Below, in pieces: positions 1 through 48,483 of a stretch of DNA of 48,483 bases. This DNA is from an uncultured Eubacteriales bacterium (GTDB taxonomy: Bacteria; Bacillota; Clostridia; Christensenellales; Aristaeellaceae): positions 1-48,483 of the forward strand of contig OMZY01000020.1 of the NCBI GenBank assembly GCA_900315675.1. The letters are read 5' to 3'. Positions within the stretch are counted from its first letter, which is position 1, and every line of letters begins with the position of its first letter. Under the pieces are notes generated by a model. That model worked only from the letters and a program-made list of their open reading frames with translations. It was not told where the DNA came from and ran no database searches. A program made the translations under genes and the position numbers.

Positions 1-66
1 AACAAAGAAACCATTACCGGTGAAGAGTTTATGAGCATCCTGAAGGCTGATGATCAAAAGCCATAA
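1..66 (+). CDS. ftsH: C-terminal end of a probable ATP-dependent zinc metalloprotease FtsH (5' truncated by the window)
   Basis: The open frame from base 1 to the TAA at 64-66 reads NKETITGEEFMSILKADDQKP. A KETxTGEEFM-type segment close to the stop codon is the usual C-terminal signature of bacterial FtsH, the membrane-anchored AAA+ protease that degrades membrane and regulatory proteins. Only 21 residues are visible, so neither the AAA+ core nor the HEXXH zinc site can be checked. The assignment rests on this short tail alone. It is followed immediately by remnants of an integrated element. Confidence 0.55.
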   Translation, partial: NKETITGEEFMSILKADDQKP

Positions 67-194
67 ACAGATCGACGGAACTGAACGCTATTGATGAAAG
101 AATTATTGAATAATAGTGCAAAGACAATGATCTTTGATGAGGAGGCAAAGGATCTTGACTTTTTATACTACAAGTATAATGACAAGACGAGTGA

Positions 195-407
195 GTTTGT
201 GTTATGTACCCGAAAACGCTGCAGTACCTGATGGGCCATAGCGATATCAGCGTGACTATGAACACGTACAAGCACCTGGGTCTGGAGGACGCGGTGGATG
301 AAATGAACCGGATGCAGCAGCTGGAAAGCGCCAGGAAGGAGCAGGAAGCGCTTAGCGGAAAGCCGGACGAGGTGAAGCTTTCGAAGAAGCGTTTCCGGGC
401 AGGATAA
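195..407 (+). pseudogene. C-terminal remnant of a tyrosine recombinase/phage-type integrase
   Basis: The 67-residue ORF from ATG 204 starts MYPKTLQYLMGHSDISVTM and continues NTYKHLGLEDAVDEM. This is the conserved C-terminal box of Tn916/phage-type tyrosine integrases: the LMGHSDI histidine region and the catalytic Tyr of the NTY segment. A full integrase has about 350-400 aa. The N-terminal SAM-like domain, the catalytic domain and the R..H..R residues are absent, and the same frame is closed by a stop at 192-194, so this is a broken gene. An unrelated 45-codon ORF lies just upstream at 94-231 (ATG 94, no convincing ribosome site) and may be cargo debris. A terminator follows at 425-455. The remnant indicates an old integration next to the 3' end of ftsH. 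Confidence 0.85.
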
Positions 408-424
408 CCGGGAAAAATGACGAT

Positions 425-455
425 GCCGACTGGAGCGATCCAGCCGGTTTTTTTA
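425..455 (+). terminator. Rho-independent terminator after the integrase remnant
   Basis: The stem CCG-A-CTGGA / TCCAG-C-CGG (one A.C mismatch) closes a GCGA tetraloop and is followed by seven T residues at 448-454. Confidence 0.75.
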
Positions 456-677
456 TTGCCCGGGTTTTCTTTCTATGGTATTCTATGTCAAGAAAGAAAC
501 GGCTCCCAGGGTATTCTGAGTAGTAAATTAGAGGGCATTTTACTACTTTTCTACTACTTTTGACGGCCGCGATAAGTCACGTTTTGCAACGAAAAGCGAA
601 GCATGATTTTGGGCGGCCGAAAAAATGACCAGATTCGACATGCCCCAGGAGTGGCCTAAACGTTGCTTTTCGTGGCC
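456..677. other. Gap between the integrase remnant and the phosphatase operon; possible att remnant
   Basis: There is no convincing gene here. An AT-rich segment at about 537-562 contains the direct repeat CTACTTTT...CTACTACTTTT, close downstream of the integrase end, where attachment sites often lie. No second copy was found in the window, so an att role is only a suggestion. A GGAGGAGG Shine-Dalgarno stretch at about 678-685 precedes the next gene. Confidence 0.25.
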
Positions 678-697
678 GGAGGAGGCTTTACTGACCA

Positions 698-1156
698 ATG
701 ACGAAGATTTTATTTATCTGCCACGGCAATATCTGCAGGAGTGCCGCAGCGGAGATGGTGATGAAGCAGATGGCTCGGGAACGGGGCAGGAAGGATCTGC
801 TGATTGCTTCCGCGGCCGCGACCCGGGAGGAAATCGGGAATGATGTGTATCCGCCGATGAAAAAGGCGCTGGCGGCTGCCGGGTATGCCTGTGAGTACCA
901 CGCGGCCCGGCAAACCACCCGGGCAGAATACGGCGAATGGGATTATATCATCGGCATGGATGATGAAAACATGTGGGATATGAAGCGGATATACGGCGGC
1001 GATCCTGACGGCAAGCTGTCGATGCTACAGGACTGGGCCGGGCAGCCGGGGAAGGAAATAGATGATCCCTGGTATACGAGGGATTTTACGGGAGTCCTGA
1101 AACAGATTGAAGAGGGCTGCGCCGGATTGCTCAGGCAGATTCCGAGGCGGCCATAA
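698..1156 (+). CDS. Low-molecular-weight protein-tyrosine phosphatase
   Basis: 152 aa, the normal length for the family. The N-terminus MTKILFICHGNICRSAAAE holds the P-loop C-x5-R-S (CHGNICRS), which forms the phosphocysteine intermediate. The C-terminal DPWYTRDF supplies the general-acid Asp of the DP motif. The enzyme removes phosphate from protein tyrosines (or small phosphoesters) in the cytoplasm. The chosen ATG lies about 12 nt after GGAGGAGG. It begins a compact operon with an MFS transporter, a TPR protein and a DUF4037 protein. The partner tyrosine kinase is not in the window, and the context does not suggest exopolysaccharide control. Confidence 0.93.
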   Translation: MTKILFICHGNICRSAAAEMVMKQMARERGRKDLLIASAAATREEIGNDVYPPMKKALAAAGYACEYHAARQTTRAEYGEWDYIIGMDDENMWDMKRIYGGDPDGKLSMLQDWAGQPGKEIDDPWYTRDFTGVLKQIEEGCAGLLRQIPRRP

Positions 1157-1183
1157 AAGATTGCAAGAACCGAGGAAATGTTT

Positions 1184-2347
1184 ATGAACGGGACTGAGAC
1201 GGGAAAGGATACGCGAATCCGCAGAACGGGATACGGCGTGTTTTTCCTCAGCGGAATCTGCGCCATGTCCAGTGGCGTTGTGGTCAGCCTGCTGCGGGAA
1301 CAGTACGGGCTGTCCTTCGCCCAGACAGGAACACTGCTATCCATGATGAGCATCGGCAATATGCTGGCTGCCTTCCTGGCGGGCTGGCTGCCGGGAAAGA
1401 TCGGCACACGGGCGGCAATCCTGCTTCTGTGCGCAGGATATACGCTGGGATACAGCGGAACGGCGCTGACCGGGACCGTTGTGCTGCTGATGACGGCGTT
1501 CTTCCTGGTGGGACTTGCCAAAGGCGCGGCGCTGAACAGGTGTACAGTGATGGCGGGGATGCACACGGAGAACCGGACCCGATCCATGCAGATTCTCCAT
1601 TCCTGCTATGCCTGCGGTGCGCTGCTGTGCCCTTTCCTGATCACGGCCCTGAGCGGAGTGAATGAGAAAATGCCTCTGGCAGGACTGGCGGCCGCAGGCC
1701 TGGCCATGTGGCTGCTGCTGGCATCCTCCGGGATGGAGGGACGAAACAGGATTGAGGAAGGTCCGGCACAGAAAAAAGACAGGTCTTTCCTGCGGACGAA
1801 GACCTTCTGGCTGCTGACGGCCATGGTTTTCTGCCAGAACGCGGCGGAAACCGGAGTGACGGGCTGGCTTGTGACCTACTACAGGGAACAGGAAATCCTC
1901 AGCGGTGTGCTGAGCGCGTACGCAATGACGATTATGTGGAGCGCCACCCTGATTGCCCGGCTACTGATTGCCTTTGTGCTTCCGATCAGGAACCGCGCCA
2001 AGGCGCTTTGCGTGATGGGAGCCGGGTGCGCGGTACTCTATGCCCTGATGATTCCGCTGACGGATCCGGCGCCGGCAATTACGGTGCTGTTCCTGTTCTC
2101 CGCGTCCATTGCGGGCGTGAATCCCATGTCCACAGGAATGACCGGAAAGCATATGAGCCCGGAAAGTATGGGTATCCTGCTGCCGATTGCCGCCTGCGGG
2201 GGTATCCTGATGCCGGCGGTGATCGGTTTCGCGGCCAATCAGTTCGGACTGCAGACAGGAATGCTGATTAACCTGATTCCCTGCCTGGGAATCATGATCC
2301 TGGGCGGAATCCTCTGGAAAAATGAAAAGAAGGGGGAGACAACATGA
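1184..2347 (+). CDS. MFS transporter, 12 transmembrane segments
   Basis: 387 aa from ATG 1184. That ATG is better placed than the in-frame ATG 1178 because GAGG at 1172-1175 lies 8 nt upstream. The protein is a chain of hydrophobic helices in two halves of about six, separated by a charged loop near residue 190 (EGRNRIEEGPAQKKDRSF). A G-x-L-P-G-K-I-G-T-R stretch after helix 2 matches the conserved MFS loop 2-3 pattern. The family moves small solutes by proton-coupled secondary transport; the substrate cannot be read from sequence. The stop overlaps the next start (ATGA), indicating translational coupling with the TPR protein. Confidence 0.88.
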   Translation: MNGTETGKDTRIRRTGYGVFFLSGICAMSSGVVVSLLREQYGLSFAQTGTLLSMMSIGNMLAAFLAGWLPGKIGTRAAILLLCAGYTLGYSGTALTGTVVLLMTAFFLVGLAKGAALNRCTVMAGMHTENRTRSMQILHSCYACGALLCPFLITALSGVNEKMPLAGLAAAGLAMWLLLASSGMEGRNRIEEGPAQKKDRSFLRTKTFWLLTAMVFCQNAAETGVTGWLVTYYREQEILSGVLSAYAMTIMWSATLIARLLIAFVLPIRNRAKALCVMGAGCAVLYALMIPLTDPAPAITVLFLFSASIAGVNPMSTGMTGKHMSPESMGILLPIAACGGILMPAVIGFAANQFGLQTGMLINLIPCLGIMILGGILWKNEKKGETT

Positions 2348-3168
2348 ATCTGGAGAAAGAGGATTACGTTGATCCCCGGTGTGCCCTGTGTGGGAAGCCG
2401 GGAGAAGAGGAAACAGTCCAGCCGGTGCCCGTGGGCCGGATCATGGATAAACTCCGGGAATATGAGGACAGAAATGACTGGCCGGCGGTGGAACGCCACC
2501 TGAAATACTGGCTGGCGGAGGCGGAAGCGAACCGGGACGAGCGGGGCCAGCTGATGCTGCATAACGAGCTGATGGGGTATTACCGGAAACAAGGGAAAAA
2601 GGATGAGGCCTTCAGCCATGCGGAAAGAGCCGATTATCTGGTGAAAAAACTGGAAATGGAAGACACCGTAACCGCCGGAACGACCTGGGTAAACGCCGGA
2701 ACGGTGCGGGAAGCCTTCGGGGATCCGGTAGGCGGGCTTGAATTCTTCGAACGGGCACAGGCCAACTATGAAAAAAACCTGCCGGACAATGACGGCAGGC
2801 TGGGCGGACTGTATAACAATATGGCGCTTTCCCTGGCAGTCTGCGGACGGTTCGATGAAGCGATGGGAATGTTCCGCAACGCCATCGAAGTGATGAAGAA
2901 ACAGGAATACGGCGAGCTGGAACAGGCTATCACCTGGCTGAACATGGCGGACGCGGCAGAGGCTGCGCTGGGAACGGAACAGGCGGAGGAATCCGTGGAG
3001 GAATACCTGGAAACCGCAGAGAAACTGCTGAATACGGAAAGCCTGCCGCGGAACGGATACTATGCCTTTGTGTGTGAAAAGTGCGCACCGGTATTCGGCC
3101 ACTACGGCTGGTTTGCGGCGGAAGCGGAGCTGAAAAGGAGAGCGGAAGAGATCAATGACAGGGCTTGA
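2344..3168 (+). CDS. Tetratricopeptide-repeat protein
   Basis: 274 aa, soluble, without a signal peptide. Repeated helix pairs with TPR spacing are visible: AVERHLKYWLAEAEA, LMLHNELMGYYRKQGKKDEA, VGGLEFFERAQANYEK, LYNNMALSLAVCGRFDEAM and ITWLNMADAAEAALG. The N-terminus has a CALC pair and the C-terminus CEKC, possibly a small metal site. TPR domains mediate protein-protein contacts; no catalytic motif is seen. The gene overlaps the MFS gene by 4 nt and the DUF4037 gene by 14 nt, so the last three genes are probably made together. Function unknown, but partnership with the DUF4037 protein is likely. Confidence 0.85.
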   Translation: MNLEKEDYVDPRCALCGKPGEEETVQPVPVGRIMDKLREYEDRNDWPAVERHLKYWLAEAEANRDERGQLMLHNELMGYYRKQGKKDEAFSHAERADYLVKKLEMEDTVTAGTTWVNAGTVREAFGDPVGGLEFFERAQANYEKNLPDNDGRLGGLYNNMALSLAVCGRFDEAMGMFRNAIEVMKKQEYGELEQAITWLNMADAAEAALGTEQAEESVEEYLETAEKLLNTESLPRNGYYAFVCEKCAPVFGHYGWFAAEAELKRRAEEINDRA

Positions 3169-4099
3169 ACTGGCACGGGCCTACTGGGAAACATACGGCG
3201 TCCCGATGATCCGGGAACAGTTTCCGGATTATGAGGAAATCATTGCCGCGGCACTGACCGGAAGCGGGTCGGAATGCTACGGGTTTGACGATGAAGTTTC
3301 CCGGGATCATGATTTTGAACCGGGATTCTGCCTGTTCATTCCAGGCGAGGAAATCGCAGACCGGCGGACGGCTTTCCTGCTGGAACGGGCGTATGCAAAG
3401 CTGCCGGCGGAATTTGAGGGCTTCAGACGGCTGAAACTGCAGCCGGTGGGCGGACAACGGCACGGCGTGTTCCGGCTGGATGAATATTTTACGGCAAAAA
3501 TCGGATGTCCAGCGGACCAGATGACAATGGAACGGTGGCTCCGGCTGCCGGAATATGCCCTGGCGGAGGCGGTGAACGGGGAAGTGTTCCGGGATCCGGC
3601 GGGACTGCTGACGGACTGCCGGAATATCCTGAAGAACATGCCGGAAAACGCGCGCCGGAAACGGCTGGCCGGAAGGCTCCTGCTGATGAGCCAGAGCGGG
3701 CAGTATAACTATCAGCGGTGCCTGAAGCACGGAGAAACCGGCGCGGCACAGCTGGCAGCCGGAGAGTTTGTGAAAAACACCCTGTCAGCCTTTTTCCTGC
3801 TGAACAGGGCGTATATGCCTTATTACAAATGGAGCTTCCGGGCACTGAAAGCACTGCCCGGCGGCGAAGATCTCGGCAGAAGCCTGGAATGGCTGCTGAC
3901 CACAGAAAACGGACCGGACCTGGCGGAGGATAAGTACTTCTGTATGGAAGGCATTGCATCCCAGATGATTGACCTGCTGCAGGAACAGGGACTGACGGAA
4001 GCAGTCTGCGGGGACCTGGAAAAGCATGCATATTCCGTGAATGACGGAATAAAGGATGGGGAAGTAAGGAATCTGCATATACTCTACTGTGTAGAGTAA
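3155..4099 (+). CDS. DUF4037 domain protein, nucleotidyltransferase-like
   Basis: 314 aa. Residues about 34-56 (LTGSGSECYGFDDEVSRDHD then FEPG) contain the GS-x-S...D-x-D pattern of DNA polymerase beta-type nucleotidyltransferases, as in the DUF4037 family. The rest is helical and rich in Leu, Arg and Glu, as expected for the family's C-terminal domain. The substrate is unknown; candidates include nucleotidyl transfer to proteins or small molecules. The start at ATG 3155 follows GGAAGAG at 3144-3150 and overlaps the TPR gene. A short hairpin (TACTCTAC-tgt-GTAGAGTA) sits over the stop codon. Confidence 0.8.
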   Translation: MTGLELARAYWETYGVPMIREQFPDYEEIIAAALTGSGSECYGFDDEVSRDHDFEPGFCLFIPGEEIADRRTAFLLERAYAKLPAEFEGFRRLKLQPVGGQRHGVFRLDEYFTAKIGCPADQMTMERWLRLPEYALAEAVNGEVFRDPAGLLTDCRNILKNMPENARRKRLAGRLLLMSQSGQYNYQRCLKHGETGAAQLAAGEFVKNTLSAFFLLNRAYMPYYKWSFRALKALPGGEDLGRSLEWLLTTENGPDLAEDKYFCMEGIASQMIDLLQEQGLTEAVCGDLEKHAYSVNDGIKDGEVRNLHILYCVE

Positions 4100-4101
4100 T
4101 T

Positions 4102-4140
4102 AATGAATTCACAATTCATAATTCATAATTCATAATGAAT
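4102..4140. repeat. Heptamer repeat block (AATTCAT type)
   Basis: Tandem degenerate heptamers AATTCAC/AATTCAT/AATTCAT/AATTCAT/AATGAAT follow the DUF4037 stop. They belong to a dispersed intergenic family also seen at 4958, 9034, 12321, 13349, 16144, 17194, 18340 and 23843. Confidence 0.8.
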
Positions 4141-4217
4141 GGTTTCGAAAAATGCAGGGCATAGGAGTTCCTGCCATCATGATAAAATGTGTCCCCGGGA
4201 GAAGATCTCTCCACGCG

Positions 4218-4249
4218 AAACGGGAAGCCTGATGGCTTCCCGTTTCTTG
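4218..4249. terminator. Hairpin terminator between convergent genes
   Basis: A perfect 12-bp stem, AAACGGGAAGCC / GGCTTCCCGTTT, encloses a TGAT loop. It lies between the convergent DUF4037 and HAD genes and can serve both strands. Confidence 0.75.
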
Positions 4250-4277
4250 GTTGAAATGACATTTTTAAGCACCGGCG

Positions 4278-4919
4278 TTATTTTACTAATTGGGAGATGA
4301 CTGCGGGGAGTTCGGACAGTGCGTTGATGACGCCATCGGGATTTTCAGCTTTACCGAAGCCGTAGGCGGCGTGGATGAAGGGAAGCCCTGCCTGGATGGT
4401 TGCTTCCTGGTCCTTGCGGGTATCGCCGATATAGATCCCTTTGCTGTAGTTGTTGCGATCCATGACCAGACGGATGTTTTCTCCTTTGGTGAGGCCGGTG
4501 CGCTCCCATTCCTCATAGTCAATAAACAGATCGGCGGCGCCGGAGGAGGCAAGGAACGCATCCACATAGCCCCGCTGACAGTTACTGACAATGGCCAGGT
4601 CATATCCTTCCGCGCGAAGGGCTTCCATGGTGGAACGGAAATCCGGATAAAGGGTGCCGCAGTGGGAATGGAGATATTCCACTTCATAAACACAGCAGAT
4701 ATCGAAGATTTCATCCCGGCGGGGAATACTGATATCCGCATAGAGCGTCTGGCCGATTTCCTTCATGGTCATGCCCATGACGCTGTGAATATCCTCCTTT
4801 GTGAGAAGGGGCAGGCCGGGGCATTCACGCTGGAAGACTTCATTCCAGGCTTCCGCTACGGGCCCGGCAGAATCCCACAGGGTGCCGTCGAGGTCAAAAA
4901 TCAATAAAGTATCTTTCAC
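4278..4919 (-). CDS. HAD-superfamily hydrolase (phosphoglycolate phosphatase/beta-phosphoglucomutase-like)
   Basis: 213 aa from GTG at 4919-4917. This start is preferred because AAGGAGG lies 8 nt upstream; the longer frame to 4973 adds an unlikely hydrophobic leader. HAD motifs in order: motif I FDLDGTLWDS (nucleophile Asp and DxD), motif II IVSN, motif III Lys in LTKGENI, and motif IV IYIGDTRKDQEA. A helical cap domain follows motif I, giving the subclass I form. The family hydrolyses phosphomonoesters such as phosphoglycolate or sugar phosphates; the exact substrate is not defined. Monocistronic and convergent with the upstream operon. Confidence 0.9.
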   Translation of the reverse strand: MKDTLLIFDLDGTLWDSAGPVAEAWNEVFQRECPGLPLLTKEDIHSVMGMTMKEIGQTLYADISIPRRDEIFDICCVYEVEYLHSHCGTLYPDFRSTMEALRAEGYDLAIVSNCQRGYVDAFLASSGAADLFIDYEEWERTGLTKGENIRLVMDRNNYSKGIYIGDTRKDQEATIQAGLPFIHAAYGFGKAENPDGVINALSELPAVISQLVK

Positions 4920-4957
4920 AATCAAATCCTCCTTCAGGGAATGAGAACAGTATACCA

Positions 4958-5001
4958 CAATTCCATAATTCATAATTCACAATTCATAATTCATAATGAA
5001 A
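4958..5001. repeat. Heptamer repeat block (AATTCAT type)
   Basis: CATAATT/CATAATTCAC/AATTCAT/AATTCAT/AATGAA units lie in the divergent gap between the HAD gene and the thioredoxin operon. Confidence 0.75.
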
Positions 5002-5047
5002 TAAACCGGTGAAACCGATCTGGAAAGATGAAACTATATTATTGAAA

Positions 5048-5094
5048 ATATTTTATCAAAGGTATTGACATGGCAGATATATTTGATAAAATAT
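5048..5094 (+). promoter_or_regulatory. Sigma-A promoter framed by a 13-bp inverted repeat (probable operator pair)
   Basis: TTGACA (5065-5070), 16-nt spacer, TAAAAT (5087-5092). A perfect inverted repeat, ATATTTTATCAAA (5048-5060) and TTTGATAAAATAT (5082-5094), lies just upstream of the -35 and over the -10. The right copy is itself a dyad, ATATTT-GATA-AAATAT (5079-5094), the size of a MarR/OhrR half-turn operator. The operon encodes a Cys-rich MarR protein, so autoregulation is the natural inference. Confidence 0.75.
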
Positions 5095-5109
5095 AAATGC
5101 ATCAGGGAG

Positions 5110-6000
5110 ATGAAGGAGGCGAGAAATACGGAACGATATGATATCGCCATTATCGGTACAGGCCCGGCAGGGGTATCCGCCGCACTGACGGCAAAGAACA
5201 GGAACAAAAGCATTCTGCTCCTGGGAAGCCGGCAGATGAGTGAAAAAGTTGCGAAGGCTCATGAGATCCGGAATTATCCGGGACTGCCCTTTGTAAAGGG
5301 AGAAGACCTGGCGGCTGCTTTCCGGGATCAGCTGGACCGGATGGAAATCTCTGTGACGGAACAGCGGATCGGCGCTGTTTACGCGATGGGTGATTACTTC
5401 GCCCTGCAGGCCGGAGAGGAAATGCTGGAAGCCAGCACAGTCATTCTGGCTACCGGAGTGGTGATGGCAAAAACCCTGCCGGGAGAGGAAGCGCTCCTCG
5501 GACGGGGCGTCAGCTACTGCGCCACCTGCGACGCGCCGCTCTACCGCGGCAGAACCGCGGCGGTAATCGGCTACAGCCCCAGGGAGGAGGCGGAAGCCGC
5601 ATTCCTGGCGGGGGTATGCAGCAAGGTGCTGTATTTCCCGATGTATAAAGAACAGACCGATCTGCCGGATACGGTGAAAGTGATCCGTGAAACACCCGGG
5701 GAGATCCTGAAAAAGGAAGCAGGCCTTGCGGTGAAGACGGAAGCGGGCGAGTATCCAGCCGACGGTGTCTTTGTACTGCGGGAGGCGGTTGCCCCCGGCC
5801 AGCTGGTTCCCGGACTGGAAACGGAGGGGCCGCACGTAACGGTGAACCGGCGCATGGAAACCAATATTCCGGGGGTGTTCGCCTGCGGCGACCTGGTGGG
5901 AACACCTTACCAGTATGTGAAAGCAGCGGGGGAAGGAAACATTGCGGCGATCAGCGCCGCGGCTTATATCGACAGAGTAAATAAAGAGAAGGGAGAATAA
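5110..6000 (+). CDS. trxB: Thioredoxin reductase-like FAD/NAD(P)-dependent oxidoreductase
   Basis: 296 aa from ATG 5110, close to the usual 300-320. The N-terminal dinucleotide-binding motif is YDIAIIGTGPAGVSAA, the redox-active CATCD lies near residue 140, and the C-terminal FAD box is IPGVFACGDLVGTPYQYVKAA. It passes electrons through FAD to a CxxC pair that reduces thioredoxin. The region after CATCD reads AAVIGYSPREEAEAA, without a clear GxGxxA/HRR NADPH signature, so the electron donor may not be NADPH (compare ferredoxin- or flavin-type reductases). The promoter at 5065-5092 excludes the longer TTG frame starting at 5065. An ideal AAGGAGG (5113-5119) lies inside this frame, 8 nt before an ACG codon, so the true start is uncertain. 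First gene of the redox/ABC operon; trxA follows after 4 nt. Confidence 0.88.
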   Translation: MKEARNTERYDIAIIGTGPAGVSAALTAKNRNKSILLLGSRQMSEKVAKAHEIRNYPGLPFVKGEDLAAAFRDQLDRMEISVTEQRIGAVYAMGDYFALQAGEEMLEASTVILATGVVMAKTLPGEEALLGRGVSYCATCDAPLYRGRTAAVIGYSPREEAEAAFLAGVCSKVLYFPMYKEQTDLPDTVKVIRETPGEILKKEAGLAVKTEAGEYPADGVFVLREAVAPGQLVPGLETEGPHVTVNRRMETNIPGVFACGDLVGTPYQYVKAAGEGNIAAISAAAYIDRVNKEKGE

Positions 6001-6004
6001 AACA

Positions 6005-6319
6005 ATGGTTAAGAAGGTTAATACGCAGGAATTCCAGAACGAGGCGATGAAGGCTCCCGCGGCGGTGGTGGACTTTAACGCGACCTGGTGCGGCCCCTGC
6101 CGGATGCTGGCGCCGGTGCTGGAAGGTATTTCAGAAAAATACGAGGGAAAAGTAAGCTTCTACAGCGTGGATGTGGATGAATGCCCTGAACTGGCCATGC
6201 AGTACCGGGTGAGCTCCGTGCCCTGCCTTGTGCTGCTGAAAAACGGAGAATTTGCGGATCAGTCCATCGGCTTCCGTCCGGAACCCCAGCTGACTGCGTG
6301 GATTGACGGCAACCTTTGA
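6005..6319 (+). CDS. trxA: Thioredoxin
   Basis: 104 aa, the typical length. The active site WCGPC is in VDFNATWCGPCRML and the cis-Pro loop is SSVPCLVLL (residues about 73-81). It is a cytoplasmic dithiol that reduces disulfides and is itself recycled by the reductase encoded 4 nt upstream. GGGAG lies 8 nt before the start. Cys also appears at ECPEL and VPCLV, outside the active site. Confidence 0.96.
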   Translation: MVKKVNTQEFQNEAMKAPAAVVDFNATWCGPCRMLAPVLEGISEKYEGKVSFYSVDVDECPELAMQYRVSSVPCLVLLKNGEFADQSIGFRPEPQLTAWIDGNL

Positions 6320-6333
6320 TGGAGGAGACAACC

Positions 6334-6795
6334 ATGAGCGAACAGAACAGGGAACAGCAGGGAACTGAATATCCCCAGCTGAAGCTGGACAGTCAGCTTT
6401 GCTTTCCGCTGTATGCCTGTGCACGGAAAGTGACCAATGCATACGGTCCGCTGCTCAAACCGCTGGGACTGACCTACACACAGTACATTGTGATGCTGGC
6501 CTTGTGGGAAAGCGGCGAGGTCAAAGTAGGGGAACTGTGCACCCGGCTGTACCTGGACTGCGGAACGATGACCCCGATGCTCAAGAAGATGGAAGAAAGC
6601 GGACTGCTGACCCGCTGCCGCTGCAAAAACGATGAGCGGTGCGTTTCAATCTGCCTGACAGAAAAGGGCTGGGCGCTGCGGGAACAGGTGAAAGACATTC
6701 CAGCAAAGGTGGGGGCCTGCATTTCCCTGCCGCAGGAAGAAGCCTATGAATTGTACCGGCTGCTGCACAAGCTGCTGGACACGATAGAAGAATAA
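6334..6795 (+). CDS. MarR/OhrR-type transcriptional regulator, Cys-rich
   Basis: 153 aa from ATG 6334, preceded by GGAGGAG; an in-frame ATG at 6316 overlaps trxA and has no ribosome site. The order is the MarR fold: N-terminal dimer helix (LDSQLCFPLYACARKVT), winged helix (VKVGELCTRLYLDCGTMTPM, then LLTRCRCKNDERCVSICLT) and C-terminal dimer helices. The Cys in LCFPLYA sits where OhrR proteins carry their peroxide-sensing Cys, and about eight further Cys are present. It probably senses oxidants or disulfide stress and represses its own operon through the inverted repeat at 5048-5094. It lies between trxA and the ABC transporter genes, so all are co-transcribed. Confidence 0.9.
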   Translation: MSEQNREQQGTEYPQLKLDSQLCFPLYACARKVTNAYGPLLKPLGLTYTQYIVMLALWESGEVKVGELCTRLYLDCGTMTPMLKKMEESGLLTRCRCKNDERCVSICLTEKGWALREQVKDIPAKVGACISLPQEEAYELYRLLHKLLDTIEE

Positions 6796-6813
6796 AAAAG
6801 GGGATAAAAGAAC

Positions 6814-7590
6814 ATGAAGAAGATTATTGCCGTACTTCTGGCCGCACTGATGCTGACCGCTTCCGCGGCCATGGCGGAAACTGCCCTGGAGGAAATCCGG
6901 GCGAGGGGAACCCTGACGATTGCCATGGAAGGCGCCTGGCAGCCCTGGACCTATCACGATGAAAGTGGCACACTGACCGGCTTTGACGTGGAAGTCGGCG
7001 CGCTGATTGCGGAAGGACTGGGTGTAACCCCGGATTATAAGGAAACCGCGTGGGACGGCATCCTGGCCGGCGTGGATTCCGGACGCTTTGACATCGCCTG
7101 CAACGGTGTGGGATATACGGATGAACGGGCGGAAAGCTATAACTTCAGCACACCTTACGTCTATACGGAAATGGTGCTGGTGGTCAGGGCGGACAACGAG
7201 GAAATCAAGTCCCTGGATGACCTGAAGGGAAAGAAGACCGCGAACTCCCCGAACTCCACCTATGCCATGCGTTCCGAAGCTGCCGGCGCCGAGGTGGTCT
7301 ATGTGGACACCCTGGGTGAAACCATGGAAATGCTGCAGCAGGGCCGTGTGGAAGCAACGCTGAACGCAAAGGACTCCGTGGACGCCTACCTGGCAGAACA
7401 TCCGGAAGCCCAGATCAAGGTTGTGCTGAGCGTTGCCGGTGAACCGGTGGCGATCCCTATGCAGAAGGGCGAACGGACGGAAACCCTGGTGGAGGAAATC
7501 AACCGGATCCTGGAGGAAGCACGGCAGAACGGAAAACTGGCGGAGCTGAGCAACAAATACTTCGGCCGGGATCTGACAAAGGAAGAATAA
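6814..7590 (+). CDS. Amino-acid ABC transporter, extracellular substrate-binding protein
   Basis: 258 aa with signal peptide MKKIIAVLLAALMLTASAAMA and cleavage near AMA|ET; no lipobox Cys, so a soluble or loosely attached form. It is a family 3 (polar amino acid) binding protein: RGTLTIAMEGAWQPWTYHDE, GFDVEVGALIAEGLGV, WDGILAGVDSGRFDIACNGV and FSTPYVYTEMVLVV are characteristic. It delivers its ligand to the permease and ATPase encoded next. The linked thioredoxin system points to cystine as ligand, but that is inference; His, Gln or Arg binders look alike at this level. Confidence 0.92.
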   Translation: MKKIIAVLLAALMLTASAAMAETALEEIRARGTLTIAMEGAWQPWTYHDESGTLTGFDVEVGALIAEGLGVTPDYKETAWDGILAGVDSGRFDIACNGVGYTDERAESYNFSTPYVYTEMVLVVRADNEEIKSLDDLKGKKTANSPNSTYAMRSEAAGAEVVYVDTLGETMEMLQQGRVEATLNAKDSVDAYLAEHPEAQIKVVLSVAGEPVAIPMQKGERTETLVEEINRILEEARQNGKLAELSNKYFGRDLTKEE

Positions 7591-7615
7591 TCATACGCCG
7601 ATACAGGTGACATTA

Positions 7616-8290
7616 ATGACTGAAAGACTTTGGGGTATTCTGACGGATTCCTTTCCGAAAATGCTGGAATATGGAATCAAGGTGACCATTCCGCTGACTA
7701 TCTTGTCCTTTGCGCTGGCACTGACGGTGGCACTGGGCGTGGCCCTGATTCAGTATGCCGGGGTGAAAGGAATCCGCCAGATCTGCCGGTTCTACATCTG
7801 GATTACCCGCGGCACACCGCTGCTGGTTCAGCTTTATATTGTTTTCTACGGCCTGCCGAAGATCGGCATTGTACTGGACGCATTTCCGTCGGCGGTTATT
7901 GTTCTGGGACTGAACGAGGCCGCATACATGGCCGAAACCATCCGGGGCACCCTGGAAAGCGTGAGCGCAGGCCAGCTGGAAGCCGGATACTGTGTGGGAA
8001 TGAGCTGGCCGAAGATTATGTGGCATGTGGTGCTTCCGCAGGCGATGCGGACGGCATTCCCTGCCCTGTCCAATTCCATGATTGCCATGCTGAAGGAAAC
8101 GTCCATGGCGGCAACGATTACGGTGATGGAACTCTTCCGCCAGGCACAGGTGATCAACGGACGGGTCTACGAACCGCTGGCGCTGTACATTGAAGCAGCG
8201 CTGATCTACCTGTTCTTCTGCACGATCCTGACCTGGCTGCAGCACCGTGGAGAGAAAAAGCTCGGCAGCTATGGAGGTGTCCGCACATGA
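7616..8290 (+). CDS. Amino-acid ABC transporter permease (HisM/TcyB family)
   Basis: 224 aa from ATG 7616, chosen over GTG 7607 because AGGTGA (7605-7610) lies 5 nt upstream. About five membrane helices. The EAA loop reads EAGYCVGMSWPKIMWHVVLPQAMR, the contact point for the ATPase. The conserved ITRGTPLLVQLY and LNEAAYMAETIRGTLESV stretches mark the polar amino-acid permease group. The stop overlaps the ATPase start (ATGA). Confidence 0.94.
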   Translation: MTERLWGILTDSFPKMLEYGIKVTIPLTILSFALALTVALGVALIQYAGVKGIRQICRFYIWITRGTPLLVQLYIVFYGLPKIGIVLDAFPSAVIVLGLNEAAYMAETIRGTLESVSAGQLEAGYCVGMSWPKIMWHVVLPQAMRTAFPALSNSMIAMLKETSMAATITVMELFRQAQVINGRVYEPLALYIEAALIYLFFCTILTWLQHRGEKKLGSYGGVRT

Positions 8291-9027
8291 TGCTGGAAAT
8301 CAGAGATGTGAAGAAAAGTTTCGGCGGACTGACGGTGCTGGACGGCATCAGCCTGGATGTGGAAAAAGGCGACGTGGTGGCTATTCTCGGACCGAGCGGG
8401 TCGGGCAAAACCACCTTCCTGCGGTGCCTGAACTATCTGGAGACCGCGGACAGCGGAAGCCTGGTGTTTGACGGGGAGAAGTTTGACCTGCACAGCACCG
8501 GGAAAAAGGATATTGCCCGGATGAGAAGGAAGACCGCCTTTGTTTTCCAGAATTACAATCTTTTCCTGAATAAGACGGTCCTGCAGAATGTGACGCTGGG
8601 TCTGACCTCCGGAATGGGAATGGACAAGAAAAAAGCGGAGGCTGTTGCCTTGGAAATGCTGGAAAAAGTGGGTATGGCGGATAAACTGCAGAATTATCCC
8701 AACCAGCTGTCCGGCGGACAGCAGCAGCGGGTGGCAATCGCCCGGGCGATGGCGACAAGTCCTGAAATCATCTATTTTGACGAGCCTACCAGCGCACTGG
8801 ATCCCGAACTGATCGGCGAAGTGCTGGCCGTTATGCGGAAACTGGCAGAGGACGGCATGACGATGCTGGTAGTTACTCACGAAATGGATTTTGCCCGGAA
8901 TGTGTCCAACAAGGTCATGTTTATGGAAGGCGGGAAGGTTGTGGAGACCGCTCCGTCGAAACAATTCTTTGAAAACCCTTCGGAAGTACGGGTGAGAGAG
9001 TTCATACGGAAAATACAGAATCTGTGA
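8287..9027 (+). CDS. Amino-acid ABC transporter ATP-binding protein
   Basis: 246 aa, complete. Walker A GPSGSGKTT (residues about 38-46), Q-loop VFQNYNLF, signature LSGGQQQRVAIARA, Walker B IIYFDEPTSALDP, and the switch His in VVTHEMDFA. Closest in style to GlnQ/TcyC/HisP ATPases. ATG 8287 overlaps the permease stop; ATG 8290 is an in-frame alternative. Last gene of the operon that starts at 5110. No terminator follows; a heptamer block does. Confidence 0.95.
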   Translation: MMLEIRDVKKSFGGLTVLDGISLDVEKGDVVAILGPSGSGKTTFLRCLNYLETADSGSLVFDGEKFDLHSTGKKDIARMRRKTAFVFQNYNLFLNKTVLQNVTLGLTSGMGMDKKKAEAVALEMLEKVGMADKLQNYPNQLSGGQQQRVAIARAMATSPEIIYFDEPTSALDPELIGEVLAVMRKLAEDGMTMLVVTHEMDFARNVSNKVMFMEGGKVVETAPSKQFFENPSEVRVREFIRKIQNL

Positions 9028-9033
9028 TAAACT

Positions 9034-9069
9034 CAATTCAGAATTAAGAATTCAGGATTCAGAATTAAA
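9034..9069. repeat. Heptamer repeat block (AATTCAG/AATTAAG type)
   Basis: AATTCAG/AATTAAG/AATTCAG/GATTCAG/AATTAAA units lie between the ABC ATPase and the CotH gene. Confidence 0.7.
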
Positions 9070-9087
9070 AGTCTGTGAGGTCAGCAG

Positions 9088-10785
9088 ATGAGAACAATGT
9101 GGAAAAGGATCATCAGGATCACCGTGACGGTGATCCTTTTCCTGCTGTTTCTGACCGGTACAGCCTTCGCACTGACGGAGCGGACCCTGACGGCTTCCTG
9201 CCCGTCGGTGAGCAGTGAAACCGTAACCGCCCGATGGAAGAAAGGCGAAATGACGCTCTTTCTGCCGGGATGCTGGGACCTGACAAAGATCACGCTGAAA
9301 CTGGACGGATCGGACACGATCCTGCTGGGGGACGAACAGACGGCAGTATCCGCCGGGCAGGAAACTGACCTGTCCGGACTGACCGGACGGAAACTCCGGG
9401 TGCTTGACGCCGGCGGGGAAAGCCGGGGAATCCTGACTATTCTGCAAGGCTCGGATATTCCTGCACTTTTCCTTCGGGTTGACGGAGAAAAACTGAAACA
9501 GGTCAACCACAGCAAGGAGAACGAAATCTCCGAAGGACACGCGGCTTACGTGGAGGCAGACGGCACCGTCAGCTACGACGGACCGCTGGAACAGATGAAG
9601 GGCAGGGGAAACAACTCCTTCCGTTACAGCAAGAAACCTTACCAGATCAAGCTGGGAGAAAAAGTATCCCTCAGCGGAATGAGCAAGGGCAAGACCTGGG
9701 TGCTGCTGGCCAACTGGGTGGACGTCAGCCTGCTGCGGAACCAGATAGTACTGGACATGAGCCGGGAAATCGGCCTGAAGCATGCTGCCGGCTGCGTACA
9801 GGCGGATGTATGGATCAACGGGATTTACAACGGACTGTATTTGATTACAGAGAAAATCCAGATCGGCGGAAGCCGGATCGATATCATCAACCTGGAGAAA
9901 GCGACGGAAAAGGTGAACAGCGAACCGTTCAGTCCGGGGCAGATCATCACGGAGAAATCCGCGTCATTTCCATTGCTGCGCAGTTATCCGGCAGTAAAGG
10001 ATCCGGAGGATATTACCGGCGGATATATCCTGACCATTGAAAAGAAACACCGGATGAAGGACTACGTGCTGGCCGGATTCCGGACAAAGGAAGAACTGAG
10101 TATCCGGATCAAGGAACCCACATATCCCAGCCGGGCACAGACAGAGTATGTGTTCGGCCGGATGACGGAAGTGCAGAATGCCCTGATGGCGAAAGACGGG
10201 ATTGAACCCGCAACGGGAAAATCCTACGATGAATATCTGGATATTACTTCCTTCGCACAGCGTTTCCTGATTGAGGACTGGACAAAAAACTATGACTTTA
10301 TCGGCGGAAGCCAGTTCCTGTATAAAGATTCAGACCTGGCGGATCCGCGGATATATGCCGGGCCGTCCTGGGATTATGACCTGTGCTTCGGCAACATGGG
10401 GGACAGGGGATACAGCCCTAACGGGAAATACCTGACATCCTACCGGAAAAAGAACAATCTCTACTGGCTGCTGTATACCCATGAGACATTCGGAGAAAGG
10501 GTCACGGAGATCTGGGAGAAAACCTTCCGTCCGGCTGTCGCTGTACTGCTGGGAGAACAGGAGGCACCGCAGGGCGGGAGTCTCTGTTCCCTGGACGAAT
10601 ACCGGGAACGGATCAGCGATTCCGTGCGGATGAACTATACCCGGTGGGGGATCAGCAGGGACGCAACGGGATCCGGATCCGGCGGAGATTTCGGGACAGC
10701 CTTCGCATACCTGAAGAAATGGATCACGGAACGTACAGCGTGGATGGACAGGGAATATACATCCGCGGAACAAACAGGTGAATGA
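9088..10785 (+). CDS. CotH-family protein (secreted or membrane-anchored protein kinase-like)
   Basis: 565 aa. N-terminal signal/anchor MRTMWKRIIRITVTVILFLL, then about 110 residues of beta-rich sequence, then a CotH domain from about residue 120. Typical CotH stretches are QMKGRGNNSFRYSKKPYQIKL, WVLLANWVDVSLLRNQIVLD, NGIYNGLYLITEKIQIG, and the catalytic-type GPSWDYDLCFGN near residue 430. CotH of Bacillus subtilis is an atypical kinase of spore-coat proteins. Exported non-spore homologues also occur in clostridial genomes beside cell-surface genes, so a spore role is not assured. The protein probably acts outside the membrane. It has no close operon partner; a promoter was not found. Confidence 0.87.
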   Translation: MRTMWKRIIRITVTVILFLLFLTGTAFALTERTLTASCPSVSSETVTARWKKGEMTLFLPGCWDLTKITLKLDGSDTILLGDEQTAVSAGQETDLSGLTGRKLRVLDAGGESRGILTILQGSDIPALFLRVDGEKLKQVNHSKENEISEGHAAYVEADGTVSYDGPLEQMKGRGNNSFRYSKKPYQIKLGEKVSLSGMSKGKTWVLLANWVDVSLLRNQIVLDMSREIGLKHAAGCVQADVWINGIYNGLYLITEKIQIGGSRIDIINLEKATEKVNSEPFSPGQIITEKSASFPLLRSYPAVKDPEDITGGYILTIEKKHRMKDYVLAGFRTKEELSIRIKEPTYPSRAQTEYVFGRMTEVQNALMAKDGIEPATGKSYDEYLDITSFAQRFLIEDWTKNYDFIGGSQFLYKDSDLADPRIYAGPSWDYDLCFGNMGDRGYSPNGKYLTSYRKKNNLYWLLYTHETFGERVTEIWEKTFRPAVAVLLGEQEAPQGGSLCSLDEYRERISDSVRMNYTRWGISRDATGSGSGGDFGTAFAYLKKWITERTAWMDREYTSAEQTGE

Positions 10786-10802
10786 CAAAAAAACAGGATT
10801 AG

Positions 10803-12283
<1,481 letters not shown>

Positions 12284-12284
<1 letters not shown>

Positions 12285-12319
12285 AAAAGTATGGCGCAGG
12301 AAACTGCGCCAACTTTTTT
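12284..12319 (+). terminator. Terminator of gdhA
   Basis: GGCGCAG-GAAA-CTGCGCC with outer AAAAAAGT/ACTTTTTT pairing, ending in a T-run. Confidence 0.85.
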
Positions 12320-12320
12320 A

Positions 12321-12479
12321 CAATTAACAATGAACAATTAACAATGAACAATTGTGGAGAGAACAGCTTCCGGAACGGAAGCTGTTCTTTCTGAACAAAA
12401 AAATCCTGCCGGGGGCAGGCTGGTGTGAAGTGAAGAGTGAACAGTGAACAGCAAGAGCCACCCCGAAGGGTGGCTCTTG
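12321..12479. repeat. Heptamer block plus three stacked hairpins
   Basis: A heptamer block (AATTAAC/AATGAAC, 12321-12353) is followed by three hairpins. The first is a perfect 13-bp stem at 12360-12388 (AGAACAGCTTCCG/CGGAAGCTGTTCT). The second is CCTGCC-GGG-GGCAGG at 12405-12419, which on the minus strand is followed by a T-run and so terminates the next minus-strand gene. The third is a 12-bp GAGCCACCC stem at 12452-12479, without a T-run, beside that gene's stop codon. Confidence 0.7.
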
Positions 12480-12484
12480 TACTG

Positions 12485-12712
12485 TTAGTTGTTCTGCCAG
12501 GCCTTGACTTTGTCAGCGGCCAGACGCTTAATGGTCTCTTCGGGGTAGGGGGATTCAGTTCCGCCGTAACCATACAGGAAGAACTTACCGCCCTGGGTCT
12601 TGTACAGGGATTCTTCATACCCTTTGGGATCGCCGAATACGCCGAAAACTTTCTTCTGAATCAGTTCGGAAGCGTCGGTATCGTACTCGATCTTGCAGAT
12701 GACCTTCTTCAT
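12485..12712 (-). CDS. Small conserved protein of unknown function
   Basis: 75 aa, MKKVICKIEYDTDASELIQ then KKVFGVFGDPKGYEESLYKT. The YDT...EESLYKTxxGxFFLYGYGG pattern resembles a small protein family found across Bacillota and their plasmids with no assigned role. It is soluble, with no catalytic motif. A good ribosome site (AAGGAAGAGG) precedes ATG 12712. It has its own promoter and a minus-strand terminator (12405-12419), so it is a free-standing gene. Confidence 0.75.
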   Translation of the reverse strand: MKKVICKIEYDTDASELIQKKVFGVFGDPKGYEESLYKTQGGKFFLYGYGGTESPYPEETIKRLAADKVKAWQNN

Positions 12713-12781
12713 TTGCCTCTTCCTTTCGCGCTGTGCGCCTGATACTGAAAATGTGTTTCGCGGACCGTTCCGCTTAATGAT

Positions 12782-12810
12782 ACTATATCACATAAGGGTT
12801 TCAGCAACAA
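12782..12810 (-). promoter_or_regulatory. Promoter for the small 75-aa protein gene
   Basis: On the minus strand: TTGTTG (12810-12805), 17-nt spacer, TGA-TATAGT (extended -10, hexamer 12787-12782). Confidence 0.6.
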
Positions 12811-12912
12811 TGGACGGCAAGTGGCAAAAGAAAACCAGATGAGGCAAAAATCCATGAATTGGGAGTTTGTTTGCCTCAAAGCGTGCAAAAATCGCAAAGA
12901 ATGAGATGATTA

Positions 12913-13338
12913 TCAGATTTTCAGACTTTCATCTGACAGCGTCCGGATGCCATGGGCATTCAGAAGCTCCTCGGCGGTTTTCACATCATTGACCCGGATG
13001 ACCACATAGGCTTCTTCCGGACCGGAACCGGTGAAGGCATACATATACTCGATATTGATATTGGCTTCATTGAGGACGGCCAGGATGGGATAGAGGGCGC
13101 CGCTGCGGTCACTCATCTGGGCGGCCAGTACTTCCGTTTTGGAATAGAGATACTTTTCACCCAGGAGTTTGCAGACAGCATCTGTATCGGAAACGATGAT
13201 GCGCAGAATGCCAAAGTCATTGGCTTCTGAAATACTCATGGCTCGGATATTGATTCCTGCTTCGGAAATGGCCTGAACAGCTTCAATCAAGGCGCCGGGC
13301 TGGTTCATCAGAAAGACGGATAATTGCGTAATAGCCAT
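12913..13338 (-). CDS. ACT-domain amino-acid-binding protein
   Basis: 141 aa from ATG 13338, with GGAGGAAATT directly upstream. It carries two tandem ACT domains: residues 1-70 (AITQLSVFLMNQPGALIEAV, INIRAMSI) and 71-141 (VLAAQMSDRSGALYPILAVL, INIEYMYAF). Stand-alone ACT-ACT proteins of this type are commonly encoded next to phenylacetate-CoA ligase and are thought to sense aromatic amino acids. Here paaK lies about 190 nt upstream on the same strand, fitting that pairing. Heptamers and a REP-like palindrome separate the two. A 9-bp inverted repeat (TGAGGCAAA/TTTGCCTCA, about 12840-12880) downstream may be a weak terminator. Confidence 0.88.
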   Translation of the reverse strand: MAITQLSVFLMNQPGALIEAVQAISEAGINIRAMSISEANDFGILRIIVSDTDAVCKLLGEKYLYSKTEVLAAQMSDRSGALYPILAVLNEANINIEYMYAFTGSGPEEAYVVIRVNDVKTAEELLNAHGIRTLSDESLKI

Positions 13339-13348
13339 AATTTCCTCC

Positions 13349-13374
13349 AATTCAGAATTCATAATTCAGAATTA
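13349..13374. repeat. Heptamer repeat block
   Basis: AATTCAG/AATTCAT/AATTCAG/AATTA units lie upstream of the ACT gene. Confidence 0.65.
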
Positions 13375-13424
13375 TTATACGGTATCATTCCTGAATGAAG
13401 AGAAGCGGATTGAAGGAATATGCC

Positions 13425-13474
13425 TGCGGGAGGAGATCCTTCGACTTCGCCTACGGCTTCGCTCAGGATGACAT
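13425..13474. repeat. REP-like palindromic element
   Basis: The segment beginning GAGATCCTTCGACTTCGCC and ending GGCTTCGCTCAGGATGACA forms an imperfect palindrome, TCCT..CGA.TTCGCC-TACG-GGCTTCG..AGGA. It lies between paaK and the ACT gene. Similar CTTCGACTTCGC...GCTCAGGATGACA sequences occur as dispersed intergenic repeats in many gut clostridial genomes. Only one full copy is in this window. Confidence 0.5.
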
Positions 13475-13529
13475 TTGGGAGTGTTGAATGAAAATATAGC
13501 ATTGGTTTTTGTGGCTATATCTTATTATA

Positions 13530-14834
13530 TCAGTGAAGTTTGCGTTTGTCGATGACGCGGACGGCTTTGCCTTCGCTGCGGGTGATGGTCTTGGGGGCGA
13601 CGAGGTGGATCTTGGGTCCGATGCCGAGCATGGTACGCATGGCGGATTCCAGGCTCTTCTCCATCTTCTGGATCTGGCCCATCAGGTCGGAGAACTGATC
13701 CGGGCTGACTTCCACATACACATCGAAGGTGTCGGTGTTCCGCTCCCGGTCAAGCACGATCTGATAGTTGGGCGTATATCCCTCATTGAGGAGTACGGTT
13801 TCGATCTGGCTCGGGAAGACGTTGACGCCGCGGATGATCAGCATATCGTCGCTGCGGCCCATGGGCTTGGCCATCCGCACATGGGTGCGGCCGCAGGAGC
13901 AGGGGGTGCGGTTCAGGACGCAAAGGTCACGGGTGCGGTAACGGAGCAGCGGGAAGGCTTCCTTGTCCAGTGCGGTGAAGACCAGCTCGCCGACAGATCC
14001 TTCAGGCAGCACTTCGCCGGTGTCCGGATCAATGATTTCCGCATAGAAATGGTCTTCATTGATATGCATGCCCTTCTGTTCCTCGCATTCGAAGGCAACC
14101 CCGGGGCCGCTGGTTTCCGTGAGACCGTAAATATCATAGGCTTTGATGCCCAGGCTCTTCTCAATTTCATGGCGCATTTCCTCGGTCCAGGGTTCCGCAC
14201 CGAAGATGCCTGCCTTCAGCTTATTGTCTTCCGGCTTGAAACCCTGCTCCTTCAGGGATTCGCCGATATAAGCGGCATAGGAGGGAGTGCAGCAGATGAT
14301 GGTGGATTCCAGGTCCATCATGAACTGAATCTGGCGTTCGGTGTTGCCGGAGGACATGGGCAGGGTCAGACAGCCAACCTTATGGGAGCCGCCGTGCAGA
14401 CCGGAACCGCCGGTAAACAGACCGTAGCCGTAGCAGACCTGCACCACATCCTCTTCCGTGCCGCCGGCGGCGACGATGGCCCGTGCGCAGCAGTCTTCCC
14501 ACAGATCGATATCGTGCTGGGTATAGAAGGCGACAACACGCTTGCCGGTGGTGCCGGAAGTGGAATGGATCCGGACACAGTTCTTCAGATCCGTACCCAG
14601 CAGCCCGTAAGGATAGGTTTCCCGAAGATCAGCTTTGCTGAGGAATGGGAGCTTATGAATGTCATCCACGGTTTTGATATCATCCGGGGTGAGTCCTTTC
14701 TCCTCCATCAGATGACGGTAGTAGGGGACATTATCCCAGACATGATGAATCTGCTTTACGAGTTTTTCATTCTGGATTTCCAGAATTTTCTCCCGCGGAG
14801 CCGTTTCAATTTCCGGCTGGTAGTATTTAGCCAT
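13530..14834 (-). CDS. paaK: Phenylacetate--CoA ligase
   Basis: 434 aa, full length for PaaK. The ANL-superfamily motifs are present: the P-loop IHSTSGTTGKRVVAF, YGLTETSGPGVAFEC, YRTRDLC (ribose-binding Asp) and GRSDDMLIIRGVNVFPSQIE. It forms phenylacetyl-CoA (or a related aryl-acetyl-CoA) from the acid, ATP and CoA in the cytoplasm. In anaerobes, PaaK paired with an ACT protein usually works with an indolepyruvate-type ferredoxin oxidoreductase; that enzyme is not in this window. ATG 14834 follows AAAGGAG. Upstream lies a Phe-codon leader peptide and terminator, which implies control by phenylalanine supply and a biosynthetic use. Confidence 0.94.
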   Translation of the reverse strand: MAKYYQPEIETAPREKILEIQNEKLVKQIHHVWDNVPYYRHLMEEKGLTPDDIKTVDDIHKLPFLSKADLRETYPYGLLGTDLKNCVRIHSTSGTTGKRVVAFYTQHDIDLWEDCCARAIVAAGGTEEDVVQVCYGYGLFTGGSGLHGGSHKVGCLTLPMSSGNTERQIQFMMDLESTIICCTPSYAAYIGESLKEQGFKPEDNKLKAGIFGAEPWTEEMRHEIEKSLGIKAYDIYGLTETSGPGVAFECEEQKGMHINEDHFYAEIIDPDTGEVLPEGSVGELVFTALDKEAFPLLRYRTRDLCVLNRTPCSCGRTHVRMAKPMGRSDDMLIIRGVNVFPSQIETVLLNEGYTPNYQIVLDRERNTDTFDVYVEVSPDQFSDLMGQIQKMEKSLESAMRTMLGIGPKIHLVAPKTITRSEGKAVRVIDKRKLH

Positions 14835-14931
14835 ATGTGTTCACTCCTTTGTGATGATTCAGGAATTCTGTTGAGCGCATTCTGGTATCGGTCAGCGACG
14901 GGTCGGGATTATTGCCTGAAACAGGTCCCGT

Positions 14932-14969
14932 AAAAAAACACCGCCTTTTGTTCATTCCAAAAGGCGGTG
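14932..14969 (-). terminator. Leader terminator of paaK (attenuator 3:4 stem)
   Basis: On the minus strand CACCGCCTTTTG (14969-14958) and CAAAAGGCGGTG (14950-14939) form a perfect 12-bp stem with loop GAATGAA, followed by seven T residues (14938-14932). It is intrinsic and lies about 100 nt upstream of the paaK start, between leader peptide and gene. Confidence 0.9.
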
Positions 14970-15011
14970 GATTCAAAGCGCTCTGTGCGTCTGATTAATC
15001 CATCGCTGACC
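14968..15011 (-). promoter_or_regulatory. Antiterminator stem of the paaK leader
   Basis: Minus strand GCGATGGATT (15006-14997, ending inside the leader ORF stop region) pairs with AATCCACCGC (14973-14964): nine pairs and one A.C mismatch. It uses the 5' arm of the terminator, so the two are mutually exclusive. CCATC (15029-15025, just before the Phe codons) can pair with GATGG (15004-15000) as the 1:2 stem. GGTCAGCGATGG (15011-15000) also pairs over 12 bp, with one G.U, with CCGTCGCTGACC (14901-14890) beyond the terminator. Confidence 0.7.
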
Positions 15012-15045
15012 TGCTAAAGAAGAAGATGGCTGCGAATGATTTCAT
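14995..15045 (-). CDS. Phenylalanine-rich leader peptide of paaK
   Basis: 16-codon ORF MKSFAAIFFFSRSAMD. AAAGGA (15061-15056) lies 10 nt upstream of ATG 15045-15043. Four of 16 residues are Phe, three of them consecutive (TTC TTC TTT, 15024-15016). Compare the Phe-run leader peptides of enterobacterial pheA and pheST, which control transcription by ribosome stalling. Stalling on the Phe codons would leave the region from about 15003 onward free to form the antiterminator; translating to the stop at 14997-14995 would mask it and let the terminator form. The peptide itself probably has no function. Confidence 0.8.
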   Translation of the reverse strand: MKSFAAIFFFSRSAMD

Positions 15046-15090
15046 TGCTGAAATGTCCTTTCACAAAAATGTTCTGTTACCATCAAAGTG

Positions 15091-15120
15091 ACTATATTCC
15101 TCAGGAGGGACAATTGTCAA
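15091..15120 (-). promoter_or_regulatory. Promoter of the paaK leader
   Basis: Minus strand TTGACA (15120-15115), 18-nt spacer, TATAGT (15096-15091). The start near 15084 gives a leader of about 250 nt containing the Phe peptide and terminator. Confidence 0.75.
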
Positions 15121-15160
15121 CAGACAGTTTTGTACTGTTGCTGTTTTTACAATGAGTTAG

Positions 15161-15189
15161 TTGACATAAAATAGCACGAATGATATATT
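15161..15189 (+). promoter_or_regulatory. Promoter of the DegV gene
   Basis: TTGACA (15161-15166), 17-nt spacer, TATATT (15184-15189); it is back to back with the paaK promoter. Confidence 0.8.
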
Positions 15190-15238
15190 TTCACTGTTGC
15201 CAGCGCCATCGGCAGCATCGATAGCAGGAGGGAAAAAC

Positions 15239-16102
15239 ATGTCTGAGAATTATGTGCTGTTTACAGATTCCGCTTGTGATATTCACCCGGATAAACTGGC
15301 TGAATGGAATGTAAAAATGCTCCCCCTGGCGTTCCTGTTTACAGATACGGGCAAGGAACAGAAAGATCACGACGAATCTGTTGATGAATTCTATAAATCC
15401 ATGCGCGCGGGACGGGTGGCAAAAACCTCGTGCGTCAACGAGGAAGCATTTGAAAGTGAATTCACTTCAATTCTTGAAGCTGGACAGGATATTCTGTATA
15501 TGGGTTTGTCCGGCGGACTGAGCGTGACCTGCGAAAATGCCAAAAAGGTTGCAGACAGGCTGGCGAATAAATATCCCGATCGGAAGATCGAAGCGATTGA
15601 TTCCCTTTCCGCTTCGGCCGGCGAGGGCCTGTTTGTATATCTTGCCGTGAAGAACCGGGAAGCGGGCATGACGCTGGAAGAAAACGCAGAGGCTTTGAAA
15701 AAGCTTATCCTGAACGTCTGCCACTGGTTTACGGTGGAGGACCTGGTTTACCTGAAGCGCGGCGGACGGGTCAGCGCCGCCACAGCCCTGCTGGGTACGG
15801 CGCTGAACGTGAAGCCAGTGCTGCACGTGGATAACGAAGGACACCTGATCAAGATGACCCAGGTACACGGCAGGAAAAAATCCATCAAGAAACTGGCGGA
15901 AAAACTGGCGGAAACGATTCTGCCGGATTCTCCGATCTTTATTTCAAACGCGGACTGCCTGGACGATGCTGAGTATCTGAAGGATATCCTGAAGAACGAG
16001 TACGGCAAAGAGGTAACGCTGATCACAAGCATCGGTTCCGTGATCGGCGCCCATGCGGGCCCCGGAACACTGGCGCTGTTCTTCCTGGGGAAAGAAAGGT
16101 AA
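15239..16102 (+). CDS. DegV family protein (fatty-acid-binding, FakB-like)
   Basis: 287 aa from ATG 15239, with GCAGGAGGG upstream; the longer frame from 15197 would lie in the leader. N-terminal VLFTDSACDIHPDKL and the GLSGGLSVTCENAK loop are DegV fatty-acid-binding elements; VYLKRGGRVSAATALLGTALNVKP and a C-terminal GSVIGAHAGPGTLALFF complete the pattern. FakB-type proteins hold a fatty acid while the kinase FakA phosphorylates it. No fakA is nearby, so the ligand and partner remain open. Monocistronic, with its own promoter and terminator. Confidence 0.93.
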   Translation: MSENYVLFTDSACDIHPDKLAEWNVKMLPLAFLFTDTGKEQKDHDESVDEFYKSMRAGRVAKTSCVNEEAFESEFTSILEAGQDILYMGLSGGLSVTCENAKKVADRLANKYPDRKIEAIDSLSASAGEGLFVYLAVKNREAGMTLEENAEALKKLILNVCHWFTVEDLVYLKRGGRVSAATALLGTALNVKPVLHVDNEGHLIKMTQVHGRKKSIKKLAEKLAETILPDSPIFISNADCLDDAEYLKDILKNEYGKEVTLITSIGSVIGAHAGPGTLALFFLGKER

Positions 16103-16104
16103 TA

Positions 16105-16142
16105 AAACCATCCTTCGGAACGATTCCGAAGGATGGTTTTTT
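16105..16142 (+). terminator. Terminator of the DegV gene
   Basis: A 16-bp perfect stem, AAACCATCCTTCGGAA / TTCCGAAGGATGGTTT, with a CGA loop and a T-run. Confidence 0.9.
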
Positions 16143-16143
16143 A

Positions 16144-16168
16144 ATGAAGAATGAAGAATTAAGAGTGT
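16144..16168. repeat. Heptamer repeat block (AATGAAG type)
   Basis: AATGAAG/AATGAAG/AATTAAG/AGTG units directly follow the DegV terminator. Confidence 0.6.
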
Positions 16169-16177
16169 TATCTTCTG

Positions 16178-16206
16178 TTGATCGGAGAAATAACCCCGGG
16201 TATATT
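16178..16206 (+). promoter_or_regulatory. Promoter of the SPFH gene
   Basis: TTGATC (16178-16183), 17-nt spacer, TATATT (16201-16206). A short GCCCC/GGGGC hairpin lies in the leader near 16278-16293, before the ribosome site AAAGGAAAG. Confidence 0.55.
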
Positions 16207-16314
16207 TCGAAACGCGATATTTACCTGGGGCTTTTCTTCTGCTATTCTTTTTTCAGCCGATAAGAAGAAACGGCAGTAAGCCCCGACGCAGGGGCATGAA
16301 AGGAAAGAAAGACG

Positions 16315-17190
16315 ATGAAAAAGGGACTGATTATTCTGATTGCCGCTGTCATCCTGGTGCTGCTGGTGGCGACAACCTGTACCGCAACGGTGCAGACGGG
16401 GTATACGGGTATTGTGACTACCTTCGGCAAGGTGGAAGATGTGACACTGGAGGCGGGTCTGCACTTCAAGAGCCCCTTCCAGAGGATTATTCCCATGGAT
16501 AACCGTGAGCAGAAGAGTACCTTCAACACGGAAGCATTCTCCAGCGACATCCAGCAGGTACAGATTACCGGCTCCATCAACTACGCCATCAACAAGAAGA
16601 CGGCGATGAATCTGTTCAAGGAAGTCGGCACTGACTACTTCAACAAGCTGGTTTATCCCCGGATGCTGGAGATCACCAAGGGCGTATTCAGCAAATACAC
16701 CGCTGAAAACCTGGTGGCGAACCGCCAGAAACTGAGCGAATCTATCCGCGAAGGACTGGATAATGAACTGGACGAGTACGGCATCAACGTCATCAGTGTG
16801 AGCATTGAAAACCTGGACTTTACCGACGCCTTCACTGACGCGGTTGAAGCCAAGCAGGTGGCTGCCCAGAAAAAGCTGCAGGCTGAAATTGAGCAGAACC
16901 AGATGACGATGGAAACCCAGCAGCAGGCGGAACGGAAACGCATCAATGCCGAAGCGGAAGCCAATGTGGCCAAAATCAACGCGGATGCGGACGCTTATGC
17001 ACTGCAGGTGCGCAGCGAAGCCGAGGCGGAAGCCAACAAAAAGATCGCTGAATCCCTGACGGAAAACCTGATCCGGTTCAACGAGATCAAGAACTGGGAC
17101 GGCAAACTGCCTACCTATATGAGCGGCCAGGGCGGAACAACGATTCCGGTACTGAATCTGGGCGGAGAGACTGAAGGGACGGAGAAATAA
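16315..17190 (+). CDS. SPFH/prohibitin-family membrane protein (HflC-like)
   Basis: 291 aa. One N-terminal membrane anchor (GLIILIAAVILVLLVATTC), then an SPFH domain from about residue 25: VQTGYTGIVTTFGKVEDVTLEAGLHFKSPF and ITGSINYAINK. Residues about 180-240 form a charged Ala/Glu/Gln-rich coiled coil (VEAKQVAAQKKLQAEIEQNQ and following). Such proteins form rings or cages at the membrane that organise microdomains and modulate proteases such as FtsH. Its own promoter and terminator make it a single-gene unit. Confidence 0.92.
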   Translation: MKKGLIILIAAVILVLLVATTCTATVQTGYTGIVTTFGKVEDVTLEAGLHFKSPFQRIIPMDNREQKSTFNTEAFSSDIQQVQITGSINYAINKKTAMNLFKEVGTDYFNKLVYPRMLEITKGVFSKYTAENLVANRQKLSESIREGLDNELDEYGINVISVSIENLDFTDAFTDAVEAKQVAAQKKLQAEIEQNQMTMETQQQAERKRINAEAEANVAKINADADAYALQVRSEAEAEANKKIAESLTENLIRFNEIKNWDGKLPTYMSGQGGTTIPVLNLGGETEGTEK

Positions 17191-17250
17191 ATCAACAATT
17201 CATAATGATCCGCTGAGGCGGGAAAATGAATGAAAAGTGAATAAAAAAGA

Positions 17251-17282
17251 AAAACAGTTCCCGGAAACGGGAACTGTTTTTT
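17251..17282. terminator. Terminator shared by the SPFH and YitT genes
   Basis: AAAACAGTTCCCG-GAAA-CGGGAACTGTTTT stem with T-run, located between the convergent genes. A short heptamer remnant lies at 17194-17207. Confidence 0.85.
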
Positions 17283-17311
17283 GATGCATATGTGAAAAAA
17301 CTTTTTCAGGG

Positions 17312-18190
17312 TCAGTCGGTGAGATGGGTGAAGCCGTCGCCGATGGCCTCGTGTGCTTCCACAATGATGACGAAAGCTTTCTCATCTTCTTCCCGGAGGA
17401 TTCGCTTGAGGGCCATGATTTCACTGCGTCCGATGACGCACAGCAGAGTGGGCCTTTCCGTACCTGTATAGGCGCCGCGGGCGGTCAGCTGGGTAACGCC
17501 GCGATCCATGTCCCGCATGATCCGGTCGGAAATCTCCTGCCAGCGGGAGGAGATGATGAAACAGGCTTTATTGGAAGAAAAGCCGATGATAACAGTATCC
17601 ATGACCTTGGCGGACAGGAAGATACAGATCAGCGCGTACAGCGCTTCCGTCGCGCCGATCAGGAAACCGGCGGAGACAACTACGGCAAAATCAATGGCAA
17701 AGAGGAAGGAACCAGTGGATATAAACTGAAAGCGCTTATTCACCATTTTAGCCACCATATCCGAACCGCCGCTGGTGGCACCGCCGCGCATGATCAGCCC
17801 CAGACCGCAGCCGAGCATCACACCGCCGTAGAGTGCACCCAGGAGCGGATCGGTGGTCATTGGCTGCAGGGGGAGAACATCAATGAACAGAGTAAAGAAG
17901 ATGGTGGCGACCAGGCTTCTGAACGCAAAGATCCGCCCCATGGCCCGGTAGCTGATCAGGAAAAGCGGGAGGTTCAGGAGCAGGGTTACGGTACCGACCG
18001 GCCAGCGGAACAGGTGGTTGAGAATGGTGGCGATACCGGTAATGCCGCCGGGCGCGATGCTGTTGGGGGTCATGAACAGGGGATAGGCGGCACCGCCGAT
18101 CAGCGCGCCGAGGAGAATCTGGGCGTAGGAAAACAAACGCTCCGCGGCTGCAGGTCTTTTACTGAATGCGGAACGCAGAGACTTAACCAT
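17312..18190 (-). CDS. YitT family membrane protein (DUF161 + DUF2179)
   Basis: 292 aa from ATG 18190 (GAGGTGTT upstream); the longer frame adds 23 doubtful residues. Five or six membrane helices in the N-terminal 200 residues, with the family stretches PLFMTPNSIAPGGITGIATI and MRGGATSGGSDMVAKMVNK. A C-terminal cytoplasmic DUF2179 domain (residues about 215-290: FIISSRWQEISDRIM, RGVTQLTARGAYTG, VIIVEAHEAIGDGF) resembles a small ligand-binding module. The family is widespread in Bacillota; a transport role is suspected but not established. Confidence 0.93.
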   Translation of the reverse strand: MVKSLRSAFSKRPAAAERLFSYAQILLGALIGGAAYPLFMTPNSIAPGGITGIATILNHLFRWPVGTVTLLLNLPLFLISYRAMGRIFAFRSLVATIFFTLFIDVLPLQPMTTDPLLGALYGGVMLGCGLGLIMRGGATSGGSDMVAKMVNKRFQFISTGSFLFAIDFAVVVSAGFLIGATEALYALICIFLSAKVMDTVIIGFSSNKACFIISSRWQEISDRIMRDMDRGVTQLTARGAYTGTERPTLLCVIGRSEIMALKRILREEDEKAFVIIVEAHEAIGDGFTHLTD

Positions 18191-18274
18191 GAAATAACAC
18201 CTCTTACGGGCCATTGAGACAGCCTGAAATACAAAATAAATACAAAAGAACTTTATCATATCAGGTGACTACAG

Positions 18275-18337
18275 GCAAGAGCTTGTGTATATATTCCGGG
18301 AAGAATATAATGCAAATAAGAATGCACAAGCTCTTGC
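18275..18337. repeat. Long perfect inverted repeat in the yitT/addB gap
   Basis: GCAAGAGCTTGTG (18275-18287) and CACAAGCTCTTGC (18325-18337) are perfect 13-bp inverted copies. Inside lies a second dyad, TATATTC-CGGGAA-GAATATA. A heptamer block (18340-18371) abuts it. No T-run follows. It may be an operator for the divergent genes or a small mobile palindrome. Confidence 0.6.
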
Positions 18338-18339
18338 AC

Positions 18340-18371
18340 AATTCACAATTCATAATTCATAATTCATAATT
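18340..18371. repeat. Heptamer repeat block (AATTCAT type)
   Basis: AATTCAC/AATTCAT/AATTCAT/AATTCAT/AATTGAG units. Confidence 0.75.
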
Positions 18372-18470
18372 GAGATGGTTGGGCAGACGATGGTAGTTGT
18401 TGAGTGAATGAGTTAAGAGTGAAGAGTGCATGGTTTGTTATAGAACGGATGAGCGAAGCGAGGGAAAGAT

Positions 18471-21400
18471 ATGAGCAGGGTTAAAATAATCGGAGACCGG
18501 AACGGGAGAGTCTGGCCGCTGGTGCTGCGGGACGCGGCGGAAAGCCGAAAAGCAGGACGCAGGCTGATTCTGTACGTGCCGGAGCAGTATACCCTGCAGG
18601 CGGAACGGGATATTATCACCGGTCTGAAACTTCCGGGACTGCTGGACATCCAGGTGATCAGCCCGAGAAAACTGAAACAGCAGGTGAGGGAACAGAGCGG
18701 CACGGCGACCCGGCAGCCCCTGAACGAAATGGGACGGGCCATGGCGGTTCACCGTGTTATGACCGAGCAGGAAGAAAACCTGTCCTATTACCGGAATATG
18801 ACGGAACTGTCCGGTGCGGTGGCGCGCGTCAGCGGAGCGCTGGACGAGCTGATGGAAAGCGATATTGAACCAGGGGAGCTGGAAGATTATGCCGGCGGCA
18901 CGGTGACCGGCGCGGAACGGGCCAAACTCAGCGACCTGAAAACACTCTGGGATGGATATACAGCCCTTGTTTCAGAACAGTTTGATGATGAAAAAGCCAT
19001 CTGGACCGACGCCGTTACCCGGCTGGAGAAGAGCGGGCTGTGGCAGGATGTGGATCTGGCGGTGTACGGCTTTGACGCCATCCGTCCGGATCTGCGGGAA
19101 CTGATTGTCCGTATCTGCAGGCAGGTCAACAGCGTATCGGTTTACCTGGTGATGGATGAGAAAAAAGCACCGGACGGCCGGATCTTTATACAGCAGCATG
19201 AAAGCCTGGACCAGCTGGCAACGGCGCTGGAGGAAGCCAGGACGGTGGCGGAGGAAATCTTTCCCCACAGCGAGCGAACCGGATGCGCACCGGCGCTGGC
19301 ATTCCTGGACCGGAATCTGTTTGCGCTGAACCCGGAAGTATGGACGGGAGAAACAGACGGCGCACTGAAACTGTATGCCGGAAGCTCTCCTTGGGATGAA
19401 GCGGAGACAGTGGCTGCGACGCTGCGGGAATGGCATGAGGAAGGGATTCCCTGGAACCGGATGGCCATTGCCCTTCCGCCGGGAGCGGGATCGGAGGGAA
19501 TCCTCCGGGCCAACCTGAAGATCCGAGGCATTCCTTTTGTATGGCAGCAGAAAGATAAGGCGGTGAACCATCCGGTATGCCGTATGCTGCTGAGCGCTCT
19601 GTCCATTCTGAGTGAAGGCTACCGGACGGACAAAGTGATCACAGTGGCACGGAGCGGATTCTGTACACTGACAGAGGATGAGGGGCTGCACCTGGAGGAT
19701 TATGCCCGGGCGCACGGCGTGGAAGGAAGAAGGTGGCAGCGGCCCTTCACCAGCGGAGAGAACGCGGAGGAAACGGATGAATTGCGGCTGCGCCTGATCA
19801 GGCCGATTGAGGAACTGCGGATCCGGCTGAAGGAAGCCGGAAACGCGGCGGGGTCCGCCGAAGCGATCGCGGACTTCCTGGAAACTGAAAATGTCTGGAA
19901 CAGACTGCAGGAAGAGGAAGAAATGCTCCTGCAGCATGAAATGTACCGGGAAGCGATTATCAACCGGCAGATCTGGAAACTGCTGATGGAGCTGCTGGAG
20001 CAGCTTGGCACGCTCCTGGGCCCCAGGCGCGCGGCTATCCGGGATCTGAAATATATGCTGGAAAGCGCGCTGAATCCTGTGGAACTCGCGGCGCTGCCGG
20101 AAGAGGAAGGCGGCGTGATTGTCGGCGAGACGGGCCATCTGCTGGCCGGGGAGATCCGCGCGCTGATTCTGCCCCAGGCGCAGGACGGCATGCTGACAGC
20201 ACCGGAGAGCGGCTGGCTGACGGACGCCGAACGGCGGAAACTGGAGGAAGCCACGGGGAAAACCATCGGCGTCAGCCGGGAAACCGGCTGCCTGATCCGG
20301 AAATATGATTTTTACAGGACCTTAACCCTTCCTAAAGAAAAACTGATGATCAGCTGGAGCCTTCGGTCAGAGGACGGCGGCGCCCTGCAGCCGGACGGAC
20401 TGATCGCCCAGATCCGGGAACTGTATCCGGATCTTCACGGAGAAGGCGGCATGCTGGGTCAGGCGGACCGGCGGGAACCGGAAACGCCCCGGGCGGCACT
20501 GGAAGGCGCGGGTCCCTGGCTGACGGAGATCCGGAAGGGCCTGATTGACGATGTGCCGCGGAACTGGAAAACGGCGCTGATTCAGCTGCTGCATAACGGA
20601 ACATACGGCGAGACGTTACACCGGATCCTGGAGGAAATGCTGCCGACCGATGAGATCCGGAAACTGGAAAAAGAAACCGCCCGGAGGCTGTTCATGACAG
20701 ACCGGCTGTCCATCAGCCGGCTGGAGCAGTTTGCCTCCTGCCCGTACAGGCATTTCATTGATTACGGACTGAGACCGGTGAAACAGGAGAACTTTACCTA
20801 TGAGAGCGCGGACGCGGGCACGTTCTTCCACGAAGCGCTGGACCGGTATATGAAACAGGCCGGCGCGGAGAGGGACTGGCCGGGATTTACCGCGGAACGC
20901 GTTGACAGCATGATGGACACGATCCTGGCCGAGCTGACGGAGGAGTGGAAGGATACCCCGTTGCGGGAAGACGCCATGGGAGAATGGACCGGCGAAGGAT
21001 ATGTGCGGCGGGTACGGCATGCGGCGCACGTGCTGACGCGTTTTGCCGCCAACAGTGAGTTCCGGACGATAGCGACGGAACAGCCTTTCGGCGAAGGGGA
21101 AGGCCTTCCGCCCGTGGTGATTCCGCTGGCTGACGGCAGCCATGCGGCCATCCGGGGTCAGATTGACCGGATTGACACCTATGAAAACGGCGAAGGCGTC
21201 TGGCTGAGGGTGGTGGACAACAAAAGCCGGGGGAAGAAACCGGACCCGGCCAAAATGGAGACAGGCGAACAGCTGCAGCTGATGATCTATCTGAAAGCCG
21301 CGGCGGACAGCATGCCGGGCACCCGGGTCGCAGGCGCAATGTTCTTCCCGATCGAGGACAAAGAAGTGGATACAGCGTCAGACGAGCCGGACAAAATTGA

Positions 21401-21800
21401 AAACGACCGGATCAGTGAAGTGCGCATGAAGGGCCTGGTGACGGCGGAGGAAGACCTGATCCACGCCATGGACCGGGATGTGCATCCCTTTTCTGTGGAC
21501 AAGGTGTTCAAACAGGATGGAACGGTTGCGAAATCCGCGTCCTGGGCAGTGGAGGAGAAAACGCTCAGCGGCCTGATGGACGCGGCGGTTGAAAAAGCGG
21601 GAGAACTGTGCGGACGGATGCGGGACGGGGAAATAGAAGCCCTGCCGAGCGAGGATTCCGCCGGACCGGTGTGCCGGTTCTGCGAATACAGCGCCATCTG
21701 CCGCAACGGAGGCCGGGAAACCCGCAAGCCGGATGCCGGGATTACCTATCAGGATATCGCCGGAAAAACACGTTGCGCTAAACCCAAAAGTAGCGTATAA
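18471..21800 (+). CDS. addB: ATP-dependent nuclease subunit B (AddB)
   Basis: 1109 aa, close to the usual 1150. N-terminal inactive-helicase-like half (LILYVPEQYTLQAERDIITG, LDIQVISPRKLKQQV, WNRMAIALPPG). C-terminal PD-(D/E)XK nuclease: GQIDRIDTYENGEGVWLRVV with DNKS as the D-x-K element. The 4Fe-4S cluster ligands are the Cys in FASCPYRHFIDYGLR (about residue 756) and CRFCEYSAIC near residue 1067. With AddA it resects double-strand breaks for recombination. Unusual points: the N-terminal P-loop position reads KIIGDRNGRVW, not GxxGxGKT, and addA, normally next door, is absent; the gene is followed instead by a P-loop protein gene with its own promoter. Confidence 0.9.
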   Translation: MSRVKIIGDRNGRVWPLVLRDAAESRKAGRRLILYVPEQYTLQAERDIITGLKLPGLLDIQVISPRKLKQQVREQSGTATRQPLNEMGRAMAVHRVMTEQEENLSYYRNMTELSGAVARVSGALDELMESDIEPGELEDYAGGTVTGAERAKLSDLKTLWDGYTALVSEQFDDEKAIWTDAVTRLEKSGLWQDVDLAVYGFDAIRPDLRELIVRICRQVNSVSVYLVMDEKKAPDGRIFIQQHESLDQLATALEEARTVAEEIFPHSERTGCAPALAFLDRNLFALNPEVWTGETDGALKLYAGSSPWDEAETVAATLREWHEEGIPWNRMAIALPPGAGSEGILRANLKIRGIPFVWQQKDKAVNHPVCRMLLSALSILSEGYRTDKVITVARSGFCTLTEDEGLHLEDYARAHGVEGRRWQRPFTSGENAEETDELRLRLIRPIEELRIRLKEAGNAAGSAEAIADFLETENVWNRLQEEEEMLLQHEMYREAIINRQIWKLLMELLEQLGTLLGPRRAAIRDLKYMLESALNPVELAALPEEEGGVIVGETGHLLAGEIRALILPQAQDGMLTAPESGWLTDAERRKLEEATGKTIGVSRETGCLIRKYDFYRTLTLPKEKLMISWSLRSEDGGALQPDGLIAQIRELYPDLHGEGGMLGQADRREPETPRAALEGAGPWLTEIRKGLIDDVPRNWKTALIQLLHNGTYGETLHRILEEMLPTDEIRKLEKETARRLFMTDRLSISRLEQFASCPYRHFIDYGLRPVKQENFTYESADAGTFFHEALDRYMKQAGAERDWPGFTAERVDSMMDTILAELTEEWKDTPLREDAMGEWTGEGYVRRVRHAAHVLTRFAANSEFRTIATEQPFGEGEGLPPVVIPLADGSHAAIRGQIDRIDTYENGEGVWLRVVDNKSRGKKPDPAKMETGEQLQLMIYLKAAADSMPGTRVAGAMFFPIEDKEVDTASDEPDKIENDRISEVRMKGLVTAEEDLIHAMDRDVHPFSVDKVFKQDGTVAKSASWAVEEKTLSGLMDAAVEKAGELCGRMRDGEIEALPSEDSAGPVCRFCEYSAICRNGGRETRKPDAGITYQDIAGKTRCAKPKSSV

Positions 21801-21801
21801 T
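21773..21801 (+). promoter_or_regulatory. Promoter inside the addB 3' end
   Basis: TTGCGC (21773-21778), 17-nt spacer, TATAAT (21796-21801), just ahead of AAAAGGAGG for the next gene. Confidence 0.65.
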
Positions 21802-21839
21802 GCTCTCAGAGAAAACCCCATAAAAGGAGGCTGGTTCCC

Positions 21840-22250
21840 ATGATACAGGTAATTGCAGGCAAAAAGGGCTCCGGAAAAACGAAGCGGCTGATTGACCTGA
21901 CCAATACCACTGCCCGTGACGCGGTACACGACGTCATTTTCCTGGATGATGACAATCGCTACATGTTCGACGTGGACCACAAGGTTCGTTTCATCAACGC
22001 CGAAGATTATCATATTCACAGTGCCGATATGTTTATCGGCTTCCTGTGCGGAATCCTTTCATCCAACTTCGACGTCGGCACCATCTTCATTGACGCGTTC
22101 CTGAAGCTGAGCCACACTGAACTGGCTGAAACGGAACCGATTGTGAAGGTGCTGGTGGAGCTGGGTGCGAAGCATGATGTTGATTTTGTGCTGAGCCTGA
22201 GCGCTGATCCGGAAGAGATCCCGGTATTCTTCAGACAGTATCTGATCTGA
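21840..22250 (+). CDS. Small P-loop ATP-binding protein of unknown function
   Basis: 136 aa. A Walker A motif at the extreme N-terminus (MIQVIAGKKGSGKTKRLIDL) and a Walker B-like hydrophobic-Asp strand (VGTIFIDAFLKL). Too short for a helicase or ABC ATPase. Similar short proteins are common in Clostridia, sometimes mislabelled as twitching-motility proteins. It has its own promoter and terminator. No function is assigned. Confidence 0.8.
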   Translation: MIQVIAGKKGSGKTKRLIDLTNTTARDAVHDVIFLDDDNRYMFDVDHKVRFINAEDYHIHSADMFIGFLCGILSSNFDVGTIFIDAFLKLSHTELAETEPIVKVLVELGAKHDVDFVLSLSADPEEIPVFFRQYLI

Positions 22251-22268
22251 TCCAAAAAGCGAACACGG

Positions 22269-22303
22269 AAGAGGCGGCGGCATTTCCCGGCGCCTCTTTT
22301 TTC
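22269..22303 (+). terminator. Terminator of the P-loop protein gene
   Basis: AAGAGGCG(g)CGG / CCG(g)CGCCTCTT with one mismatch, followed by a T-run. Confidence 0.75.
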
Positions 22304-22342
22304 CAGAATGGAAATATTAAAGAACCGGAGAGTGATTCATTC

Positions 22343-23839
22343 GTGTCTTTCTTTTCCACCCGCGGTGAAAGCTGCGTAACGGCCAGCCAGGCGATCCTGC
22401 ACGGCCTTGCGCCGGACGGCGGACTGTATGTCCCCGCCATGTTCCCGTCTGTTCCGATGAACAGGATTTCCTCTTTCTGCGAAATGGACTATGCCGCGCG
22501 CGCGGTATCCATCCTGAAACGCTACCTGGAGGATTTCACTATTCCGGAGATCGAGAACGCGGTACGCGCGGCCTACAATACAGAACGTTTTGACACGCCG
22601 GAGATTGCGCCGGTCAAACAGATTGACGACGCGACCTGGGTGCTGGAGCTTTTCCACGGACCGACGCTGGCCTTTAAAGATATGGCGCTCCAGCTTCTGC
22701 CGCACCTGACCCGCCTTGCGGCTGTGAAAAACGGCGAAACACGGGAGATCAGCATCCTGGTGGCTACAAGCGGAGATACCGGTAAAGCGGCACTGGAAGG
22801 ATTCAGGGACGTGCCCGGTACGAGCTGCACCGTATTTTATCCGCAGGAAGGCGTCAGCGACGTACAGCGGCTGCAGATGGTGACCACCGGGGGAAACAAC
22901 ACGCATGTAATTGCTGTAAAGGGCAATTTTGACGACGCCCAGACCGGTGTGAAGGAGCTTTTTGCCTCCCAGGACTTTGTGAAGAAGATGAATGACCGGG
23001 GCAAGACGCTGTCCTCCGCAAACTCCATCAACTTCGGACGGCTTGCTCCGCAGATTGTCTATTACTTCTCCGCCTACGCGGACCTGGTCAACAAGCACGC
23101 CATCGCGCCGGGAGATTCCGTGAACTTTTGTGTTCCGACCGGAAACTTCGGCGATATCCTGGCGGGTTATTATGCCCGGAACATGGGACTGCCAGTGAAC
23201 AAACTGATCTGTGCCAGCAACCGGAATAACGTGCTGACTGATTTCTTCAACAGCGGCATTTATTCCACCCACCGGACGTTCTTCAAGACGCTGAGCCCCA
23301 GCATGGACATCCTGGTTTCCTCCAACCTGGAACGGCTGCTGTATGAAGCAGCGGACCGGGATGGAAACCTCATCAGGAAGTGGATGGAACAGCTGAAGGA
23401 AAGCGGAAGCTATTCCATCGGCGAACAGCGCAGGGACTGGCTGACGGATGTTTTCTGGGGAGACTGCGCGGACAACAAGGATACGCTGATCGAGATCCGG
23501 AAACGGTTCAACGAGGATCATTACCTGATGGATCCGCATACCGCCGTGGGCGGCCATGTGCTCCGTCAGTACCGGCTGGCAACGAATGACGCTACGCCGA
23601 CCGTGCTGCTGTCCACCGCCAGCCCGTACAAGTTCGCGGCCGATGTGCTGCGCGGTATTGCCGGTGCGGACGCGGCGGAGGGCAAGGACGCCTTTACCTG
23701 CAGTGAGGAACTGGAAAAACTGACCGGCGTGCCGATGCCCGCCCAGGTGAAAGCCCTGAAGGACCTGCCCGTACGCCATACAGCGGAGTGCGAGCGGAAT
23801 GCCATGGGAGAAGCAGTGATCAAAGCCTTCGAGCTTTGA
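22343..23839 (+). CDS. thrC: Threonine synthase
   Basis: 498 aa, the long fungal/enterobacterial-type class. N-terminus MSFFSTRGESCVTASQAILHG and GLAPDGGLYVP; the PLP lysine is in HGPTLAFKDMALQLLP (residue about 112); phosphate-binding ATSGDTGKAALEGF; and NSINFGRLAPQIVYYF. It converts O-phosphohomoserine to threonine. The start is GTG 22343; GGAG lies about 13 nt upstream, a rather long spacing. Other threonine pathway genes are not in the window. Confidence 0.96.
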   Translation: MSFFSTRGESCVTASQAILHGLAPDGGLYVPAMFPSVPMNRISSFCEMDYAARAVSILKRYLEDFTIPEIENAVRAAYNTERFDTPEIAPVKQIDDATWVLELFHGPTLAFKDMALQLLPHLTRLAAVKNGETREISILVATSGDTGKAALEGFRDVPGTSCTVFYPQEGVSDVQRLQMVTTGGNNTHVIAVKGNFDDAQTGVKELFASQDFVKKMNDRGKTLSSANSINFGRLAPQIVYYFSAYADLVNKHAIAPGDSVNFCVPTGNFGDILAGYYARNMGLPVNKLICASNRNNVLTDFFNSGIYSTHRTFFKTLSPSMDILVSSNLERLLYEAADRDGNLIRKWMEQLKESGSYSIGEQRRDWLTDVFWGDCADNKDTLIEIRKRFNEDHYLMDPHTAVGGHVLRQYRLATNDATPTVLLSTASPYKFAADVLRGIAGADAAEGKDAFTCSEELEKLTGVPMPAQVKALKDLPVRHTAECERNAMGEAVIKAFEL

Positions 23840-23842
23840 TCA

Positions 23843-23875
23843 AATGAACAATTAACAATGAACAATTAACAATTG
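23843..23875. repeat. Heptamer repeat block (AATGAAC/AATTAAC type)
   Basis: AATGAAC/AATTAAC/AATGAAC/AATTAAC/AATTGTGG abuts the thrC terminator, the same arrangement as downstream of gdhA (12321-12388). Confidence 0.8.
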
Positions 23876-23878
23876 TGG

Positions 23879-23910
23879 AAAGAACTCATGCTGCGGCATG
23901 AGTTCTTTTT
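23879..23910 (+). terminator. Terminator of thrC
   Basis: AAAGAACTCATG-CTGCGG-CATGAGTTCTTT, 12-bp stem with T-run. Confidence 0.88.
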
Positions 23911-23986
23911 GATTATATATTTTGTATGCGTGAGGAATGAAAAATGGCTGCATAGAATGAATACAGGCATTTTTGTCAGTTTTTTC

Positions 23987-24015
23987 TTTTCAAACGGCTT
24001 TGTATATGGTAAAAT
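23987..24015 (+). promoter_or_regulatory. Extended -10 promoter for the peptidase-efp genes
   Basis: TTTTCA (23987-23992), 17-nt spacer, TGG-TAAAAT (hexamer 24010-24015). The predicted start near 24022 argues against ATG 24025 as the translation start. Confidence 0.6.
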
Positions 24016-24066
24016 GTCCCGTGGATGTGCCCGTATAAGGGTTCTGTCCGGAAAGGCGTGATTGGT

Positions 24067-25140
24067 TTGACCGCATCGGAGCGGCTGATTAATCATCTCC
24101 GCCTCGGCCCGAAAACTGCCGTGGCGGTGCATGATCCATCCAATATGTTCTATCTGACTGAAGGATATACAGGCGAAGGCCTGGTATATATCTCCGAGGC
24201 CAGCAGAGTTATTGTCACAGACTTCCGTTATACTGAACAGGCGGAAAGGCAGGCACCCGGCTTCCGGGTTGAGATGATCGGGAAGGGCCGGAACCACAAC
24301 AAGATTCTCGCAGAACTGGTCAAGGCAGAAGAAATTACCGAACTGCGGGTGGAAACCAATTATCTCTCTGTTGACAGCTTCGAGGCGCTGCGCGGCGCGG
24401 TGGGAGAGGAAATTTCCTGCGTACCGCTGAACGGGGCACCCCAGCAGCTGCGCCAGGTAAAGACTCCCACTGAGATCGTGGCGATCCGCAAGGCATGTGA
24501 CATTACATCCGAAGCGTTCAACGCGATTCTTCCGAAGATCCGGCCCGGTATGACCGAGAAGGAACTTCAGATTGAGCTGGATTTCACCATGCTGCGCCTG
24601 GGAGCGGATGAATTGGCATTCGATACCATTATCGCCTCCGGGGAAAACGGCAGTCTCTGCCATGCAATCCCGGGAAGCCGGACGCTGAAGAACGGAGACA
24701 TGATCACCATGGACTTCGGCGCAAAGGTGGGCGGCTACTGCAGCGATATGACCCGTACCGTCGCACTGGGCCAGCCTTCCGAGGAAATGCGCACGGTCTA
24801 CGAAACGGTGCTGCGCGCCCAGAGCATGTGCGAAGATGTACTGGCTGCCGGCAAAGTATGTTCGGAGATTGACAAGCTGGCCCGTGACTACATCGACGCC
24901 CGCGGATACGCGGGAAGGTTCGGCCACGGACTGGGGCATTCCGTCGGAATCGACATCCACGAGGAACCCCGGCTGAGCCCGAACTGTGAAGACATCCTGA
25001 AGGCCGGTATCGTGATTACCGTGGAACCCGGCATTTACCTGCCCGGCGTGGGCGGCGTAAGGATTGAGAACACCTGCCTGGTGAAGGAAAATGGCTGCGT
25101 ACCGCTGACAACCGCGGACAAGCAGCTTATCATCCTGTAA
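24067..25140 (+). CDS. M24 family Xaa-Pro aminopeptidase/dipeptidase
   Basis: 357 aa from TTG 24067, with AAAGG 9 nt upstream; the in-frame ATG 24025 would be nearly at the transcription start. The creatinase-like N-terminal domain is followed by the pita-bread peptidase domain. The five metal ligands are visible: two Asp in [17 protein letters not shown], His in [16 protein letters not shown], Glu in TVEPGIY and Glu in RIENT. It removes residues before proline in the cytoplasm. Located directly ahead of efp, a conserved Bacillota arrangement. Confidence 0.92.
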
Positions 25141-25183
25141 ATACAGAGTCCATCCCAGAACGAATGAACGGAGGAATGAAACA

Positions 25184-25741
25184 ATGATTACCGCTGGCGA
25201 TTTCAAAAAGGGCATTACGATTGAATGGGACGGTGGCGTCTGGAATATCGTCGATTTCCAGCACGTGAAGCCCGGCAAGGGAGCGGCTTTCGTCCGCACC
25301 AAGATCAAGAACGTGATGACCGGCGCTGTGGTTGAACGCAGCTTCAACCCCACGGACAAAATGCCCAAGGCCATCATCGAAACCAAGGAAATGCAGTACG
25401 TCTACAACGACGGCGACCTGTACTACTTCATGGACGTGGAAACCTATGAACAGCTGCCGCTGAGCAAGGACCAGGTCGAAGACGCGATCCCCTTCGTGAA
25501 GGAAGGCACCAATGTGACCGTCCGCTTCTTCAAGGGCAGCGCCTTCTCCGTGGAAGCGCCGAACTTTGTTGTGCTGGAAGTGACCGATACCGAACCCGGC
25601 TTCGCCGGCGATACCGCTTCCAACACCTATAAGCCCGCTACGCTGGAGACCGGCTTCAGCCTGCAGGTGCCGCTGTTCATCAACACCGGCGACAAGATCC
25701 AGATCGACACCCGCAGCGGCGAATACCTTAAGCGCGCCTGA
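25184..25741 (+). CDS. efp: Translation elongation factor P
   Basis: 185 aa, standard length, three beta-barrel domains. The modification loop reads [13 protein letters not shown], with Lys32 at the tip that is modified in other bacteria; the modification enzyme is not in the window. The C-terminal signature [16 protein letters not shown] is intact. It relieves ribosome stalling at polyproline, which is relevant because this window encodes a very Pro-rich surface protein (37019-40765). Strong codon bias. GGAGG lies before ATG 25184. Confidence 0.98.
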
Positions 25742-25816
25742 CGCACAGCCCGGCGGCAATTCTGCGCCGGCGGGACGAAATGTGACGACCGGAACGATAC
25801 AGTACGGAGGATATTC

Positions 25817-26257
25817 ATGAGCAGACTGACTGACAGGATCAGTTATCTTCAGGGTCTGGCGGAAGGCATGAAGCTGAACCCGGACAAGGATTCCCACAAG
25901 CTGATTCTCGGCATTCTGGAAGTGCTGGGAGAGGTCGGTGAATCCTTTGAGGCCCTGGCGGAGTCCCACGGGGAACTGAGCGACTATGTGGAGAGCATCG
26001 ATGAGGATCTGGCAGATCTGGAAGCCGATCTTTATGACGATGAAGACGAGGAGCTGGCAGAGGAGGATGAGGATCAGGCTTTTGAAGGCGTGATCGAGTA
26101 CGAATGCCCCCACTGCGGCGCTTCTGTTGAAATTGATCCGGATGAGGTCGACTTTGATGAGGACGCCCTCTGTCCCCAGTGCGGCAAGGAGCTTTTCCCC
26201 GAACTGCCGGAGGAAGATGCGGACGAAGAACCGGAAGAAGAACCGGAAGACGAGTGA
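25817..26257 (+). CDS. CD1247-type zinc-ribbon protein
   Basis: 146 aa. The N-terminal domain MSRLTDRISYLQGLAEGMKL, ending near residue 60, matches the CD1247 N-terminal family of Clostridia. It is followed by an acidic stretch, then a zinc ribbon CPHCGASVEIDP...CPQCGKEL and an acidic tail of Glu/Pro/Asp. It is probably cytoplasmic; the role is unknown. Downstream of efp, possibly in the same transcript. A 10-bp hairpin (26277-26300) follows without a T-run. Confidence 0.82.
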   Translation: MSRLTDRISYLQGLAEGMKLNPDKDSHKLILGILEVLGEVGESFEALAESHGELSDYVESIDEDLADLEADLYDDEDEELAEEDEDQAFEGVIEYECPHCGASVEIDPDEVDFDEDALCPQCGKELFPELPEEDADEEPEEEPEDE

Positions 26258-26276
26258 TAAACCGGAATTGTTTTTA

Positions 26277-26300
26277 AAGGGCTGCCTTCTGGCAGCCCTT
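26277..26300 (+). terminator. Hairpin after the zinc-ribbon gene (weak terminator or processing site)
   Basis: AAGGGCTGCC-TTCT-GGCAGCCCTT, perfect 10-bp stem, but followed by ATTCC rather than a T-run. Confidence 0.45.
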
Positions 26301-26320
26301 ATTCCATACGGAGAAGAAAA

Positions 26321-26803
26321 ATGAACGGAAACGAAATCAGGATTGCGGTGCTCTCTGATACCCACGGACTGCTGCGCAGGTGCGTGGCGGCGGAAGTACA
26401 GGACTGCGACTGTATTCTGCATGCCGGGGATATTATCCGGCAAAGCGACCTGGATGAACTGGCAGTATACGGGAATCTTTATGCCGTGCGGGGGAACAAT
26501 GACATATGGATGGACGGCGTCCGCGACCTGGCCGGGGTACTGCGCTTCAGGATCGGCGGCGTCAGCTTCTGTATGGTTCATGACCGCAGGGATGTTCCCC
26601 GGGACCTGGAGGGCGTGGACGCGGTGATATACGGCCATTCCCACCGCTACAGCGAGGAATGGACCGGCGGAAGGCTGTGGCTGAATCCGGGCAGCTGCGG
26701 CAGGGCACGGTTCGGCGGCGAAGTGACCATGGCGAAGATGACCCTGCGGGACGGCAGGATAACCGGCATCCGGAAAATTGAATTTGAGAACGCGGATGAA
26801 TAG
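26321..26803 (+). CDS. Metallophosphoesterase, YfcE/MJ0936 type
   Basis: 160 aa. The calcineurin-like metal motifs are in order: LSDTHG (D-x-H), LHAGDII (GD), VRGNNDI (GNxD), and YGHSHR (GHxH). The middle metal His is in FCMVHDRRD. The family hydrolyses phosphodiesters or phosphomonoesters. ATG 26321 follows GGAGAAG. Adjacent genes do not fix the substrate. Confidence 0.92.
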   Translation: MNGNEIRIAVLSDTHGLLRRCVAAEVQDCDCILHAGDIIRQSDLDELAVYGNLYAVRGNNDIWMDGVRDLAGVLRFRIGGVSFCMVHDRRDVPRDLEGVDAVIYGHSHRYSEEWTGGRLWLNPGSCGRARFGGEVTMAKMTLRDGRITGIRKIEFENADE

Positions 26804-26819
26804 GAACGCAGGGAAGATA

Positions 26820-26849
26820 TTGATCCTGCGCGGGAGAATGGTGTATACT
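26820..26849 (+). promoter_or_regulatory. Promoter of the ktrB-ktrA unit
   Basis: TTGATC (26820-26825), 18-nt spacer, TATACT (26844-26849). Confidence 0.5.
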
Positions 26850-26872
26850 TTTTGCCGAAAGAAGGGAAGCAG

Positions 26873-28243
26873 ATGAGCAGTGCGACACCAGCCCAAAGGC
26901 CGAAAAAGAAACGTCAGGCAGTCAGTATCGGCCGGATCATGGCTTTCACGTTTCTGGGAATTATTCTGATCGGCACGCTGCTGCTGACCCTGCCGGCGTC
27001 TTCACGGAACGGACACAGCGCAGGCGTGATGACGGCGCTGTTTACCGCCACCTCGGCCACATGCGTGACCGGGCTGGTATTGGCGGATACCTGGAGCCAG
27101 TGGAGCAATCTGGGCCAGATGGTAATCCTGATGATGATCGAGATCGGGGGACTCGGATTTATGTCCGCCGCCTCGCTGGCATACTTCAGCCTGAGACGGA
27201 AGATTTCCATCCAGCAGCAGCTGGTGATGGCTGAAGCAATCGGATCGAACATGAATGATGTGGTGGAGCACCAGAAACGGCTGCTGATCCGCGCCTTTAC
27301 AGTGGAAGGAATCGGCGCGGTCATTCTTACCGCCCGGTTCATGACGGAGTTTTCGTTTCCGCTGGCGCTGAAGCTGGGCGTGTTCCACGCGGTTTCCGCC
27401 TTCTGCAACGCGGGATTTGATGTCCTGGGCTTTATCAAACCCGGGGCAAGCATGATTGTTTACCAGACCGATCCGGTGATCTGCCTGACGCTGAGCGCGC
27501 TGGTGATCCTCGGCGGACTTGGTTTCCTGGTATGGGATGAGCTGCTGCGGGAGAGAAGCCCGAAAAAGTGGAGCGTTTATACCAAGCTGGTGATGATCAC
27601 CACGGGCACGCTGCTGCTGGGCGGCACCATTCTCTTTTGCCTGCTGGAGTGGAGAAATCCATCCACGCTGGGGACCCTTTCGGCACCGCAGAAACTGCTG
27701 GCGGCATTCTTCCAGTCCATGACCCTGCGTACAGCCGGATTCGCGGGCGTGGATCAGGGTCTGCTGACCCCCGCGGGCAAGGCGGTTTCCATCTTTATGA
27801 TGCTGATCGGCGGATCCTCCGGATCCACGGCGGGCGGCCTGAAGACGGTCACGTTTGTGGTACTGCTGATGTTCCTGTGGAACAGGATGCGCGGACGGCA
27901 CACGGTGAGCGTGTTCCACCGGACGATTTCCGACGGCCACGTGCTCAACGCGATTACCATCTTTATGCTGATGGTGCTGCTGGCCTTTGCCGGCGCGACG
28001 GTGATCTGCGCCACCTCCCCGGTAGGATTTGCGGACAGCCTGTTTGAAACGGTTTCCGCCATCGGCACGGTGGGACTGACCGCGGGAGCGACACCGAGGC
28101 TGGGAACGGTCTCGAAGTGTATGATAATCGTGTTTATGTACTTCGGAAGGGTCGGACTGCTGACGATCAGCTTCGGCTTCCTTAAGAAGAAACCTTCCGG
28201 AGAAAAATACAGGTATGCGAATACCGATCTGCTGATCGGATAA
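26873..28243 (+). CDS. ktrB: Potassium uptake membrane subunit, TrkH/KtrB family
   Basis: 456 aa from ATG 26873 (GAAGGGAAG upstream). It has the four M1-P-M2 repeats of the superfamily, with selectivity loops TSATCVTGLVLAD, SAFCNAGFDVLGF, MTLRTAGFAGVDQG and SAIGTVGLTAGA. The pore-gating stretch between repeats (GGSSGSTAGGLKTVT) is present. It conducts K+ (with Na+ coupling in KtrB) and is gated by the RCK subunit encoded 16 nt downstream. Confidence 0.93.
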   Translation: MSSATPAQRPKKKRQAVSIGRIMAFTFLGIILIGTLLLTLPASSRNGHSAGVMTALFTATSATCVTGLVLADTWSQWSNLGQMVILMMIEIGGLGFMSAASLAYFSLRRKISIQQQLVMAEAIGSNMNDVVEHQKRLLIRAFTVEGIGAVILTARFMTEFSFPLALKLGVFHAVSAFCNAGFDVLGFIKPGASMIVYQTDPVICLTLSALVILGGLGFLVWDELLRERSPKKWSVYTKLVMITTGTLLLGGTILFCLLEWRNPSTLGTLSAPQKLLAAFFQSMTLRTAGFAGVDQGLLTPAGKAVSIFMMLIGGSSGSTAGGLKTVTFVVLLMFLWNRMRGRHTVSVFHRTISDGHVLNAITIFMLMVLLAFAGATVICATSPVGFADSLFETVSAIGTVGLTAGATPRLGTVSKCMIIVFMYFGRVGLLTISFGFLKKKPSGEKYRYANTDLLIG

Positions 28244-28259
28244 CAGGAGGTTGCGATTC

Positions 28260-28910
28260 ATGAAATCCTATGTCGTTATCGGGCTGGGACGTTTTGGCGC
28301 GGAACTGGCGACCCGCCTTTATGCCTGCGGTGAAGAGGTCATGGCTATTGATACGAACGGCCAGCTGGTCGACAAGATCGCAGACCGGGTGACGAGAGCG
28401 GTGGCCGCGGACGCACGGGATATAGACGTGCTGGAGAAACTGGGCGTGGAGAATTTTGACCGGGCGGTGGTGGCTGTCGGTTCCGACCTGGCTTCGTCCT
28501 CTCTGATCACCATGAACCTGAAGAGCCTGAACGTGCCGTTTATCCTGTGTAAAGCCCACGACGATACATATCGGGCTATTCTGGAGAAACTGGGCGCGGA
28601 CCGGGTAATCATTCCGGAACGCGAAGTGGCGGACAAGCTGGCGCTGGGGCTGACCCATGCCGGCATCATGGAGTATATTGAACTGTCCCAGGAGTTCGGC
28701 GTTGTGGAAATGGAGCCCATTCCGGAATGGGTCGGAAAGACCATCCGGGAGATGGAGCTTCGCACCCGCTACGGCCTGAACGTGATCGCGGTGCGCAATC
28801 ATGAGAACGCGATCAAAATCCCGCCGGACATTGATACGCCCATTGAAGCGGACGTAATCATGGTCATGCTGGGCAAGTATGAGATGTTTGAGAACCTGAA
28901 GAAGAAATAA
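28260..28910 (+). CDS. ktrA: Potassium uptake regulatory subunit, RCK (TrkA_N/TrkA_C)
   Basis: 216 aa from ATG 28260, with AGGAGG at 28245-28250. N-terminal Rossmann fold with VVIGLGRFGAELATRLY and the acidic end of strand 2 in VMAIDTN, which binds nucleotide. C-terminal TrkA_C domain from about residue 140 (FGVVEMEPIPEWVGKTIREM). One RCK plus one TrkA_C domain fits KtrA rather than the double-domain TrkA. It gates KtrB according to ATP/ADP or cyclic-di-AMP in relatives. Confidence 0.94.
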   Translation: MKSYVVIGLGRFGAELATRLYACGEEVMAIDTNGQLVDKIADRVTRAVAADARDIDVLEKLGVENFDRAVVAVGSDLASSSLITMNLKSLNVPFILCKAHDDTYRAILEKLGADRVIIPEREVADKLALGLTHAGIMEYIELSQEFGVVEMEPIPEWVGKTIREMELRTRYGLNVIAVRNHENAIKIPPDIDTPIEADVIMVMLGKYEMFENLKKK

Positions 28911-28930
28911 CATTGGATCAAGGAGACAAC

Positions 28931-29917
28931 ATGGCCAGACCGATTCTGTGGATTGTAATTCCCTGTTACAATGAGGAGCAGGTTTTACCTATCACTGCCC
29001 CGCTGTTCCGGGAAAAGCTCCGGGAACTGACAGAGGCCGGGAAGATCAGCGAAAACAGCCGGGTTCTGTTTGTCAATGACGGCTCTTCCGACAGAACCTG
29101 GGACCTGATCCGGGATATGGCGGAGAAGGACGAGCATTTTATCGGGATCTGCCAGAGCCGGAACAGGGGACACCAGAACGCTGTGCTTGCAGGGCTGATG
29201 GAAGCGAAAGACCGGTGCGACATCACCATATCCATCGACTGTGACGGACAGGACGATATCAACGCCATGGACCGCATGGTGGACGCCTACCTGGAAGGCG
29301 CGGAGATCGTATACGGCGTGCGCGCCAGGCGGGATAAGGACACCTTTTTCAAACGTTTTACGGCGGAAGGATTCTATAAACTGATGAAGACGCTGGGAGC
29401 CGAAGTGGTATTCAACCACGCCGACTACCGGCTGATTTCCGCCCGGGTCCTGCAGCACCTGGCTGATTTTGAAGAAGTGAATATCTTCCTCCGGGGAATG
29501 GTGCCGCTGGTCGGTTTTTCCAGTACAACCGTAAGCTATGACCGGGCGGGACGCCTGGCCGGGAAAAGCCACTATCCGCTGAAAAAAATGGTGGCACTGG
29601 CTTTTAACGGTATAACCAGCCTTTCCGTGAAACCCATTACGCTGATAACGACGGCCGGTATCGGTTTCAGCCTGATCGGGCTGATTCTGATGATCTGGGC
29701 TGTGGTCAGGGCGATCCTGGGCCAGACCGTGGCAGGATGGGCCTCCACTATCTGCATTATTTGCCTGCTGGGCGGCATTCAGCTGATCAGCCTGGGAATC
29801 CTGGGACAGTATATCGGGAAGACATATCTGGAGACCAAACGCCGCCCGCGCTATATTATCTCGGCCAGGACCTGGGAAAAGGAAGAAAGACGTTATCTGG
29901 AAGACAATACAAACTGA
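28931..29917 (+). CDS. Membrane glycosyltransferase family 2 (GtrB/DPM1-like)
   Basis: 328 aa from ATG 28931 (AGGAGA upstream). GT-A fold: VIPCYNEEQV at the N-terminus, FVNDGSSDRTWDLI, RNRGHQNAVLAGL, and the metal-binding SIDCDGQDD. Two C-terminal membrane helices (ITLITTAGIGFSLIGLILMI and WASTICIICLLGGIQLISLG) mark the polyprenyl-phosphate glycosyltransferase group that loads sugar on a lipid carrier at the inner membrane face. The lipid-linked sugar is probably used for envelope decoration; no flippase or acceptor gene is adjacent. 18 nt after ktrA, so probably co-transcribed. Confidence 0.93.
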   Translation: MARPILWIVIPCYNEEQVLPITAPLFREKLRELTEAGKISENSRVLFVNDGSSDRTWDLIRDMAEKDEHFIGICQSRNRGHQNAVLAGLMEAKDRCDITISIDCDGQDDINAMDRMVDAYLEGAEIVYGVRARRDKDTFFKRFTAEGFYKLMKTLGAEVVFNHADYRLISARVLQHLADFEEVNIFLRGMVPLVGFSSTTVSYDRAGRLAGKSHYPLKKMVALAFNGITSLSVKPITLITTAGIGFSLIGLILMIWAVVRAILGQTVAGWASTICIICLLGGIQLISLGILGQYIGKTYLETKRRPRYIISARTWEKEERRYLEDNTN

Positions 29918-30236
29918 AAAAAAGACAAAAAATGCAAATATTGAAAAACGCTGCAAACGTTGATTTTGCTGGAATCGTTACCATTTTTGGAGCTTCGTAA
30001 AAACAAGATAAAAACATTTTTGGCCGGATTCAGTCACAGCACTGTTTTTCCGGTTTCTTTTTTGCCATCCATCGCCAAAAAGTCAGTTTATTACTTGCTT
30101 TTTTACCATGAGAGACCTATAATCAAATCTGTGAAAGTATATACATGCAGAAGAGTTTTCGCTTTTTTGCATGGTAATAATTGGATGAAGCGTTAGAACA
30201 GAAAACCGAAGGTATAACCAGAGGGGAGAATCACTC
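29918..30236. other. Gap upstream of the Cna-B/solute-binding operon
   Basis: AT-rich and non-coding, with several T-runs but no convincing terminator. It holds the promoter listed at 30095-30123. The transcript leader is about 105 nt. No recognised riboswitch was seen. Confidence 0.5.
30095..30123 (+). promoter_or_regulatory. Promoter of the Cna-B/solute-binding operon
   Basis: TTGCTT (30095-30100), 17-nt spacer, consensus TATAAT (30118-30123). Confidence 0.7.
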
Positions 30237-32168
30237 ATGAAAAAGCACCTTCAGCGAATCCTGTCATTGCTGTGTGTTCTGGCTCTTGCGCTGGGCTGCG
30301 TGTGCGCCCTGGCGGAAGATTCTTCCGTACAGTATGACGATCGTATCATTACTGTCAGGTGGTCGGATGAGAACAATTATGACGGGATTCGTCCTGATCA
30401 TGTTGACGCGGCTCTGGCCGGACAGAAGGCCACGCTGAACGAGGGAAATGACTGGACCGGAGTGGTTTCGGTTCCTTCTGATACCGAAAACGACTGGACC
30501 TATGACACAGTTGATGGATACGCCGCCACGCTGAGCAAGGGCGCGATCTCCGTGCTGACTTACAGCCGCCCAATCGCTCCGGCAATTTCCGTATCCGCCA
30601 CAGTCGCCTGGGAGGATTCCGACAATGCCGGTAAGATCCGGCCTGAATCCGTTCAGCTGATGCTGCTGGCCGACGGGGAAGCCTGCGGTGAACCGCAGAG
30701 CGCCAGGACGCCCGGGTGGAAAGCCACCTGGAAGGATCTGCCTGTCTTTAAACCCAATTCCGATACCCGGATTGAATATACCGTGAAGCAGCTGCAGGTT
30801 CCGGACGGATATGTTTCCGCCACTTCCGGGCTTGAAGTGACCAACACTCTCCAGACCGGCACACTGAGCCTGAACGCTTCCGTTACCGGCGCGCCGGAAG
30901 GAACGGATCTCTCCACGCTGAGCGTTACGGTGGACGGACCGGATCCCTCCATGCCCAGGACCCTTACCTGGGGACAGCTGGCCGGCGGAAACTTCAGCTT
31001 CGGCAGCGTACTGCCGGGTGCCTACCTGGTCCGCGGCACCAACGCAGATACCCTGGCGGAAGGATACACCATGGACACGGCGAACAGCAAAGTATCCGAC
31101 GCCGTGATGGTGAAAGCGGGAGAATCCGCTGCCCTCACCTTCAAATATGCCTATAAGCTTCCGGAAGCGTCAGACGCGGAGGAAGATTATGATCCGATGG
31201 CCAACATCGGCTCCCTGAGCTTCGAAATCCTCGGACCGGACGAGCGTATGCCCATGACCATCACCTACGGCCAGTTTACGGACGGAAAGTATGAACTGGG
31301 CGACCTGGTTCCCGGCGTATACACCGTTGTGGAACGGAATGCTGAAACCCTGGTGAAGTACTATACCCTGACCGGCGCCAGCGTGACCGGCATGAAGCTG
31401 GAGGTTACCCCGGACGGCACTGCGACAGCGAAGCTGTTCAACCAGTACATTCCGGCTCCGACGCCTGAACCCGACGCAGAGTTTGTGGATATCCCGGTTA
31501 CCAAGACCTGGAATGACAACGGCAACAAGGACGGCAACCGTCCTGCCGCGATCACGGTCCGGCTGTATGCCGACGGTGTGGAAGTAGACAGCCATATCCT
31601 GACAGCCGGTGAGAACTGGGCCTACACCTTCACGGAGAAGCCCCGCTACCAGGAAGACAACAAGACGGAAATTGTTTATACAGTGAATGAAGACGCTGTA
31701 CCGATGTACACAGCGGGAATCAACGGCTATAACATCGTAAACCAGTACCAGCCCGAGGTGACGAGCGTTTCCGTGACCAAGATCTGGGTAGACAAGGATA
31801 ATGCTGAAGGCATCCGGCCGTCCAGCATTGCCATGACGCTTTCCGACGGACAGAAGGTAGTCAAAGTGGTTGTTCTGGACGCCTCAAACGGATGGTCCGC
31901 GACCGTGAACGACCTGCCTACCATTGTGAACGGCCAGCCTGCCAAGTATGGCTGGAAGGAACAGGAAGTCATCGGCTATACCCTGACCGGCGTGAAGGAA
32001 GAAGGCAACTCCATGACCTTCACCAACACGATCTGGGAGAGACCTGAAAAGCCGACTGAAGGCAAGACGCCGAAGACCACAGGTGAAACCTGGTATTTCT
32101 TTGAAGAGTATGATACGCCTCTGGGTGTGGAAGTTATCATCAACCACGTCGGAGACTGTTTCGATTAA
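30237..32168 (+). CDS. Secreted Cna-B/SpaA-domain surface protein without a sortase anchor
   Basis: 643 aa. Signal peptide MKKHLQRILSLLCVLALALG, cleavage near CALA|ED. Order: two Cna-B-like domains (residues about 35-210) whose first strand reads TVRW and TVAW, lacking the isopeptide Lys; two prealbumin-like domains (about 212-405, each with a GQ(L/F)..G(N/K)(F/Y) and VPGxY/LPGAY pattern); a short PTPEP linker; and two canonical Cna-B domains (about 415-600) with VTKTW/VTKIW Lys and a terminal Asn. The C-terminus has TPKTTG but no hydrophobic tail and ends YDTPLGVEVIINHVGDCFD. It probably forms part of the extracellular surface. The solute-binding protein gene follows after 21 nt. Confidence 0.85.
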   Translation: MKKHLQRILSLLCVLALALGCVCALAEDSSVQYDDRIITVRWSDENNYDGIRPDHVDAALAGQKATLNEGNDWTGVVSVPSDTENDWTYDTVDGYAATLSKGAISVLTYSRPIAPAISVSATVAWEDSDNAGKIRPESVQLMLLADGEACGEPQSARTPGWKATWKDLPVFKPNSDTRIEYTVKQLQVPDGYVSATSGLEVTNTLQTGTLSLNASVTGAPEGTDLSTLSVTVDGPDPSMPRTLTWGQLAGGNFSFGSVLPGAYLVRGTNADTLAEGYTMDTANSKVSDAVMVKAGESAALTFKYAYKLPEASDAEEDYDPMANIGSLSFEILGPDERMPMTITYGQFTDGKYELGDLVPGVYTVVERNAETLVKYYTLTGASVTGMKLEVTPDGTATAKLFNQYIPAPTPEPDAEFVDIPVTKTWNDNGNKDGNRPAAITVRLYADGVEVDSHILTAGENWAYTFTEKPRYQEDNKTEIVYTVNEDAVPMYTAGINGYNIVNQYQPEVTSVSVTKIWVDKDNAEGIRPSSIAMTLSDGQKVVKVVVLDASNGWSATVNDLPTIVNGQPAKYGWKEQEVIGYTLTGVKEEGNSMTFTNTIWERPEKPTEGKTPKTTGETWYFFEEYDTPLGVEVIINHVGDCFD

Positions 32169-32189
32169 AGAAGGAAGGATCTGATCACC

Positions 32190-34526
32190 GTGAACAAACT
32201 GCAACGAATCCTGTGTCTGCTGCTAACTGTACTCCTGCTGGTTCAGGCGCCTCTTCTCGCCATGGCGGAAGGGGAGCAGGCAGACGCGGAACCGGCTGAG
32301 TTTCAAGCTCCCGAGGAACTGATTGTCGGACATCCCACGATTACAAAGGGCGATTTCTTTACCGAACTGTTCGGCAATGATACCGCCGATATCGATGTCC
32401 GCGCTCTGATCCACGGATATAACCTGGTCAACTGGGACCAAAACCAGGGCACCTACGTGTTTGACCCCAGCGTAGTGGAAACGATCGGACCGGTGGAGGT
32501 TGACGAAATGGGCAACCACACCTACAAGATGATCCTCTGCGACGATCTGTATTATTCCGACGGTACGCCCATCACGGCCTGGGATTACGCTTTCTCCCTG
32601 CTGCTGATGATGAGCCCTGAAATCGAAGCGATCGGCGGTAAGATTTACCGCGCGGAGCATCTGCTGGGTTACGACGACTATATTGCCACCCGGAAAAAGA
32701 TCCTGGCCGGCGAAGAGCTGACGGACGATGACGTCCGGAGCCTGAGCGGCGTGGAAGTACACAGCGACCATGAACTGTGGTTCCACCTGGACGGTGAATT
32801 CCTGCCTTACTTCTTTGAGACAGGCCTGCTGCTGACCGTGCCTTATCCGATCAACGTGATCGCTCCCGGATGCAAGGTCTATGACGACGGTTTCGGCGTG
32901 TATCTCGGCAACGCGGATCAGAATGTCCAGAAGCCGGTATTCACCCCTGAACTGCTGCAGAAAACCATCCTGGATCCGGAAACCGGATACAACTCTCATC
33001 CTTCCGTGGTTTCCGGCCCCTACACGCTGGTTTCCTGGGACGAGGCGACCGGCGAAGGCCATTATGAGATCAACCCCTACTTCAAGGGTGCCTGGATGCA
33101 CAACAACCTGCCCGGCCCCGATTATTCCGGCCCGGCGAATTACGTCCAGGTGATGGATGTCGACAACGAGACACCCAAGCTGGATGCCAACGGCGATGAA
33201 ATCTGGCTGGTGAAGCCCACCATTGAGAAAATCAAGTTTGTTGTGGCTGACAACGATACCCTGATCCAGCAGCTGGCTGACGGCGAGCTGCACCTGGTCA
33301 ACAAAGTTACCTACGGCCCGACGATCCTGGAGGGTATCCAGAGGTCCGGCGAAGGGATCCGCTCCACGCCTTATCCGCGTATCGGCCTTTCCTTCCTGAC
33401 CTTCACCTATGACTGGCCCACCGTACATGACAAGGAAGTCCGCCAGGCCATCGCCTGGTGTATGGACCGCGACCTGCTGGGCGCCCTGTACTGCGGCAGC
33501 GCGGAAGGCGGCCAGACCTTTGCCACGCGCGTGGACGGATATTACGGCATTGAACAGTGGGAGTACCTGCTGCTGACCGGCCAGCTGTCCTATCCTGTCA
33601 ACTTCCTGGATCAGGTGACCCTGCCCCAGGTGCTGACCAAGGACGGCGAGGAAGAAGACCTGACCAAGAAGTTCAAGAACCGCTATGTGGAAACCCAGGA
33701 AGACTATGAAAAGGCTGTGGCTGCTTGGGGTGCCCTCGCGGATGAGTGGAAAGACAAGCTGACGGTTTATACCGTGGACCTGAACAAGGCCAAGAAGCTG
33801 CTGGAAAAGGCTGACTGGACGCTGAACCGCAACGGTGATCCCTTCCAGGAAGGCGTGGACGACGTCCGCTGCAAGAAGATGGACGACGGTTCCATTGTGG
33901 CGCTGGACCTGAAGATGATGTATCCGGCCGGCAACCACATGGCAGAGCTTATGCAGACCGCGGTCCGTACCGGCAATGAAACACTTCCGGAAGACGCTGT
34001 TGAAGTACAGGCCAATACGGGCAGTTTTGTAGAGAACCTTGCTTCCGTGGGTATCAAGCTTGAGCTGGTGCCCGAACCGATGGAGGAACTGCTGAAGTCC
34101 TACTACCGGCAGAAGGAACGCACCACCGATATGATCTATCTGGCGACCAACTTCCATGTTATCGTGGACCCGTCCATTACCTATTCCACGGATAACACGA
34201 AAAACCACGAGATCTGGAACAACACCTATTCGGATGACGAGGAGCTCTGGATTGACGCCAAGGCGATGCGCCGGACGGAACCGGGCGATGTTTTCGAGTA
34301 TGTTTCCAAGTGGGTTACCTTCCAGGAACGCTATAATGAAGTACTGCCCACCATCCCGATTTACTCGAATATCTATTTCGACTTCTTCAATGAGTACCTG
34401 CAGAATTACTACATTACCGGACAGGTGACCTGGTCCCAGGCCATTCTCCCCGCGTATTTCGCACTGGAGAATATGGAAACTCCTGCTGCTGCAGACATTG
34501 GGGATGACTTTGAAACATTCGACTGA
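32190..34526 (+). CDS. Large family 5 extracellular solute-binding protein (peptide/oligopeptide type)
   Basis: 778 aa from GTG 32190 (GGAAGGA upstream). Signal peptide MNKLQRILCLLLTVLLLVQA, cleavage near AMA|EG, no lipobox Cys. The SBP_bac_5 pattern is seen: NHTYKMILCDDLYYSDGTPITAWDYAFSL, SGPYTLVSWDEATGEGHYEINPYFKG, and VRQAIAWCMDRD. It is longer than the usual 500-600 aa. The family captures peptides or other large solutes for an ABC permease; no permease or ATPase gene is beside it, so it is an orphan binder or uses a remote transporter. Linked to a Cna-B protein, which is unusual. Terminator follows. Confidence 0.88.
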   Translation: MNKLQRILCLLLTVLLLVQAPLLAMAEGEQADAEPAEFQAPEELIVGHPTITKGDFFTELFGNDTADIDVRALIHGYNLVNWDQNQGTYVFDPSVVETIGPVEVDEMGNHTYKMILCDDLYYSDGTPITAWDYAFSLLLMMSPEIEAIGGKIYRAEHLLGYDDYIATRKKILAGEELTDDDVRSLSGVEVHSDHELWFHLDGEFLPYFFETGLLLTVPYPINVIAPGCKVYDDGFGVYLGNADQNVQKPVFTPELLQKTILDPETGYNSHPSVVSGPYTLVSWDEATGEGHYEINPYFKGAWMHNNLPGPDYSGPANYVQVMDVDNETPKLDANGDEIWLVKPTIEKIKFVVADNDTLIQQLADGELHLVNKVTYGPTILEGIQRSGEGIRSTPYPRIGLSFLTFTYDWPTVHDKEVRQAIAWCMDRDLLGALYCGSAEGGQTFATRVDGYYGIEQWEYLLLTGQLSYPVNFLDQVTLPQVLTKDGEEEDLTKKFKNRYVETQEDYEKAVAAWGALADEWKDKLTVYTVDLNKAKKLLEKADWTLNRNGDPFQEGVDDVRCKKMDDGSIVALDLKMMYPAGNHMAELMQTAVRTGNETLPEDAVEVQANTGSFVENLASVGIKLELVPEPMEELLKSYYRQKERTTDMIYLATNFHVIVDPSITYSTDNTKNHEIWNNTYSDDEELWIDAKAMRRTEPGDVFEYVSKWVTFQERYNEVLPTIPIYSNIYFDFFNEYLQNYYITGQVTWSQAILPAYFALENMETPAAADIGDDFETFD

Positions 34527-34541
34527 TTCCAATAATTCATG

Positions 34542-34571
34542 CCGGGCGCTGTACGCAGCGCCCGGTTTTTT
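34542..34571 (+). terminator. Terminator of the solute-binding protein gene
   Basis: CCGGGCGCTG-TACG-CAGCGCCCGG followed by TTTTTT, perfect 10-bp stem. The next ribosome site begins only a few bases later, so some read-through may feed the next gene. Confidence 0.9.
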
Positions 34572-34589
34572 CAGGAGAAGACAAAAAAC

Positions 34590-35414
34590 ATGCACAAAAT
34601 CCTTTGTTCGACCGGCGCCCTGATCGGCAGACCCAACGGAAGGGATTACCGCTTGCTGAAGCAATTCTGCCCACAGCTGGAATGCGACGGATTTGAGTTC
34701 ATGCTTTACAGCACCTGGTATGATCAGATTGAAGAACTGACCTATTTTCTGAAGTCCATACAGCTGCATACCCCGGTTATGCACTGCGAAAAATCCCTTT
34801 CGGAGCATATTTCCAAAGGCGGAGAAGATGAACTGAAGGAAGCTTTCCGGCTGTTTGAAATAAACTGCGGTGTTGCTGAAGCGCTGGGCGCTGAAAAGAT
34901 GGTATTCCATCTGTGGAACGGAATCATCTCCGATTCCAATTTCGAAAACAATCTGCGCGCGTATCCGGAACTGCGGGAAAGGGCGAATAAACACGGACTG
35001 ACGCTACTGGTTGAGAATGTGATCTGCCATGCAGATCCGATGTCCCACTGGGTGGAGCTCTGTCAGCATTATACTGAAATCCGGTTTGTATTTGATACTA
35101 AGATGGCAGATTTTCACCGTCAGCTGGAACTGCTTTATCAGCCTGAATATGACTGGCTCTGGAAAGAAAACCATATCCTGCACTATCATGTGAATGACTA
35201 TGACGGCGGCTACAGGGACTGGAGCAACCTGAAGGTTTTGCCGCTAGGAGCAGGACATATTGATTTTGAACGCTTTTTCGGGTTCGTCGGACAGACAGGC
35301 TACGCCGGAGACTTCACTTTTGAAGCCACAGGCTTTGACAAAAACGGTACGGTGAACTTCCGGAAACTGAATGAGCAGTTTGCTCTGGCCAGAAAGTACC
35401 TGAATCGGGTATAA
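34590..35414 (+). CDS. Sugar phosphate isomerase/epimerase-like TIM-barrel protein
   Basis: 274 aa from ATG 34590 (CAGGAGAAG upstream); the longer frame from 34539 crosses the terminator. AP_endonuclease_2/xylose isomerase-like fold: PVMHCEKSLSEH, KMVFHLWNGI, LLVENVICHADPM, FVFDTKMADFH, and HYHVNDYDGGYRDW; the metal-binding Glu, His and Asp of such barrels are in these strands. The family isomerises or dehydrates sugars or inositols; the exact substrate is not defined. A ROK kinase follows after 50 nt, which suggests a small sugar pathway. Confidence 0.85.
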   Translation: MHKILCSTGALIGRPNGRDYRLLKQFCPQLECDGFEFMLYSTWYDQIEELTYFLKSIQLHTPVMHCEKSLSEHISKGGEDELKEAFRLFEINCGVAEALGAEKMVFHLWNGIISDSNFENNLRAYPELRERANKHGLTLLVENVICHADPMSHWVELCQHYTEIRFVFDTKMADFHRQLELLYQPEYDWLWKENHILHYHVNDYDGGYRDWSNLKVLPLGAGHIDFERFFGFVGQTGYAGDFTFEATGFDKNGTVNFRKLNEQFALARKYLNRV

Positions 35415-35464
35415 TAAACCTACAGGCAGACAAACATATAAGCATGGAAAGCGAGGAAGAGAAC

Positions 35465-36358
35465 ATGCTATTTGGAACACTGGAGGCCGGCGGAACCAAA
35501 ATGGTTCTGTCTGTAGGCAATGAAAAGAATGAGCTGCTGGAACAGACCAGTATTCCGACGGAGGCTCCGGAGAAGACTATTCCGGCGATGATAGACTGGT
35601 TCAGGGGAAAAGGAATTGTGTCGCTGGGAATCGGAACCTTCGGGCCGGTGGATCTCAAAACAGATTCACCCACATACGGCTGGATTACGAAAACACCGAA
35701 ACCGGGCTGGAGCGATAAGCCGCTGCTGCCGCCCATGCGGGATGAACTGGGCGTTCCGGCACTGATTGATACGGACGTGAACGCCGCTGCGCTGGCAGAG
35801 TGGAGGCTGGGAGCCGCCAGAGGGCTGAACAACTGTGTTTATGTGACAGTCGGAACCGGGATCGGAGCCGGTCTGGTTATTGAAGGAAAACTGGTACACG
35901 GGCTTGTCCATCCGGAACTGGGACATATGCTGCTGCGGCAGGAAGCCAAGGATCCGACTCCTGATGGTTTTTGTCCTTATCACAAAGGCTGTCTGGAAGG
36001 CCTGGCCGCAGGACCAGCCATCGAAAAACGGTGGGGGAAAAAGGGATATGAACTTCCGGAAGATCATGAAGCATGGGATCTGGAAGCGTCTTATCTGGCA
36101 CAGATGTGCGTCAATATGATCTGCGCATTTTCGCCGGAGAAGATTATCCTTGGCGGCGGAGTCATGCAGCAGAAACACCTGTTCCCGATGATCCGGAGAA
36201 AAACACTGGAACTGCTGAATGAATATATACAGTCAGAAGTCATCCTGACAGATATCGATCATTACATCGTGGAACCGGGTCTGGGGACAAAAAGCGGAGC
36301 GACAGGCGCACTTCTCCTTGCCCGGTTTGCATGGGAGGAAAACAAAAAGAACGCTTAA
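35465..36358 (+). CDS. ROK family sugar kinase (fructokinase-like)
   Basis: 297 aa from ATG 35465 (GAGGAAGAG upstream). ATP-binding LEAGGTKMVLSVG, the ROK signature GLNNCVYVTVGTGIGAGLVI, catalytic Asp in LIDTDVNAAALAEW, and the zinc site HPELGH then CPYHKGCLEGLAAGPAI. The layout and the H...C-x2-H-x2-C ligands match the YdhR/GmuE fructokinase subgroup, which phosphorylates fructose or related hexoses. Probably co-transcribed with the isomerase-like gene. A weak terminator follows. Confidence 0.93.
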   Translation: MLFGTLEAGGTKMVLSVGNEKNELLEQTSIPTEAPEKTIPAMIDWFRGKGIVSLGIGTFGPVDLKTDSPTYGWITKTPKPGWSDKPLLPPMRDELGVPALIDTDVNAAALAEWRLGAARGLNNCVYVTVGTGIGAGLVIEGKLVHGLVHPELGHMLLRQEAKDPTPDGFCPYHKGCLEGLAAGPAIEKRWGKKGYELPEDHEAWDLEASYLAQMCVNMICAFSPEKIILGGGVMQQKHLFPMIRRKTLELLNEYIQSEVILTDIDHYIVEPGLGTKSGATGALLLARFAWEENKKNA

Positions 36359-36397
36359 GACCATACAAATCAATACAATAAAAGAACAATAGCAACT

Positions 36398-36437
36398 AAA
36401 AGAACAGCGTTTCAAAAAATGTCTGTTCTTTTTACAT
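36398..36437 (+). terminator. Terminator of the ROK kinase gene
   Basis: AAAAGAACAG (36398-36407) / CTGTTCTTTT (36423-36432) with a 15-nt loop and T-rich end. Confidence 0.6.
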
Positions 36438-36850
36438 TTTTGTCTTTTGACAGCATTTGAGAACTGTATAATGTGCATGTAGATGCAACAAAACGTGTAT
36501 AATAAAACCAAATAATGGAAAATTGTAGGAAGAAAAAGAGTCGGAACCGATTCCAACGCAATGATTATGGGCGTTCCGGCAGATCCGGGCAAGGACAGAA
36601 GATGCCAGCAGCCTCCTGAAAACGTGTAAAATGGGAAATGTACGAACCATATCATAAAGCTTTTGCATAGAAAAATACCGTATAAATGACAAAATCAGAG
36701 GAGAAACGTATAAATATGGGTTACTTTATGCAAATACATGAAAAGAAGCAAGTAATCATAAAAATGAGACGGATTTCAAATTGTATACAAGTTTGTATGT
36801 TCCGGAAAGGCCATATCTGTTTATATTTCTATAAATTGGAAAGAAATGGC
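36438..36850. other. Long AT-rich regulatory gap upstream of the TEAP-repeat gene
   Basis: It contains consensus-like TATAAT boxes at 36467-36472 and 36498-36503 without good -35 partners, a perfect 10-bp palindrome TTGTATACAA (36781-36790) of the type bound by GntR-family repressors, and a possible small ORF (36716-36859). No RNA family was recognised. Confidence 0.4.
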
Positions 36851-36859
36851 TTGAAATGA
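36716..36859 (+). CDS. Possible small basic protein (47 aa), doubtful
   Basis: ATG 36716 is preceded by AGAGGAG (36697-36703), 12 nt away. The translation begins MGYFMQIHEKKQVIIKMRR and ends YKLERNGLK; it is Lys/Arg-rich with three Cys. Composition is as AT-rich as the surrounding gap, and its end overlaps the -35 of the next promoter, so it may be chance. Confidence 0.2.
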   Translation: MGYFMQIHEKKQVIIKMRRISNCIQVCMFRKGHICLYFYKLERNGLK

Positions 36860-36912
36860 ATTTTCTTGTGTGGTATGATTTGGTTGGTTAACTATGCCCA
36901 TTTTGGGTTAAC
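36851..36912 (+). promoter_or_regulatory. Extended -10 promoter plus GTTAAC dyad operator for the TEAP-repeat gene
   Basis: TTGAAA (36851-36856), 17-nt spacer, TGG-TATGAT (hexamer 36874-36879). Immediately downstream, GTTAAC (36887-36892) and GTTAAC (36907-36912) enclose CCCA-TTT-TGGG, a 26-nt dyad at the transcription start. The direct repeat ATGTAAC-TTTT-ATGTAAC lies a further 25-45 nt downstream. Confidence 0.65.
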
Positions 36913-37018
36913 AAAACACTTCCGAAATCGATCCGATGTAACTTTTATGTAACGCAGAATCGGAAGAGTGCAAATAATGAAATCAGTCACCCAGGTATAT
37001 GAAAAGAGGGGTATGGAT

Positions 37019-40000
37019 ATGATGAAGCAGCTCAGAAAGGTTTTCTCCATCCTGTGCGCTATTGCCCTGCTGGTCTCCAGCATGACTTTGGTGTATGCAG
37101 AAGATGAAGTGACCGAAGTGACGGCCGCTCCGGTTGAAGCACCGACGGAGGCTCCTACGGCAGCCCCCACGGAAGCACCGACGGAAGCGCCCACAGCAGC
37201 TCCCACGGAGGCGCCCACACCTGCGCCCACGGAAGCTCCGACTGAGGCGCCTACACCGGCACCGACCGAGGCACCCACAGCTGCTCCTACGGAAGCGCCT
37301 ACCGAGGCACCGACGGCTGCTCCTACGGAAGCCCCGACTGAGGCTCCCACAGCTGCACCGACCGAGGCTCCCGAGGCCGCGCCGACTGAAGCACCCACAG
37401 CTGCGCCGACAGAAGCACCCGCTGCTCCCGCGGAAGAGACCTCCGCGCCGACAGAAGCCCCTACTGCCGCTCCGACGGAAGCGCCTGTTGTGGAAGAAGA
37501 CGACGGTCTGGTTGAGATTGATGACAACTGGGGTTATGTGGATCCTGAAGTCATCAGCGAGAACGTCCCTGAAATGACAGATGAAATGAAGGGAATCCGG
37601 AAGGCTGAAATGAACATGGGTCAGACAATGTCTGATTCCATTACTATCGGAGACGAGCTGATCATCACCCTGAAGGGCTGCGGAAAAACCCCCGTTGAAA
37701 TGAAGCTCTATGCTTCCAACAATACAGCCATTCATGCGAAGGTGGATGGAAAGGCTGTCAACTTTACCCCGGCTGACAGCGACATCCCGAACATGAAACT
37801 GTATATATATGAAATGGCCAATCCGAACGGCCGTACCCATGAGATTATCCTTTCTGCCTATGATGCTGTCGCGTTCCGACTTAGTGTTACTGAAAAACAG
37901 GCCGCGGAAGTGACCGAAGCTCCCGCTGCCCAGAATAATGCCCCCGCTGCAGAACCTGCAGCAGTGAATGCGGCTCCTGCCGAGATCCCGGCAGCGCCTG
38001 CGGCGGTTCCCGAGGCACAGCCCGCAGCAGTTCCCCAGCCGATCCCGGCTGAAGAAACGGTTGCTGTTCCCCAGCCGATTCCGGTTGAAGAGACCATGCC
38101 TGTGCCGCAGCCGATTCCCGCAGAGGAAACAGCTCCTGTAACAGCTCCGGAAGAACCTGCTGCTCCGGCAGAAGCACCTGTTGAAGTTTCCGCTCCCGCT
38201 GAAGTACCGGCAGAAGTTCCCACTGAAGTATCGGATGATGCTCCTGCTGAAGTACCGGCAGAAGTTCCTGCTGAAGCTCCCGCTGATGTACCGGCAGAAG
38301 TTCCCGCAGAAGAGCCTGCGGATGTACCGGCAGAGGTGCCGGCGGAAGCACCCGCGGCTGAACCGGCTCCCGCTCCTGCACCCACAGTGCAGCCTGCCGA
38401 CAAGAATTATGATGCCCTGAAGGTTGGCTATCAGATCAGCGATAACCTCACCGCCGGTCAGAAGGGTAAGATTCAGATCAAGTGTGGCAAGAATGAAAAC
38501 GTCACACTGCAGCTGAAAGCAAACCCCGACGCTGTGAGCGTATCCATTGAAGGAAGTGACACCCAGTTCACTCCCACCGGAAATAGTACCTATATCTGTG
38601 AACTGAAGAACATCGCGTTCCGGAAGTTCAACATTACCATCTCTGCAAAACAGAATCTGTCCTTCACGCTGAGTTCTTTCGCGGTGAAGAAGGAAGAACC
38701 TACTGAAGCTCCGACCGAAGCACCTACTCCGGCTCCGACCGAAGCTCCGACTGAAGCACCTACCGAAGCACCTACTCCGGCTCCGACCGAAGCTCCGACC
38801 GAAGCACCTACTCCGGCTCCGACCGAAGCTCCGACTGAAGCACCTACCGAAGCGCCGACTGAAGCTCCGACTGAGGCACCTACCGAAGCTCCGACTGAAG
38901 TTCCGACCGAAGCGCCCACTGAGGCAACTGCTGAAGAACCTACCGATGTTCCCGCTGAGACTCCGGTTGAAAACGCAGACGGTGAACAGGCTGCGGAAGA
39001 AGCAGAGACAGAAGAACCCGCAGAGGATGCCTCTGAAGATGAACAATATAATAAGGAAGAAACCAGAGATGAATCTGCTGAAGAGGTGAACGCTGAAGAA
39101 GGCGAAAAAGCGGATGAATCTTCTGAACAGACCGAAGTCTCTATTGAGGGTGAAGAGGGCGAAAACGCTGAAGACATAAGCGCCGAAGAGGAGACCGAAC
39201 CCGCTGAAGAGAATCAGGAAGACGCGGTAACGGAAGAAGAAAATCAGGAAGAAGAAACTTCTGAAGAGACCGAAGCTTCTGAAGAAGAAACCGAAGCTGA
39301 AGAATCCGAAGAAGCGAATACAGAAGAGGACACTTCCGAAGAAGCTGAAACTTCAGATGAAGAAACCGAAGAGGCCGAATCTGAAGAAGTGAATGCGGAT
39401 GAGGAAACTTCCGAAGAAACCGAAGCAGAAGAATCTGAAGAAGAGAATATAGATGAAGTAACCGATGAAGAAGCTGCTGAAGGCGAAGAAGAAGCCGAAG
39501 CGGATTCTGAAGAAGAGGAAGAAGCTGAAGAAACTGAAGCTGAACCTCTGACTGACGAACAGCTGGCTGAGCTGGGTTATCGGAAGGTCCAGATTCTGAA
39601 CCGGAACGGTACTGATGTATATGAAGTCACAGCCGCTGCCGTTGAAGTGATCGGTCACGTCAGCTTTGAAGAGGAAATCTGGATCAAGGACATTGCCGCG
39701 GAAGGCTGGGCACAGATTTATACAACAGATGAAGAAGCCCGCCACTACGTCAAGCTCGAAGAAATCGGCAAGCAGGAAATCACCGAAGAGGATCTGCTTG
39801 AGATGGGCTACCGCAAAGTCCAGATTCTGAACAAGAACGGCGCCAACATCTATGAAGCTGCAGCAGAAGACGCAGCTGTGGCCGGAACGATTGACTTCGA
39901 AAACGAGATCTGGATCAAGGATCTTGAAACCGAAGGCTGGGCACGGGTCTTCACAGAGGATGAAGCAGAACAGTTCATTAAGCTGGATGAGATTGCCGAA

Positions 40001-40765
40001 CAGGCAATCACGGATGAGGAACTGGAAGAACTCGGTTACCGTAAGGTTCAGGTTCTGAATGCCAACGGTACGGACGTTCATGAAGCTGCTGCTGAAGACG
40101 CCGGTGTGATCGAGCATATCGATTTCGAATCCGAAATCTGGATCAAAGATATCGAAACTGAAGGCTGGGCACAGATCTATACGGAAGAGGAAGAACCTGA
40201 AAAGTTCATCCTTTTGGCCGAACTCGAGAAACAGCCGCATACCGATGAAGAAATGCTCGAAATGGGCTATGTTAAAGTATACGTTGCTATTGATATCGGC
40301 GCGAATATCTACAACGGCCTGGGTGAGCATGAAGAAGCCGCGGATCATCTGGATCTGAACACCGAACTCTGGGTCAGGATTATTGAGAACGAGGAACGCG
40401 CACAGATCATCGATCCTGTGGAGCTGGAAGGAACCGGCTATATCAACCTGGTGGATATCATCGCTATCCTGAAGCCGGAAGGCATGGAAAACCTGCCTAC
40501 CAGAGAAATCATTCTCCATGACGTCTTCAAGGAATTCGGCATGAACGTGATCTTCATTGGTACGGAAGTGCCGTACGAACTGGAACTGATCAACTTCATG
40601 GAAGACGATCATTATGAGGTCAAATGGCAGTACAGCATTGACGGTGAAGAATTTATTGATATCCCGGACGCCAATGAGCTTACTTTCACCTATATTGCTG
40701 ATGAAGAAAACCAGAATTATATCTGGAAAGCTATTGTGAAACTGGTAACCTTGACAGAAGAATAA
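37019..40765 (+). CDS. Large secreted TEAP/Pro-Glu-rich repeat protein with SH3-like repeats
   Basis: 1248 aa from ATG 37019, 7 nt after AGAGGGG (37005-37011). Signal peptide ending LVYAED. Order by residue: 34-158 TEAP/TPAP/TAAP repeats; 161-296 a beta domain (MGQTMSDSITIGDELIITLK); 296-461 Ala-Pro/Glu-Val-Pro linker; 461-558 a second copy of that domain (VGYQISDNLTAGQKGKIQIK); 559-643 more TEAP repeats; 643-843 very acidic Glu/Ser/Thr; 843-1151 four repeats of about 80 aa, each GYRKVQILNxNGxxVYE...IWIKDxxxEGWAxIYT, resembling bacterial SH3 domains; and a final Ig-like module (VKWQYSIDGEEFIDIPDANE). No LPxTG or membrane anchor. It probably acts as a wall-spanning or surface-layer protein; SH3-like units may hold it to peptidoglycan. 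The role is unknown. Confidence 0.85.
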   Translation: MMKQLRKVFSILCAIALLVSSMTLVYAEDEVTEVTAAPVEAPTEAPTAAPTEAPTEAPTAAPTEAPTPAPTEAPTEAPTPAPTEAPTAAPTEAPTEAPTAAPTEAPTEAPTAAPTEAPEAAPTEAPTAAPTEAPAAPAEETSAPTEAPTAAPTEAPVVEEDDGLVEIDDNWGYVDPEVISENVPEMTDEMKGIRKAEMNMGQTMSDSITIGDELIITLKGCGKTPVEMKLYASNNTAIHAKVDGKAVNFTPADSDIPNMKLYIYEMANPNGRTHEIILSAYDAVAFRLSVTEKQAAEVTEAPAAQNNAPAAEPAAVNAAPAEIPAAPAAVPEAQPAAVPQPIPAEETVAVPQPIPVEETMPVPQPIPAEETAPVTAPEEPAAPAEAPVEVSAPAEVPAEVPTEVSDDAPAEVPAEVPAEAPADVPAEVPAEEPADVPAEVPAEAPAAEPAPAPAPTVQPADKNYDALKVGYQISDNLTAGQKGKIQIKCGKNENVTLQLKANPDAVSVSIEGSDTQFTPTGNSTYICELKNIAFRKFNITISAKQNLSFTLSSFAVKKEEPTEAPTEAPTPAPTEAPTEAPTEAPTPAPTEAPTEAPTPAPTEAPTEAPTEAPTEAPTEAPTEAPTEVPTEAPTEATAEEPTDVPAETPVENADGEQAAEEAETEEPAEDASEDEQYNKEETRDESAEEVNAEEGEKADESSEQTEVSIEGEEGENAEDISAEEETEPAEENQEDAVTEEENQEEETSEETEASEEETEAEESEEANTEEDTSEEAETSDEETEEAESEEVNADEETSEETEAEESEEENIDEVTDEEAAEGEEEAEADSEEEEEAEETEAEPLTDEQLAELGYRKVQILNRNGTDVYEVTAAAVEVIGHVSFEEEIWIKDIAAEGWAQIYTTDEEARHYVKLEEIGKQEITEEDLLEMGYRKVQILNKNGANIYEAAAEDAAVAGTIDFENEIWIKDLETEGWARVFTEDEAEQFIKLDEIAEQAITDEELEELGYRKVQVLNANGTDVHEAAAEDAGVIEHIDFESEIWIKDIETEGWAQIYTEEEEPEKFILLAELEKQPHTDEEMLEMGYVKVYVAIDIGANIYNGLGEHEEAADHLDLNTELWVRIIENEERAQIIDPVELEGTGYINLVDIIAILKPEGMENLPTREIILHDVFKEFGMNVIFIGTEVPYELELINFMEDDHYEVKWQYSIDGEEFIDIPDANELTFTYIADEENQNYIWKAIVKLVTLTEE
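37120..37490 (+). repeat. Degenerate 12-bp repeat tract coding TEAP/TPAP/TAAP
   Basis: Units of four codons (Thr-Glu/Ala/Pro-Ala-Pro) are repeated about 30 times with synonymous drift. A second, more homogeneous tract lies at 38695-38935 with near-identical DNA units (about GCTCCGACCGAAGCACCTAC), implying recent expansion there. Confidence 0.9.
38695..38935 (+). repeat. Second, more homogeneous TEAP-coding tandem tract
   Basis: Nearly identical 12- to 24-bp units such as CTCCGACCGAAGCACCTAC recur. Low divergence suggests slippage or recombination-driven length change, unlike the drifted tract at 37120-37490. Confidence 0.85.
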
Positions 40766-40830
40766 TTGAACTGATTAAACAAACATAACGGGCAACCTGT
40801 GATTATACCTACCACGAGAGGAGTTTCATT

Positions 40831-43800
40831 ATGAAACGCAATGTACAAAGGATAATCTCAATTCTGGCATCGATATTGATGGTGTTCAATTCGGTACCAA
40901 TCAGTGCATTTGCTGATGCGGAGATTACGTATCAGGGTGGGTTGCCCACAGCCATTGCGGAAGGAGCGCTTACACCACAGCAGATTCTGGGAAATGCTGT
41001 GGAGTTTGGTGTGGTTGCGAACAAGTATAATCAAAGCGGCCATACCGAGACCAACTTTGCTGTCAAGCATTTCGAGATCAACAATTCCCAGAGTATCGAA
41101 ATCATGGGCAGCGGCTCCAATCCGATTCCGTTCTATATCGGGGAGCTGGACAACAATACCTATTTCTGGAACGGCGAAGCGACAAACGTCACATTTGACG
41201 TTTTCATCAATAAAAACCAGTCTTCAAAAGGAAAGACCAACGAAAATGTCCATGTCCGGTATTCCAGGGAAAATCCTCCGACCAATGTGTATCCGAAGGA
41301 GCAGAGCGAGATTAATTCCTATGTCGATACACTGCTGAGCTATCCGGTCAGGATGTCTCAGCTCATGGCCGGGAAGAAGACTTATACGCCTACTTTCGAA
41401 AACAATTCCAAGACAATCGATCTTACCGGGCCTGCGTTCAGCCAGGCTAAAAATGCTACCATCTACGTTGACTGCACCAACATGAAAAACATCATGTCGC
41501 AGGACGGCTGGGAAATCATCAAATATGAAGGACAGACCGTTGTCTTTAACATGCCCGATGGCGGAAACTATGACATCAAGAAGTTCAAAGTTACCGTCAA
41601 GAATGAAGGCGGCGGCACTGTTATCAACGGCCTGGAAAGCCGAACAATCGAAAAGAACGGAAATCCCTCTCATAACGGTAATGTTGAAAAGTATATTCTG
41701 AATCATATCGTATTCAACGCCCCGAACGCCAGCAGTCTGTCCATCGATACGGCTGCCGGTATTTTCCTTGCGCCCAATGCGACTGTAAACCAGAACAAAG
41801 GTGCAGGCGCCGGCTGGGTTGTGACGAAGAAGGATTTCAACTCCACGGCAGAATGGCACTACTATTTCAAGGAACGGCATTACCATGCTAACAGTGAAAA
41901 AGAGGTCAATGTCTTCAAGACGTTCACCTATCAGGATGGTACTAAACTGAAGCCGGCTGATGCCGACAAGCAGTTTACCTTCCGTATGGATGAGGTAGAT
42001 GGGAACACCTTCCAGATCAAGAACGGAAATAACACCTATCATGCAACTGTAATCGGCAAGGCTGGAGAAACAATCAAATTCCCCAAGTTTAATGTCAGTA
42101 ATAAAGATTTCAGATGCAAAGAGAATGGCGAAATTGAAGGTAATAATCAGAAAATCTACAAGTACTATGTAATTCAGGAAGTTGCTGACAGCGATCCCGA
42201 GATTGTTACGGACGCGAAAAAGATCTATGTGAAGCTGGAAGCACATGGCCACGATAAGGATCAGATTGACCTGAAGCTCTGGTATTCTGAAGATCATCAG
42301 AACTGGAACAATGAAGTAGGTAATGATGGTAACGTCGGCACCTTCAACAACTACAAGAAACAGTACACCTCTGTTGAAGTTGAGAAGAAGTGGAATAAAG
42401 CCGTATATAATGGCGGGCAGATTACCTATGTCGATACTACCGGCGAGCATACCGCTGACAAAGTCCAGGTGAAACTGGTCGTGACGCGTGAGCTGCTGCA
42501 GCAGGGCGCGGTCAATACACCCAAGCCAACAGACGCTCCGACCAGCGTTCCGACGACGGTGACGGAGAAGCCGACGGCTACACCGACATCCAAGCCTACA
42601 GCAACACCTACGCCTACACCTACGCCTACGCCTACACCTACACCTACACCTACGGCGACACCGGTGGGTGGAACTATTTCACTGACCATTGATAATGTTG
42701 AATGGCGTAATAGTAATTATGCCGTTACCGATCCGGTGAATTCTATCAGTTGCACAGTGCGGGTAGTGCGTCAGGACACCCACGAGACAGTACAATCAGT
42801 GGTGCTGAACAGAGATAACAACTGGACAGCAGTCATTTCCGGCCTTCCTAAAGTTAGGGACCAGTACAATAATCACCACTACAATATCGAGGTGGACTTT
42901 GACAAATCACAGGTGAACAGTGCTCAGGCAAGCCCCAACTATTTTTCCGGTGGGGACTGCACAACCAAAATTATTCTTCAGTACAAAGGTAATAATTCCG
43001 GATCAATCACCCGGGATGGAAACGTGATGAAGCGGCTATATAGCAGATCTATGGGACGCGCTATTGCTGCCAACGGCATCAGCGATGTCAGCTTCACACC
43101 TGCTGAAGAAGTAGGCCCGGTACAAAGTGGACTGGAGTCTGTTTCGAACATTATCGGCAACAAGGAATACACAGTAGTTGATAACCAGTGGCTGAGCAAG
43201 AACAACAACTGGAAGTACAAGTGGGATAATCTGCCGAAGCATCAGTATGACGCTGACGGTAACATCTACACGCTTACCTATTATATAGTAGAAACTACTG
43301 CTACCGGCGCGGCGACCAATTCCTACAGCGGAAACGGCACCGGCAAGGTCACGGTTACCAATACGGAAGAGGAGACTTCCGCGACTGTGACCAAGGCCTG
43401 GGATGACAGTGAAAACCAGGACGGCGTCCGTCCGGCAGAACTGAAAGTTGACCTGATGAATGGCGACACGGTCGTGACCACTGTCACTCTGAACGCGGCC
43501 AATAACTGGACTGCGACTGTTGATCACCTGCAGAAGTACAGTAAAGGACAGCAGATCAACTATACATGGAATGAAAAGAATCTGCCCGCAGGTTACACTT
43601 TCAACGGTGACGCAACAAACGGAACGATCACGACTCTGACCAATACCCATACAACAGCCAAGATCAACGTTTCTGTTGAAAAGAAATGGAATGACAAGGG
43701 GAACCAGGACGGTATCCGCCCGGCCAGCGTCAGCGTGCAGCTGCAGGCAAACGGACAGAACGTCGGAAATCCTGTGACACTGGATGGCAGCAACAACTGG

Positions 43801-46800
43801 CAGTATGTATGGAATAATCTGGATAAGTTCCAGAATGGGTCAGTCATTGCCTACAGCGTAGATGAGACGGCTGTTCCCGGAGGCTATACAAAGAACGTCA
43901 CATTCCAGAAGGACGACAACGGAAACTACAGCTATACCATTACCAACACCCATGAAGCGGAAAAGGTGAAGGTCTCCGTTGAAAAGATCTGGGATGACAA
44001 GAACAACCAGGACGGCAAGCAGCCTGACAGCGTGACGGTGCAGCTCAAGGATGGCAGCACCAATGTCGGCGATCCCGTAACGCTGAACAAGGATAATCAG
44101 TGGAGCCATGAGTGGACCGGACTGGACAAAAACAAGAACGGTACGCCGATTATCTACAGTGTGGATGAAATTGAAGTGCCTGCGGGATACACAAAGAACG
44201 TATCGTTCGAAAAGGACAGCGCGGGCAACTACAGCTATACTATTACCAACAAGCACGAGACTGAAAAGATCAAGGTTTCTGTTGAAAAGATCTGGGATGA
44301 CGAAGAGAACCAGGACGGCATGCAGCCGACCAGCATCAGCGTACAGCTGAAGGCTGACGGAGTGAAGGTTGGCGACCCCGTAACTTTGAGCGAGGAGAAC
44401 AGCTGGGCTTACGCCTGGAATAACCTTGACAAGTATAAGGATGGCAAAGAGATCGTCTACAGTGTGGAAGAAACCTCTGTGCCTGACGGATACAAGAATA
44501 CTGTAACGTTCGAAAAGGACGACGCGGGCAACTTCGGATATACGCTTACCAATAAACATGAGACCGGTAAGGTTGATATTTCCGTTAAGAAGGAATGGGA
44601 AGACAACGAGGATCAGGATGGTATCCGTCCTGACAGTGTCAGCGTACAGCTGAAAGCTGACGGACAGGCTATCGGTGCACCTGTTGAACTGAATGAGGGC
44701 AACAACTGGATCCATCAGTGGACCAAGCTGGATAAGTTCAAAAAGGGTAAAGAGATCAAATACACAGTGGATGAAACTGAAGTACCTGACGGCTATGAGA
44801 AGGATGTTACCTTCACAAAGGACGCCGCCGGAAACTTCAGCTATACCCTGACGAACACGCATATTCCCGGCGAGACCGAAGTCAGCGTAACGAAGAAGTG
44901 GGAAGACAACAATAACCAGGATGGCTATCGTCCTGCCAGCGTGACTGTGAACCTGATGGCCAACGGCGCGAAACTGGAATCTATTGTTCTGGATGCGTCC
45001 AACAGCTGGACTTACAGCTGGGCGGAACTGCCTGAGAAGGAAGCCGGAAAGGCTATTGAATACACTGTCACTGAAGAGCCGGTGGCAAATTATACCGCCG
45101 AGATTAAGAGGGCAGATGACGGCACCTTCACCTACAATGTTACCAACAAGCACACAACCGAAAAGACCTGGGGCAAGGTGACAAAGGTCTGGGACGACGC
45201 TGACAACCAGGATGGTTATCAGCCGAAGGAAGTCACGATCAAGCTGCTGGCGAACGGCGAGGAAACCGGCAAGACGGTTACGCTGAACGCTGAAAACAAG
45301 TGGACTCACACATGGACTGATCTTGACAAGAAGGCCGGCGGTGTGAATATTGATTACACCGTTGCTGAAGACGATGTGGCGAACTATACCACTGAGATCA
45401 AAAAGGCAGAAGACGGCACCTTCACCTACACCGTTACCAACAAGCACATAACTGAAAAGACCTGGGTCAAGGTGACCAAGGTCTGGGACGACGCTGACAA
45501 CCAGGACGGTTATCAGCCGAAGGAAGTCACGATCAAGCTGCTGGCGAACGGCGAGGAAACCGGCAAGACGGTTACGTTGAATGCCGAGAACAAGTGGACC
45601 TACACCTGGATCAACCTGGAGAAGAAGGTCGGCGGTGCGGATATCGACTACACCGTAACCGAAGACGCGGTGGAAAAGTATACCACCACGATCGAAAAAG
45701 CCAAGGACGGCACCTTTACCTACACTGTTACCAACAAGCACGTCACAGAAGAAACCCAGGTCAACGTGGAAAAGATCTGGAATGACAATAATAATAAGGA
45801 AGGCTTCCGGCCTGAAAAGGTTACTGTCAAGCTCATGAAGGGCAGCGAGGCAATAGACAGCGCTGAACTGAATGAAGCGAACCACTGGACGCATGCCTGG
45901 AGCGGACTGGCCAAGTTCGATAACGGCGAAAAGATTATCTACACCGTTACCGAAGAACAGGTACCGGGTTACAACACACCTGTTATCGAAAGGGTAGGAG
46001 ATACAGAATTCGCATATACGGTAACAAACAGCCGTGAATACGAAGAAACTGAAGTCAGCGTTACCAAGGTCTGGAAAGACGATGACAATGCTGAAGGATT
46101 CAGGCCCGAAAGCGTTACCGTCAACCTGCTGCAGAACGGTACGAAGGTCGATTCTGTCGTGCTGAATGCAGCAAACAACTGGACCAAGACCTGGACTGAA
46201 CTGCAGAAGTACATCGGCGGTCAGGCAGTCAACTATACCGTCACTGAAGAAAAGGTTGAAAACTACAGCACGCTGATCACCAAGGCTGACGACGGCACCT
46301 TCACCTACACGGTGACGAACAGCCGTGAGAAAGAAAAGACCCAGGTCAGCGTTGAAAAGATCTGGAACGACAACGATAATAAGGAAGGCTTCCGTCCGGA
46401 GAGCGTGACAGTGAAGCTGCTGGCAAACGGCAAGGAAGCCGGCACCGCGACGCTGGATGCAGAGAACGAGTGGAAGTACACCTGGAATGATCTCCAGAAG
46501 TATGCCGGCGGTGAAGAAATTACCTACACCGTTTCTGAAGACAAACTTGCAAACTACAAGACGCCTGTGATTGTGAAGGCGTCTGAGGACGCATGGGCAT
46601 ACACTGTCACGAACAGCCGTGACTATGAGGAGACTGAAGTTACCGTCCTGAAGGTCTGGGATGACAATGACAATGCTGAAGGCTTCCGCCCCGAAAGCGT
46701 TACCGTCAACCTGATGAAGAACGGTACGAAGGTCGATTCTGTCGTACTGAATGCGACGAACGAATGGACCAAGACCTGGACTGAACTGCAGAAGTATGAA

Positions 46801-48483
46801 GGCGGCAAGGCGGTCAACTATACCGTCACTGAAGAAAAGGTTGAGAACTACAGCACGCTGATCACCAAGGCTGACGACGGTACCTTCACCTACACGGTGA
46901 CGAACAGCCGTGAAAAAGAAAAGACTCAGGTCAGCGTTGAAAAGATCTGGAACGACAGCGACAACAAGGGCAATTTCCGTCCTGCGAACGTGACAGTGAA
47001 GCTGCTGGCAAACGGACAGGAAGCAGGCACGGTTGAGCTGAATGCGGAGAACGAGTGGAAGCACACCTGGACGGATCTCCAGAAGTATGCAAACAGCGCT
47101 GAAATTCAGTACACTGTTGCTGAAGCGCAGGTTCCCGGATACATCGCACCTGACGTTAAGAAGATTTCCGAAGACGAATGGGCTTACACCGTCACAAATA
47201 CCTATACATATGTGAAGGTGAGCAAGCAGGATATCACGGGCGATGATGAGCTGCCCGGCGCAACCCTGCAGATTCTGGATGCGGAAGGCAACGTTGTCAG
47301 AACATGGGTATCTTCTGACAAGCCTGTTGAAATCACCGGCCTGGAGACGGGCGTTGAGTACACTCTGCGTGAAACCATCGCTCCCGATGGCTACACCATT
47401 ACCAGCGATACGATCTTCAGTATCGATGGCCAGGGTAAGGTGAAGAGCGGCGGCACGACCAGCACAGATGAGAACGGTAATACCGTGCTGGTGGTGAACG
47501 ACAGCAAGACCCATATTTCTGTCAGCAAGCGTGATGCCACCAATGGCGATGAAGAACTGCCTGGTGCAACGCTGCAGATCCTGGAAGGCACAACGGTTGT
47601 CAGGACCTGGGTGTCCGGTGACACACCTGAACAGATTGAAGGCCTGAAGACCGGCGTAACCTACACGCTGCGTGAGACGATTGCACCGGATGGATATACC
47701 ATCACCAGCGATACGACCTTCAGCATCGATGAATACGGCAACGTTACAAGCAACGGTACACACAGCAAGGGCGAAGACGGCATTGAAGTGCTGGTTGTCA
47801 ACGACCGGAAGACGCACGTCGAAGTGAAGAAGACCGACATTGCGAACGGCGAAGAAGTCGCGGGCGCAACACTGGTTGTTCTTGACAAGGACGGCAAGGA
47901 AGTTGATTCCTGGACGACTGTTGCTACCGGTGATAATCACATCATCGAAGGTCTGAAGACCGGCGAAGCGAACAAGTACACACTGCGTGAAACTGTGGCT
48001 CCCGAGGGCTACACAGTTACGACAGATATCACATTCTGGATCAACGAATCCGGCAAGGTTCAGGTGACCGGCGCCAGGACTGCTGATGAGAATGGCAACA
48101 CTGTCATTCTGGTTGAAGATGCACGGACGCACATTGAAGTCAAGAAAACCGACATCGCCAATGGCGAGGAAGTCGAAGGCGCCGAGCTGGTCGTAACCGA
48201 CAGCGAAGGCAATGTGATTGACTCCTGGACATCCGTCAAGGGCGGCCTGGTAACAACCGATATCACATTCACGATTGACGAAAATGGCAACGTGACCACA
48301 ACAGGACATAAGACTGTAGACGAAAAGGGCAACACAGTCATTCTGGTTGAAGATGCACGGACGCACATTGAAGTCAAGAAGACTGACATCGCCAATGGCG
48401 AGGAAGTCGAAGGCGCCGAACTGGTCGTAACCGACAGCGAAGGCAATGTGATTGACTCCTGGACATCCGTCAAGGGCGGCAAC
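40831..48483 (+). CDS. Giant multi-domain Cna-B/SpaA adhesin (3' end beyond window)
   Basis: At least 2551 codons, open to the last base. AGAGGAG precedes ATG 40831. Signal peptide MKRNVQRIISILASILMVFN, cleavage near AFA|DA. Order by residue: about 185-350 a choice-of-anchor-A type adhesive domain (NATIYVDCTNMKN, then VFNAPNASSLSI, IFLAPNATVNQNKG, STAEWHYYF); about 350-560 Cna-related beta domains; 564-612 a (Thr-Pro)n linker; 612-845 two diverged Cna-B-like domains; 847-2124 thirteen Cna-B domains of about 98 aa with VxKxW Lys and terminal VTN Asn, able to form isopeptide cross-links; then SpaA-like domains (LPGATLQIL, YTLRETIAPDGYTI). It probably extends far from the cell surface and binds host, feed or bacterial ligands. 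The sorting signal, if any, lies outside. Confidence 0.92.
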   Translation, partial: MKRNVQRIISILASILMVFNSVPISAFADAEITYQGGLPTAIAEGALTPQQILGNAVEFGVVANKYNQSGHTETNFAVKHFEINNSQSIEIMGSGSNPIPFYIGELDNNTYFWNGEATNVTFDVFINKNQSSKGKTNENVHVRYSRENPPTNVYPKEQSEINSYVDTLLSYPVRMSQLMAGKKTYTPTFENNSKTIDLTGPAFSQAKNATIYVDCTNMKNIMSQDGWEIIKYEGQTVVFNMPDGGNYDIKKFKVTVKNEGGGTVINGLESRTIEKNGNPSHNGNVEKYILNHIVFNAPNASSLSIDTAAGIFLAPNATVNQNKGAGAGWVVTKKDFNSTAEWHYYFKERHYHANSEKEVNVFKTFTYQDGTKLKPADADKQFTFRMDEVDGNTFQIKNGNNTYHATVIGKAGETIKFPKFNVSNKDFRCKENGEIEGNNQKIYKYYVIQEVADSDPEIVTDAKKIYVKLEAHGHDKDQIDLKLWYSEDHQNWNNEVGNDGNVGTFNNYKKQYTSVEVEKKWNKAVYNGGQITYVDTTGEHTADKVQVKLVVTRELLQQGAVNTPKPTDAPTSVPTTVTEKPTATPTSKPTATPTPTPTPTPTPTPTPTATPVGGTISLTIDNVEWRNSNYAVTDPVNSISCTVRVVRQDTHETVQSVVLNRDNNWTAVISGLPKVRDQYNNHHYNIEVDFDKSQVNSAQASPNYFSGGDCTTKIILQYKGNNSGSITRDGNVMKRLYSRSMGRAIAANGISDVSFTPAEEVGPVQSGLESVSNIIGNKEYTVVDNQWLSKNNNWKYKWDNLPKHQYDADGNIYTLTYYIVETTATGAATNSYSGNGTGKVTVTNTEEETSATVTKAWDDSENQDGVRPAELKVDLMNGDTVVTTVTLNAANNWTATVDHLQKYSKGQQINYTWNEKNLPAGYTFNGDATNGTITTLTNTHTTAKINVSVEKKWNDKGNQDGIRPASVSVQLQANGQNVGNPVTLDGSNNWQYVWNNLDKFQNGSVIAYSVDETAVPGGYTKNVTFQKDDNGNYSYTITNTHEAEKVKVSVEKIWDDKNNQDGKQPDSVTVQLKDGSTNVGDPVTLNKDNQWSHEWTGLDKNKNGTPIIYSVDEIEVPAGYTKNVSFEKDSAGNYSYTITNKHETEKIKVSVEKIWDDEENQDGMQPTSISVQLKADGVKVGDPVTLSEENSWAYAWNNLDKYKDGKEIVYSVEETSVPDGYKNTVTFEKDDAGNFGYTLTNKHETGKVDISVKKEWEDNEDQDGIRPDSVSVQLKADGQAIGAPVELNEGNNWIHQWTKLDKFKKGKEIKYTVDETEVPDGYEKDVTFTKDAAGNFSYTLTNTHIPGETEVSVTKKWEDNNNQDGYRPASVTVNLMANGAKLESIVLDASNSWTYSWAELPEKEAGKAIEYTVTEEPVANYTAEIKRADDGTFTYNVTNKHTTEKTWGKVTKVWDDADNQDGYQPKEVTIKLLANGEETGKTVTLNAENKWTHTWTDLDKKAGGVNIDYTVAEDDVANYTTEIKKAEDGTFTYTVTNKHITEKTWVKVTKVWDDADNQDGYQPKEVTIKLLANGEETGKTVTLNAENKWTYTWINLEKKVGGADIDYTVTEDAVEKYTTTIEKAKDGTFTYTVTNKHVTEETQVNVEKIWNDNNNKEGFRPEKVTVKLMKGSEAIDSAELNEANHWTHAWSGLAKFDNGEKIIYTVTEEQVPGYNTPVIERVGDTEFAYTVTNSREYEETEVSVTKVWKDDDNAEGFRPESVTVNLLQNGTKVDSVVLNAANNWTKTWTELQKYIGGQAVNYTVTEEKVENYSTLITKADDGTFTYTVTNSREKEKTQVSVEKIWNDNDNKEGFRPESVTVKLLANGKEAGTATLDAENEWKYTWNDLQKYAGGEEITYTVSEDKLANYKTPVIVKASEDAWAYTVTNSRDYEETEVTVLKVWDDNDNAEGFRPESVTVNLMKNGTKVDSVVLNATNEWTKTWTELQKYEGGKAVNYTVTEEKVENYSTLITKADDGTFTYTVTNSREKEKTQVSVEKIWNDSDNKGNFRPANVTVKLLANGQEAGTVELNAENEWKHTWTDLQKYANSAEIQYTVAEAQVPGYIAPDVKKISEDEWAYTVTNTYTYVKVSKQDITGDDELPGATLQILDAEGNVVRTWVSSDKPVEITGLETGVEYTLRETIAPDGYTITSDTIFSIDGQGKVKSGGTTSTDENGNTVLVVNDSKTHISVSKRDATNGDEELPGATLQILEGTTVVRTWVSGDTPEQIEGLKTGVTYTLRETIAPDGYTITSDTTFSIDEYGNVTSNGTHSKGEDGIEVLVVNDRKTHVEVKKTDIANGEEVAGATLVVLDKDGKEVDSWTTVATGDNHIIEGLKTGEANKYTLRETVAPEGYTVTTDITFWINESGKVQVTGARTADENGNTVILVEDARTHIEVKKTDIANGEEVEGAELVVTDSEGNVIDSWTSVKGGLVTTDITFTIDENGNVTTTGHKTVDEKGNTVILVEDARTHIEVKKTDIANGEEVEGAELVVTDSEGNVIDSWTSVKGGN
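42592..42663 (+). repeat. (ACACCTACGCCT)n Thr-Pro linker tract
   Basis: ACACCTACGCCTACACCTAC-type 6-bp units encode (Thr-Pro)n between the adhesive head and the Cna-B stalk. Hexamer repeats with little drift are prone to length variation. Confidence 0.85.
43369..47205 (+). repeat. Thirteen tandem Cna-B domain repeats (about 294 bp each)
   Basis: Domain starts are near 43370, 43660, 43965, 44270, 44566, 44875, 45170, 45465, 45757, 46050, 46345, 46636 and 46930. Copies at 45161 and 45455 are nearly identical with a 294-bp offset. From about 45757 the copies alternate between NKEGFRPE and NAEGFRPES types with a 585-bp offset (46051 to 46636), so recent duplications involved domain pairs. Confidence 0.9.
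48097..48483 (+). repeat. Near-identical 234-bp SpaA repeat, one copy internally deleted, at the window end
   Basis: Bases 48097-48246 recur at 48331-48480 with only a handful of differences (234-bp offset, 78 codons). The first copy jumps in frame from SWTSVKGG directly to LVTTDITF, losing about 27 residues that contain the GLKTG...YTLRETxAPEGY core present in its neighbours. The second copy diverges at the last codon (Asn instead of Leu), as if it keeps the core. Confidence 0.85.

Follow-up and report, generated by a model that had tools for sequence, protein, structure and literature searches.

A predicted phenylalanine leader-peptide attenuator upstream of paaK in an uncultured Eubacteriales bacterium, found again before pheA and aroB

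The stretch of DNA analysed here (the window, 48,483 nucleotides in full) carries on its minus strand a gene for a PaaK-family ligase, preceded by a compact leader region whose parts are collected in Table 1. The placement of the enzyme in the PaaK family is based on PF14535/PF00501 (AMP-binding_C_2) and on the closest solved chains, which are the phenylacetate-CoA ligases 4r1l, 2y4o and 2y27; against the TIGR02155 equivalog it scores 524 bits, under the cut-off of 646.3, and we infer both that phenylacetate is the substrate and in which direction flux would run. Downstream of paaK lies the gene of a protein with a pair of ACT domains, possibly in one transcription unit with it. A promoter-like TCGACA-17-TATAAT is found at 13552-13524, ahead of the ACT-pair gene, so a separate promoter for this gene is also possible. 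On the other side of the leader stands a DegV gene in divergent orientation.

Table 1. Features of the paaK leader and of the genes behind it, in window coordinates
Feature	Position	Strand	Basis or remark
Promoter TTGACA-18-TATAGT	15091..15120	-	11 of 12 consensus letters
Promoter boxes	-35 TTGACA 15120-15115; -10 TATAGT 15096-15091	-	spacer 18 nt
Shine-Dalgarno-like AAAGGA of the predicted leader ORF	15056..15061	-	sequence reading
Predicted leader ORF MKSFAAIFFFSRSAMD, then stop; 16 codons	14995..15045	-	present in 21 of the 26 same-genus loci
Putative regulatory Phe codons TTC TTC TTT	15016..15024	-	conserved in the leaders of relatives
Antiterminator 5' arm GCGATGGATT	14997..15006	-	overlaps the final three leader codons and base 1 of the stop
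Antiterminator 3' arm AATCCACCGC	14964..14973	-	in part the same as the terminator 5' arm
Inner hairpin (CGC...GCG) in the antiterminator loop	14974..14993	-	folding
Intrinsic terminator hairpin, 12 bp	14939..14969	-	sequence and folding
Terminator T-run, 7 T	14932..14938	-	sequence reading
PaaK-family phenylacetate/arylacetate-CoA ligase, 434 aa, putative regulated gene	13530..14834	-	profile and structure matches
ACT domain pair protein downstream of paaK	12913..13362	-	PF19571 71.3 bits, PF01842 53.7 bits

An earlier note on this DNA had read here a sigma-A promoter, a 16-codon leader ORF with Phe codons and a Shine-Dalgarno site, an antiterminator overlapping both the leader's stop region and the 5' arm of the terminator, and a perfect 12-bp terminator with seven T residues (14969-14932) ahead of paaK; each of these parts is present where it had been placed. 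At the sequence level the promoter, the Shine-Dalgarno-like site and the short predicted leader ORF all precede the intrinsic terminator, and the leader ORF is unique in the whole window, on both strands, as an FFF-bearing ATG ORF of 8-30 codons. Its Phe run ends 9 nt ahead of the antiterminator 5' arm. When GCGATGGATT is set against AATCCACCGC, nine of the ten positions pair and one is an A.C mismatch, which the earlier note left unremarked and which proves to be conserved. According to both folding and the alignment of the arms, the antiterminator and the terminator, with one strand common to both, are mutually exclusive.

Folded alone, the terminator reaches -21.1 kcal/mol (z -5.8; none of 200 shuffles folds as well), and for the antiterminator the value is -15.7 kcal/mol (z -4.6; 1 of 200 shuffles does). 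In folds of 75 and 149 nt of the leader, the optimum contains the terminator without the full antiterminator, which fits a switch that is off by default; the 149-nt fold of this single sequence further contains a weak hairpin that pairs into the antiterminator 5' arm. The observation that the locus has no T-box motif is borne out by a scan of the window with Rfam, in which no family, T-box RF00230 included, reached its gathering score. Within 6 kb around the element there are 14 terminator-like sites, against a shuffled mean of 6.3.

Much of this arrangement is shared by relatives. PaaK was sought in 150 of them and matched in 116, and the 26 paaK loci considered here (L001 and L004-L028, identity from about 86% upwards) are the same-genus part of the 30 loci with the best matches, a partial match in G037 being left out. 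Lack of conservation of the Phe codons and stems in close relatives had been named beforehand as grounds for giving up the attenuator; what we find is that leader, arms and terminator are present in 21 of the 26 loci, and that the leader is absent from the other five (L014, L015, L021, L026 and L027). All 21 of the class-A loci have TTGACA and a loose -10 match ahead of the leader, and purine-rich stretches can be seen by eye 5' of the leader ATG. With L006 dropped from the leader alignments as identical to L005, there are 20 distinct paaK leaders. Two of the three Phe positions, the first (-6) and the third (-4), are invariant in 20/20; the second is Phe in 17 leaders and Ala in three, and codon -10 is Tyr in 13, Phe in five and Leu in two, whilst the remaining positions of the peptide drift from one relative to another. 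The ratio of synonymous to non-synonymous changes is weakly better in the frame of the ORF (8:14) than in each other frame (5:17). The antiterminator arms and the terminator are almost invariant inside the genus, so that covariation of the main stem is not judgeable there. The short inner hairpin folds in each of the 21 genus leaders, and its pair counts in a MAFFT alignment are not above those of shuffles.

The strongest evidence for attenuation comes from a search that was blind to genes. A covariance model, R1, was built solely from paaK leaders. Run over 297 genomes of the order, it picked out 10 places at E ≤ 0.01. Five of these are the paaK leaders of genus members in the sample, four precede pheA (prephenate dehydratase), and one, L224 (E 0.0078), was on inspection put down to apparent chance. 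The four pheA places are in G044, where the gene encodes a chorismate mutase/prephenate dehydratase, and, three times, in family f16. Over 41 genomes of the genus there were 26 places at E < 0.01: 19 precede paaK, three pheA and two aroB, the gene of 3-dehydroquinate synthase; of the remaining two, one falls at a contig end and the other is antisense to a paaK element. Most of the weaker genus matches, at E from 0.01 to 1, lie opposite known elements on the other strand. In the 20 genomes of family f16, all 10 places at E ≤ 0.01 precede a PF00800 gene as judged by Pfam (L221 and nine others). Pfam or NCBIfam confirmed the two aroB genes as well as the pheA genes in G034 and G044, and a PF00800 search confirmed those in G014 and G019. 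A further R1 match, L259 (E 0.077), was inspected and likewise put down to chance.

A pattern search of 45 genus genomes recovered the same elements beside unrelated matches, and in the genome of the window the paaK element only; directly upstream of the pheA of that genome (L260) there is no leader. The element stands directly upstream of a prephenate dehydratase gene in three of 40 genus regions, to which G044 is added as a fourth case by the order-wide search, and the arm motif is found upstream of aroB at three of 30 loci (L360, L366 and L369), the last of these being the head of pheA-aroB in G014. The earlier interpretation of the locus as an attenuator is supported above all by the same RNA preceding pheA and aroB, whose products belong to the synthesis of phenylalanine and the aromatic amino acids.

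Altogether 38 elements were compared, with L238 excluded (an F-A-F leader on a contig that ends before any gene). The aromatic codons vary with the gene behind them. Leaders of paaK have FFF or, in three cases, FAF; those of pheA in f16 have FFF with one FIF, and that of pheA in G034 has FFF; for pheA with aroB behind it the run is YFYFY (G044), YYYFY (G014) or YYYF (G019); and before aroB alone it is YYYF (G004) or YYF (G030). The gap from the last aromatic codon to the 5' arm is 6, 9 or 10 nt in 37 of the 38 elements, the exception being L022 with an extra Phe adjoining the arm, and the stop codon begins 6-12 nt past the start of the arm in 35/38. Given the size of the ribosome footprint, the position of the run would suit both a stalled ribosome that frees the arm and a ribosome at the stop that covers it. 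Within f16, the identical AGCGATGTG is read as SDV and a stop in four leaders and as AM and a stop, or AMC, in six, with the aromatic run staying in frame throughout; selection therefore seems to be on the RNA arm and the aromatic codons, and not on the tail of the peptide.

The earlier note had proposed to look for compensatory changes in the stems, and over the 38 elements the antiterminator arms covary. Pairs 1-3 and 5-8 of the antiterminator are paired in 38/38 elements and pair 9 in 35/38. At pair 7 there are 28 G-C, seven U-G and three U-A, and at pair 8 there are 28 A-U and 10 G-C. Pair 4 is the A.C mismatch in all 38, and the simplest guess is that it serves to make the antiterminator weaker than the terminator. 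Counting the 32 distinct arm pairs among the 38, and with shuffles that do not remove relatedness, 117 of the 128 cells of pairs 7-10 are paired, against a mean of 83.7 for global shuffles (0 of 2000 reach 117) and 107.7 for shuffles within clades (1 of 2000 reaches 117); when the partner is slid, the number goes down to 30-55. Pairs 9-11 taken alone are weak (58 of 96 cells, with slid versions at 18-51), so the covariation rests mainly on pairs 7-8, where the changes separate two families or clades and may reflect few events.

The leader described above is one of several candidate sensors of tRNA-Phe found ahead of paaK. From 596 loci we kept 80 named paaK loci. Regular expressions on 500 nt upstream (188 nt in L128) assigned three of them to class A and six to class B; another 11 showed a T-box motif and 35 an iorB-like tail immediately ahead of paaK, and in the other 25 these expressions recognised neither a device nor such a tail. 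Class B is a different Phe leader, unrelated to class A, for which MNNFNFFSFTFSFTGSDSKVNLLC, followed by a stop, in L063 may stand as an example. Its antiterminator, over six sequences, has 15 pairs with 94.4% of cells paired and one double-change pair (10 of 500 shuffles as high), and its terminator has 10 pairs with 98.3% of cells paired and three double-change pairs (5 of 500 shuffles). A class-B model, R2, run over 41 genomes gave 12 places at E ≤ 0.01. Nine precede paaK (several of them evidently loci from the training set), another falls at a contig end, and the other two precede a sodium:solute symporter and a DAHP synthase; the relative ahead of DAHP synthase has the leader MRQQFTIADLYYYYLYFTP, then a stop, with a Tyr run. 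The paaK gene of G068 (L031) has yet another Phe/Tyr-rich leader.

In other genera it is the T-box RF00230 that stands before paaK. Rfam confirms all 11 motif loci and also finds L036 and L040, and 12 of these 13 T-boxes are above the gathering score, with L040 under it. Read by eye, the specifier is UUC in 13/13; the register of the Rfam alignment, which spaces GAA from the codon by one base, would give UCC or UCA, a Ser specifier, for some of them. We rejected the latter because both registers occur, T-boxes ahead of pheS (TIGR00468) reading GAA-G-UUC and one ahead of a TrpX-like binding protein (under the cut-off of that model) reading GAA-UGG with no spacer; only UUC is common to all 13. 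The T-box of L122 has GUA in place of GAA. With class A, class B and UUC T-boxes all found on paaK, several devices predicted to sense tRNA-Phe appear to converge on this one gene.

How might the switch at the window locus work? We infer, with high confidence, a ribosome-mediated transcription attenuator which senses the charging of tRNA-Phe, and thereby the supply of phenylalanine, and which controls a biosynthetic paaK. RNA polymerase would start about 40 nt upstream of the 16-codon leader ORF. With charged tRNA-Phe plentiful, the ribosome would pass the Phe codons, end at the stop and cover the 5' arm of the antiterminator; this would leave the 3' arm free for the terminator, and paaK would be off. 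With charged tRNA-Phe scarce, the ribosome would stall on FFF and the 5' arm could pair with the 3' arm, so that the antiterminator would form, the terminator would be blocked and paaK would be transcribed. PaaK would then activate phenylacetate, an indolepyruvate:ferredoxin-type oxidoreductase (IOR) would carboxylate the product reductively, and a transamination would yield phenylalanine.

A paaK gene that appears to be switched on at phenylalanine shortage suggests an enzyme that makes phenylalanine from phenylacetate, and not one for the degradation of phenylacetate. This is what the earlier note had proposed, and the proposal is much strengthened by the predicted element on pheA and aroB and by the UUC T-boxes on paaK, with one nuance: prephenate dehydratase is kept in the genus (38 of 45 genomes, and 13/13 among the high-quality ones), and PaaK would therefore be a second or salvage route to phenylalanine, induced by starvation, and not the sole one. 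The predicted steps of the arylacetate route are activation by PaaK and reductive carboxylation by IOR, as in methanogens and in phenylalanine synthesis in the rumen, and the IOR alpha subunit is above its cut-off in 41 of the 45 genus genomes. Co-regulation of iorA with paaK was expected, but none of 33 regions upstream of iorA, each of up to 420 nt, holds a leader or T-box motif. In the genus, iorA is often behind an AMP-ligase gene. For the formation of phenylalanine from phenylacetate in rumen bacteria, a passage of PMC7356843 cites Allison 1965.

The attenuator could be real, and a sensor of Phe charging, with a PaaK that is nonetheless catabolic or fermentative, in the direction from phenylalanine to phenylacetate, or a general arylacetate ligase. 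We think this unlikely. Starvation-type control, whether by leader peptide or T-box, is typical of biosynthetic genes, which counts against a catabolic role, as does the presence of the same RNA on pheA and aroB. The score under the TIGR02155 cut-off would be compatible with such a role, and passages of PMC13285125 give arguments in both directions: IOR enzymes also work oxidatively, and a part for the one of Bacteroides thetaiotaomicron in the conversion of phenylalanine to phenylacetate has been demonstrated, but AMP-forming ligases are argued to favour acyl-CoA synthesis, and IOR together with such a ligase may, in Bacteroides, serve the synthesis of aromatic amino acids. Perhaps, on the other hand, tyrosine is sensed no less than phenylalanine, and the leader responds to aromatic starvation in general. 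Tyr does occupy codon -10 in 13 of the 20 paaK leaders, and Tyr runs are present in the leaders of pheA-aroB and aroB; the run adjacent to the arm in paaK leaders is nevertheless without Tyr (-6 and -4 are Phe in 20/20, and the middle codon is Phe or Ala), and the T-boxes of paaK read UUC, all of which makes equal sensing of tyrosine quite improbable for this gene.

It is also conceivable that the peptide itself is the sensor, detecting phenylacetate or phenylalanine in the exit tunnel of the ribosome in the style of TnaC and tryptophan, with no part for tRNA-Phe charging. The leader ORF is indeed short, with its stop at the arm, and some stalling peptides do work at a stop codon. Yet the peptide drifts outside the aromatic codons, in f16 even in its frame past the run, the leaders of aroB carry Tyr codons at the equivalent place, and the UUC T-boxes on paaK elsewhere point to tRNA charging; we regard sensing in the exit tunnel as very improbable. 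Finally, an ordinary terminator next to a chance ORF, without any regulation, might be considered in view of how common terminator-like sites are around the element (14 against 6.3). This explanation is largely refuted, and we give it almost no weight: the leader has its own promoter and the DegV gene upstream is divergent, 21 of 26 loci keep the element with invariant Phe codons, the arms covary over 38 elements, and the blind search places the element before pheA and aroB.

Returning to an attenuator that reads tRNA-Phe charging, a wider proposal, which we hold to be reasonably probable, is that Clostridia of gut and rumen have an aromatic amino acid attenuator family of their own, whose members share one RNA layout, retain the A.C mismatch and exchange their codons with the target (Phe on paaK and pheA, Tyr/Phe on aroB and on pheA-aroB), and that class A, class B and the UUC T-boxes are independent inventions which converged on paaK because the path from phenylacetate to phenylalanine is a regulated main-line route. 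If true, this would identify which gene and which switch underlie the synthesis of phenylalanine from phenylacetate described in the rumen in the 1960s.

The implications extend beyond a single locus. In Clostridia, aromatic amino acid genes are preceded by two unrelated classes of predicted Phe/Tyr leader, and one gene that is under a leader here and under a T-box in relatives offers a natural experiment in the exchange of sensors. The swap between Phe codons (paaK, pheA) and Tyr/Phe codons (aroB) on one layout makes the sensing model testable. If tRNA-Phe charging controls paaK, the gene would count as biosynthetic and would open a genetic approach to how rumen anaerobes obtain phenylalanine from phenylacetate; such control also advises caution, in that paaK of an anaerobe should not be annotated as a degradation gene by default.

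In the open-access literature searched, we found neither the genes nor the control of phenylacetate-to-phenylalanine synthesis in rumen Clostridia described, nor this RNA family with this host group and target, and the main text of PMC2494555 does not mention paaK or phenylacetate. Amongst Firmicutes there are partial precedents. According to a passage of PMC2965389, leader-peptide attenuators specific for an amino acid were known only in Proteobacteria and Actinobacteria before the His leaders of bacilli were described in 2010. These leaders, before hisS*/hisZ (Naville and Gautheret 2010, PMC2965389), resemble the present case as Firmicute leader-peptide attenuators in a place where relatives have a T-box, but differ in that we deal here with Phe/Tyr, with Clostridia, with several targets and with two unrelated RNA classes on paaK. 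A Leu-rich attenuator peptide of Staphylococcus aureus, reported after the His leaders (PMC5794164), is likewise a Firmicute leader-peptide attenuator, there for branched-chain amino acids.

As for the other half of the comparison, the chemistry predicted for PaaK and IOR is like that of the arylacetate pathway of methanogens and of phenylalanine synthesis in the rumen. The T-box RF00230 with a Phe specifier is similarly a sensor of tRNA-Phe charging, and stands before paaK in other Clostridia (13 loci); a T-box binds uncharged tRNA directly, unlike a leader-peptide attenuator. The enterobacterial attenuators of pheA (PheL) and pheST are like the element in having a short leader ORF rich in Phe codons and an antiterminator and a terminator that exclude each other, and in controlling phenylalanine genes. 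A characterised Phe attenuator is also mentioned in a passage of PMC3766115. Compared with PheL and pheST, the host phylum is another one, the targets are paaK, pheA and aroB, the 5' arm reaches into the end of the leader ORF itself and an A.C mismatch is conserved; the absence of any Rfam match at gathering score in the window further sets the element apart from the pheL family. Matching no family at that level, the RNA has the sequence-level features of an attenuator that were tested, and would work like the classical phe attenuator, through a mechanism of known kind.

The fourth pair of the antiterminator (window position 15003 with 14967) is an A.C mismatch in every one of the 38 elements of class A, the leader/antiterminator/terminator RNA of the window type, across two families; neither G-C nor A-U occurs at this pair in any of them. 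Upstream, the leader promoter and the promoter-like site of the divergent DegV gene are arranged back to back, with some 40 bp between their -35 hexamers. A further promoter-like site is found where paaK ends, and the downstream gene for the ACT-pair protein may therefore have a promoter of its own.

Promoter-like sites flanking the leader and paaK
Feature	Window position	Strand	Basis
DegV gene promoter-like site, TTGACA-17-TATATT, strong	15161-15189	+	sequence match
Promoter-like site at end of paaK, TCGACA-17-TATAAT, TG before -10	13552-13524	-	sequence match

Another paaK, at locus L031 (G068:C10), is preceded by a Phe/Tyr-rich leader, MEVRFYAYFYFYFFGFFANRTQRKPALA*, that differs both from class A and from class B, the unrelated Phe-run attenuator of other paaK genes. 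By eye, a GC-rich hairpin-like stretch and a T-run follow, and paaK may thus have a third class of attenuator here.

In the window genome itself (L002, G000:C53), a T-box with a UGG (Trp) specifier precedes an ABC substrate-binding gene, which encodes a TrpX-like binding protein (218 bits against NF041285, under the cut-off of 390). Directly 5' of the T-box is a PaaK paralogue, a second PaaK-like ligase that lies near iorA, the gene for the indolepyruvate:ferredoxin oxidoreductase alpha subunit.

One sodium:solute symporter (PF00474; L340, G388:C55) follows a leader that resembles class B and contains codons for Phe, Trp and Tyr; it is a candidate importer of an aromatic acid or amino acid. 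Three others (L158, G002; L159, G000:C53; L142, G044; PF00474 tested on L159 alone) carry a T-box in which UAC was read by eye in the specifier loop, making them candidate tyrosine-regulated importers in the window's genus.

A UAC (Tyr) specifier, again read by eye, recurs in T-boxes ahead of AMP-binding ligases at L148 (G150) and L139 (G068), the Pfam search covering L148 only. Both ligases are similar to the one 5' of iorA in the window's genus, and their T-boxes hint at an arylacetate route with a tyrosine arm.
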